Shown here: in pieces, positions 1 to 43,344 of the stretch
Position numbering within the stretch: the stretch's first letter is position 1
Layout of the letters: each line of letters begins with the position of its first letter
Notes under the pieces: generated by a model
Seen by the model: only the letters and a program-made list of their open reading frames with translations
Told to the model about the DNA's origin: nothing
The model's database searches: none
Translations under genes and position numbers: made by a program
Assembly: GCF_001261715.1 (NCBI RefSeq)
Contig: NZ_CVRU01000073.1
Coordinates: 1-43,344 of the forward strand
Length of the DNA stretch: 43,344 nucleotides
Source: Dysgonomonas sp. HGC4
GTDB lineage: Bacteria > Bacteroidota > Bacteroidia > Bacteroidales > Dysgonomonadaceae
Direction: 5' to 3'

Positions 1-63
1 TCAAAAGGGAGTTTTTTATAAAATAAGGTTCTGATAAATCATCGGTACTATCGATATTTTTTG

Positions 64-71
64 TACTTTTG
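64..71 (+). promoter_or_regulatory. pyrG promoter -7 element
   Basis: TACTTTTG matches the Bacteroidetes -7 consensus TAnnTTTG exactly. No clear TTTG is seen 19-21 bp upstream. The identical octamer precedes dnaN and mdh on the other strand. The box covers the TTG that could be read as a start at 69, which argues that translation begins downstream at the GTG at 111. Confidence 0.65.
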
Positions 72-110
72 CGTTTTCGTATTAGGAACATTTTAAAACA
101 ATATACAGAC

Positions 111-1721
111 GTGGCTGATACAAAGTATATTTTCGTAACGGGAGGAGTGATCTCCTCTTTAGGAAAAGGTATAATAGCATCTTCATTAGGTAAACTATTG
201 CAGGCTAGAGGTTATAAGGTTACAATTCAAAAATTGGACCCCTATATTAATATTGATCCGGGGACACTGAATCCATACGAACATGGAGAGTGTTATGTGA
301 CTGTAGATGGGCATGAAGCCGATTTAGATCTAGGTCATTATGAACGTTTTTTGAATGAACCCACTCATAAAGACAATAATATAACTACGGGACGCATTTA
401 TCAAAATGTGATAAATAAAGAACGTAAAGGAGATTACTTAGGTAAAACAGTTCAGATTGTACCTCATATTACAGACGAAATACGTAGAAACATCAAGCTT
501 CTCGGAGCTAAGTATGACTATGATTTTGTAATTACTGAAATAGGCGGAACAGTTGGAGACATAGAATCTCTACCATTCATAGAAAGTGTAAGACAATTAA
601 GATGGGAATTAGGCAGTAAGCACTGTTGTTGCGTGCACCTTACTTACGTTCCTTATATAGCAGCCGCTGGTGAAGTTAAAACAAAACCAACCCAACATTC
701 CGTTAAGAGCCTACAATCGTCGGGTGTACAACCTGACATGCTAGTATTACGTACAGAGCGTTCTCTAAGCAAAGACATCCTTAAGAAAGTTGCCTTGTTC
801 TGCAATGTAGAGCCTGATGCAGTAATGCAATCTATTGACGTACCAACTATATACGAGGTTCCGATTAAAATGCAGGAACAAGGAATGGATGAAATCGTTC
901 TTCGTAAGATGGGAATAGCAGTAGGTCCAAAACCAGAACTGAAACCATGGAGAGATTTTCTTGATAAAAAGAAAAATGCGAAGGAAACAATCAGAATTGG
1001 TATTGTAGGTAAATATGTAGAATTACATGATGCTTACAAATCGATCAATGAATCACTGTTACAAGCAGCCATATATAACGATCACAAACTCGATCTTCAA
1101 TTTATACACTCTGACAAAATTACCGATGATAATGTGGCAGACAAACTAGCTGCGCTAGATGGCATCATTATTGCTCCTGGATTTGGGCAGAGAGGTATAG
1201 AAGGCAAATTTGTTGCTTTAAAATATGCTCGCGAAAACGATATGCCAACATTTGGTATATGTTTGGGTATGCAATGTATGGTAATTGAATATGCTCGTAA
1301 TGTCTTAGGACTAGAGGATGCAAATTCAACAGAAATGAACACTCATACTCCTTATAAGGTAATTGACTTGATGGAAGAGCAAAAGAACATTACCAATATG
1401 GGTGGATCGATGAGATTAGGAGCATACAAATGCACCCTGAAGAAAGGTTCACTAGTGCACGAAGCATATGGCAAAACCCTTATACAAGAACGTCATCGGC
1501 ATCGCTTCGAATTCAATAGTGAATATCGTAAGCAATTTGAAGATGCAGGCATGAAATGCACAGGAATAAATCCTGAGACTGACCTAGTTGAGGTTGTAGA
1601 AATACCTGGTCTAAAATGGTTCATTGGAGTACAATTCCATCCAGAATACAACAGTACGGTATTATCGCCCAATGCTTTATTTATGAGCTTTGTAAAAGCT
1701 GTAATTAAAAATAGAAAATAA
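111..1721 (+). CDS. pyrG: CTP synthase
   Basis: CTP synthase makes CTP from UTP, ATP and glutamine, the last step of pyrimidine ribonucleotide synthesis in the cytoplasm. The N-terminal amidoligase domain carries the loop GGVISSLGKG. The C-terminal class I glutaminase domain has the nucleophile motif GICLGMQ (Cys384 counted from the GTG start) and the FHPEY His/Glu pair near the end. An upstream in-frame TTG at 69 would add 14 residues, but it overlaps the -7 promoter box. The GTG at 111 gives 536 residues beginning with ADTKYIFVTGG after the initiator, the usual N-terminus and length of this family. yidC follows on the same strand after 137 bp. Identity is certain; only the start is a judgement. 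Confidence 0.97.
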   Translation: MADTKYIFVTGGVISSLGKGIIASSLGKLLQARGYKVTIQKLDPYINIDPGTLNPYEHGECYVTVDGHEADLDLGHYERFLNEPTHKDNNITTGRIYQNVINKERKGDYLGKTVQIVPHITDEIRRNIKLLGAKYDYDFVITEIGGTVGDIESLPFIESVRQLRWELGSKHCCCVHLTYVPYIAAAGEVKTKPTQHSVKSLQSSGVQPDMLVLRTERSLSKDILKKVALFCNVEPDAVMQSIDVPTIYEVPIKMQEQGMDEIVLRKMGIAVGPKPELKPWRDFLDKKKNAKETIRIGIVGKYVELHDAYKSINESLLQAAIYNDHKLDLQFIHSDKITDDNVADKLAALDGIIIAPGFGQRGIEGKFVALKYARENDMPTFGICLGMQCMVIEYARNVLGLEDANSTEMNTHTPYKVIDLMEEQKNITNMGGSMRLGAYKCTLKKGSLVHEAYGKTLIQERHRHRFEFNSEYRKQFEDAGMKCTGINPETDLVEVVEIPGLKWFIGVQFHPEYNSTVLSPNALFMSFVKAVIKNRK

Positions 1722-1738
1722 GATCATTGATCTATTTT
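1715..1738 (+). terminator. weak hairpin at the pyrG stop codon
   Basis: AGATC-ATT-GATCT, extended on both sides by AAAAT/ATTTT with one bulged A, overlaps the pyrG stop codon. There is no long T tract, so termination would be weak. It may only stabilise the mRNA end. Confidence 0.35.
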
Positions 1739-1858
1739 CCACTTGATAATATATTAGTAAAAGTTACTTATAGCTTAATAATATAACAGTAATGACTTAC
1801 TGTGTTTAATAACAATTATTCTGCATAATAATTATATAAATCTACAGATTAATTAAGA

Positions 1859-3820
1859 ATGGATAAAAATACAGGTATTGGCTTAGTTCTGATAGTTGCT
1901 ATCGTCATGGGATTTACGTTCCTTACAAGGCCAAGTCAAGAAGAAATTGAAAGAGAAAACCGAAAAAAAGATTCGATCTCTAATGTTCAGAGAAGTCAGG
2001 TAGCTGAAGATATTGCCACAGCAGACACACAACAACCTGCTAAAGAAAAACAATCTCCCGTAACAGATTTTTTTACCGCCGGTAATTCGGTAAAGCAAGA
2101 TTCCTTAGTAAGTAACTCTGCGGATTCTTTAAACTTGCTACAACCTCAGATCACATCTGATCAGCCTAAAGAACAAATAATCTCTTTAGAAAATGAGAAA
2201 ATTAAGATAGATTTCACCACTAAGGGTGGACAAATGCTTAGTGCTCAACTAAAAGATTTCAAGAAATACAACGGAGACTCGCTTTACCTTTTTAATGCAG
2301 ATGCAAATCTATCTCTACAATTGGTGAATAAGCAAGGAGTTGCGTTAAATACCGACAAAGCATTATTCACACCTATTAAAAGTTCTTCTGATGCTAATCA
2401 GACACTTGTAATGCGTATGAATTATACTGACACAGAGTATATTGATTTCATATATTCGCTTGCTGCTGACAGCTATATGATGAAATTTGACATTGCTGTT
2501 GTAGGTATGCAAAATATTCTAAGTGTAGATTGTCTTGAAAAGTTTAAACTTAATTGGACTCAAAAGCTTCACAGACAAGAGAAAAGCGAAAAGAACGAAC
2601 AAAGATACACTCGTGTACACTATAAAGGAACTGATGGCAGCTTTGAAGAATTGAGCGAAAGTAGCAATGACAATAAAGAAATTCCAACAGGAGCCAGATG
2701 GGTTGCCTTTAAAAATCAATTTTTCGCAACTACTTTAATTGCGGACAACGAATTTACATCTCCCTCTTTACACTCTAAAGTACTTCAGTCGCCAGATTAC
2801 TTGAAAGATGTAGAAGCAACTCTATACTTTAAGCCAGTAGTAGACAACACAGGTACACTAAGAGGTGGATTCAGATACTTCCTTGGACCATTAGATTATT
2901 ACATGCTGAAAGGCTACGATGATGGTCAAAAAGATGCTTTACAACAATTAGATTTAGATAAATTAATCCCACTTGGATGGACTTTATTCCGTATTATTAA
3001 TCAATACTTTATAATTCCATTATTCAACCTGCTAGCTTCTACAGGAATGCAAATGGGGTTAGTAATACTATTATTGACACTAATCGTTAAATTGATTATA
3101 TCTCCATTGACATATAAATCGTTTATGTCTTCTGCCAAGATGAGAGTTCTAAAACCTCAGGTAGACGAATTAAACGAAAAATATCCAGGTCAAGAGAAAG
3201 CGATGGAGAGACAAAAAGCAGTAATGGCACTATATAGTCAGGCGGGAGTTAACCCGATGAGTGGTTGTATACCTATGCTTCTACAAATGCCTATATTATT
3301 GGCTCTATTCTCATTCTTCCCATCATTAATAGAACTGCGTCAACAAAGTTTCCTATGGGCTGATGACCTTTCGACATATGATGCAATAATCGAATGGAAT
3401 ACAAACATCCCTTATATCTCATCTTGGCTAGGTAACCATATCAGTTTATTCTGTATTCTTATGACTGTTACTAATATTGTCTATACAAAATTCAATATGG
3501 ATGCTACAAATACCGGACAACAACAAATGCCGGGTATGAAGTGGATGATGATGTTGATGCCTATCGTATTCTTCTTTGTATTGAATAACTATCCTTCGGG
3601 ACTTACTTATTATTACTTCTTGTCAACATTGATGACAATATTAATAACATTAGCTTGTCGTTACTTTATTGATGAAGAAAAAGTATTAGCTAAACTAGAA
3701 GAGAATAAAAAGAAACCTAAGAAAAAAGGATTTATGTCTCGTCTACAAGAGCAAGCTGAACAAGCTCAACGTGTACAACAGCAACAAGGTAAAGGACAAA
3801 ACAAAAAGAAGAAAAAGTAA
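1859..3820 (+). CDS. yidC: Membrane protein insertase YidC
   Basis: YidC inserts proteins into the inner membrane, alone or with Sec. The 653-residue protein has the Gram-negative layout: an N-terminal anchor (about residues 5-22), a large periplasmic beta domain (about 110-365), then the conserved insertase core with several membrane segments from about residue 375 to 605. The core motif SAKMRVLKPQ after the second membrane segment is typical. The groove residue that is Arg in E. coli is Lys411 here (LIVKLIISPL), a conservative change. The tail is very rich in lysine and glutamine and ends in a run of five lysines, as expected for ribosome contact. The gene follows pyrG and ends just before a strong terminator. 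Confidence 0.97.
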   Translation: MDKNTGIGLVLIVAIVMGFTFLTRPSQEEIERENRKKDSISNVQRSQVAEDIATADTQQPAKEKQSPVTDFFTAGNSVKQDSLVSNSADSLNLLQPQITSDQPKEQIISLENEKIKIDFTTKGGQMLSAQLKDFKKYNGDSLYLFNADANLSLQLVNKQGVALNTDKALFTPIKSSSDANQTLVMRMNYTDTEYIDFIYSLAADSYMMKFDIAVVGMQNILSVDCLEKFKLNWTQKLHRQEKSEKNEQRYTRVHYKGTDGSFEELSESSNDNKEIPTGARWVAFKNQFFATTLIADNEFTSPSLHSKVLQSPDYLKDVEATLYFKPVVDNTGTLRGGFRYFLGPLDYYMLKGYDDGQKDALQQLDLDKLIPLGWTLFRIINQYFIIPLFNLLASTGMQMGLVILLLTLIVKLIISPLTYKSFMSSAKMRVLKPQVDELNEKYPGQEKAMERQKAVMALYSQAGVNPMSGCIPMLLQMPILLALFSFFPSLIELRQQSFLWADDLSTYDAIIEWNTNIPYISSWLGNHISLFCILMTVTNIVYTKFNMDATNTGQQQMPGMKWMMMLMPIVFFFVLNNYPSGLTYYYFLSTLMTILITLACRYFIDEEKVLAKLEENKKKPKKKGFMSRLQEQAEQAQRVQQQQGKGQNKKKKK

Positions 3821-3841
3821 TTCTTACTTTATATATACAAG

Positions 3842-3877
3842 AAAGCGAAGCTATAAATATAGCTTCGCTTTTTTTAT
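3842..3877 (+). terminator. Rho-independent terminator of yidC
   Basis: A 13-bp perfect stem (AAAGCGAAGCTAT paired with ATAGCTTCGCTTT, four-base loop) is followed by a T run. It lies 21 bp past the yidC stop. Confidence 0.93.
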
Positions 3878-3925
3878 CAGAATATCCTATTTAATAATAA
3901 CTGGCTTTAAAATAAGACTCTTCAT

Positions 3926-3968
3926 AAAAAAAGCGAGAATTATATGTATTATAATTCTCGCTTTTTGT
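3926..3968. terminator. bidirectional terminator between yidC and hslR
   Basis: The stem AGCGAGAATTATA pairs with TATAATTCTCGCT around a five-base loop. An A run on the left and a T run on the right make it usable from both strands. It mainly serves the minus-strand rplY-pth-hslR operon, ending 25 bp before the hslR stop. Confidence 0.9.
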
Positions 3969-3992
3969 ATTTAGTATATTCGAATTCCTATT

Positions 3993-4415
3993 TTATTCAT
4001 CCGAATCAAAATCCCATTCATCAAAGAATGAATCGTCAATGAAATCATCTAAATCACGACGGTCTTTTTTAGTTGGACGACCAGCACCTCTATCTCTATC
4101 TATGAATCCACTAACTTTGCTTAGCTCTAAAATTTCATATTCAGACTGAGGAGTAGCATCTTCCATAAATTGAGGTACAAGTTTTGCACCCATACGTTTT
4201 TCGCTTAAATCTAAAACTTTAAAAGAATAGGTTATAGGAGGTTTCTTTATTTGTATAACATCGCCAACCCTAATCATTCTTGAAGGCTTTATATTGGTTC
4301 CCTGAATCATTATACGCCCTTTTTTACAGGCTTCAACAGCTAGGGTTCGTGTCTTAAAAAGACGAACAGCCCATAACCACTTATCAATTCTAACTTCAGT
4401 TTTTTCTTCTTTCAT
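3993..4415 (-). CDS. hslR: S4-domain RNA-binding protein, Hsp15/HslR-like
   Basis: This 140-residue protein has an N-terminal S4 RNA-binding domain (about residues 7-65, RIDKWLWAVRLFKTR...GRIMIQG). A basic linker containing GRPTKKDRRDLDDF follows, then a strongly acidic tail. E. coli Hsp15 binds stalled 50S subunits that carry nascent chain-tRNA, so a ribosome-rescue role is likely. It is the last gene after rplY and pth, both translation genes, which fits. The acidic tail differs from the basic tail of the E. coli protein. The symbol is given by family, not by demonstrated function. Confidence 0.85.
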   Translation of the reverse strand: MKEEKTEVRIDKWLWAVRLFKTRTLAVEACKKGRIMIQGTNIKPSRMIRVGDVIQIKKPPITYSFKVLDLSEKRMGAKLVPQFMEDATPQSEYEILELSKVSGFIDRDRGAGRPTKKDRRDLDDFIDDSFFDEWDFDSDE

Positions 4416-4485
4416 AACTCTAGCTATAAATGTAGTTCAGCGATACAAATAGAATACTTACTAATAATAAAACAGACCGATGATC

Positions 4486-5049
4486 TTATTTATTATTAAA
4501 TTGATTCATCGTATTTTGTAATCCTGCCAAACAAAAACTTTTAATAATATCTTCACACATTTCGAAACGTTCGGACAATGCCTTTTCTTCTTCGTCATCA
4601 AACTGACCTAACACATAATCTACCTGTCCACCTTTGGGAAAATCATTCCCAATTCCAAAACGTAAACGTGCATAGTTTTGTGTACCAAGTATTGACTGAA
4701 TGCTTTTTAAGCCATTGTGCCCTGCATCGCTGCCCTTTCCTTTCAAACGAAGAGAACCGAAAGGTAAAGCTAAATCATCAACAATCACCAATAGATTTTC
4801 TACAGGTATTTTTTCGGCTTGCATCCAATAACGGATAGCATTACCGCTCAAATTCATATAAGTAGAAGGTTTCAGCAGTATAAGAGTTTTACCTTTGACT
4901 TTCAATTCCGAAGTTTCTCCGTATCGTCTATCCGTAAAAACAATATTGGACGCTTTAGCTAAAGCGTCCAATACTCTGAATCCTATATTGTGGCGGGTAT
5001 AGTGGTATTCGCTACCAATATTACCCAAACCGGCAATCAAGTATTTCAT
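4486..5049 (-). CDS. pth: Peptidyl-tRNA hydrolase
   Basis: Pth recycles tRNA from peptidyl-tRNA that drops off the ribosome. From the ATG at 5049 the 187-residue protein begins [15 protein letters not shown]. It shows the catalytic His20 in TRHN, Asn10, YMNLSG for tRNA binding, and the DDLALPFG and GHNGL motifs. A longer reading to 5100 would add 17 residues and run into rplY, so it was rejected. The gene starts 16 bp after the rplY stop, forming the common rplY-pth pair. Both products act on the translation machinery. Confidence 0.96.
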
Positions 5050-5065
5050 TAAATAGATTATTTTA

Positions 5066-5647
5066 TTATTTGCCTTTAGCAGCAAGACCTCTTGCAGCAC
5101 GAGTCAATTGAACGCGACATACAACCGCATTCTTTGCATTTAATAATTCTAATCCGTCGAAGTTTAATTCTCCAACTTGTACTGATTTTCCTAAAGCTAA
5201 GTGCTCAATGTTTATGTGCAATTTCTCAGGAACTTGAGTGTAAAGAGCTTTTACTTTCAATTTACGGCTATCAAGTGATAATTTACCCCCAGCTTTCACA
5301 CCTTCAGCCAAACCATCTAATACAACAGGAACGTCGATTACGATTGGTTGGTTTTCGAATACGTGAAGAAAGTCTAAGTGAAGAATTGCATCTGTCACTG
5401 GATGTACTTGGATGTCTTTAAGAATTGCTTTGTACGCTTTTCCGTCAAGAGAAAGGTCTACCAAGAAAATCTCAGGAGTGTAAATCAATTTACGTACATC
5501 GCTAACTTGTACACTAAAGTGAATTGCTTCAGTTGAATTCTCTCCACCATAGATTACTGCTGGTATAGCATCTTGTTTACGAAAAGCTTTAGTAGCTTTT
5601 TTTCCTAGATCAGTTCTTAGTGATCCTTTTAGTTCAAATGTTTTCAT
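5066..5647 (-). CDS. rplY: 50S ribosomal protein L25/general stress protein Ctc
   Basis: The 193-residue protein is the long (CTC/TL5) form. An N-terminal 5S rRNA-binding L25 domain (about 1-93, with [13 protein letters not shown]) is followed by the C-terminal beta domain (about 100-180), which has the usual [16 protein letters not shown] segment. It binds 5S rRNA in the large subunit. It is the first gene of a rplY-pth-hslR operon driven by a near-perfect Bacteroidetes promoter at 5728-5758. The leader is about 75 nt and starts with a small GCTTT/AAAGC stem. Confidence 0.95.
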
Positions 5648-5727
5648 TTTTTAATTTTAAATTGTGTTACTCAAATTAAGGATTGCTTCCTTATCCCCAT
5701 CACACGGGCTTTACAGAAAAGCGACTG

Positions 5728-5758
5728 CAAAGATAATTGATTATTTATTAAGAACAAA
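5728..5758 (-). promoter_or_regulatory. promoter of the rplY-pth-hslR operon
   Basis: On the minus strand TTTG (5755-5758), a 19-bp spacer and TATCTTTG (5728-5735) match the Bacteroidetes -33/-7 consensus. Transcription should start near 5721. Confidence 0.85.
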
Positions 5759-5863
5759 TACAATAACCGCCTTATTTACAAATAAGAAGTATCATAAATG
5801 TACTTTGCTTTATTTTTCTTATAAACTACTATCATTTTTCAACGAATGGATAAAGCCTAAACC

Positions 5864-6634
5864 TTACCTGTTCATTTCACGTAGCTTTATTTTAGTTAGC
5901 ACCTGCTTTGTATTCAAAGGAAAATCAGCATCCATCATCCATGCATAAAAACTTGGTTCAGCTCTTAAAATTTCTGATACAGGCTTTCCTTTATGCTTTC
6001 CGAAATTGAATACTTCTATTCCATTTTCATTTCTAATTATACGCCCAGCAAGATCAACATTATCATTAAAGAATGAATACTCTTCCGCCAATTTAGCAAT
6101 ATCATTAGGCAAATCAGGATAACGATCTAACTGTGCTTTGAAAACTTCATAGGTAGCCAAAGTGTCAGCTTCTGCCGAATGGGCATCTTCTAAACTCTTA
6201 TCACAGTAAAACTTATAAGCAGCCTCTAATGTACGTTGTTCTTTTTTATGGAAAATAATCTGTACATCAATAAACTTTCTCTTCGAAAAATCAATATCCA
6301 CCCCTACCCTAAGAAACTCTTCCGAAAGTAATGGAATATCAAAGCGGCTCGAATTAAAACCAGCCAAGTCACAGCCTTCGATCTGATCTGCCAAAGACTT
6401 AGCGATCTGACGAAAGGTAGGTGCATCTTTCACATCCTCATCTGTAATACCATGTATATCTGATGATTCTTTTGGAATTGGCATCTCCGGATTAATACGC
6501 TTTGTTTTTAGCTCTTCTTTACCATTTGGAAAAACTTTGAGATAAGAAATTTCAACAATTCTATCACGAGTTGTATTTGTACCTGTAGTTTCCAGATCAA
6601 AAAACACAATCGGATTTTTTAGATTTAGTTCCAT
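5864..6634 (-). CDS. DEDDh 3'-5' exonuclease, DnaQ/ExoX-like
   Basis: The protein has a DnaQ-type exonuclease fold with all three motifs. Exo I is FFDLETTG (Asp13, Glu15). Exo II is FNSSRFDIPLL (Asp99). Exo III is HSAEADTLATYE (His152, Asp157), of the DEDDh subtype. A short C-terminal module (about 205-256, FNFGKHKGKPV..., SFYAWMMDADFP) is the type seen after the nuclease in ExoX-like proteins. It probably trims single-stranded DNA 3' ends in repair. Being a stand-alone enzyme of 256 residues, it could also be a proofreading epsilon-like subunit; the C-terminal module favours the ExoX view. It lies downstream of dnaN on the same strand, 219 bp away. Confidence 0.88.
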   Translation of the reverse strand: MELNLKNPIVFFDLETTGTNTTRDRIVEISYLKVFPNGKEELKTKRINPEMPIPKESSDIHGITDEDVKDAPTFRQIAKSLADQIEGCDLAGFNSSRFDIPLLSEEFLRVGVDIDFSKRKFIDVQIIFHKKEQRTLEAAYKFYCDKSLEDAHSAEADTLATYEVFKAQLDRYPDLPNDIAKLAEEYSFFNDNVDLAGRIIRNENGIEVFNFGKHKGKPVSEILRAEPSFYAWMMDADFPLNTKQVLTKIKLREMNR

Positions 6635-6853
6635 AAAGTAAACTGTATTATTGAAGCAAAAACTTTACCACTCCTATAATCTTTAAAGAGTGATAAAGCT
6701 TATTATTTGCTTATTATATTATCAATATTAATCGAATAAAGGTCGTAACCCTTTTTATTGCTTTAGTTAGTAAATAACTATGAAATTGCAGCAATAGAAA
6801 AATTAATGATACTAAAATTCCGTTTATCATGAGAAAAACAGATCTAAACGAAT

Positions 6854-7978
6854 TTAGTCGTTTAGCATCATCGGCATCAAAAGCATAAGAAGATCTTCAG
6901 TATCTCCTTTTTCAACAGGGAAAATAAGTCCTGCACGTGAAGGATCAGATAATTCAACGGAAACTTCGGTTGCTGGAATATTATTTAGTATCTCAATCAA
7001 GAAATTCGATTTAAATCCGATATTCATTGCAGTACCTTCGTATTGACAAGGAATCGTTTCTTCAGCAGCTGTTGAGAAATCAATATCTTGCGCCGAAACC
7101 AACAATTTATTATCAGACAATTGAAGTTTCACCAAACTACTTGCTGGATTAGAGAATACAGATACACGTTTCAGAGCATTCAAAAAAGCCAATCTATCCA
7201 AAATAACTTTGTTCGGATTATTTTGAGGTATTACCGAATTGTAATTCGGATAGCGTCCTTCTATAAAACGACAAGTCATTGTATAACTCGACATGGTTAT
7301 GTATGCATTGTTTTCATCAAACTTGATAGAAACAACTTCTGACTCTTTAGGTAAAATACTTTTCAGTAAGTTAGCAGGTTTCTTTGGCAAAATAAAAGAT
7401 GCTCTTTCAGATCCTTGTACTGACAATGTTTTGCTACGAACGAGTTTATGACCATCTGAAGCAACAAATGTCAAGTCTTCGGTAGTTATATCAAAGTAGA
7501 TACCATTCATCACAGGACGAAGCTCATCATCAGCACTTGCAAACAACGTTCTGTTGATAGCTGTACATAAAATCTGAGGGTCAATCGACAAGCTGATAGC
7601 TGTATCTTTTAATTCTTTTGGTTGTGGATATTCTTCCCCACTTTGTCCAATAAAATTATACTTTCCGTTGTGGAAATATATAAATATTTCAAGATTGTCA
7701 TCATTTATCTCGAAAGTAAGTGGCTGATCGGGAAGCTCTTTCAATGGATCTAATAAATTACGAGCATTGATTGCTAATTTGCCCGCACCCTCAACCTCAT
7801 TTACTTCTAATGAAGTTACAAGACGAGTTTCTGTATCTGCAGCTGTAAGCGTCAACGTGGAATCATTAAGCTCCAATAAGAAACAATCTAAAATAGGCAA
7901 TGTATTTTTTGAATTGATCACCTTGCTAATTGACTGAAGATGACTCAGCAAAGCAGTACTAGATACAACAAATCTCAT
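6854..7978 (-). CDS. dnaN: DNA polymerase III sliding clamp (beta subunit)
   Basis: The 374-residue protein has the three-domain clamp architecture. It starts MRFVVSSTALLSHLQSISKV, contains the typical FASADDELRPVMNGIYF and EGRYPNYNSVIPQ segments, and ends in the clamp-type LLMLLMPMML sequence. The clamp tethers replicative polymerase and repair enzymes to DNA. It is transcribed from a clear promoter at 8016-8046 with a leader of about 30 nt. Here it is not next to dnaA; its downstream neighbour is a DnaQ-like exonuclease. Confidence 0.97.
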   Translation of the reverse strand: MRFVVSSTALLSHLQSISKVINSKNTLPILDCFLLELNDSTLTLTAADTETRLVTSLEVNEVEGAGKLAINARNLLDPLKELPDQPLTFEINDDNLEIFIYFHNGKYNFIGQSGEEYPQPKELKDTAISLSIDPQILCTAINRTLFASADDELRPVMNGIYFDITTEDLTFVASDGHKLVRSKTLSVQGSERASFILPKKPANLLKSILPKESEVVSIKFDENNAYITMSSYTMTCRFIEGRYPNYNSVIPQNNPNKVILDRLAFLNALKRVSVFSNPASSLVKLQLSDNKLLVSAQDIDFSTAAEETIPCQYEGTAMNIGFKSNFLIEILNNIPATEVSVELSDPSRAGLIFPVEKGDTEDLLMLLMPMMLND

Positions 7979-8015
7979 ATAATGTTGGTTTTATTAAGTT
8001 ACGTTTTATTACTAA

Positions 8016-8046
8016 CAAAAGTAACGATATTTTTTATAAGAACAAA
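8016..8046 (-). promoter_or_regulatory. dnaN promoter
   Basis: The minus strand reads TTTG (8043-8046), 19 bp, then TACTTTTG (8016-8023), an exact Bacteroidetes -33/-7 pair. Confidence 0.87.
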
Positions 8047-8180
8047 AAGTATGATTACAGACCCTTTTATTGTTTTTGAAAAATAATAAAACCAGTCATA
8101 AATACATTCCAAAATAATAAATATTTTAGAACTCTGTTTATTCCATACCGTTAAGATATTCTATTTTCGCCCCACAAGAT

Positions 8181-8212
8181 ACAAAAAGAGACCTATTTTT
8201 CAATAGATCTCT
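8181..8212 (-). terminator. terminator of the hexosaminidase gene
   Basis: On the minus strand AGAGATCTAT pairs with ATAGGTCTCT (one G-U pair, six-base loop), followed by TTTTTGT. It lies 33 bp past the stop of the GH20 gene. Confidence 0.8.
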
Positions 8213-8244
8213 TCTCTTTATTTTATTTTTAGTGACGTAAATAT

Positions 8245-10602
8245 TTATTTAAACGATTTCTCATTTAATACACTAAATTCTTTATCCTTATCAGCTCTCA
8301 TAGATACAGAAATAACATCCCATTGAGTAGGCCAACCTCCGAAGATAGCTCCAAATCTTACAATCTTAATAGCATGAAGACCTTTTGCTAATGCGATAGA
8401 TTTATCAGCACGCGAAAATCTACGAGCTGTATCTTTCCCATTATCGTTAGTTATCAATTGTTTTCCGTCAATCCACAACTCCGAATCTGTGCTGAAGTAA
8501 TACACTCCATCCTCCGGAATATCCACATATCCTGTTAAAATAGTACTGTAAAAGTCATTAGGATATACTTCTACATAATCATTAACTCGATGTTTCGTTT
8601 TTTGTGGAGATGCAACATATTCAACCTCATCTGGAGTTTTGCCCTCTAAATCTGACATCTTACGTGCCACTCCTTTAAAATGTTCTGCTTTCAAGCCTGC
8701 TTTTTCGCCAGCAGCTTTTTGAACAGCAGGAGCAGGAGATTGTTTCTCAATAGTTATTGTTCTGGTTTCTCCCATTTTTTCCGATACTAATACTGTACGG
8801 ATTTTCAAAGTTGTATTTTCTTTGAAAGTCAATGGTTTTTCATAAACAGCAGATGCCAAAGTAGGCTCTGTCCCATCCGTAGTATATACAAATTTTACAG
8901 GCATTGAGGTCTTAAATTCAAGAGTTGTAGAATCTAAAAACACAACAAAATTAGCAGAAGGCGTTGTTTGTTCAGGATTAGGAATAAAGTAATTAATACC
9001 ATGGAAATCTAAACGTACCAACTGATTATTCATTCTACGTTCAAAATCTTTATAGTCTTTTTTATCCTTAGCTGACCAATTAACTTCTGCCACTGCAATA
9101 ATACGTGGGAAAGTCATATTCTCCATACGATCAGTATCGTACATATATTCTGCCCAAACATTACCTTGAGCACCTAAGATATGATGTTTTTTATCATCTG
9201 CGATTTTCTCAGGGATAGGCTCATAATCATAAGTCTTTTCCAAAGTAAGTAATCCGCCAATAGTAACAGGTAATATTTTAGAATCCCCTTGATATTTATC
9301 TAAATACAACCATCCACCAGGAGTCATAATTACATCATGTCCCATGTTAGCAGCAGCAATACCACCCTCTTCGCCTCTCCAGCTCATTACAGCAGCCGTT
9401 GGAGCCAATCCTCCTTCAAGAATTTCATCCCAACCTATCATTTTCTTATTATGTTTCAATAAGACTTTTTCCATACGTTGTACGAAATAACTTTGCAGTC
9501 TTTCTTCAGCACTATGCTCTTTATCAGATTTCAAACCAAGTTCTTTAATACGAGCCTGACATTTTGGACATTTTTCCCATCTGATTTTAGGACACTCATC
9601 GCCTCCTATGTGGAAATAATCACTTTCGAATAATGGGATTACTTCTTCAATAACATCTGTAAGGAACTGAAATACTGAATCATTTCCTGCACAATACACA
9701 TCATTTGCAACTCCCCAAATATTACGCACTTCGAAAGGACCTCCTGTACAAGACAACTCAGGATAAGCCGCCAATGCCGCAACACCATGCCCAGGAAGTT
9801 CTATTTCTGGAATTACCTCAATAAAACGTTCTTTTGCATAAGCCACTATTTCTTTAACTTGATCTTGAGTATAAAAATAAGGTCCATAAGTACTACCATC
9901 ACCTTCTACACGTTTTGATCCTATTTCAGTTAATTTAGGATATTTCTTTATTTCGATACGCCATGCTTGATCTTCTGTCAAATGCCAATGAAAAGTATTT
10001 ATCTTGAACATTGCCAATACATCTAACTGTTTTTTCAGGAAGTCTACATCAGCAAAGTGACGACATACATCAAGATGCTGTCCACGATAAGGAAAACGAG
10101 GTTCATCTTTAATACTCACATTAGGCACTTTCCATGCTATGTATTTTATCAATGTCGGACTTTCAATTTCAGCAGGCAACAATTGCATTACTGTTTGCAT
10201 AGCATAAAATACTCCTTGTGGAGTTTTAGCTTTTATATCTATACCTTTTTCTGTCACTTCTAACAAATAACCTTCGTCATTTACAGCTATATCTTTATCA
10301 AGATTAAGGCTGATGAAGTTAGAACTCGGAACTCCAGTTTTGATATCTAAATCATAACCTGTTGAATTCTTAATTTTAGCAGCAAAGTAAGACGCAACTT
10401 TATCTAAGGAAGGATCATTTACTGCAAATACCGCAGATTTTGTAAGTTCGAAGTTTCCTTCATTTTGTTTTAACTCCAGTGGTATTGGAGTAACGTTTAT
10501 GCCCTCATTATAAGGCTTCTGAATAGGTGTTTCAGTACTACCACAAGATGACACTAACATGGCTAATGCCACAGTGCATACTGGTATAAGTTTTTTCAAC
10601 AT
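8245..10602 (-). CDS. GH20 beta-N-acetylhexosaminidase lipoprotein
   Basis: This 785-residue enzyme should release terminal N-acetylglucosamine or N-acetylgalactosamine from host or microbial glycans. A lipoprotein signal ends in LVSSC (Cys20). Next come the GH20 N-terminal domain (about 35-165) and the catalytic barrel (about 168-530). The acid pair Asp335-Glu336 in HIGGDE stands where the substrate-assisted mechanism needs it. A chitobiase-type C-terminal beta domain and a PA14-like domain (about 645-775) follow; PA14 often binds sugars. After Cys20 the residues are GSTETP, without the acidic surface-export signal, so a periplasmic location is more likely than the cell surface. It stands alone between two terminators. 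The exact hexosamine specificity cannot be read. Confidence 0.93.
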   Translation of the reverse strand: MLKKLIPVCTVALAMLVSSCGSTETPIQKPYNEGINVTPIPLELKQNEGNFELTKSAVFAVNDPSLDKVASYFAAKIKNSTGYDLDIKTGVPSSNFISLNLDKDIAVNDEGYLLEVTEKGIDIKAKTPQGVFYAMQTVMQLLPAEIESPTLIKYIAWKVPNVSIKDEPRFPYRGQHLDVCRHFADVDFLKKQLDVLAMFKINTFHWHLTEDQAWRIEIKKYPKLTEIGSKRVEGDGSTYGPYFYTQDQVKEIVAYAKERFIEVIPEIELPGHGVAALAAYPELSCTGGPFEVRNIWGVANDVYCAGNDSVFQFLTDVIEEVIPLFESDYFHIGGDECPKIRWEKCPKCQARIKELGLKSDKEHSAEERLQSYFVQRMEKVLLKHNKKMIGWDEILEGGLAPTAAVMSWRGEEGGIAAANMGHDVIMTPGGWLYLDKYQGDSKILPVTIGGLLTLEKTYDYEPIPEKIADDKKHHILGAQGNVWAEYMYDTDRMENMTFPRIIAVAEVNWSAKDKKDYKDFERRMNNQLVRLDFHGINYFIPNPEQTTPSANFVVFLDSTTLEFKTSMPVKFVYTTDGTEPTLASAVYEKPLTFKENTTLKIRTVLVSEKMGETRTITIEKQSPAPAVQKAAGEKAGLKAEHFKGVARKMSDLEGKTPDEVEYVASPQKTKHRVNDYVEVYPNDFYSTILTGYVDIPEDGVYYFSTDSELWIDGKQLITNDNGKDTARRFSRADKSIALAKGLHAIKIVRFGAIFGGWPTQWDVISVSMRADKDKEFSVLNEKSFK

Positions 10603-10718
10603 AGATAATATTTTTAGTTATTTAATCAAGGTTAACTACACGTATATGTTATTTAACAATCGATCAGAATGCTAAGATAATCAAAAATGACATATAGCAT
10701 TACCTACAAAAAGCCCTT

Positions 10719-10734
10719 TATGTTATATAACATA
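10719..10734. promoter_or_regulatory. 16-bp perfect palindrome upstream of the hexosaminidase gene
   Basis: TATGTTATATAACATA is self-complementary. It is flanked by AAAGCC (10710-10715) and GGCTTT (10741-10746), giving an outer stem. A related half-perfect copy, TGTTATTTAACA, lies near 10648. It could be an operator for the hexosaminidase gene or a second mdh terminator on the minus strand. Confidence 0.4.
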
Positions 10735-10777
10735 GGTAGAGGCTTTCTTAATCATCAAAACAAATATAATCTTCATG

Positions 10778-10814
10778 AAAAAAGAGGGGAATCTACTAAA
10801 AGACCTCCCCCCTT
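10778..10814 (-). terminator. mdh terminator
   Basis: On the minus strand a 10-bp stem (AAGGGGGGAG with TTCCCCTCTT, two G-U pairs, 13-base loop) is followed by a T run. It lies 34 bp past the mdh stop. Confidence 0.8.
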
Positions 10815-10847
10815 ATTGTATAAATTAGATTATAACTTTCTATCGAT

Positions 10848-11789
10848 TTAGATAGCGTTAATTTCTTTCAATACATTATTAGTTTTACGGACTGCAGATG
10901 CAGATGCTTCGAATTTTTCTTTTTCTTCTGCTGTAAGTTTAAGGTCGATAATTTTCTCCCAACCGTTTTTACCTAATACAACAGGCACACCAATACAAAT
11001 ATCGTTTTGTCCGTATTCACCTTCTAGGCTAACACAACATGGAACAACTTTCTTTTGATCGTGAATAATAGATTCTACAACTGCTGCTCCTGCTGCTCCT
11101 GGTGCATACCAAGCCGAAGTACCCAACAAACCTGTTAGAGTGGCTCCACCAACCATAGTATCAGCAACAACTTTATCTAAAGCTTCTTTTGATAAAAGAT
11201 CTGATACTGGAATACCTTTATAAGTAGCTAAGCGAGCCACAGGAATCATTGTAGTATCACCATGTCCACCAATAACCATACCTTCTACTTCAGTAGGGTT
11301 AACACCCAAAGCTTCACTCAAATAATATTTGAAACGTGAACTATCTAAAGCTCCTCCCATACCTACAATACGGTGTTTTGGAAGACCAGTAACTTTAGAA
11401 GCTAAATAAGTCATTGTATCCATTGGATTGGAAATAATAACCAAAATAGCATTAGGTGAATATTTTAGAATATTTTCAGCAACACTCTTCACAATACCTG
11501 CATTTACACCGATCAACTCTTCGCGAGTCATACCTGGTTTGCGAGGAATACCTGATGTGATAACCACTACATCCGAATTAGCTGTTGCAGCATAATCATT
11601 AGTAACACCTTTGATTCTTGAACTGAACTCAAGCAATTGAGCTGTTTGGTTCATATCCATTGCTTTTCCTTCGGCAACACCTTCTTTTACATCAAGCATT
11701 ATTACTTCGTCAGCAATTTTTTTAAATGCGAGTACATTTGCACAAGTGGCTCCGACATTACCGGCTCCCACAACTGTTACTTTAGACAT
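10848..11789 (-). CDS. mdh: NAD-dependent malate dehydrogenase, LDH-like type
   Basis: The enzyme interconverts malate and oxaloacetate, here probably in the reductive branch toward succinate. The 313-residue protein has the nucleotide loop GAGNVGA (8-14) and Asp33 at the end of the second strand, which favours NAD. Arg83 and Arg89 lie in the mobile loop IPRKPGMTR, Asp149/Arg152 in GALDSSRF, and the catalytic His176 in GGHGD. Arg rather than Gln in the mobile loop marks malate instead of lactate specificity. The gene is monocistronic, with its own promoter box, a structured leader and a terminator. Confidence 0.96.
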   Translation of the reverse strand: MSKVTVVGAGNVGATCANVLAFKKIADEVIMLDVKEGVAEGKAMDMNQTAQLLEFSSRIKGVTNDYAATANSDVVVITSGIPRKPGMTREELIGVNAGIVKSVAENILKYSPNAILVIISNPMDTMTYLASKVTGLPKHRIVGMGGALDSSRFKYYLSEALGVNPTEVEGMVIGGHGDTTMIPVARLATYKGIPVSDLLSKEALDKVVADTMVGGATLTGLLGTSAWYAPGAAGAAVVESIIHDQKKVVPCCVSLEGEYGQNDICIGVPVVLGKNGWEKIIDLKLTAEEKEKFEASASAVRKTNNVLKEINAI

Positions 11790-11831
11790 GATAATTTTGT
11801 TTTATAGTTATAAATTAGATTACATGTAAAT

Positions 11832-11886
11832 TATTCGAAATACTTTACCATTAAGTTTAAGTGATAAACAGCATCTATTTCGAATA
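11832..11886 (-). promoter_or_regulatory. mdh 5' leader stem
   Basis: Two perfect 11-base arms, TATTCGAAATA (11832-11842) and TATTTCGAATA (11876-11886), are complementary. The transcript predicted from the -7 box at 11893-11900 would begin almost exactly at the outer arm, so the mRNA would carry a 5'-terminal stem with a 33-base loop. Confidence 0.5.
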
Positions 11887-11892
11887 GATAAA

Positions 11893-11900
11893 CAAAAGTA
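11893..11900 (-). promoter_or_regulatory. mdh promoter -7 element
   Basis: The minus strand reads TACTTTTG, an exact TAnnTTTG match identical to the dnaN and pyrG boxes. No good -33 element is seen. Confidence 0.65.
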
Positions 11901-12169
11901 ATTTGTTATTTGCAATAAAGGAACTATTTCAGGGCTAAATTTCGATTCAATTATTAAAAAATATTGACAAGAAGTTTTCCCCTAGAAAACGTTTTTCTAA
12001 CCACCAATCATTCCTTATATGCTTTTGTAACTTCCCTTGCAAACCAATTACTATTTCGATATTTCCTTCGAATAATAATTTACTAATTGACAGCCATGCA
12101 TTTTGCTAAAGGAAAGGCTAATTCGTGAAAAAATTTGTTCCGGCTAGGCTCTCTCACACATTTTATTAA

Positions 12170-12177
12170 TATATTTG
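12170..12177 (+). promoter_or_regulatory. promoter -7 element for the coiled-coil/ATPase/TOPRIM genes
   Basis: TATATTTG fits TAnnTTTG and lies 45 bp before the start at 12223. No -33 element at the right distance is seen. Confidence 0.5.
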
Positions 12178-12222
12178 TATATAAAGTCTAACATATTAAA
12201 AGAAGTAAGAAAGTAAAGTTAT

Positions 12223-13122
12223 ATGGAACAGAATACAAAACCTTCGACAAGAAATACAAAGATATTAATTGCCATCATAGTGGGTTTAATTGTAGGAATG
12301 GGAGTTGCAGCATATTTTATATTCAAACAAAATACTCAGCTTGAAGAAATGCAACAAGTCAATGAAATCTCTAAACAAAAACTTGAAGATGAATACGAGA
12401 GCATTGACACTCAATATGAAGGATTCAAAATTTCTATAAAAAACGATTCTCTTTTCCAACAACTAAGCAATGAGCAAGCCAAGGTTCAACGATTGAGGGA
12501 AGAGCTTCGTACAGTAAAAGCTACTGATAAAGCTGAAATAGGTAGGTTGAATAACGAACTTAGCAGCTTAAGAAAAATTCTTAAGTCATATATTGTACAA
12601 ATAGACTCTTTAAACAGAGCTAACGAGAGACTAGTACAACAGAATAAAGAAATAACGAACAAGTATCAAGAAACGAGCAAAACTCTAAATAAGGTTTCAC
12701 AAGAAAGAGCTAACCTTACCGAAAAAGTAACACGGGCAGCCAAGCTTGACGCAACAGGCATAAGCGTAGCAGCAACCAACTCAAAAGGTAAAGTACAAAA
12801 GAAGATAAAGAGTGTAGAGCAACTAGTTGTCTCATTCACTATCACTAAGAACATTACAGCTGAACCGGGCGAAAGAACTATATATGTTCGAATAATGAAA
12901 CCCGATGACGATATTCTTGTAAAAAACAGAGCCAATACCTTTCCTTTTGAAAACAGAGAAATTCAGTACTCTATCAAAAGAGTTATCGAATATGGAGGCG
13001 AAGAAGTACCCGTTACTTTATATTGGAAAGTAGAAGAGTATTTAATGCCTGGAACTTATCGAGTAGATTTGTTTGCTGATGGTAGCCTGATAGGTTCACG
13101 ATCGTTTTCTCTTGAAAAATAA
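12223..13122 (+). CDS. Membrane-anchored periplasmic coiled-coil protein, unknown function
   Basis: I do not recognise a named family. The 299-residue protein has a short basic cytoplasmic start, one membrane segment (about residues 14-34, LIAIIVGLIVGMGVAAYFIF) and a long charged coiled coil (about 38-180, with repeated leucine/asparagine heptads). A C-terminal beta-rich domain (about 195-299) contains EPGERTIYVRIMKPDDD and ends in LIGSRSFSL. The orientation predicts that the coil and beta domain lie in the periplasm. It is followed after 39 bp by the ATPase gene on the same strand, with no terminator between, so all three genes to 15090 may be one transcript. It may be a core Bacteroidales envelope gene beside which the ATPase pair happens to sit. 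Confidence 0.75.
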   Translation: MEQNTKPSTRNTKILIAIIVGLIVGMGVAAYFIFKQNTQLEEMQQVNEISKQKLEDEYESIDTQYEGFKISIKNDSLFQQLSNEQAKVQRLREELRTVKATDKAEIGRLNNELSSLRKILKSYIVQIDSLNRANERLVQQNKEITNKYQETSKTLNKVSQERANLTEKVTRAAKLDATGISVAATNSKGKVQKKIKSVEQLVVSFTITKNITAEPGERTIYVRIMKPDDDILVKNRANTFPFENREIQYSIKRVIEYGGEEVPVTLYWKVEEYLMPGTYRVDLFADGSLIGSRSFSLEK

Positions 13123-13161
13123 AGAGTAATTCTACCTTTTACAACTAATTAATCTAAAAGT

Positions 13162-14322
13162 ATGATATTAGAATTTTTCAAATATATTAGAGAAGAAGCC
13201 AAACCTAATCAATGGGGCATTGAGGGGAAAGACGGCGATTTGGTGAGATTCGACAATATCAACCTTTTCGTTGGAAAAAATGCTGTAGGAAAAAGCAGGA
13301 CACTATCCGCCCTATGCGAAATAGCAACCTTATTATCTCTAAAAAAACCGGTTTCTGATCTCAAGTTTAAAGATTCCAAATATCACCTTATACTAAAAGA
13401 AGATAACATTACTTACGAATATACTATATCAATAGAAAATCGACTAATTACTGAAGAAATTCTACGAGTAAAGGGTGTCGAAAAATACAACCGAACAAAA
13501 AATATAATCTATTCACAAACTTCTCACAAGTTTGACACATTAGATATTGCTGCCACAGAACCTATTACTTCCATTCAAGATAAAGATGATGAGTATCCTT
13601 ATATACCTGAAATATTCGAATGGAGTAATGCTTTGAAGAATTATGCATTTACAAATCAGTATGAGAAGAACCATCTCATTAAAGATAAAGAGGATCTGGA
13701 AAGCTCCAAGATAATAGACGACTTTTCTCCAGATAATGTCATCAAACTTTTTTTCAAAGGCAAAAATCGCTTTGGACAGTCTTTTACAGATACTATTATT
13801 TCGGATCTGCACGATATAGGTTATGATGTTACCAACATCGATCTACTAAAGAACAAACTAGGAATAGGTATATCCGTACAAGAGGAAGAACTATCCGAAC
13901 CGACCCTTCAACTAGACATGTCTCAAGGGATGTTCAGAGCATTATCTTTTCTTATACAGATGGAGTTTGCTTTACTAAGCAAAATATCGGTATGCCTTCT
14001 TATTGATGATTTAGGAGAAGGCTTGGATTATGCCCGATCGAAGTCCCTTATTGATATTTTGATCTATAAAGTCAACAATTCAGATATACAGATATTTATA
14101 ACTTCGAATGACCGCTATATAATGAATAAGATACCTTTAAGGTATTGGTCCGTAATAGAGCGAAAACAGAATATTTCGGTTTTTCACAACTATCATAATG
14201 CGAGAGAAATATTTGACGATTTTAAATACACAGGATTAAATAACTTTGATTTTTTAGCCACAGATTTTTATCTTCAAGGATTCAAAGACGAACAAGAGGA
14301 AGAGAAAGAAGAGGAAGAATAA
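13162..14322 (+). CDS. ABC/AAA15-type ATPase, partner of a TOPRIM protein
   Basis: This 386-residue SMC/OLD-like ATPase has no membrane domain. Walker A is GKNAVGKS (38-45). The signature-like helix is SQGMFRAL (254-261). Walker B and the following D-loop are CLLIDDLGEGLD (278-289). The usual switch histidine position reads ITSNDR (313-317), Asn/Asp in place of His. A helical insert separates the two halves (about 130-240), and the last residues are almost all glutamate. The next gene starts 9 bp later and encodes a TOPRIM-like DUF4276 protein. Such ATPase plus TOPRIM pairs resemble OLD, RloAB and PARIS-type conflict systems, in which the ATPase senses phage and releases or activates the nuclease. 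That role is inferred, not shown. Confidence 0.85.
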   Translation: MILEFFKYIREEAKPNQWGIEGKDGDLVRFDNINLFVGKNAVGKSRTLSALCEIATLLSLKKPVSDLKFKDSKYHLILKEDNITYEYTISIENRLITEEILRVKGVEKYNRTKNIIYSQTSHKFDTLDIAATEPITSIQDKDDEYPYIPEIFEWSNALKNYAFTNQYEKNHLIKDKEDLESSKIIDDFSPDNVIKLFFKGKNRFGQSFTDTIISDLHDIGYDVTNIDLLKNKLGIGISVQEEELSEPTLQLDMSQGMFRALSFLIQMEFALLSKISVCLLIDDLGEGLDYARSKSLIDILIYKVNNSDIQIFITSNDRYIMNKIPLRYWSVIERKQNISVFHNYHNAREIFDDFKYTGLNNFDFLATDFYLQGFKDEQEEEKEEEE

Positions 14323-14331
14323 AGCCGATAT

Positions 14332-15090
14332 ATGAAAAAGATTGCATTTTTTGTTGAAGGACAAACCGAGCAGGTCTTTATCAATAGGCTTGTAAAGGAG
14401 ATTATTGGCTATGGAAACCTTACAGTTCTGCTAAAAAAAATATCGGGAGGAACGAATGCCCCGAAACGCGAATTTGTAAGAAATTACAGCATCTCCCTAA
14501 AATCAGAATACACTGCACTCATCTACGATTGTGGATCGGACAACCGTGTAAAATCAGAAATACTAGACAATATAAATAGCTTACGAGAGGCAGGTTACAC
14601 ATGCGTAGTCGGCTTAAGAGATTTATATCCATTATCTATAGAAGAATTACCCCGCCTCGAACAAGGATTAAAATTTCTACCCTACCCTCTTAAGAAAAAA
14701 GATTGTCCTTTTGATATTGTGGTTGCAGTAAGAGAGGTCGAAACTTGGTTTCTAGCAGAAAGCAGCCATTTTTTGAAAGTAGATAGAAAACTTACAGGAC
14801 GATTTATCGAAAAACATCTAGGATTCAATCCAGATACGGTAAACCCCATTTCTAGAGAACACCCATCGGAAGACATAAACAAGATATATAAATTGATAGG
14901 AAGATCCTACACCAAGAAATATTGGCAAGTAGAGAAATTGGTCAATCGACTCGATTTTAATAAAATAATAAAAGATATAAGATTCAGAACTCCTTCCTTA
15001 AATGAATTGATCCAGACCATAGAACAGTTTAAAAATGGAGAGTTACAAGAATCAGTCATTCTAAGAAAAGAAAAAAGCAGCTTGAAATAA
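14332..15090 (+). CDS. DUF4276-like TOPRIM protein, putative nuclease
   Basis: The 252-residue protein starts with FFVEGQTEQVFI, the glutamate motif of TOPRIM nucleases (Glu9). It then shows acidic clusters at YDCGSD (Asp66, Asp70) and GLRDLYP (Asp97). The family signature VREVETWFLAES (133-143) is typical of DUF4276. The metal-binding acids fit a nuclease, though the substrate (DNA or RNA, for instance tRNA as in PARIS) cannot be told. It is tightly coupled to the ATPase gene (9-bp gap), so the two are almost certainly made and used together. Its stop codon sits in the loop of the terminator at 15073-15104. It could also be an inactive TOPRIM scaffold. Confidence 0.8.
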   Translation: MKKIAFFVEGQTEQVFINRLVKEIIGYGNLTVLLKKISGGTNAPKREFVRNYSISLKSEYTALIYDCGSDNRVKSEILDNINSLREAGYTCVVGLRDLYPLSIEELPRLEQGLKFLPYPLKKKDCPFDIVVAVREVETWFLAESSHFLKVDRKLTGRFIEKHLGFNPDTVNPISREHPSEDINKIYKLIGRSYTKKYWQVEKLVNRLDFNKIIKDIRFRTPSLNELIQTIEQFKNGELQESVILRKEKSSLK

Positions 15091-15104
15091 ATCAAACTGC
15101 TTTT
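15073..15104. terminator. bidirectional terminator shared by the TOPRIM gene and rpmA
   Basis: AAAAGCAG and TTGA pair with TCAA and CTGCTTTT across one mismatch, with a six-base loop. The stop codon of the plus-strand TOPRIM gene lies in the loop. The tail is T-rich on both strands, so it also ends rplU-rpmA. Confidence 0.85.
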
Positions 15105-15125
15105 CTTATTTTAAAGAATCTGCTA

Positions 15126-15395
15126 TTAAGCTTCTGCTTCTGTTTTAGGAACTACAGATACAAATGATCTTTCGTTCTTTTTTCTACGGAATGCAACTAC
15201 TCCATCAACAAGAGCAAATAATGTATGATCTTTACCGATACCTACATTTTCACCTGGATGATGTGTTGTTCCTCTTTGACGAACGATGATGTTTCCAGCT
15301 TTTACTACTTCACCACCAAATGCTTTAACGCCTAATCGTTTACTTTCCGATTCACGGCCATTCTTCGAACTACCTACACCTTTCTTGTGTGCCAT
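15126..15395 (-). CDS. rpmA: 50S ribosomal protein L27
   Basis: The 89-residue protein starts [22 protein letters not shown] and contains the highly conserved [25 protein letters not shown]27 lies near the peptidyl transferase centre of the 50S subunit. There is no cleavable Firmicutes-type N-terminal extension. It follows rplU by 20 bp in the universal rplU-rpmA pair and ends at a terminator shared with the convergent TOPRIM gene. Confidence 0.98.
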
Positions 15396-15415
15396 TTTCT
15401 TCTAATTTTAACTGA

Positions 15416-15727
15416 TTAAGCAATAATATCTTTTACTGTAACTTGTGTAAATTGTTGACGGTGACCGTTCAACTTACGATATCCTTTTCTTCTTTTCTTG
15501 TGGAAAATAAGAACTTTATCGCCTTTTACTTGATCTCCAACTGTAAGGATAACTTTCGCTCCGCTTACAAAAGGTGCGCCTACTGTTACAGCACCATCTT
15601 TATCAACTAATAACACTTTCTCAATTTCAAGATCAGCACCACTATCTGCTGTTACTCTGTGAACAAACAATTTCTGATCTTTCTCAACTTTGAATTGTTG
15701 TCCTTGAATTTCTACAATTGCGTACAT
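15416..15727 (-). CDS. rplU: 50S ribosomal protein L21
   Basis: The 103-residue L21 begins [18 protein letters not shown] and carries the conserved [14 protein letters not shown] segment that contacts 23S rRNA. The ATG at 15727 is preferred; a TTG two codons upstream (15733) is in frame but adds nothing that the family has. It is the first gene of rplU-rpmA, with a promoter at 15809-15840 and a leader of about 75 nt that can form a hairpin. Confidence 0.97.
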
Positions 15728-15762
15728 CTGCAATATATTTTACAAGTTATGAGCCTGAGGCG

Positions 15763-15780
15763 AACTATTCTTTAATAGTT
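15763..15780 (-). promoter_or_regulatory. hairpin in the rplU leader
   Basis: On the minus strand AACTATT pairs with AATAGTT around a four-base loop, about midway between the promoter and rplU. Ribosomal protein operons are often autoregulated through such leaders, but no known motif was recognised. Confidence 0.35.
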
Positions 15781-15808
15781 TCTTATCTGCCTATTAGCAA
15801 TCGGGTGT

Positions 15809-15840
15809 CAAAATTACAAATATTCCATTTAATATCCAAC
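15809..15840 (-). promoter_or_regulatory. rplU-rpmA promoter
   Basis: The minus strand reads GTTG (15837-15840), 20 bp, then TAATTTTG (15809-15816), a good match to the Bacteroidetes promoter. Confidence 0.7.
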
Positions 15841-16024
15841 TAAAAAACAAACAACATTACAGAAAAATGTAATACTTAAAGATTTCAAATGTACAAACAA
15901 TCGAAAAAATACAATAACCGCACATACCACCCCTCGAAAAAAGGAGAAAAACAAGAGAAAAACAATGAAATTTTTAACATTTAATCGTCCCTAATTGAGT
16001 TAAGATAATGTAAATAAATATACA

Positions 16025-16210
16025 ATATTGAGTCAAAACAACACTTTAAAAGCACATTTTGAATAAAATAAGATATTAAAAAACACAGGTATATACGAAT
16101 AAGAAATACAATACTATATATCAACCACATAACACAAATATCTTATAAAATAAATCTATAAAATACCTCTACATATATCAGACTTCTATATAATAAAATA
16201 GACTCAATAT
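16025..16210. repeat. inverted repeat pair bounding 166 bp upstream of the fimbrial promoter
   Basis: ATATTGAGTC (16025-16034) and GACTCAATAT (16201-16210) are exact reverse complements. Their outer ends define a 186-bp segment ending 37 bp before the fimbrial -33 region. It could be an invertible segment or a pair of regulator sites. No promoter box was found inside, and no recombinase is encoded in the window. Confidence 0.4.
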
Positions 16211-16247
16211 AGGCATTTATCATTGTGTTAAAAATGCACATTAGCTC

Positions 16248-16278
16248 TTTTTTCCTAATTCCTGAGAGTATATCTTTG
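16248..16278 (+). promoter_or_regulatory. promoter of the fimbrial operon
   Basis: TATCTTTG (16271-16278) is an exact -7 match. TTTT at 16248-16251 stands at the -33 position with a 19-bp spacer. The start codon is 41 bp downstream. Confidence 0.7.
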
Positions 16279-16319
16279 CATTAGAGTTACACCAATCTAT
16301 TAATTATAATTTATATCAA

Positions 16320-17246
16320 ATGAACAAAAGATTTTTACAATTTCTATTAATCGCAATCACAACTGGAATCATTTTTTCGAGCTGTTCAAAAGATGAAGAA
16401 TTAACAGGAACTGAATCTAATGAGCAAACTCAAATCCGTCTAACAAGTGCTATAAATCAATTAGCTACTCGTTCGACAGCCCAAAACACTCAAATTGAAT
16501 CTGGTCAAGAAGTAGGTTTAGTAGTTGCTAACAACCCCTTCACTGCTGTATTATATGATAATATTAAACTTACAGCTGATGGTAGTGGAGGTTTCACTTA
16601 TCCTTCTTCAATGTATTATCCTACTGATGGAGGAAAAGTTGATTTAATGGCTTATCACCCTTACAATGAATCTGTAACAGGTATTGGTTCTGCTTATACA
16701 TTTGGTATTCAAGCTGATCAAACGTTAAAAGCTAATTACTTAAACTCAGACGTTCTTTTCGGATCTGTTGAACATGTTTCAAGAACAACTAGCGCAGTGC
16801 CTATTGAATTTAATCACTTATTCTCGAAACTTACATTTACTGTTAAAAAAGGAAATGGTGCAAGTTTAGAAGGATTAAGCTCTATTGAGGTGCTAGGATT
16901 AAGCAACGAAGCATTAGTCGACTTTGAAAAAAGAAGCGTTACAGCTGATGGTACCGCAACAACTATTAATGCATATAATGTACCAACTGGAACCGCAAGC
17001 GACCTCCAATTAACAGGTGCAGCTGCAATTGTAGTACCACAAACTGTGAAAGCAGGACAAACTCTACTAAGAGTTACAATTGGCGATGTTGTATATCTAT
17101 ACGCTCCAACAGCAGCACTAGAACTAGCAATGGGAACCGCTTATAACTACACCATTACAGTAAATATGGCTGGAATTACAGTTACATCTAGTATTGTAGA
17201 TTGGCAAAATGGTGGCAACATAGACGGAGAAGGAGAAATAGCTTAA
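16320..17246 (+). CDS. Fimbrillin-family lipoprotein, probable main subunit
   Basis: The 308-residue protein is a Mfa-like/FimA-type fimbrillin. The lipoprotein signal ends in IIFSSC (Cys22), followed by SKDEE, which resembles the acidic lipoprotein export signal of Bacteroidetes and predicts the cell surface. Arg51 in LATRST lies where type V pilins are cut by an Arg-specific protease before donor-strand assembly. The body has the fimbrillin pattern (YPTDGGKVDLMAYHPYN, FNHLFSKLTFTV) and the typical end AYNYTITVNMAGITVTSS...DWQNGG. It is first in the operon and is followed by a strong terminator, which suggests it is made in excess, as expected of the shaft subunit. Alternatively it could be an anchor or accessory pilin. 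Confidence 0.85.
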   Translation: MNKRFLQFLLIAITTGIIFSSCSKDEELTGTESNEQTQIRLTSAINQLATRSTAQNTQIESGQEVGLVVANNPFTAVLYDNIKLTADGSGGFTYPSSMYYPTDGGKVDLMAYHPYNESVTGIGSAYTFGIQADQTLKANYLNSDVLFGSVEHVSRTTSAVPIEFNHLFSKLTFTVKKGNGASLEGLSSIEVLGLSNEALVDFEKRSVTADGTATTINAYNVPTGTASDLQLTGAAAIVVPQTVKAGQTLLRVTIGDVVYLYAPTAALELAMGTAYNYTITVNMAGITVTSSIVDWQNGGNIDGEGEIA

Positions 17247-17269
17247 AATATACTGAATAAGAAAATAAT

Positions 17270-17306
17270 AAAAAGGATATGGCAAATCTAGAACCATATC
17301 CTTTTT
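17270..17306 (+). terminator. internal terminator after the first fimbrillin gene
   Basis: AAAAAGGATATGG pairs with CCATATCCTTTTT (13 bp, 11-base loop), ending in T's. It lies between the first and second fimbrial genes, 24 bp before the second start. Confidence 0.9.
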
Positions 17307-17330
17307 ATCAACAATTGTATTTATCAGATT

Positions 17331-18263
17331 ATGACAAAAAAACTCTACATATTATTAATAACAAGCATTTGCTTAATCTTTACATCATGCCTTAGTGATA
17401 GTGAATGCGGGAACAATGATACACTCAGAGTAAGTATTGTTGCAGATATTGCAAGCTCTAAATTGAAAACACGATCTTCAAAATCTGGATTTTCTGAAAA
17501 TGACAATATCGGATTATATATGGTTGATTACGTAAATGGTATTCCCATGCCTGTTGGAACTATATCCAACTTCATGAATACTGAATATGTTTATGACGGA
17601 ACTTATTGGAACAGTAAAGATACTGAAGAATTATATCTTACAACCGATCAAACCAAAGCTGATATATATGCATACTACCCATTTGATTATGAAATGAGCA
17701 GAACACCTGGAAAAGCAGATCTCAGATCCTACCCTTTCAGTGTGGAAAGCGACCAAAGCTTATCTTCTCAAAAGAGTGATTTCTTATGGGCTAAGTATAG
17801 TGAATTATCTAGTGCAAACACAATAGCAAAACTTACATTTAAACATATACTCTCTAAAATTGTCCTCAACGTAACGTATGGTAATTTAGGGAATGGTAAC
17901 GAATCTGTTACAATTCATAACCTAACTCAGAATGCCCTGATCAATATGCGAACTGCAGATGTGTCTGAAGTAAAGCTCAACTCCAATAATGAGATTAAAC
18001 CATATCTTCAAGATATTGCAAATGCAGGATTTGATAAAACATTTAGTGCAATCATTATTCCCCAATCTGTAGAAACTGGCACATCATTGTTTGCAATAAC
18101 TTTAAATGACCAGATGTTTGCTTTCACCCTCGATAGTCCTATTAGTTTTGAGTCAGGTCTCTCTTATACTTTCAATTTAGTTATTGGAGAGGCAAATACA
18201 AGAAGCATTCAAAACACTAACATAGAACGAAAAATTTCATTAGTAGATAAGAGTTCTTTCTAA
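17331..18263 (+). CDS. Fimbrillin-family lipoprotein, accessory subunit
   Basis: This 310-residue Mfa-like fimbrillin has a lipoprotein signal ending in LIFTSC (Cys20). A putative Arg cleavage site stands at Arg48 (LKTRSS), followed by the usual ENDNIGLYM strand. The pattern ADIYAYYPFD, SDFLWAKYSEL and KLTFKHILSKIVLNV is shared with the next gene, so the two are closer to each other than to the first. The last about 20 residues (RKISLVDKSSF) lack the DW motif of its neighbours. It sits downstream of a terminator and should be made at a lower level, which fits a minor pilus component. Its exact place in the pilus is unknown. Confidence 0.82.
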   Translation: MTKKLYILLITSICLIFTSCLSDSECGNNDTLRVSIVADIASSKLKTRSSKSGFSENDNIGLYMVDYVNGIPMPVGTISNFMNTEYVYDGTYWNSKDTEELYLTTDQTKADIYAYYPFDYEMSRTPGKADLRSYPFSVESDQSLSSQKSDFLWAKYSELSSANTIAKLTFKHILSKIVLNVTYGNLGNGNESVTIHNLTQNALINMRTADVSEVKLNSNNEIKPYLQDIANAGFDKTFSAIIIPQSVETGTSLFAITLNDQMFAFTLDSPISFESGLSYTFNLVIGEANTRSIQNTNIERKISLVDKSSF

Positions 18264-18305
18264 TTTGATGAAAGAAAATTTGTTACACGATATATAATAA
18301 CTTAT

Positions 18306-20249
18306 ATGAAAAGTTTACTAACTAAAACAATGTCACTACTTACTATTATGTTTGGTATTTTCACAATACTAAATATGACCTCGTGTGACAATATAAGTGA
18401 CACCATAGATCTAGAAGAAGCTACCGAAAACACCATAACTTTATCACCCTACATAAATGAAGGGCTTACAACCAGAATGGCTGGATCTTCATTTCAGGAG
18501 AATGATGAGATTGGAGTATATGCTGTGGCCCATTTAAGCGACAATCAAATAACAGGAGATATACAAGATAGTTATGCTCCTAATATCAAACATATATATA
18601 ATGGCACTACTTGGGCATTGCCTCAAGGAGCACATTTCCCTTGGGCTGGCGGTCAAACAAAAGTAGAGCTATATGCCTATTACCCATACAACCAAGCTGC
18701 GACAACCTCCAATGCGAAAAGTTATCCATTCTCGATAAAATTAGACCAAAGTACCTCAGAGTCTTATATGACAAGCGATTTCTTATGGGCGAAGTCAGAA
18801 GCTACTAGTCCTACAAAAAGTAAAATTCCTTTGTCTTTTACTCACCAAATGAGTAAGGTTATTATCAATATCAAATCAGAAAGAGATTTTACAGAAGAAG
18901 AGGTTCAAAACTTTAGTGCTAACTTTCTTAATTTGCACCTAGATGCAAAGGTTGACTTATCGTCAGGTACAGTATCAACAGCATCGGGCTCTCAAGCTAA
19001 GAATCTGATCCCACGCAAACGAAATAATCCGATAACCGGCTATGGCATCACATTTGAGGCTATAGTTCTTCCGCAAACAATTGCAGCTTCAGCAGAATTA
19101 TTTGCGATAAGATCGGCTGAAGGCGCAACCCCATATACCTATAAATCAGCTAACGAGCTAATATTTAGTTCTCAAAAACAATACACATTTAATATAACAA
19201 TTTCAAGAACAGGTATTTCGATAACTACTGATGATATACAAGATTGGACAACAACACCCGATATTGAAGGAAACATCAACAAGCCCGTAAAAAAAGCAAT
19301 AGATATATCTAACATTAATTGGAATATTACCAGAGTATACAAGGTGATGGATAAAGGGATTCAAATTGCTGAAGTAAGCAAAGAGTACTTACTTAGCGGA
19401 ACAGCAATAGATGTACAAGCAATTGTTGTATATCCAATGGATGCAAACTCTAACGCCGATCAGACTAGAGGGTTTGTTGCACAAATAATGCAAACAACAT
19501 TAAACGGAAATAACGAATACGATCCTAATACTGCAATAACAACCCATGGAGGCAGTGTTAGCTGGCACAAACCAACCAACCTGATGGCTTACACAGCAGG
19601 CAAGAGTAATATCATCAACAAAGTACAAATTGATAAAAGTGATGTTTCTGCAGCTGGTGCAGATGCCATATACTCGTTGACTTTAGAACCTGATATGGTC
19701 ACTGATATTGACAAAAACAGCTATGGTGTTGTAAAAATAGGCACTCAATATTGGATGCGTGAAAATCTGAAAGTAGAACATTATAGAGATGGATCTGCTG
19801 CCGAAACCTATTATTTCAACAACAGCATTGCCAATAAAGATTTACTTGGAGGACTTTATACTTGGAATACTGTAAGCAACACCAGCAACTTGGCTCCTAA
19901 AGGATGGCATATCCCAACTCATGATGAATTTAAAGCCCTGTCAATTTATACATCAGGAACTGCTACAGCACCTTATTATAATGCAGGTAAGAAGCTGAAA
20001 GCAGTAAGAATGTGGAGCACCACAGTCAATAATAGCAACATTACTGGGTTTGAAGCCTTACCAGGAGGTAGAAGACTTGATAATGGTAGTTTCAACGAAA
20101 TAAACCTTTATGGTCAATGGTGGAGTACTACTGAATATAATGCAGCTTATGGAAAAAGAGTTTATATAGATTATGGTAACACTGGAGTCTGGGTAGAAGC
20201 GAACCTTCTTAAGACATATGCCGAATCGGTTAGATGTATTAGAAATTAA
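18306..20249 (+). CDS. Fimbrillin-FISUMP fusion lipoprotein, putative tip adhesin
   Basis: The 647-residue protein has a lipoprotein signal ending in NMTSC (Cys27), a putative processing Arg57 (LTTRMAG) and a Mfa-like fimbrillin domain (about 45-320, with ENDEIGVYAV, VELYAYYPYN and ITRTGIS-like strands ending in DW). A linker domain (about 325-465) leads to a C-terminal FISUMP domain (about 470-647, with IGTQYWMRENLKV, PKGWHIPTHDEFKAL, GFEALPGGRR and ESVRCIRN). FISUMP domains resemble C-type lectin-like folds and are common on surface proteins of fibre-associated Bacteroidetes and Fibrobacteres. As the last and largest subunit it is a natural candidate for the pilus tip that binds a ligand. 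No tip function is proven. Confidence 0.85.
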   Translation: MKSLLTKTMSLLTIMFGIFTILNMTSCDNISDTIDLEEATENTITLSPYINEGLTTRMAGSSFQENDEIGVYAVAHLSDNQITGDIQDSYAPNIKHIYNGTTWALPQGAHFPWAGGQTKVELYAYYPYNQAATTSNAKSYPFSIKLDQSTSESYMTSDFLWAKSEATSPTKSKIPLSFTHQMSKVIINIKSERDFTEEEVQNFSANFLNLHLDAKVDLSSGTVSTASGSQAKNLIPRKRNNPITGYGITFEAIVLPQTIAASAELFAIRSAEGATPYTYKSANELIFSSQKQYTFNITISRTGISITTDDIQDWTTTPDIEGNINKPVKKAIDISNINWNITRVYKVMDKGIQIAEVSKEYLLSGTAIDVQAIVVYPMDANSNADQTRGFVAQIMQTTLNGNNEYDPNTAITTHGGSVSWHKPTNLMAYTAGKSNIINKVQIDKSDVSAAGADAIYSLTLEPDMVTDIDKNSYGVVKIGTQYWMRENLKVEHYRDGSAAETYYFNNSIANKDLLGGLYTWNTVSNTSNLAPKGWHIPTHDEFKALSIYTSGTATAPYYNAGKKLKAVRMWSTTVNNSNITGFEALPGGRRLDNGSFNEINLYGQWWSTTEYNAAYGKRVYIDYGNTGVWVEANLLKTYAESVRCIRN

Positions 20250-20273
20250 TTCATCTCTACTCAGCAAAACAGA

Positions 20274-20304
20274 AGAGGTACTTATTTAATAGGTATCTCT
20301 TTTG
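20274..20304 (+). terminator. terminator of the fimbrial operon
   Basis: AGAGGTAC pairs with GTATCTCT (one G-U pair, 11-base loop), followed directly by the T-rich TTTTG repeat that serves as its tail. Confidence 0.7.
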
Positions 20305-20324
20305 TTTTGTTTTGTTTTGTTTTG
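20300..20324 (+). repeat. TTTTG pentanucleotide tandem repeat, five copies
   Basis: Five perfect TTTTG units lie immediately after the fimbrial terminator stem. Their length could vary by strand slippage. The last unit continues into TTTTGTGTTAT, an 11-mer that recurs at 20421-20431 in the tetR promoter. Confidence 0.85.
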
Positions 20325-20356
20325 TGTTATATAGAAAAGCCCCTGTTTTAGCAGAG

Positions 20357-20408
20357 GAAAGAACTAATAGGCTTCAAAAAATTTATAATTAAAAAAGAAA
20401 GAACTAAT
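20357..20408 (+). repeat. 12-bp direct repeat upstream of the tetR promoter
   Basis: GAAAGAACTAAT occurs at 20357-20368 and 20397-20408, exactly 40 bp apart (about four helical turns). The second copy ends 20 bp before the -7 box, where a -33 element would lie. Confidence 0.5.
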
Positions 20409-20420
20409 CAAGTCTGAATA

Positions 20421-20443
20421 TTTTGTGTTATTTTTGCACAAAA
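20421..20443. promoter_or_regulatory. palindromic operator overlapping the tetR promoter
   Basis: TTTTGTG (20421-20427) and CACAAAA (20437-20443) form a 23-bp palindrome with a 9-base centre. The centre includes the -7 element, so a bound dimer would block transcription. Autoregulation by the TetR protein is the simple reading. Confidence 0.5.
20429..20436 (+). promoter_or_regulatory. tetR-fabG promoter -7 element
   Basis: TATTTTTG is an exact TAnnTTTG match, 35 bp before the TetR start. Confidence 0.6.
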
Positions 20444-20471
20444 CATAAAGGACTGTGCAGTTTTATAGAAT

Positions 20472-21065
20472 ATGGCAATAACCAAAACAAGAAATATGTT
20501 GATTGATGTCGCCCGGCAATTATTTGCTAAGCTGGGTGTCGAAAATACAACTATGAATGACATTGCTGTTGCTTCGCACAAAGGTCGTCGCACTTTATAT
20601 ACTTATTTCAATAATAAAAATGAGGTATATAAGGCTGTCGTTGAGTCTGAACTCGATAAGATGATTAAAGCACTACAAGCTGTAGTCGAAAAAGATCTTC
20701 CCGCAGACGAAAAATTAATGCTGTTTTTTTATACCCGTCTCGATGCTGTAAAGAATGTTGTAGCACGTAACGGAAATCTTAGAGCCGATTTCTTCAGAGA
20801 TATCTGGCGCGTGCAGAATGTCCGCAAAACATTCGATAGAAAAGAAACCGAAATTCTCAAAGAGATACTACAAAAAGGAGTGGACGAAGGAACTCTCTCA
20901 ATGCCCGATGTTGACTTCACGGCTGAGATAGTGCACAATGCACTTAGAGGATTAGAGGTTCCCTACATAAGAGGACTCATCAATCCCAAAGATTCAGATA
21001 ATAAGAGACGCTACCTCAACATATCGCATCTTATTTTTCAAGGAATAAAAAAGAACAAGAACTAA
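20472..21065 (+). CDS. TetR/AcrR-family transcriptional regulator
   Basis: The 197-residue regulator has an N-terminal helix-turn-helix (about 8-55, MLIDVARQLFAKLGVENTTMNDIA, then GRRTLYTYFNNKNEVYKAV), the standard TetR DNA-binding domain. The C-terminal helical part (about 60-197) should bind a ligand and form the dimer. It starts 41 bp before fabG on the same strand, so it probably controls fabG and its own promoter through the palindrome at 20421-20443. An acyl-CoA or fatty-acid signal would make sense but is only inferred from the neighbour. Confidence 0.92.
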   Translation: MAITKTRNMLIDVARQLFAKLGVENTTMNDIAVASHKGRRTLYTYFNNKNEVYKAVVESELDKMIKALQAVVEKDLPADEKLMLFFYTRLDAVKNVVARNGNLRADFFRDIWRVQNVRKTFDRKETEILKEILQKGVDEGTLSMPDVDFTAEIVHNALRGLEVPYIRGLINPKDSDNKRRYLNISHLIFQGIKKNKN

Positions 21066-21106
21066 ATCAACAAAATAAATATTCACGAGTAATTTAATAT
21101 TTGATT

Positions 21107-21853
21107 ATGAAACTTTTAGAAGGAAAAACAGCGATCATAACTGGTGCAGCCAGAGGTATCGGAAAAGCAATAGCAATAAAATATGCACAAGAAGGTGCAA
21201 ACATAGCATTCACCGATCTAGCTGTTGATGATAATGCGAAACAAACAGAAAAAGAAATAGCTGCTTTAGGCGTTAAAGTTAAAGCGTATGCATCAAATGC
21301 TGCGGATTTTGACGATACACACAAAGTAGTAGATGCAATTGTAGCAGATTTCGGAAAAGTTGACATCTTAGTTAACAATGCCGGTATCACTCGCGATGGT
21401 CTTATGATGCGTATGACTGAACAACAATGGGATTTGGTTATTAATGTAAACCTAAAATCTGCATTTAACTTCATCCATGCTATTACACCTGTAATGATGA
21501 AACAAAAATCAGGAAGTATCATCAACATGAGTTCTGTTGTTGGTCTTTCAGGAAATGCTGGTCAAACTAATTACTCTGCATCAAAAGCAGGTATGATTGG
21601 TCTTGCTAAATCTATTGCAAAAGAAATAGGTTCAAGAGGAATACGTGCAAACTGTATTTGCCCAGGATTTATTATTACTGAAATGACAGGTGCATTATCT
21701 GACGATGTTAAAAAACAATGGGCAGAACAAATTCCACTTCGTCGCGGAGGTACTCCTGAAGATGTTGCTAATGTAGCAGTATTTTTAGGTTCTGATCTAT
21801 CATCTTATGTTAGCGGACAAGCAATTCCTGTTTGTGGCGGTATGAATATGTAA
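21107..21853 (+). CDS. fabG: 3-oxoacyl-[acyl-carrier-protein] reductase
   Basis: FabG reduces 3-oxoacyl-ACP with NADPH in fatty acid elongation. This short-chain dehydrogenase of 248 residues has the cofactor loop GAARGIG (13-19), the NNAG motif (90-93) and the triad Ser143, Tyr156, Lys160 (SSVVGLSGNAGQTNYSASK). The ATG at 21107 is chosen over a TTG two codons upstream because MKLLEGKTAIITG is the normal start. Length and motifs match FabG closely, but other SDR reductases share them, so the substrate is fairly, not fully, certain. A TetR gene precedes it and a strong terminator follows. Confidence 0.9.
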   Translation: MKLLEGKTAIITGAARGIGKAIAIKYAQEGANIAFTDLAVDDNAKQTEKEIAALGVKVKAYASNAADFDDTHKVVDAIVADFGKVDILVNNAGITRDGLMMRMTEQQWDLVINVNLKSAFNFIHAITPVMMKQKSGSIINMSSVVGLSGNAGQTNYSASKAGMIGLAKSIAKEIGSRGIRANCICPGFIITEMTGALSDDVKKQWAEQIPLRRGGTPEDVANVAVFLGSDLSSYVSGQAIPVCGGMNM

Positions 21854-21944
21854 GATCACAAACCGATTTTATTGCTTTAGCTTATATCAGTTTTATTAAA
21901 TATGGCAATAATATTCGAGAGATACATTTCACTCACATAATATA

Positions 21945-21987
21945 AAAGACGCAAAGATTTTAATTAACTTTGCGTCTTTATTTTTTT
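21945..21987 (+). terminator. fabG terminator
   Basis: AAAGACGCAAAG pairs with CTTTGCGTCTTT (12 bp, 11-base loop), followed by a long T run. Its right arm overlaps a -7 promoter match for the next gene. Confidence 0.93.
21965..21972 (+). promoter_or_regulatory. -7 promoter match inside the fabG terminator
   Basis: TAACTTTG fits TAnnTTTG, 27 bp before the ATG at 22000. No -33 element is evident. The TTTGCG belongs to the terminator stem, so the match may be coincidental. Confidence 0.4.
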
Positions 21988-21999
21988 GTCCCCAACATT

Positions 22000-22680
22000 A
22001 TGACTGTACTATACGAAGATAATCATATCATTATTGTAAATAAAACTGTTTCGGAAATCGTACAAGGCGATAAAACAGGAGATAAGCCTCTTTCGGAAAT
22101 AGTGAAAGAATGGCTTAAGGAAAAATATAACAAACCCGGGAATGTATTCTGTGGAGTAACGCATCGTTTGGATAGACCTGTTAGCGGAATCGTTGTATTT
22201 GCAAAAACAAGTAAAGCTCTTCCTCGTCTAAATAAAATGTTTCAGGATAAAGAAATAAAGAAAACTTATTGGGCTATTGTAAAAAACATTCCGAAAGAAC
22301 CACAAGGGACATTAATCAATTATCTGGTTCGGAACGAGAAGCAAAATAAATCGTATGCTTACGATACGGAAAAGCCTAATTCTAAAAAAGCAATTCTACA
22401 TTATAAGCTAATCTCTCAATCAGATAAATATAATCTACTTGAAGTTGATTTAGAAACAGGACGTCATCATCAAATACGTTGTCAATTAGCAAAAATGGGA
22501 TGCACAATAAAAGGAGATTTAAAGTACGGAGCTGACCGATCAAATCCCGATGGAGGTATAAGTCTACACGCTCGTAACATAAGCTTTATCCACCCTGTAT
22601 CTCTAGAGTTGATAGAAGTAACGGCACCCGTTCCCGAAGATAATCTATGGAAAGCTTTTGAAGCCCAATTATCCAAATAA
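22000..22680 (+). CDS. RluA-family RNA pseudouridine synthase
   Basis: The 226-residue enzyme isomerises uridine to pseudouridine in rRNA or tRNA. The catalytic motif is THRLDRPVSG with Asp58. Other family segments are KTYWAIVKN and the ETGRHHQIRCQLA motif. There is no N-terminal S4 domain, so it is the short form, and the target base cannot be assigned. The ATG at 22000 is preferred to an in-frame TTG at 21970, which lies in the terminator stem and -7 box. Its 3' end overlaps the convergent radA gene by 12 bp. Confidence 0.92.
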   Translation: MTVLYEDNHIIIVNKTVSEIVQGDKTGDKPLSEIVKEWLKEKYNKPGNVFCGVTHRLDRPVSGIVVFAKTSKALPRLNKMFQDKEIKKTYWAIVKNIPKEPQGTLINYLVRNEKQNKSYAYDTEKPNSKKAILHYKLISQSDKYNLLEVDLETGRHHQIRCQLAKMGCTIKGDLKYGADRSNPDGGISLHARNISFIHPVSLELIEVTAPVPEDNLWKAFEAQLSK

Positions 22681-24033
22681 TTGACGAAATGCTTCTTCAA
22701 CTTTTCTTACAGGAATAATTTCGATATTTACTTTCGCAGTAAATCCTTTCAAATTATTGTGAGGTATAAGAATCTTAGAGAAACCCAATTTTTCGGCCTC
22801 TAATATACGCTGTTCAATTCTATTGACTGGACGAATTTCACCCGACAAGCCAACTTCTCCCGACATGCAAACATGTCTTTCAACTGCAATATCAAGGCTC
22901 GAAGATAAAACTGCACTTATCACAGCCATATCTATCGCAGGATCGTTCACTTTCAATCCTCCTGCAATATTTAGGAATACATCTTTTTGTATCAATTTAA
23001 AACCTGCTCGTTTTTCAAGAACTGCAAGTAACATATTCATCCGTCGGCTATCAAAGCCCGTAGCAGACCTCTGAGGCGTTCCATAAGCGGCTGTACTCAC
23101 TAAGGCTTGTGTCTCAATCAAAAATGGACGTACACCTTCAATAGCAGCAGCAATAGACACACCACTCAAGCCTTCATGATTTTGAGTCAACAACAATTCC
23201 GATGGATTACTAACTTCTCTTAATCCATTCTGGCGCATTTCGTATATGCCTAATTCAGCAGTACTACCAAATCGGTTTTTAATACCTCTCAAGATACGAT
23301 ACATATAATGTTGATCGCCCTCAAATTGCAATACTGTATCAACAATATGCTCTAAGACTTTAGGACCAGCAATACTACCTTCTTTATTTATATGACCGAT
23401 AAGTATTACAGGGGTACTTGTTTCTTTTGCAAACTTCAAAATAGCAGCGGAACATTCTCTTACTTGAGCTACACTTCCCGGAGAAGACTCAATTCCCTCC
23501 GTAAATATGGTCTGAATAGAATCTATTACAACCAATTCTGGTTTTGTGTTTTGTATATGAACAAAAATTTGTTGCAGATTCGTTTCACATACTATATAGC
23601 AATTCTGGCTCTTTTCGTTTATGCGGTCAGCTCTCAATTTAAGTTGACGTACACTCTCCTCTCCCGACACATATAATGTTTTCAGAGAATTTAGATTCAA
23701 TACCGTTTGTAAAATTAAAGTTGACTTCCCTATGCCAGGTTCTCCTCCTAAGAGAATCAACGAACCGGGTACTAAACCACCTCCTAAAACACGATTAAGT
23801 TCTCCATCGTTAAGATCTAAACGAGGCTCTTCACCTGTTTTTACATCTTGTAACAACATAGGTTTAGCCTTTGGCGAATCGAATAAAGTATCAGTACGCC
23901 TACTATTGCTTTCTTTAGCTATGAGCTCTTCTACATAGGTATTCCATTCTCCACAAATAGGGCATTTCCCCAACCATTTAGCTGAGTCATTACCACAATT
24001 ACTACAAACATATACAGATTTGGTCTTAGCCAT
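22669..24033 (-). CDS. radA: DNA repair protein RadA
   Basis: RadA (Sms) is a RecA-related branch-migration ATPase in homologous recombination. The 454-residue protein has a C4 zinc finger (Cys10, Cys13, Cys24, Cys27), Walker A GGEPGIGKST (96-105), the family motif KNRFG (252-256) and a Lon-like C-terminal domain (about 280-454). All expected parts are intact. It overlaps the convergent pseudouridine synthase gene by 12 bp and lies downstream of the aroK-protease pair. Confidence 0.97.
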   Translation of the reverse strand: MAKTKSVYVCSNCGNDSAKWLGKCPICGEWNTYVEELIAKESNSRRTDTLFDSPKAKPMLLQDVKTGEEPRLDLNDGELNRVLGGGLVPGSLILLGGEPGIGKSTLILQTVLNLNSLKTLYVSGEESVRQLKLRADRINEKSQNCYIVCETNLQQIFVHIQNTKPELVVIDSIQTIFTEGIESSPGSVAQVRECSAAILKFAKETSTPVILIGHINKEGSIAGPKVLEHIVDTVLQFEGDQHYMYRILRGIKNRFGSTAELGIYEMRQNGLREVSNPSELLLTQNHEGLSGVSIAAAIEGVRPFLIETQALVSTAAYGTPQRSATGFDSRRMNMLLAVLEKRAGFKLIQKDVFLNIAGGLKVNDPAIDMAVISAVLSSSLDIAVERHVCMSGEVGLSGEIRPVNRIEQRILEAEKLGFSKILIPHNNLKGFTAKVNIEIIPVRKVEEAFRQLFG

Positions 24034-24061
24034 TATTTACAGACGAATTAAGTAAAATGAT

Positions 24062-24088
24062 AAGGAGATCCATTTTAAAGATCTCCTT
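24062..24088 (-). terminator. hairpin between the protease gene and radA
   Basis: AAGGAGATC pairs with GATCTCCTT (9 bp, nine-base loop). On the minus strand the tail ATCATTTTAC is only weakly T-rich. It may end the protease transcript, or form the 5' end of the radA transcript, since a -7 match lies just upstream at 24097-24104. Confidence 0.45.
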
Positions 24089-24096
24089 TATTAAAA

Positions 24097-24104
24097 CAAA
24101 AATA
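24097..24104 (-). promoter_or_regulatory. possible radA promoter -7 element
   Basis: The minus strand reads TATTTTTG, fitting TAnnTTTG, between the protease stop and radA. No -33 match is seen. Confidence 0.45.
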
Positions 24105-24117
24105 AGACAATTAATGC

Positions 24118-25860
24118 TTATTTCTTTATAAACTTACTAGACAATTTTTTTGATTCGGTTTGAACAAGAATTGAATAAACTCCTTTTGACCACGAACTAA
24201 CAGAAATTGTAGTTGTAGATGCATTATATCCTGATTTTGCATATACTTGACGTCCATTCATATCATATACTTTAATAGAGCGAATGATTGAATTTGCATT
24301 AACATTCACTTCATTATCTGCCAAAGTTGGGAAAATGACAAGTTCTTGAGTACTGTTCTCAATAACCGAATCTTCTATTCCTAAAGGATTATTTGGATCA
24401 TATCCTCTAAGGTATGGAGTGCCTTCGTTAATAGGATCTAAATATTTCTTCATTTGCATACTCACATCTGTCATATGATCAAAATGATATCCAAATTTAC
24501 CGAAAAACTCTTGTGAATTACGAGTTAAACAATAATCAGTAGTCCTCACCCCACCCGTTAAAGTTCCAACAATCAAACCATTACTATTAAAGATAGAAGA
24601 CCCTGAAGATCCTCCTTGCGTAGCACTACGCCCATCATAATAAACTCCCCAAAAACCATTTGTTATACCATTAAATCCGGGACCACCGTTATAGGTTTGT
24701 GTTGTAACAGGGTTTTTCAAACCTTCACGTGGCAAATAAGTTACTATTTTTTTCACATCTCCATTAGGATGGTGTATAACAACACCAGACGATGAAGCCA
24801 CATCTCTCGTATCCCAGCCGTTAAAGAAAACTTTATATTCCAGAGGAATATTAGTTTTCAGTTTCAGCAAAGTACCATCAGACCCCTGTACAGCAACTCC
24901 CTCAGCTGTTACTCCTTGAAGAGGTATGTTAACAAGAAGATCGGTACCTACAAGAGTTTTGGTTGTTACCGGAAATGTATCTTCGTTTTCACAGCCAGGA
25001 AATTCATAGTGAAAATAAACAACAATAGTCTCATATTCCACTACACCATTGGCCCAAAAACAATGTGAAGCAGTTAGAAGATATGGAGTACCATCTCTTT
25101 TAGTATTATTAACCAGACTACCCGAACATATAGACCAGGCACCGCCACGTTTAACCTGATAAAATACTACACCTCGCTTTTGATCTTTCCAATTATCCCC
25201 ATCCGGACAATTCACATTAATCATACAACTTTGAGATGAATTTATTTTAGGAGTAGGAGGTGACGATGCTCTTAATGCTCTATTATAGTTATCACCATAT
25301 ACATAGCCAATATCTTCAATTACAAGACGAGGAGCTTCATCTGAAATAGTTGAAGCAACATACTCTAATGTTATTTTATCTCCGGCTATAATTTCCGATG
25401 CAAATTTACCTCCCTGTGGATGCGTATTCTGTGTATATGCACCAAGTACTCGAGAATGATCTTCGTTATAGATATATAATTTTGCCCCTTTAGGAATATA
25501 AAAATCTTTATAACTTAATATCAATCCCTTAGCTCCTTCGGCATAGATTACTTGTTGCCATATCTTTACTGAATCGGAGAGCGAAGTCCAGTTACCAATA
25601 CTATCAATATTAACGCTTAAAGGTATGACTTTAGCTATTCGAAGAGGAGCATCTCGACTCTCTTCAACTATTTCATCTTCCCACATTAGGCGATTTATAT
25701 CAAGATTGACTGGAACATTAATGATAGAAGAAGAAGAGATTGATCGTGTAGTATTCTGATATTTAAAACTTGGAGGAGTTCCACCTTCACTAATCTGACT
25801 AAAAGCAGATATGCTAGATACAAAAGATACTAACATTATTAGGAAATACTTATTAATCAT
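24118..25860 (-). CDS. T9SS-secreted trypsin-like serine protease
   Basis: The 580-residue protein has a signal peptide (about 1-21, ending SISAFSQ) and an N-terminal pro-region with beta strands (about 30-200). The trypsin-like domain (about 212-450) has the triad His266 (LTASHCF), Asp328 (GSDGTLLKL) and Ser419 (QGGSSGSSIF). Pattern and paired cysteines recall lysyl endopeptidases of the Achromobacter type. The last about 75 residues (from TQELVIFPTLADNEV to KLSSKFIKK) form a type A sorting domain of the type IX secretion system, so the mature enzyme should be released or anchored at the cell surface. It starts 4 bp after the aroK stop, so the two are co-transcribed. The P1 specificity is unknown. 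Confidence 0.88.
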   Translation of the reverse strand: MINKYFLIMLVSFVSSISAFSQISEGGTPPSFKYQNTTRSISSSSIINVPVNLDINRLMWEDEIVEESRDAPLRIAKVIPLSVNIDSIGNWTSLSDSVKIWQQVIYAEGAKGLILSYKDFYIPKGAKLYIYNEDHSRVLGAYTQNTHPQGGKFASEIIAGDKITLEYVASTISDEAPRLVIEDIGYVYGDNYNRALRASSPPTPKINSSQSCMINVNCPDGDNWKDQKRGVVFYQVKRGGAWSICSGSLVNNTKRDGTPYLLTASHCFWANGVVEYETIVVYFHYEFPGCENEDTFPVTTKTLVGTDLLVNIPLQGVTAEGVAVQGSDGTLLKLKTNIPLEYKVFFNGWDTRDVASSSGVVIHHPNGDVKKIVTYLPREGLKNPVTTQTYNGGPGFNGITNGFWGVYYDGRSATQGGSSGSSIFNSNGLIVGTLTGGVRTTDYCLTRNSQEFFGKFGYHFDHMTDVSMQMKKYLDPINEGTPYLRGYDPNNPLGIEDSVIENSTQELVIFPTLADNEVNVNANSIIRSIKVYDMNGRQVYAKSGYNASTTTISVSSWSKGVYSILVQTESKKLSSKFIKK

Positions 25861-25864
25861 CCTT

Positions 25865-26404
25865 TTAAAGTATTTGTGTATTACTTATTCTGTCAATCAA
25901 GAGAAGAACATATTTATCTACATCCTCCCTATTAACAAGTTCTTTTGCTTCGAAGATAATTTTAGCCCGACTGTAATAAGATTCTCTTCGATTTAAGTTC
26001 TCTTTAATAAACAATAAAAGCTCTTCTTTGTTTTTATCTTTTATTAAAGGTCTTTTTTCTTTACATAGGTCTAACCTTTCAGATAATAATTCGGGGCTTG
26101 CTTTCAGATAGATAGTCGTTCCAGCGCTATTCATTATTTCCATATTGTCATAAAAACAAGGAGCACCGCCCCCTGTCGAGATAACAACATTCTCGAAATC
26201 GGCAACCTCCTTTAATATTTTATTTTCTATTTCTCTAAAACCTTCTTCGCCAAATTGCTCGAACAACTGGCTGATTGTTTTACTATATCTGGTCTGGATA
26301 AAATGGTCTAAATCTACAAATTCCAAGTCTAGAGACTTTGCTAACTCTCTGCCTGCTGTAGTTTTACCGACGCCCATATATCCTATTAAGAAAATACGTG
26401 TCAT
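25865..26404 (-). CDS. aroK: Shikimate kinase
   Basis: Shikimate kinase phosphorylates shikimate on the way to chorismate and aromatic amino acids. The 179-residue protein has Walker A GYMGVGKT (8-15), shikimate-binding Asp33 and Arg57, the GGG turn (78-80) and the lid region KRPLIKD. The C-terminal part is lysine- and glutamate-rich, as usual. It is the first gene of a pair with the secreted protease, and the functional link between the two is not obvious. Confidence 0.96.
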   Translation of the reverse strand: MTRIFLIGYMGVGKTTAGRELAKSLDLEFVDLDHFIQTRYSKTISQLFEQFGEEGFREIENKILKEVADFENVVISTGGGAPCFYDNMEIMNSAGTTIYLKASPELLSERLDLCKEKRPLIKDKNKEELLLFIKENLNRRESYYSRAKIIFEAKELVNREDVDKYVLLLIDRISNTQIL

Positions 26405-26417
26405 AAAATGCTTTTTA

Positions 26418-26425
26418 CAAAAATA
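26418..26425 (-). promoter_or_regulatory. aroK promoter -7 element
   Basis: The minus strand reads TATTTTTG, fitting TAnnTTTG, 13 bp before the start. No -33 match is seen, and the leader would be very short. Confidence 0.45.
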
Positions 26426-26605
26426 AGCAAATAATTATAGGATAGACTATCTCTAAACAAATATTAAGGTATCAAACCTTATTATGACCTAGATAAACGC
26501 TAGACACGAAGCCAATTAAATAGAGGATTGATAGAAATAAATAGTTGAAATTATTTAGAAAATAGAAGATATTTTCAGTTAGATTAGAAAAGTATTAAAT
26601 AAATC

Positions 26606-27424
26606 TTATAGTTTTGTTAACTTCAAAGTAGTGCAAATCTTTAAGAAGACCTTAAATAAAAAATGTATCCATTTCTTGGAATGTACAAAGTCTACTACAA
26701 AGCCATTTCTCGATAAATAATACAATCTATCAATCTCTTGATAAACCTGATCAGACAATTCTTCTCTAGCAACTTTTTGCTTTTCTTTTAAAATAGCTTT
26801 GCCTCCTATCGTACTACTCAGCCCATCGGTATTATAAATAGCAATATCGACATCAACATATTGTACCTTTTCATGATTGATGCCTATGGCTATCAGAAAA
26901 TGCTTCCAGTCAGACATTATACGAAGTGTTTCGTCATAATATCCATATTCTTCAAACATTTCCCTTTTCACGAAGAAAGCCTGATGACATAAAAACCCTG
27001 AATAGATATCGTACAAAGAAAATAACCAATCGCGATGCTTATAACTATCATCTTTTCGGAGCTTTCCTTTCTCGTCCCAGATTATATTACCACAAACAAA
27101 ATTGTCCTCTAGATCGTGCCTGAAAACATCCTTCAAAACATCATCTGAGACAAAAACATCTCCCGAATTAAGAAAGTAACAATATTCTCCCTGAGCTGTA
27201 TAAATACCCTTATTCATAGCATTATAAATGCCCGAATCGGGCTCACTCACCCAATAATGAATATTATCTTTGTGTTGTTCTATTACTTCGACACTACCAT
27301 CAGTCGAATTACCATCAATTACAATAAACTCATAATCGGTAAAGGATTGAGAGAAGACACTTTTTATGGTCTGTTCCAAGCCTACTTTATTGTTCCAATT
27401 TATGGTGATAATTGATACTTTCAT
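26606..27424 (-). CDS. GT2 glycosyltransferase (WcaA-like)
   Basis: A GT-A fold glycosyltransferase of 272 residues that should add one sugar to the lipid-linked repeat unit at the inner membrane. It starts MKVSIITINWNN, has the donor loop VIDGNSTDGS (35-44) and a DxD-type site at LNSGDVF (85-91). The segment WVSEPDSGIYNAMNKGI is typical of colanic-acid-type GT2 enzymes. It is the last gene of the polysaccharide locus and overlaps the previous stop by ATGA. It is clearly related to the GT2 at 28306-29106, suggesting duplication. The sugar is unknown. Confidence 0.9.
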   Translation of the reverse strand: MKVSIITINWNNKVGLEQTIKSVFSQSFTDYEFIVIDGNSTDGSVEVIEQHKDNIHYWVSEPDSGIYNAMNKGIYTAQGEYCYFLNSGDVFVSDDVLKDVFRHDLEDNFVCGNIIWDEKGKLRKDDSYKHRDWLFSLYDIYSGFLCHQAFFVKREMFEEYGYYDETLRIMSDWKHFLIAIGINHEKVQYVDVDIAIYNTDGLSSTIGGKAILKEKQKVAREELSDQVYQEIDRLYYLSRNGFVVDFVHSKKWIHFLFKVFLKICTTLKLTKL

Positions 27425-28302
27425 TGATTGCCGAGTTTAAAGCATTGTTCGTGACGATCGAAAAATATAACCTCTGGATATCCAAAATTATCGAGCTTAA
27501 ATTTATCCAGAATCAACTTAGCATTAAAGATTCTAAATCTTGACAGGAATAAGAATTGTTTTCTCCTCTTATTGTATCGATTTAAAATCAATTTTTCCTC
27601 CTCGGTATACACCCTAGTAGCAAGCACTGATTTAATCTCGGCATCATAAGCATCTTTTTGTTTCATGGAAAGCTGTTCACCATCCCTCATTCTAAAACCA
27701 CTTAATATAGCAGTGGTCACATATAGTTTCTCGTAAGTAAAGAATCTGAACCACAATTCAAAATCTCCTGCATACTTTAGGTTAGATTCTATTCTTGCAC
27801 CGGCTTTTTCCCATAGAGAGCGACGCCAAAACACTGATTCCTGTTGTATCCACTGATATTGACCAATATATACATCATATTTAGACCATTGTCTTAATGT
27901 ATGCGAACATTCAACAATACGTCCTAAGGCATCATACACAGAAGGAAATCCTAATAACCAATTAACTTGGCTATACTTACCAAATATCTCTGCTACCGTA
28001 AAAAAAGACTTCGATTGATACATATCATCAGAATTGATCCATGCCATAATTTCACCTGTCGATTTTTCGAATCCCTTACGTATAGCATCATACATCCCTT
28101 TATCGGGCACACTTTCCCAATAAGCCAATCGATCTGCATACTTCTTGATTATTTCAACAGAACCATCAGTACTACCTCCATCTATTATTATGTATTCAAG
28201 ATTAGGATATCCTTGATTTAATACCGAAAGTATTGTTTCCTCAAGATACTTTTCTTGATTATAATTAGGTGTAACAATTGATATTTTAGGGTAGTTTTTC
28301 AT
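27421..28302 (-). CDS. GT2 glycosyltransferase
   Basis: This 293-residue GT2 enzyme begins with KISIVTPNYNQ. It carries IIDGGSTDGSVEII and the metal site WINSDDMY (Ser91-Asp92-Asp93). The segment ESVPDKGMYDAIRKGF parallels its two neighbours, though the catalytic acids differ (SDD instead of SGD). The C-terminal half has WIQQESVFWRRSLWEKAG, a common acceptor-side motif in this group. It overlaps the next gene by four bases. Sugar and linkage cannot be predicted. Confidence 0.9.
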   Translation of the reverse strand: MKNYPKISIVTPNYNQEKYLEETILSVLNQGYPNLEYIIIDGGSTDGSVEIIKKYADRLAYWESVPDKGMYDAIRKGFEKSTGEIMAWINSDDMYQSKSFFTVAEIFGKYSQVNWLLGFPSVYDALGRIVECSHTLRQWSKYDVYIGQYQWIQQESVFWRRSLWEKAGARIESNLKYAGDFELWFRFFTYEKLYVTTAILSGFRMRDGEQLSMKQKDAYDAEIKSVLATRVYTEEEKLILNRYNKRRKQFLFLSRFRIFNAKLILDKFKLDNFGYPEVIFFDRHEQCFKLGNQ

Positions 28303-28305
28303 GTA

Positions 28306-29106
28306 CTATTTCGTATTGAATATTTTATATAAGGCTCTGAAGCAAAAATAGATCAATTTATTTGACTTTATAAACACAGGAATATAAGCCTCTTGCTCTA
28401 ACGATCGTAGCCTTTCATAGTCCGTCAAGAGATTATGAGGCATCAATTCTTTTGTAACCCGTTTGCGCTCTTCTAAATGACGTTCACCGTGCGCTTTACT
28501 GGTACTGATACCTTCCATTTCGAAGATAACGACATCCAAATCAAGAAAAGCGGTTCTTTCTCCACCTAATATGGTTAGGAAGAAGAATTTCCAATCCGAC
28601 ACTATTTTAAGAGTTTCATCATAATTTCCATATTTATCAAACATATCACGTCTGATAAATGTAGCCTGATGCAACATCGTATTTACAAACATATCATATA
28701 GAGTAACTTCACGGTTACCCAGATTCTCCCATTTTATTTGATGAGTACCATAATCGCATATTTGAATTCCTCTAAGTAGAGGTTCTCTATACTCTTTAGA
28801 AAATGTTTTCTTTAAGACATCTTCCGAAGCATAGCTATCACCCGAATTAAGAAAGTGAAAATATTCGCCTTTAGCGATTTCAATCCCCTTATTCATGGCG
28901 TTATATACACCTCCATCAGGTTCACTTACCCAATATGTTATTTTATCGGAAAAAGACTCTATTATTTTTTTACTCTCATCTGTAGAACCTCCATCTATAA
29001 CAATATATTCGTAGTCGGTATAAGTTTGACTGACTACACTTTCAATAGTACGAAGTAATCCTTTCGCATTATTGTATGATATGGTTATTATGGATACTTT
29101 CTTCAT
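28306..29106 (-). CDS. GT2 glycosyltransferase (WcaA-like)
   Basis: A 266-residue GT2 enzyme with MKKVSIITISYNN, IVIDGGSTDESKKI and the DxD-like LNSGDSY. Long stretches match the GT2 at 26606-27424 in position and residue (WVSEPDGGVYNAMNKGI, HQATFIRRDMFDKYG), so the two probably arose by duplication and then diverged in the acceptor half. Its start overlaps the stop of the GT4 gene (ATGA), giving translational coupling. Confidence 0.9.
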   Translation of the reverse strand: MKKVSIITISYNNAKGLLRTIESVVSQTYTDYEYIVIDGGSTDESKKIIESFSDKITYWVSEPDGGVYNAMNKGIEIAKGEYFHFLNSGDSYASEDVLKKTFSKEYREPLLRGIQICDYGTHQIKWENLGNREVTLYDMFVNTMLHQATFIRRDMFDKYGNYDETLKIVSDWKFFFLTILGGERTAFLDLDVVIFEMEGISTSKAHGERHLEERKRVTKELMPHNLLTDYERLRSLEQEAYIPVFIKSNKLIYFCFRALYKIFNTK

Positions 29107-30257
29107 CTAAGTATTTCTTTATAAATTTCGATGGTCTGCAAAGCACTCTTTTCCCAAGAGAAATTTTGTAAACGTTGCGTACCTTTATTTATTATCTCTT
29201 GCCTTAATTCCTTATTATTCAATAAGCTTAATACAGCAAACCTCAACTGTTCAGGCGATTTAGAATCAAAATACATACCTGCATCTCCCCCAACTTCGGG
29301 AAAACAGCTTCCATTACTTAAAACGACAGGGCATTGAGCTTGAAATGCTTCCAGAATCGGAATTCCAAAACCTTCGTAATAAGAAGGATATATAAACATT
29401 TCAGCAGATTTATATAATCCAAACATTTGCGTATCATCCACAAATATAATTTTCAACTGATCTTGTATGCCTAATGCTTCAAAGTAATTATTTTCTTCTG
29501 TAGTAAAACGATCTCCTGTACAGACAATACATAATTCTTTATTTTCCAACAGAATTGGCTGTATAGCAGCAATAAAGAATTTGAAATTTTTATAGCCTAA
29601 ACGCCTATCTCCTACATACAGCAAATATTTATTAGGTAAATTCTCCGGCTTACCTCCTCCATCCACTAAGGACGAAGCATGATAAGTCACTGATACCTTG
29701 TTAACAGAAGTTCCGAATACATTTACAATATCGCGCTTCGTATTTTCAGAGACAGCAATTATATGAGCAGCATTATCAACTAGCTTTTTCTTTCGTTTAA
29801 TAAATCCCGGACTATTTATAAATTCGGGATATAGCTCAATAATCATGTCATGCACAGTTAGAACATAAGGCTTACCATTGAGATGATCAAGATAATAATC
29901 ATCAAAGAAAGTAGGATGAAAAATATCAAAGTCTCCTTTTTCTAGTTTTTCAATTGTTCTTGATTGATTGACTTTATAAAAATCAGGATATTTTTCAGAA
30001 AACCTCTCTTGTAAAAAAGAATAAAGTCTTTTTTTACCTTTGAAATTTAGTTTAGGAAGAAAAGAATAATAAGAAATTAACTGATCTCTCCACTCGAAAG
30101 GGATGTTCATATCCCTCAGATACTCGTTGAAAGTATATTGTATAGACACATCAGCTTCAACATCAGTAGGCAAGTGCCTGATAATCTCGGCAAAATAGCG
30201 AGACACACCACCTATGCGTTGATGCTCAAATATCTGATGATCGTACAATACCTTCAT
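29103..30257 (-). CDS. GT4 glycosyltransferase
   Basis: This GT-B fold enzyme of 384 residues starts MKVLYDHQIFEHQRIGGVSRYF. The C-terminal Rossmann domain has the donor-binding motif YEGFGIPILEAF, with the two glutamates seven residues apart, then CPVVLSNGSCFPEVGGDAGMYFD. An in-frame TTG three codons upstream was rejected. It is the first gene after the internal terminator at 30336-30354, so it may start its own transcript, although no good -7 box was found. It resembles mannosyl- or rhamnosyl-type GT4 enzymes; the donor is not certain. Confidence 0.9.
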   Translation of the reverse strand: MKVLYDHQIFEHQRIGGVSRYFAEIIRHLPTDVEADVSIQYTFNEYLRDMNIPFEWRDQLISYYSFLPKLNFKGKKRLYSFLQERFSEKYPDFYKVNQSRTIEKLEKGDFDIFHPTFFDDYYLDHLNGKPYVLTVHDMIIELYPEFINSPGFIKRKKKLVDNAAHIIAVSENTKRDIVNVFGTSVNKVSVTYHASSLVDGGGKPENLPNKYLLYVGDRRLGYKNFKFFIAAIQPILLENKELCIVCTGDRFTTEENNYFEALGIQDQLKIIFVDDTQMFGLYKSAEMFIYPSYYEGFGIPILEAFQAQCPVVLSNGSCFPEVGGDAGMYFDSKSPEQLRFAVLSLLNNKELRQEIINKGTQRLQNFSWEKSALQTIEIYKEILR

Positions 30258-30335
30258 AAAAAACAAGTTATTTCAACTATATATTGCTATGTTTATAGCT
30301 TTAACTAGCTTTATTTGTATAGCTGTCAAAGTAAT

Positions 30336-30354
30336 AAAAAGGTCTGAGACCTTT
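30336..30354 (-). terminator. internal terminator in the polysaccharide locus
   Basis: On the minus strand AAAGGTC pairs with GACCTTT around TCA, followed by TTATTAC. It overlaps the stop codon of the methyltransferase gene and precedes a 95-bp gap. Confidence 0.65.
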
Positions 30355-31195
30355 AATCTTCCGGATGAACAATCTGACGTATATACTGCACATCCTGAGG
30401 AATCTTACTACCTAAATTTATAGCAGCAGGAGCATTGCTTTTACTTCTACCCAGTATACCAATCAAACGATCAGCTACTTTATCCCAGAAAGTTCTGGTA
30501 TAATCCAACGGATTCTTCTTCAACGTCTTTTTAGTCAAGATATGAAGGTCTTTTCCATTAGAATAAAAGTTACATGAAAATTTAGCTGCAATAACTTCAA
30601 AAGCCTGTTTAGTATAAAAACTAATATGCTGGCCTCCTTCGGGAGCAAAATACCACCAATCGTTAGTACTTGTTATTTCTTTATCAGGAACTAACTCAGT
30701 CGAAAAGATAATAGAATCAGAATAACCGAATAGTTTCTCTATTTCTTCAAGAGGATTAGCTAAGTGTTCAAAAATCTCGAAAGCAGTGACAGCCTCAAAT
30801 TTGGTTGATGTCTCTAATTCCTCCAATGTAAAATGCTTAGCAAACAGATTGTCGCAATATTTATCATCCCAATAGAAATCAAAACCTTTATCACGCATCA
30901 AACGGACATACATTCCGTATCCACCTGCGTAATCAAGAAATTTACCTTTATAATCAAATGATGATTTTATTACATTCTCCACTGCTGACGAATATACCAG
31001 ATTACGATATATCAAGCCAATATCCATAGAGGTAATGGCATCGCTATAAGCTTCGTCTAGCCAATACGGAGTATCGGACTGAATGAAACCACAGCAACTA
31101 CATCTATGATAATCGACATCGTATTTATGTAACACTCTTGCCGAAAACAATTTTATGCTTTCGCCTCCACAAATAAGACATTTATTGTTATTCAT
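30353..31195 (-). CDS. SAM-dependent methyltransferase with N-terminal zinc ribbon
   Basis: The 280-residue protein has two cysteine pairs at the start (CLICGG and CSCCGF), a zinc ribbon-like module. A class I methyltransferase domain follows with the SAM loop FLDYAGGYGMYVRLM (about 87-100), the acidic turn after the second strand, and FEIFEHLANPLEEIEKL. In polysaccharide loci such enzymes O-methylate a sugar, sometimes capping the chain to fix its length before ABC export; that role is inferred. The gene start overlaps the stop of the GT4 gene by eight bases, and it ends at an internal terminator. Confidence 0.85.
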   Translation of the reverse strand: MNNNKCLICGGESIKLFSARVLHKYDVDYHRCSCCGFIQSDTPYWLDEAYSDAITSMDIGLIYRNLVYSSAVENVIKSSFDYKGKFLDYAGGYGMYVRLMRDKGFDFYWDDKYCDNLFAKHFTLEELETSTKFEAVTAFEIFEHLANPLEEIEKLFGYSDSIIFSTELVPDKEITSTNDWWYFAPEGGQHISFYTKQAFEVIAAKFSCNFYSNGKDLHILTKKTLKKNPLDYTRTFWDKVADRLIGILGRSKSNAPAAINLGSKIPQDVQYIRQIVHPED

Positions 31196-32459
31196 TGGCT
31201 AAAATTTCTTTGTATAATTCTATATATCGATTGGCAATATCCTCTATTTTGAAGTTATCCAATACTTTTTTTCGAGCATTATAACTTAGACCGTTATCTT
31301 CGTTATGGCTAAGACAATATACAATACCAACGGTTAAATCGGATGTATCATAAGCCTTTGCCAAGTAACCATTATCTTGATGGTCAATCATATCAGGGTT
31401 TCCTCCTATATTAAATGCCACAACAGGAGTTCCACAGGATAAACTTTCAAGAATCGTATTCGGGAAATTCTCATGCGTAGATGGTACTATTGTAACATCG
31501 GCAGCATTATATGCCAAAGCCAAACCAGCTTCCTCACTTACATATCCTAAAAACTTTGCTGGAAAGTTAAACTGATAATCATCCTGTTTTTCAGCCCCAA
31601 ATATAAGGAGCTCTATTTCATCTTCGGAATACATTCCCGACAATAGTCTTAGACTCTCCATCAATAGCTCTCCTCCTTTACGCGGATCAGCCATAACCGA
31701 TATTCCTCCAAAAAGAATGGTCTTCTTGCTTGTGTCTAAAGATAGATTCTTTTTTGCTTCTTCCTTATTCATTGGGGCAAATACAGAAGTATCAATACCA
31801 TTAGGAATAACTGTTACCGGATACTTGTTTAGCAACAAACTACCCATAGCGGCATCAGCAAGCCACTTACTTGGGCTGACAATATGAAAATTGAGTGAAG
31901 AATATCTCTTTTTCTTCATCTCAAACACTTTGTAACTCAAGTCTTTTTCTTTAGTAGACCCCAATTGAGGGCAAGCATTACAGTGTGTCTTATATTTGTC
32001 GCAATCTTCGAAATAGGAACATAATCCTGTAAACGAAAAGCAATCGTGTATTGTCCAGATTATGGGCTTCTCTACATTCGAAAATTCTGTAAAATCAACA
32101 TAACTCTCCCCCACCCAATGCATATGAACTAAATCGAAATCGAGTTTATCCAAGGAGTTTTTTAATAGGGAAATCGCAATATCTGATAGCACTTTAGTTT
32201 GCATATTGGGATAACTACCCCAAATAATACGCCTTCTTTTTTCTTGTAGTTTAAGTTTGTATTTATTCAGTAAACTAGTGATACGATTCTGAGGATCATG
32301 ATAATTCTCAGCTAAATGCACTGTTTTAGATGAAGTTCTTTTGCTATTAACCAAAAGAATATTTTCAATACCCTTTTTATTAATCTCTTCATGGAGACGA
32401 AATGCAACACGTGCAGCTCCTCCAAAAGAATCTTTAGTGCTTAGCGTTACAACCTTCAT
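31188..32459 (-). CDS. GT4 glycosyltransferase (WcaC-like)
   Basis: The 423-residue GT-B enzyme begins VVTLSTKDSFGGAARVAFRLHE. It has the WcaC-type segment WTIHDCFSFTGLCSYFEDC with clustered cysteines (HCNACPQLGS). The C-terminal donor domain has VIPNGIDTSVF and THENFPNTILESLSCGTPVVAFNIGGNPDMI, with the paired glutamates. The gene begins 2 bp after the second GT11 gene and overlaps the methyltransferase. The donor is probably GDP- or UDP-linked; no more can be said. Confidence 0.92.
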   Translation of the reverse strand: MKVVTLSTKDSFGGAARVAFRLHEEINKKGIENILLVNSKRTSSKTVHLAENYHDPQNRITSLLNKYKLKLQEKRRRIIWGSYPNMQTKVLSDIAISLLKNSLDKLDFDLVHMHWVGESYVDFTEFSNVEKPIIWTIHDCFSFTGLCSYFEDCDKYKTHCNACPQLGSTKEKDLSYKVFEMKKKRYSSLNFHIVSPSKWLADAAMGSLLLNKYPVTVIPNGIDTSVFAPMNKEEAKKNLSLDTSKKTILFGGISVMADPRKGGELLMESLRLLSGMYSEDEIELLIFGAEKQDDYQFNFPAKFLGYVSEEAGLALAYNAADVTIVPSTHENFPNTILESLSCGTPVVAFNIGGNPDMIDHQDNGYLAKAYDTSDLTVGIVYCLSHNEDNGLSYNARKKVLDNFKIEDIANRYIELYKEILANE

Positions 32460-32461
32460 AC

Positions 32462-33376
32462 TTATCTCTTCAAAAATTTCTTCACTTTTTCTTTCAGCGA
32501 TTTGGGCATCAAACCTTGTATCTTCTCTTTACAAATCAAGAAAGTAGCCAAAATTTGCAGATCCCAAGACAATTTATTTTCTATTTGAATCCAGCTTTCA
32601 GGGATCATATCTTTTGTATCGTAGTTATCATATGACCTCCCAAACCAAGGATTAGGGCAAACAACCACATTATCCGAATTTGGATTTAACCATGCTCCCC
32701 ACCAACTAAAAGAACTATTACTTATAATATTATCAGAACAAAGCGTCTGAATATAAAGATCTATAATTGGTTCTTCGTCATCCACAAAGAAAAAATTATC
32801 TCCTTTGAAGTGCCTCTTGCACCAATCTATATCATCGCTAATTATCAAATATTTTCGATCGCGCCCTAAATAATCTATTGCCTTATTAAAGTAAGACATA
32901 GAACAAACAGCATACCGATGCGGTAACTTGCAGTAATCGCCTCGCCTCACATTTATAGAAGTTATACCCTCTTTAATCAGATCGCCAAACTTCGAATAAA
33001 TATATTCTTTGATATCAATAGGAATTGAGAATAGATCTTTTACCAATTCCTTATCAAAGTATTTCTCAGATTGAAATGCTCCATAAAGCAGCATATCTCG
33101 CCCTTCGAAAGGTATTTCTTTATAAACATAGTCAATATCATAATAATAGAAACAATCCGAAGAAGGACGTCCAAGCTGAATTGGAACATTTCTAAGTATA
33201 TTACTTCTGAACTGTTCTATATATTCTTTCACATAGCAATTATCAGGTGGTGCAAGCTTATAGCCATCGTGGCACACAGCTTTATAATCAACCCCATATT
33301 TCTTAGCAAGAGACGCTGCTGTTGCTACCTGAAAGAGATGATTACCTAACCTACCGTTTAATTCTATATATATCAT
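32462..33376 (-). CDS. GT11 family glycosyltransferase, alpha-1,2-fucosyltransferase-like
   Basis: The 304-residue enzyme has the GT11 start IELNGRLGNHLFQVATA, the donor motif INVRRGDY (141-148) and the C-terminal motif SNSSFSWWGAWL (219-230). Family members move fucose from GDP-fucose to the 2-OH of galactose. The usual His of HxRRxD is Asn142 here, a variation that may affect activity or simply be clade-specific. It overlaps the previous GT2 stop by ATGA. It is the second GT11 of the locus; the other, at 38453-39301, keeps the His. Confidence 0.88.
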   Translation of the reverse strand: MIYIELNGRLGNHLFQVATAASLAKKYGVDYKAVCHDGYKLAPPDNCYVKEYIEQFRSNILRNVPIQLGRPSSDCFYYYDIDYVYKEIPFEGRDMLLYGAFQSEKYFDKELVKDLFSIPIDIKEYIYSKFGDLIKEGITSINVRRGDYCKLPHRYAVCSMSYFNKAIDYLGRDRKYLIISDDIDWCKRHFKGDNFFFVDDEEPIIDLYIQTLCSDNIISNSSFSWWGAWLNPNSDNVVVCPNPWFGRSYDNYDTKDMIPESWIQIENKLSWDLQILATFLICKEKIQGLMPKSLKEKVKKFLKR

Positions 33377-34203
33377 TTTTTGAATATCTTACTTATATAT
33401 CGGAATGGAGCTAAAACATATCCACCAATCCTATATTGTAATGAATTTTCTATTAATTTAAATTCCTTCAGCTCTCTAAATTGAGCAATCGGATTTATAT
33501 ATTGTAAATATAATTCTTGGTGATTTTTGAAAATTTGCAGCCTTAAATAATCCTCTTTTTCTTTCGTAATCAAAGTACGCATTGATACGTCTTTTGTTCT
33601 ATAAAAGAAATGAATCTTATCTAATTTTACAACCTTATCATCTTTATTCAGTAGGCTAATCCAGAAATCATAATCCTCCCAACCATATATCATATTCACA
33701 TTATACCCTACTGTTTTATTGTAATCTTCACGTTTATAAATTGCCGAGCAATAAATACAATTACGCACCAATAATAGGTTCTCATATGTATAGGGAAGTA
33801 GTTCCCATTCTTGACTATCTCCTCCGAATAATTGGGCTCTACAAAAAACGAGTTTTATAGCTGAATCTTTTTCTAAAACCTCAATGGCTTCTCTTGTATA
33901 ATCCTTTGATATTTTATCATCAGAATCAAGAGGTAATATGTATTTTCCGAGTGAATGTTTTATACCATAATTTCGAGCATCGGATAATCCTCCATTTTCT
34001 TTTTTCAAATATTTGAATCGATCATCTTTTCCACACCATTCTAACGCAACCTCTTCCGTATTATCGGGAGATCCATCGTTTACAATAATACATTCCCAAT
34101 TGGCATATGCCTGCTCCAAAACCGTTTGTAAAGTTTCGGGCAAATATTGAGCCTGATTATAACAAGGAACTATTATAGATATAGCGGGATAGAGATCAGA
34201 CAT
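33373..34203 (-). CDS. GT2 glycosyltransferase
   Basis: A 276-residue GT2 enzyme: AISIIVPCYNQAQYLPETL, IIVNDGSPDNTEEV, then KENGGLSDARNYGIK and the metal site LDSDDKIS. The GWEDYDFWISLL motif marks the catalytic base region of this group. The C-terminal end is basic and hydrophobic (APFRYISKIFKK), suggesting membrane association. It lies between another GT2 (5-bp gap) and a GT11 gene (four-base overlap). The sugar is unknown. Confidence 0.9.
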   Translation of the reverse strand: MSDLYPAISIIVPCYNQAQYLPETLQTVLEQAYANWECIIVNDGSPDNTEEVALEWCGKDDRFKYLKKENGGLSDARNYGIKHSLGKYILPLDSDDKISKDYTREAIEVLEKDSAIKLVFCRAQLFGGDSQEWELLPYTYENLLLVRNCIYCSAIYKREDYNKTVGYNVNMIYGWEDYDFWISLLNKDDKVVKLDKIHFFYRTKDVSMRTLITKEKEDYLRLQIFKNHQELYLQYINPIAQFRELKEFKLIENSLQYRIGGYVLAPFRYISKIFKK

Positions 34204-34208
34204 ATAAA

Positions 34209-35189
34209 CTATTTTTTAAGCAGCTTCTTTATATTTATTTTCAACATGGTCGAAATAAATTTAAAAGAAACGCCCACAGTTAATACTTTAATAAAGTCTC
34301 CGAATGGAATATATTTATCAGGTATAATATTCCTATAAATAAGAATATTCATATACCGATCAAACCCTTTTGAATAAAAATATTGGTTCTTATTATTGAT
34401 CTTGCTTAGTTTATCTAACAATATCACTTTTGTCGCTAAATCAACATCTTTATATTTATGCACAGATGCCAATTCATTCTGAGTCATTTCATTTCCAAAG
34501 AAATGAGATAAGTAAGCCAATCGTACAGGTTCTTTAGTCCTTTCTTGTAAATCATAATTTACGGAGCAAACCTGTTCTGGATGTGTTCTGTAATGATAAA
34601 AAACATCATCGATATTCGCAAACCTAACACCCTTTATTACGGCTTCTAACCAAAACCTATAGTCCTCTATGTGTTTATATTCTTCTTCGTAGATAAGTTT
34701 CTTTGCAATAACAGTATCTCTACGCATCATAATAGTAGCATGAGCCACTGTAGAGTTATCAATTAAGCCGATCACAATATCATCATGTACCAAAGGATGA
34801 TGTATCTCATATGGAGTATCTAGATACACTAAAGCTGTTCCCAGAATATCAATATTCGGATGAGCTTCCAAGAATCGAACCTGCGTTTCGAATCGTATAT
34901 CAGTAGTTATGTCATCAGCATCCATTCGGGCAATATATTTACCTTGTGCTAATTCTAAGCCTCTATTTAATGAATAAATAAGTCCTCTGTTTTTATCATT
35001 CGAAACCAGTCTGATTCGAGAATCATTATAGCTCTCAATAACAGCAACCGTATTATCAGTTGAGCCATCATTGATTATTAGAAACTCAAGATTAGTATAA
35101 GTTTGAGACAAAATACTATCTATGGCTTCTGCTATATAGAGTCCTGCATTGTAAGCAGGCATCAAAACTGTAACCAAAGGATTATTCAT
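34209..35189 (-). CDS. GT2 glycosyltransferase
   Basis: The 326-residue enzyme begins PLVTVLMPAYNAGLYIAEAI. It has LIINDGSTDNTVAVIE, NRGLIYSLNRGLELAQGKY and the metal site RMDADDITT, with KHIEDYRFWLEA further on. This is the common bacterial GT2 form used in capsule and O-antigen assembly. The C-terminal tail is lysine-rich (KINIKKLLKK). It starts 6 bp after the preceding GT2 gene. Confidence 0.9.
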   Translation of the reverse strand: MNNPLVTVLMPAYNAGLYIAEAIDSILSQTYTNLEFLIINDGSTDNTVAVIESYNDSRIRLVSNDKNRGLIYSLNRGLELAQGKYIARMDADDITTDIRFETQVRFLEAHPNIDILGTALVYLDTPYEIHHPLVHDDIVIGLIDNSTVAHATIMMRRDTVIAKKLIYEEEYKHIEDYRFWLEAVIKGVRFANIDDVFYHYRTHPEQVCSVNYDLQERTKEPVRLAYLSHFFGNEMTQNELASVHKYKDVDLATKVILLDKLSKINNKNQYFYSKGFDRYMNILIYRNIIPDKYIPFGDFIKVLTVGVSFKFISTMLKINIKKLLKK

Positions 35190-35195
35190 TGTAAT

Positions 35196-36260
35196 TTACT
35201 TTCCCTTTTTTAAACTAAGTATAGGCTTCAATATCGCTTTAGCAAACTTATTTGTAGCCCCATAATACAATAATCTATCTCTAAACGACAAACAATGGTT
35301 TTCTAAAAGAAAGCGATATGCCTCTTTTGCAATATCTGGAAAATTATAATGAAACGAAAAACTCAGATCATTTTTTCTGAAATCAATTAATAATCCCATT
35401 ATTATATCCATCTTATCATATTGCTTAGCAAACTTAATACGGATATTATGAATAAAGTTATCAAAATTTCGTTTCTTCACCACATCCCACGAATTGGAAG
35501 CACTTTCAGGTAAAGACCTGTAAACTCCTGTAAAATCTTCTAAATGATGAATCTTTGATTTAGTGGATACATATAACCAAAGAGGATAATCCATAGCCAC
35601 AAAATTAGGTAATATAACCTCTTCCTCAATAGCAAACATAATCAATTCACGTCTCACTAAAACCGTTAGCGTTGATATTTTATTCCAAAATAGTAATTCA
35701 TCAAGAATATAACCCGATTTTACATCCTTTCTCATTTCTACATACTTATCTGCAGCCTGCCAATATTGCATGAGATTTGTATGCACTAATCCATAGTCAG
35801 GATTTTTCTCTAAAAAATCTACTTGTTTTTGTAGCTTATATGGGTCTGTCCAATAATCATCACCCTCACAAATAGCAATATACTTTCCTCGGGTTTCCTG
35901 TAAAGTCCATATCCAATTACAGTATCCTGCTACAGTTCCATTTTCGTCATATATCAACGATTCATTCCGATCTCTTAAATACAATCGAATTTTATCGGGA
36001 TTTTCTTCTGCATATTTTTTGCATATTTCGATTGTTCCATCTGTAGATCCATCTTCGCCAACTATAACTTCAACCGGAAAAGTTGCCTTCTGCATCAGAA
36101 TGCCATCTAACGTTTGGGATACATAACCCACATGCTGATAAGTAGCTACACAAACAGAAACCAAAGGAATCGCTTTATTTATGAGTTTTTCATCTCCTAA
36201 ATATTCTTTTTGCTTTAGTAGCCTTTGCTCCGATATATCTTTTAGCTGCTTGTTATCCAT
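35196..36260 (-). CDS. GT2 glycosyltransferase
   Basis: The 354-residue enzyme has a longer N-terminal lead (MDNKQLKDISEQRLLKQK) before VSVCVATYQHVGYVSQTL. It then shows VGEDGSTDGTIEI and the motif CEGDDYWTDPYKLQKQVDFL, which defines a well-marked GT2 subgroup of capsule loci. The ATG at 36260 is used; a TTG one codon earlier was rejected. It follows the acyltransferase gene by 28 bp. The acceptor is unknown. Confidence 0.9.
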   Translation of the reverse strand: MDNKQLKDISEQRLLKQKEYLGDEKLINKAIPLVSVCVATYQHVGYVSQTLDGILMQKATFPVEVIVGEDGSTDGTIEICKKYAEENPDKIRLYLRDRNESLIYDENGTVAGYCNWIWTLQETRGKYIAICEGDDYWTDPYKLQKQVDFLEKNPDYGLVHTNLMQYWQAADKYVEMRKDVKSGYILDELLFWNKISTLTVLVRRELIMFAIEEEVILPNFVAMDYPLWLYVSTKSKIHHLEDFTGVYRSLPESASNSWDVVKKRNFDNFIHNIRIKFAKQYDKMDIIMGLLIDFRKNDLSFSFHYNFPDIAKEAYRFLLENHCLSFRDRLLYYGATNKFAKAILKPILSLKKGK

Positions 36261-36288
36261 CAATCCCGTAAAATATGCAATTTAATAT

Positions 36289-36912
36289 TTAAACTTCTCT
36301 GGCCGGATTACCAAATACAGTTGTACCTGGTTTTACATTACGTATCACAATACTTCCGGCTCCAACAGTTGATCCTTCTCCGACTTTTTTATGAGGCAAT
36401 ATTGTAGAACGTGTATGTAATGTAGCGTTATCAGCAGCCTGAGAATATCCACCCATGAATGTATATCCTTCTATAGTACAATTTTCCCCTACAATCACAT
36501 CGTGTCCTAATGTAGTATATGAAAAGATAAAAGAGAAATCTCCAATTTCAACATTTGAAGAAATTGTACAATATTGACCAATGGAAGCACCTTTACCTAT
36601 TTTTGCATCTGGATGTATTATTGCTGTAGGATGTACTAAAGAAAGAAATTCGCCTCCTTTATCTTTGATTATCTTTATATATTTCTCGCGCGCCTTATTA
36701 TCACCTAATGCACAATAAAAAACATCACCATCTTCTATGTTATAATTCTCTACAGACGAAATTATGGGGGCATATCCTTCGAAACCATCAAGAGCATCAG
36801 ATTTATCATCTAAGAAACCTTTGACTTGGATATATCCTGAATGAAAGATCATTATATCATTAAAGACCTCTCTCCCATACCCTCTAGCTCCAATTATCAG
36901 TAACTTTTTCAT
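36289..36912 (-). CDS. Sugar N-acyltransferase, NeuD/PglD-like
   Basis: The 207-residue protein has a small N-terminal sugar-nucleotide-binding domain (KKLLIIGARGYGREVFNDI) and a left-handed beta helix of hexapeptide repeats (about 93-190, with HPTAIIHPDAKIG and ENCTIEGYTFMGG). It ends in VFGNPAREV. His137 lies where PglD has its catalytic base. This family acetylates amino groups of UDP- or dTDP-amino-dideoxysugars. It lies 168 bp downstream of the ACP gene and beyond it the aminotransferase, which is the expected source of its substrate. The donor could be acetyl-CoA or an acyl-ACP. Confidence 0.87.
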   Translation of the reverse strand: MKKLLIIGARGYGREVFNDIMIFHSGYIQVKGFLDDKSDALDGFEGYAPIISSVENYNIEDGDVFYCALGDNKAREKYIKIIKDKGGEFLSLVHPTAIIHPDAKIGKGASIGQYCTISSNVEIGDFSFIFSYTTLGHDVIVGENCTIEGYTFMGGYSQAADNATLHTRSTILPHKKVGEGSTVGAGSIVIRNVKPGTTVFGNPAREV

Positions 36913-37012
36913 TTTCTACGTTTATAATGAAAAGAAATTATATATTCGCCTCATTATTTTTATATTTGACTAAATCAGAACTAATATTTTATCCATTAAG
37001 AAAAGGATAACG

Positions 37013-37073
37013 TGCTTTTTTAGAACTTCTACAAAAAAATGCTTATTCTACTATTACTCATCTCTAAAAAGCA
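37013..37073 (-). repeat. inverted repeat between the ACP and acyltransferase genes
   Basis: TGCTTTTTTAGA (37013-37024) and TCTAAAAAGCA (37063-37073) pair over 11 bases with one bulge around a 38-base loop, directly after the ACP stop. It may weaken transcription between the two genes. Confidence 0.3.
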
Positions 37074-37080
37074 TATTTCT

Positions 37081-37311
37081 TCACAGTCTATTTTTTACAA
37101 TATTGTATAAATCCTTAATGGTTTCAGAGCTCTTGATATCATCACCTTTCAATTTCGTCTCATATTCTTCATCAACCATAGCTATTAACGACAATGTAAT
37201 CAAAGATGACCATTCTTTTAAATTCTTAAATACTGTATTTTCTGTAAATTCGCTTATATCAGTATCATCAAATTGTGCAGCAAAATCTTTAATAAATTTA
37301 TCTAATTCCAT
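37081..37311 (-). CDS. Acyl carrier protein of the polysaccharide locus
   Basis: A 76-residue acidic protein with the four-helix ACP pattern. The phosphopantetheine site is Ser36 in WSSLITLSLIAMVDEEY; the usual DSL reads SSL here. It overlaps the aminotransferase gene by 10 bases, so its translation is tied to a sugar-modifying enzyme and not to fatty acid synthesis. It probably carries an acyl or aminoacyl group that is moved to an amino sugar by the next gene product, loaded perhaps by the AMP-forming ligase at 41594-43252. That chain is inferred. It is not the housekeeping AcpP. Confidence 0.85.
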   Translation of the reverse strand: MELDKFIKDFAAQFDDTDISEFTENTVFKNLKEWSSLITLSLIAMVDEEYETKLKGDDIKSSETIKDLYNIVKNRL

Positions 37312-38420
37312 GTCTTATCTTTTATTATTTTACAAATCATTACTATTTCATCAGTTGAAAGATCCGGATAAATAGGTAGACAAAGTACTTCTTTTGCGAC
37401 TTTATTTGCTACTGGAAGATTATCTTTAGAGGCAGAAGCCAAGCCTCTATAAGTAGGAAACTCACTAATCAAGGGATAAAAGTACCTTCTACCATAAATA
37501 TTGTACTCTTTTAGCTTTTCATACAAAGCATCTCTTGAAATACCATACTCCTTCGTATCAATTAATATCGGATAATAAGGGTAAGCATGCTCTACATCAT
37601 TATCTATAGACATTAAAGTAATCCCATTAGTCTCAGATAAAAGCTTATTATATAGAGTGACTATTTCTTTTCTTTTAGAAATGTACGAATCTACATATTT
37701 TAATTGTAGTAGACCATATGCAGCCTGAAGTTCATTCATCTTAGCATTTATACCCGGTTCTATAACTGTTACCTCATCCTTAAATCCAAAATTCTTAAGT
37801 AAATCTATTCTTTGCTTAGTCTTTTCATCCTGACAAATAATAGCACCACCCTCAATAGTGTTAAATACTTTTGTAGCATGGAAACTCATAATAGAAAGAT
37901 CTCCCCAATTAAGAATAGAATTCCCATTTTTTTTGACAGCAAAAGCATGTGCAGCGTCATATATTACTCTCAATCCATAAGTGTCAGCAATATCTTGTAT
38001 TTCTTTCACATAGCAAGGATTTCCATATACATGCACCGGCATTATAGCCGTAGTCTTAGGTGTTATTGCAGCCTCTATTTTATTAGGATCAATATTCAGA
38101 TATTGAGACTCTATATCTACAAAAACAGGTTTTATATTATTCCACCACAAGGAGTGTGTGGTTGCTACAAAACTATAAGGAGTAGTAATAACCTCACCTG
38201 TAATCCTTAATGCTTGCAAAGCTGTAATAAGAGCCAAAGTTCCATTTGAAAATACAGATAGATATTTAACTCCTAAATATTTAGCTAATTCTTCTTCAAA
38301 TTGTTGATGGAAAGGACCGTTATTAGTCAACCACTTATTATCCCATATATTTTGTAAATAAGGGATGAATTCCTCAAGTGGCGGAAGTGCCGGCTGAGTT
38401 ACAAAAATATTTTTACTCAT
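37302..38420 (-). CDS. PLP-dependent sugar aminotransferase, DegT/VioA-like
   Basis: This 372-residue aspartate-aminotransferase-fold enzyme transfers an amino group from glutamate to a nucleotide-bound keto-dideoxysugar. Landmarks are the phosphate loop SNGT (58-61), Asp155 that contacts the PLP ring, and the Schiff-base Lys184 in SFHATKVFNTIEGGAI. The start VTQPALPPLEEFIPYL and the HATKVFN motif resemble dTDP-4-amino-4,6-dideoxyglucose transaminases (VioA type); FdtB-like enzymes are an alternative. No dTDP-sugar synthesis genes are nearby. It is followed by an ACP and an acyltransferase, together pointing to an N-acylated amino-dideoxysugar. Confidence 0.88.
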   Translation of the reverse strand: MSKNIFVTQPALPPLEEFIPYLQNIWDNKWLTNNGPFHQQFEEELAKYLGVKYLSVFSNGTLALITALQALRITGEVITTPYSFVATTHSLWWNNIKPVFVDIESQYLNIDPNKIEAAITPKTTAIMPVHVYGNPCYVKEIQDIADTYGLRVIYDAAHAFAVKKNGNSILNWGDLSIMSFHATKVFNTIEGGAIICQDEKTKQRIDLLKNFGFKDEVTVIEPGINAKMNELQAAYGLLQLKYVDSYISKRKEIVTLYNKLLSETNGITLMSIDNDVEHAYPYYPILIDTKEYGISRDALYEKLKEYNIYGRRYFYPLISEFPTYRGLASASKDNLPVANKVAKEVLCLPIYPDLSTDEIVMICKIIKDKTWN

Positions 38421-38452
38421 AATTATATCCTAGTCTTAAGTAGCTTCTAATA

Positions 38453-39301
38453 CTATAATACTATCCATTCTTGTGGATAAAATTTACCTTCTGATGCTAT
38501 ATCTTTATTTTCTATGTAATAAGTATTATCCTCTTGATACCATTTTTGAGGTGCGATAATCATCTTATCGAGATTAGCATTCAAATATGCTGCCCACCAG
38601 CTAAAAGTGCTATTAGCAATTATATTATGCTGGCACTGACTCATCAAGTAAAGATCCATATAGCTATCAGAGCCATGATTAATATCTATAATCCTAACGT
38701 TTTCATTCTGAAATGACTTCTTTACAAAATCAATATCATCCGAAAATATATAAAAAATAGGATTATCAATACATTCTCGAACTTTTGAAATCGCCTCTAA
38801 ATAATATGCTTGATCTAAAATACAAAAAAGGTTACTGGAGCTGTAATCCCCTCGTCTTATATGCACTGAAACCGAATTTGTATTTACAATTTCTTGTAAA
38901 ACTAATTTATTTTCCGCATTTACTGTCTTTGGATGCATTTCCTCTCGAAGCTGATCTTTAATATCATCAAAATAGGAAAAGAAAGACCAATTACCAGAAA
39001 GCCATATATTACGATTTCTCAGATTCAACAACCCTTGATTATAAGAAAAAGGACTCTTTTCTGTTATATAGCAAGGTTTCCATAACTTGCTTAAAATACG
39101 AGGCTTCAGACTTCTTGTTCTTTTATACTTAATATTAAAGTATTCGAGATCAAATATCCGTTTAGTTGTGTTCTTGAAATCCTGATTAAACCAATCTAAA
39201 CATAGATATAACTCAGCATTATTAAGCCTTGCCATGTTTTTGGCTGTCGCATATTGAAATAATTGATTTCCCAAACCTCCATAAAGTGAGACTTGAACCA
39301 T
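38453..39301 (-). CDS. GT11 family alpha-1,2-fucosyltransferase-like protein
   Basis: The 282-residue enzyme starts MVQVSLYGGLGNQLFQYATA. It has the canonical donor motif HIRRGDY (147-153) and the late motif IANSTFSWWAAYLN (228-241). It should transfer fucose from GDP-fucose. The ATG at 39301 gives the family start and sits 2 bp after the Wzt stop; a start six codons earlier would overlap Wzt. Unlike the GT11 at 32462, it keeps the His of HxRRxD. GDP-fucose synthesis genes are not in this window. Confidence 0.9.
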   Translation of the reverse strand: MVQVSLYGGLGNQLFQYATAKNMARLNNAELYLCLDWFNQDFKNTTKRIFDLEYFNIKYKRTRSLKPRILSKLWKPCYITEKSPFSYNQGLLNLRNRNIWLSGNWSFFSYFDDIKDQLREEMHPKTVNAENKLVLQEIVNTNSVSVHIRRGDYSSSNLFCILDQAYYLEAISKVRECIDNPIFYIFSDDIDFVKKSFQNENVRIIDINHGSDSYMDLYLMSQCQHNIIANSTFSWWAAYLNANLDKMIIAPQKWYQEDNTYYIENKDIASEGKFYPQEWIVL

Positions 39302-39303
39302 TT

Positions 39304-40560
39304 TCAAATAATTTCCCATTTTAATAGTGGACGAATTCCCCCACCAAACTTTTCAAAGTATGTACCTTCGCGACCTTTCTCATGCATTTCGAAAAATAAA
39401 GCATTATCTACTCGAGTCAAAACTTGAGATGAGTTTTTAACCAGAAGAAGAATTAGGCTATATAAATTAGTATTCAGCAGATTAGCCGGAATATTACATT
39501 TAAAAAGCTTCTCTCCTCTTTCGCAGCTAACAACAGCTGTTGTAGTTACAAATACTGTAGCCCCAACTTCATCACAAAATGATAGACTAAGATTAAAATT
39601 ATCAATTCTTTCCTTAAAATCTATTTTAAAACAACATTCAAAAGCTTCATCAATATATAACACCCCATGCTCATTATTTGTTGAAATATAAATTTCTTCA
39701 AGAACTAGATTGTCTTCTGATGTTTTAATATGTTGATTTACATTGTTTGTTATACGAAGGCTATCGCGAGTACCCGCTATATATCTATTTATTGTACTAT
39801 CAATAGATCCTGAATAAGTCGATATTCCATTCTCAAGAAGTAAACCTTTCGTACATAAGCTTTTAACAGCTGTCATATTATGGCTTACAAAAAGCACAGT
39901 ACGTCCGCCTCCTTGCGAAACATCTTTCATTTTACCTATTGCTTTCTTCTGAAATTCGGCATCCCCAACAGCTAAAACTTCATCAACAACCAATATTTCA
40001 GGCTCTAGATGCGCAGCCACAGCAAACCCTAGACGAACTGTCATCCCTGAAGAATATCGCTTTACAGGTGTATCAATATATTTCTCTATTCCAGAGAAGT
40101 CTACTATTTCATCAAACTTACTAACGATTTCTCTTCTTGTCATTCCAAGAATAGCTCCGTTCATATAAATATTCTCTCTCCCAGTCAATTCACTATGAAA
40201 TCCGGTACCAACTTCGAGTAAAGAAGCAATACGTCCTTTAGCTTTAATTGAACCTGTAGTTGGTGAAGTAACTCTCGAAAGTATCTTAAGAAGAGTCGAT
40301 TTTCCGGCTCCATTCTTACCTATAATACCTAAGACTTCCCCTTGCTCAACACTGAATGAAATATCTTTTAATGCCCAAACATAATCACTAGTGGCTTTTA
40401 TACTACGGTCATTAACTTCACCAACTTTTAAGTATGGATCTTCTTTACCGCGCATCAAATGCCACCACCTGTTTAAGTCATGAGTTAAAGTTCCTGTACC
40501 GATTGTACCCAAACGATATTGTTTTGAGATATTCTCAAATTCGATTGATATATTTGACAT
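39304..40560 (-). CDS. wzt: Polysaccharide ABC transporter ATP-binding protein (Wzt)
   Basis: The 418-residue protein powers export of the undecaprenyl-linked polysaccharide across the inner membrane. Walker A is GKNGAGKST, the signature is YSSGMTVRLGFA, Walker B is ILVVDEVLAVGD and the switch histidine is in FVSHN. An N-terminal lead of about 45 residues (IGTGTLTHDLNRWWHLMRG) precedes the core as in O-antigen exporters. A C-terminal beta-sandwich (about 270-418) is the type that recognises the chain end in Wzt proteins with a terminal methyl or phosphate cap. This fits the methyltransferase in the locus. Wzm lies 24 bp upstream. Confidence 0.93.
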   Translation of the reverse strand: MSNISIEFENISKQYRLGTIGTGTLTHDLNRWWHLMRGKEDPYLKVGEVNDRSIKATSDYVWALKDISFSVEQGEVLGIIGKNGAGKSTLLKILSRVTSPTTGSIKAKGRIASLLEVGTGFHSELTGRENIYMNGAILGMTRREIVSKFDEIVDFSGIEKYIDTPVKRYSSGMTVRLGFAVAAHLEPEILVVDEVLAVGDAEFQKKAIGKMKDVSQGGGRTVLFVSHNMTAVKSLCTKGLLLENGISTYSGSIDSTINRYIAGTRDSLRITNNVNQHIKTSEDNLVLEEIYISTNNEHGVLYIDEAFECCFKIDFKERIDNFNLSLSFCDEVGATVFVTTTAVVSCERGEKLFKCNIPANLLNTNLYSLILLLVKNSSQVLTRVDNALFFEMHEKGREGTYFEKFGGGIRPLLKWEII

Positions 40561-40584
40561 ATTAGAATGTTCTACGTTATTTTA

Positions 40585-41448
40585 TTATACAATATCTACG
40601 AATCGACGTTCAACCTTATTAAAGGTAACAATCCCGATCAAGACAACTACAACAGTAAATATACTACTATATAACAATCCTCCCCATGAAAGATTTCCTG
40701 TACCTAGCATTCCAAACCTAAAAGCCTCAAATATTGATGACAGAGGGTTTAATTGAATAACCCATTTCAATGCTCCATATTTTGCAGGAATAGCAGACAA
40801 CGGATAAATCACGGGAGTAATATACATCATTAGTCCGATAGCAAATGAAAACAATATATTCAAGTCACGGTATTTGATCGTTACTGATGAAATAATGATA
40901 CCAATACCAAAACCGATACCTGCCATCATAGTTATCAGAAGAGGAAATAAGAGTACATAACTGTTTACTCCAATAGGAGAACCTTGAAATAGAAAATAGA
41001 TATAAATGGAGAAAAATAACAATAATTGAATAAACATCTTCAGAACTGCAGAAACTAATCCTGCAATAGGCACAACCAAACGGGGAAAATATACTTTGCT
41101 AAAAACTCCTGCATTTCCCATAAAGGTTCCAGAGCTACGACTCAAGCAATCAGTAAAATAGTTCCAACATAGAACACCTGCCATATAAAACAACATAGGA
41201 GGTAAACCATCTGTCGATATTTGAGCAATTCCACCGAATACTAGAGTAAATATAAGAGTGGAAAAAATAGGCTGAATAAAAAACCAAAGAGGCCCTAGTA
41301 TTGTCTGTTTGTAAGTTGAAATAAAATCGCGTTTAACATACAGATATAATAAATCCTTGTATCTCCATACTTCTTTTAAGTGTAGATGAATTCCTTTTTC
41401 CTTAGGCTTAATAACGATATCCCAATCATCGTCTTTTGCTGTATTCAT
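40585..41448 (-). CDS. wzm: Polysaccharide ABC transporter permease (Wzm)
   Basis: The 287-residue ABC-2 type permease has about six membrane segments. The cytoplasmic N-terminus (VWRYKDLLYLYVKRDFISTYKQTILGPLWFFIQP) is the classic O-antigen/teichoic acid exporter signature. It forms the channel with the Wzt ATPase encoded 24 bp downstream. It is the first gene of the export and glycosyltransferase operon, with a -7 box at 41487-41494. Confidence 0.94.
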   Translation of the reverse strand: MNTAKDDDWDIVIKPKEKGIHLHLKEVWRYKDLLYLYVKRDFISTYKQTILGPLWFFIQPIFSTLIFTLVFGGIAQISTDGLPPMLFYMAGVLCWNYFTDCLSRSSGTFMGNAGVFSKVYFPRLVVPIAGLVSAVLKMFIQLLLFFSIYIYFLFQGSPIGVNSYVLLFPLLITMMAGIGFGIGIIISSVTIKYRDLNILFSFAIGLMMYITPVIYPLSAIPAKYGALKWVIQLNPLSSIFEAFRFGMLGTGNLSWGGLLYSSIFTVVVVLIGIVTFNKVERRFVDIV

Positions 41449-41486
41449 ACAATAGTTAAGTAATTAAATGAATTAATATCAGACAG

Positions 41487-41494
41487 CAAAGATA
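41487..41494 (-). promoter_or_regulatory. wzm promoter -7 element
   Basis: The minus strand reads TATCTTTG, an exact TAnnTTTG match, 38 bp before the wzm start. No -33 match is seen at the usual distance, which may mean an activator is needed. Confidence 0.6.
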
Positions 41495-41541
41495 ATACTT
41501 TTATGGAAATTGAATCTATCATATTCCAATATATAGAAGCA

Positions 41542-41579
41542 TTATGTTAATTTACAAGGATTCATTTATGTTAATTAAC
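41542..41579. repeat. direct repeats upstream of the wzm promoter
   Basis: TTATGTTAATTTAC (41542-41555) and TTATGTTAATTAAC (41566-41579) differ at one base and are 24 bp apart. AGCATTATGT also occurs twice (41538-41547, 41590-41599). They lie 48-85 bp upstream of the -7 box, a usual place for activator sites. Confidence 0.45.
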
Positions 41580-41593
41580 TACATTCAGTAGCA

Positions 41594-43252
41594 TTATGTC
41601 TCATACAAATACCTCTTTATGCTTTTTTTAGGAGTCTTTTCGAACTCTGTGGGATAAATATGGATTGTAGAAATAGTTTCATAATTAGATACCGATTTAT
41701 TCAGAACCTGTCTATTCTCTTCCATTACTATATCTAATGTACTAGAAGATAAACCTGTTGAATTCATCGCTTCATAATCGGGGTATACCAAAGCCACCAG
41801 CTTATTATTACGACTTACAACCAGTGATTCTGTAACGTAGGGCAAATTATTTAATTTGGCCTCTATCTCTTCAGGAAAGATATTCTGTCCACTAGCGCCT
41901 AGTATCATTGTTTTACTTCTTCCTCTAAGGTAAATTCTATTATTTTCGTCGATAGTACCCAGATCTCCAGTCTTAAGCCATCCGTCAGTCGTAAAAGCAG
42001 CATTAGTAGCCTCTTCATTTTTATAATACCCCTTCATTACATTCTCTCCCCACACTTGTATTTCTCCAAGAGTATTATAAGGATCAGGAGAATCTACACG
42101 TACTTTCATTATAGACAAAACTTTGCCACACGAAGTTGGAACAAAATCATAATGGTGATCATACGAGATCAAAGGACCGCATTCCGTCATGCCATACCCT
42201 ACTGTAAATGGAAATTTTATTTTATAAAGAAAACTTTCGACTTCTTTATTGAAGGCTGCTCCACCAATGATAACTTCTCTAAAAGAACCTCCAAGAGCAT
42301 CTATCAATCCTTTTCTTATTTTTGCATATATCTGATCTTTAACAATAGGTATCTTCAATGCCATCTTAATGCTTGATTTCTCTAGCTTAGGCAAAATAGC
42401 TTTCTTATATAGTTTTTCGATAACCAACGGAACGGTAACTATAAGATTGGGCTTTATCTCAGAAAATGCAGCAGCTAAAATCTTAGGAGAGGGTGCTTTT
42501 CCTAATAAGGTTACGTGAACACCTTCTGACAGTGCATATAAAAAATCAAACGCACAGCCATATGCATGTGCTAGCGGTAGGAAAGAGACAACCCTATCCC
42601 CTCTGAATAATAAATCTAATGTTTTAGCATAAGTAACATTTCCTGCCAGATTATTAGCTAACAGCATAACACCCTTACTGAATCCCGTAGTTCCCGATGT
42701 GTAATTAATTAGTACAACCTCTGAATTATCAACATCAGCATATAATATATCTTCTTTCAAAAACCCTTTTGGATATTTAACCTCCATATCATTATCGAGA
42801 TTTCGAATAGCTGACTTTATATGTTTTTTACTGTTATCATATATACATGAGAAATCAGACAAGCTAAATATCCCCGTCAAATGAGACATTTGTCCTTCTT
42901 CCAGGCTTTCCCAAATAGAATCACTAACAAAAAGCAATTCCGATTCAGAATGATTTACAATATGGTGAATATTATCAGAATGGAAGTCCTGTAATATCGG
43001 AACAACAACTGCTCCATATGTAATGGTAGCCATATAAACCATACACCATTGTTGTGTATTCTTACCAATCAGCGCAACCTTTGTACCTTTTTTTATTTCT
43101 AGTTTATCAAACAAAATATGCAAACGAGCAATTTCTTTTGCCAAATCTTTATAAAATAAGACATCTGTGTCTCCATAATCGGACAGTGCGGGTAAATCCC
43201 AGTTATATTTAAAACTATCCTCATATAATTTGATAAAATTTTCTTTAATCAT
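41594..43252 (-). CDS. AMP-forming acyl-CoA/acyl-ACP ligase
   Basis: The 552-residue adenylate-forming enzyme activates a carboxylic acid with ATP. It has the phosphate-binding motif NYTSGTTGFSKG (183-194), YGMTECGPLISYD, TGDLGTIDENNRIYLRGR and, near the C-terminus, EKTPKKSIKRYL with the catalytic lysine. It looks like a long-chain fatty acid ligase (FadD type). It has its own strong promoter and is 145 bp upstream of wzm. It may be a housekeeping fatty acid enzyme, or it may load the ACP at 37081-37311 for sugar acylation; the sequence cannot decide. Confidence 0.88.
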   Translation of the reverse strand: MIKENFIKLYEDSFKYNWDLPALSDYGDTDVLFYKDLAKEIARLHILFDKLEIKKGTKVALIGKNTQQWCMVYMATITYGAVVVPILQDFHSDNIHHIVNHSESELLFVSDSIWESLEEGQMSHLTGIFSLSDFSCIYDNSKKHIKSAIRNLDNDMEVKYPKGFLKEDILYADVDNSEVVLINYTSGTTGFSKGVMLLANNLAGNVTYAKTLDLLFRGDRVVSFLPLAHAYGCAFDFLYALSEGVHVTLLGKAPSPKILAAAFSEIKPNLIVTVPLVIEKLYKKAILPKLEKSSIKMALKIPIVKDQIYAKIRKGLIDALGGSFREVIIGGAAFNKEVESFLYKIKFPFTVGYGMTECGPLISYDHHYDFVPTSCGKVLSIMKVRVDSPDPYNTLGEIQVWGENVMKGYYKNEEATNAAFTTDGWLKTGDLGTIDENNRIYLRGRSKTMILGASGQNIFPEEIEAKLNNLPYVTESLVVSRNNKLVALVYPDYEAMNSTGLSSSTLDIVMEENRQVLNKSVSNYETISTIHIYPTEFEKTPKKSIKRYLYET

Positions 43253-43281
43253 AAAAATTGCTCATTTTTTCGTTATTTGTG

Positions 43282-43312
43282 CAAAAATAGATACAGAAAT
43301 GGTATTTGCAAA
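43282..43312 (-). promoter_or_regulatory. promoter of the acyl ligase gene
   Basis: The minus strand reads TTTG (43309-43312), 19 bp, then TATTTTTG (43282-43289), matching the Bacteroidetes -33/-7 consensus. Confidence 0.85.
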
Positions 43313-43344
43313 CTTTTTTAACTTCAATATTGATCCATTTTATG

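Follow-up and report, generated by a model that had tools for sequence, protein, structure and literature searches.

A DUF4276-type Toprim protein and its OLD-like ATPase partner form a candidate phage-conflict pair kept by most genomes of one Bacteroidales clade

We analyzed a stretch of 43,344 nucleotides from Dysgonomonas sp. HGC4 (contig NZ_CVRU01000073.1, hereafter the window), in which an OLD-like ABC ATPase gene is directly followed by the gene of a DUF4276-type Toprim protein. The pair is under purifying selection and inherited largely vertically within a clade of five genera, and our best reading is that it arose in phage conflict and was then kept as a core gene. At a little better than even odds (about 0.55), it is a split OLD-like sensor/nuclease, in which an ATPase-controlled DUF4276 Toprim nuclease would cut nucleic acid and stop the infected cell. 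Its form, its active site and its mobile relatives favor a sensor-nuclease like those of OLD, AbiL and PARIS, while a pair nearly fixed in its clade and passed on mostly vertically suggests a standing job.

Results

Organization of the locus

The features of the locus are as follows.

12223 to 13122, + strand: coil299, a core gene of 299 aa directly upstream of the pair
13162 to 14322, + strand: OLD/AAA_21-type ABC ATPase, 386 aa, putative sensor/regulator
14332 to 15090, + strand: DUF4276-type Toprim protein, 252 aa, putative nuclease effector
15071 to 15106, unstranded: hairpin terminator (RNA fold and scan), common to the pair (+) and the convergent rplU-rpmA unit (-)

The two open reading frames of the pair are separated by 9 bases, as an earlier sequence-only reading of this DNA had stated. 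Upstream lie mdh (- strand, with Ldh_1 domains in Pfam) and coil299, whose hydrophobic start and coiled coil were assigned by eye; downstream are rpmA and then rplU, both convergent on the - strand and identified by eye. The single terminator previously placed after the pair is a real hairpin (RNA fold z -2.81, with 3 of 200 shuffles equally good). Convergent units flank it and its score in the scan was for the rplU-rpmA strand, so it is common to both units and does not belong to the pair alone. The promoter scan was uninformative, with 15 promoter-like sites against 14.1 expected. Gene coil299 is found in 93 of the 101 genomes of the window's family, pair or no pair, and adjoins the pair in four genera but lies apart from it in a fifth, g3; it is therefore a neighbor and not a component, and a complex of the pair with coil299 was rejected. 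Further along the window (16320-20249), three related surface-protein genes stand in a row, the first being Mfa_like_1 in Pfam; locus L021 has this run as well, and tblastn found nothing of it in L022 or L023.

The pairing of the two proteins far exceeds chance. In a six-frame profile scan, both were matched in 130 of the 132 loci with a match to either (some loci repeat one place), and in the two exceptions, L065 and L096, the Toprim match falls at the start of the locus. Spacing is at most 18 bases in all 39 distinct pairs (IMG/VR pairs excluded), and stop and start overlap in 27 of them, 11 by 4 bases and 16 by 1, when start codons are chosen by script as those nearest to the window protein's start; the window pair itself has no overlap. 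Both genes are probably made from one message.

An OLD-type ATPase and a predicted Toprim nuclease

The first protein matches AAA_21 of Pfam at 35.1 bits (cut-off 27) and keeps the Walker A motif (residues 37-44), the signature SQGMFRA (254-260) and the Walker B motif (up to 289), which together place it among the AAA_21/OLD-type ABC ATPases. Across 32 aligned ATPases, the window's own counted, N40, G43 and K44 of Walker A and D282, D283, E286, G287 and D289 of Walker B are invariant, and V37, G38, G285 and L288 are nearly so, which bears out the Walker motifs recognized in the sequence-only reading. The signature is likewise conserved across these 32 rows. A C-terminal block at about 341-372 is well conserved, with 341-360 the best conserved part within the clade, and the middle (61-240) is more variable there than both ends, the last six residues being set aside. 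The middle may do the sensing, and the C-terminal block may serve as a dock. No solved structure was matched by the single ATPase sequence, and its profile reached AriA and Rad50 only at E 0.023; in PHROGs, the sole match was one weak family of unknown function. A broken ATPase frame, split into two tblastn pieces, was seen in a single clade copy (L010:981-2088, genome G029); as this assembly is 71% complete, the break may be an assembly error.

The second protein matches DUF4276 (PF14103) at 48.5 bits against a cut-off of 30.2, over residues 8-231 of 252 and the whole profile (1-192 of 192). A Toprim fold, proposed earlier from the letters, is supported by its AlphaFold2 model and by the structural matches of that model, among them OLD and PARIS chains. 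The predicted two-metal site consists of E9, E13, D97, E135/E137 and K195, these residues being mapped by spacing and not by superposed coordinates. E9 and D97 are invariant in all 31 Toprim sequences, and the second aspartate of the DxD motif is replaced by Y99, as in 27 of 27 clade genomes. The protein is a putative nuclease effector. Searches against solved structures gave one weak match for the single sequence (E 0.45) and a best value of only E 0.31 for the profile, and PHROGs gave none. The closest named relative found is Dysgonomonas alginatilytica (Indolivaga alginatilytica in NCBI's taxonomy), with 96% identity in the Toprim protein.

An ATPase next to a Toprim protein might also be a repair pair resembling RecF-RecR rather than OLD. 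NCBIfam yields a single match for the ATPase, to recF at 30.5 bits, but this is far below the cut-off of 172. In addition, a true RecF scoring above the cut-off is encoded elsewhere in all six genomes tested (four with the pair, two without), and OLD and PARIS chains are among the structural matches of the Toprim protein. The repair pair was thus rejected as the main reading and seems very improbable to us. The 50 structural matches listed for the Toprim model contain no RecR, although its absence from such a list carries no weight.

Comparison with known systems

OLD, Gabija, retrons, AbiL, MADS and PARIS have been grouped as defence systems pairing a Toprim domain with an ABC ATPase (PMC12409363), and the likeness of the window pair to OLD, AbiL and PARIS, suggested earlier, is supported. 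All PADLOC scores given here come without cut-offs. In PADLOC, the ATPase scores highest with the AbiLi model of AbiL, a two-gene phage-abortive system (59.7 bits; 32 of 32 family members match), but the AbiLii model barely matches the window's Toprim protein (E 0.0045). AbiLii of Fusobacterium nucleatum is reported to be toxic in E. coli, whereas L. lactis AbiLii is described as non-toxic and Fusobacterium AbiLi as having no antitoxicity (PMC3985639). The AriA model of PARIS, a proposed class 4 OLD system (AriA/AriB; PMC10568477), matches the ATPase at 50.1 bits. The effector differs: it is a DUF4276 protein with no AriB-named model among its 14 PADLOC matches, in agreement with the distinction already drawn from the sequence. 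With OLD class 1 and class 2 (Gabija GajA), the window pair shares the Toprim fold and most metal-site residues, but its ATPase and Toprim protein are unfused and no helicase is next to them. Instead of the fused ATPase-Toprim protein and UvrD-like helicase of Gabija, we found separate open reading frames followed by rpmA on the opposite strand.

The PADLOC candidate HEC-01 should also be considered. Among PADLOC models, those of HEC-01B match the Toprim protein best, and one of these matches 29 of 31 family members; HEC-01A models also match the ATPase, one of them in 31 of 32 members; for the window proteins these matches are distant, at best 31.5 bits (HEC-01B) and 22.6 bits (HEC-01A). None of the 15 papers listed in a literature search described HEC-01 as a defence system, and further searches found nothing on Menshen NsnB/NsnC and nothing relevant on Dysgonomonas with defence and phage. 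A full-text search of one library found no paper naming DUF4276, members of which may carry other names. Collections of TOPRIM-linked OLD-ABC operons are reported to predate the naming of PARIS and Gabija (PMC12839542), and the window pair may well be among them.

By analogy with PARIS, an oligomer of the ATPase would hold the nuclease off until an infection-related cue meets the fast-evolving middle of the ATPase (61-240), upon which the ATPase would switch the nuclease on or release it. The activated nuclease would then cleave nucleic acid, possibly tRNA or DNA, by two-metal chemistry, and the infected cell would be stopped. If the members are not already described under other names, the substrate of the DUF4276 branch would be new information.

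Mobile relatives

Two scans of IMG/VR returned 8 and 12 loci, corresponding to 13 distinct pairs, one partial Toprim protein (L065) and L067. Six of the 13 pairs have an integrase no more than four genes away (L060, L061, L063, L064 and L078 by Pfam; L069 through its clustering with L061), and a D12-type methyltransferase is directly upstream in three others (L062 and L073 by Pfam, L074 by cluster). Relatives outside the window's clade and a second lineage, family f8 (see below), are rare and look mobile, and a phage-conflict role is probable somewhere in the pair's family. This much of the anti-phage module proposed earlier is supported; the recent insertion assumed with it is not, as shown in the next section.

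Among 147 neighbors of 24 relatives outside both lineages, integrases lead the counts of Pfam families (6) and of PHROGs (7). When these neighbors were run against PADLOC, no family among the best 25 of 66 had more than 3 members, and the top ten were mostly methyltransferase models. By these raw counts, the linkage to defence genes outside both lineages looks thin.

The six-frame profile scan showed that the locus in genome G463 holds a full Toprim gene. Locus L067:1706-3075 (IMG/VR 3300010354_015606), in which the ATPase is followed by a short Toprim start only, looks disrupted. No match to the pair was found in phage records, and plasmid records gave two, from Paraburkholderia and Bacteroides finegoldii. 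The latter (L080:6935-8726, plasmid NZ_OY725969.1) is a distant ATPase-Toprim pair whose Toprim protein is 24% identical to the window's; it lies within a capsule-type polysaccharide cluster, with a tyrosine kinase on one side and a sugar transporter on the other.

Distribution and genomic position within the clade

Defence systems are usually regarded as patchy and quickly exchanged. Within the window's family, the Toprim gene is present in 31 of 101 genomes, in one place each (the copy of G015, in two contig-end pieces, was counted as one place). All carriers belong to 5 of the 15 genera: g1 (5/6), g3 (23/25), g10 (1/1), g11 (1/1) and g13 (1/3). These five genera together reach 31/36, and the other ten 0/65. 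When only good genomes of the five genera are counted (completeness of 90% or more, contamination of 5% or less), the pair is present in 24 of 26. As controls on the same 101 genomes, coil299 was found in 93, HsdM_N in 62 across 14 genera (24/36 in the carrier genera) and RloB in 16 across 7 genera (6/36). Other DUF4276 proteins are scattered in the family, for example in G006, G019, G034 and G041. An order-wide profile scan (E 1e-10) found 15 of 393 genomes, namely five of this clade, five of f8 and five others, and a phylum-wide one at E 1e-20 found 3 of 395, the window's own counted. Outside the clade and f8, presence is patchy; within the clade, the patchy presence of a mobile module was not observed.

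The pair directly follows mdh-coil299 in all eight carriers of g1, g10, g11 and g13, and inspection of its neighbors at this shared locus revealed no recognizable defence gene. The right-hand flank varies: rpmA-rplU in g1 and other genes in g10, g11 and g13. In g3, all 17 carriers read (of 23) have the pair away from coil299, in several surroundings, and none of the 22 coil299 loci read contains it; a GNAT acetyltransferase-like gene is next in 19 of the 22. The sequence-only reading named as refuting a pair kept at the same locus in every relative and unlinked to defence genes, and the four genera partly fit that picture, while the placement in g3 departs from it. The other outcome that it named as refuting, a second protein lacking the Toprim fold, is not what the model shows.

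That reading took the pair for a typical single-module insertion. An ordinary mobile defence module, recently inserted here, would fit the architecture of the pair, its mobile-looking relatives, the varying right-hand flank and the several other places in g3. Recent insertion is nevertheless contradicted within the clade, by the presence in 31 of 36 genomes, by the left neighbor shared across four genera and by pair distances that follow core distances. For 25 genomes, the distances of the pair correlate with those of mdh+coil299 with a Mantel r of 0.87, and 0 of 2000 permutations were as high. We therefore consider this explanation improbable.

Inheritance and selection

Intact pair sequences were obtained from 27 of the 31 carriers, and 25 were compared with core genes (G018 and G019 were dropped, their core sequence being missing). 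Inheritance in the window's clade is largely vertical: g1 and g3 are well-supported groups in the pair tree as in the core tree, and the order inside g1 is identical in both. The two trees conflict in the order of G089/G090/G095, in G016/G020 and in G005/G017 with G008/G013, and in the first and last of these the pair-tree grouping is well supported. The pair is also under purifying selection, with dN/dS values (NG86) of 0.033-0.079 in three genome pairs with dS of at most 1.0, close to the 0.014-0.052 of coil299 and mdh in the same three; many of the remaining dS values were saturated or failed.

These figures, the presence in 31 of 36 clade genomes and the largely vertical tree would also fit a pair that had left phage conflict for housekeeping, be it cell-cycle control, chromosome maintenance or the processing of RNA. 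The ATPase would then regulate nicking or RNA cutting while the cell grows normally. A precedent is Cran1 of Sulfolobales, an OLD-family ATPase kept across a lineage, apparently outside defence, and reported to act in the cell cycle (PMC12796447). Cran1 is, however, an archaeal ATPase-nickase reported to be undeletable (PMC12796447), whereas the window pair is missing from two near-complete clade genomes, G028 and G094, and so can be lost; in G094 (g13), the mdh-coil299 locus is present without it. The pair also diverges more than its core neighbors (mean amino-acid distance 0.48 for the ATPase and 0.36 for the Toprim protein, against 0.25 for coil299 and 0.09 for mdh), and it has relatives near integrases on IMG/VR contigs. 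On balance, a domesticated housekeeping function seems less likely than not.

A second lineage with the pair

In f8, another Bacteroidales family, the pair is carried by 20 of 28 genomes, including 8 of 10 good ones. One and the same gene, of outer-membrane type, is upstream in all 12 stretches with upstream DNA (13 were read), a small opposite open reading frame intervening in two, and a GyrB-like gene is downstream in 9 of the 10 stretches that are long enough, directly or past one small gene (e.g., L148 and L149; both flanking genes were identified by eye). This placement adds to what favors housekeeping. An unrooted tree of 46 rows separates the window's clade from f8 (100/100 for each group), and a single group of both was rejected with a p-AU of 7e-5, the constraint having been picked after inspection of the tree. 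The simplest reading is that the two apparently captured the pair separately. Transfer between phyla is suggested by the group (98/92) that the window's clade forms in this tree with Cytophagales, Flectobacillus and a cyanobacterium.

The preferred reading, of a sensor-nuclease that came from phage conflict, can be extended. Somewhat short of even odds, in our view, is the proposal that two Bacteroidales lineages independently captured such a pair, that each has since passed it on vertically as part of its core genes, and that it now has a standing job, either as a lineage-wide innate immune sensor, whose fixed copies would still act against phages, or as a cell-cycle or DNA-maintenance nuclease like Cran1. 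If purifying selection keeps a sensor-nuclease pair in most members of a lineage, the pair would be either a bacterial equivalent of core innate immunity or a defence enzyme that has taken up housekeeping. The question of a permanent job arises as pairs of this kind are often carried by phages or mobile DNA and this one is stably inherited. As a minor observation, the window pair lies about 5 kb from dnaN (named by eye) and the f8 pair near the GyrB-like gene, which may be chance.
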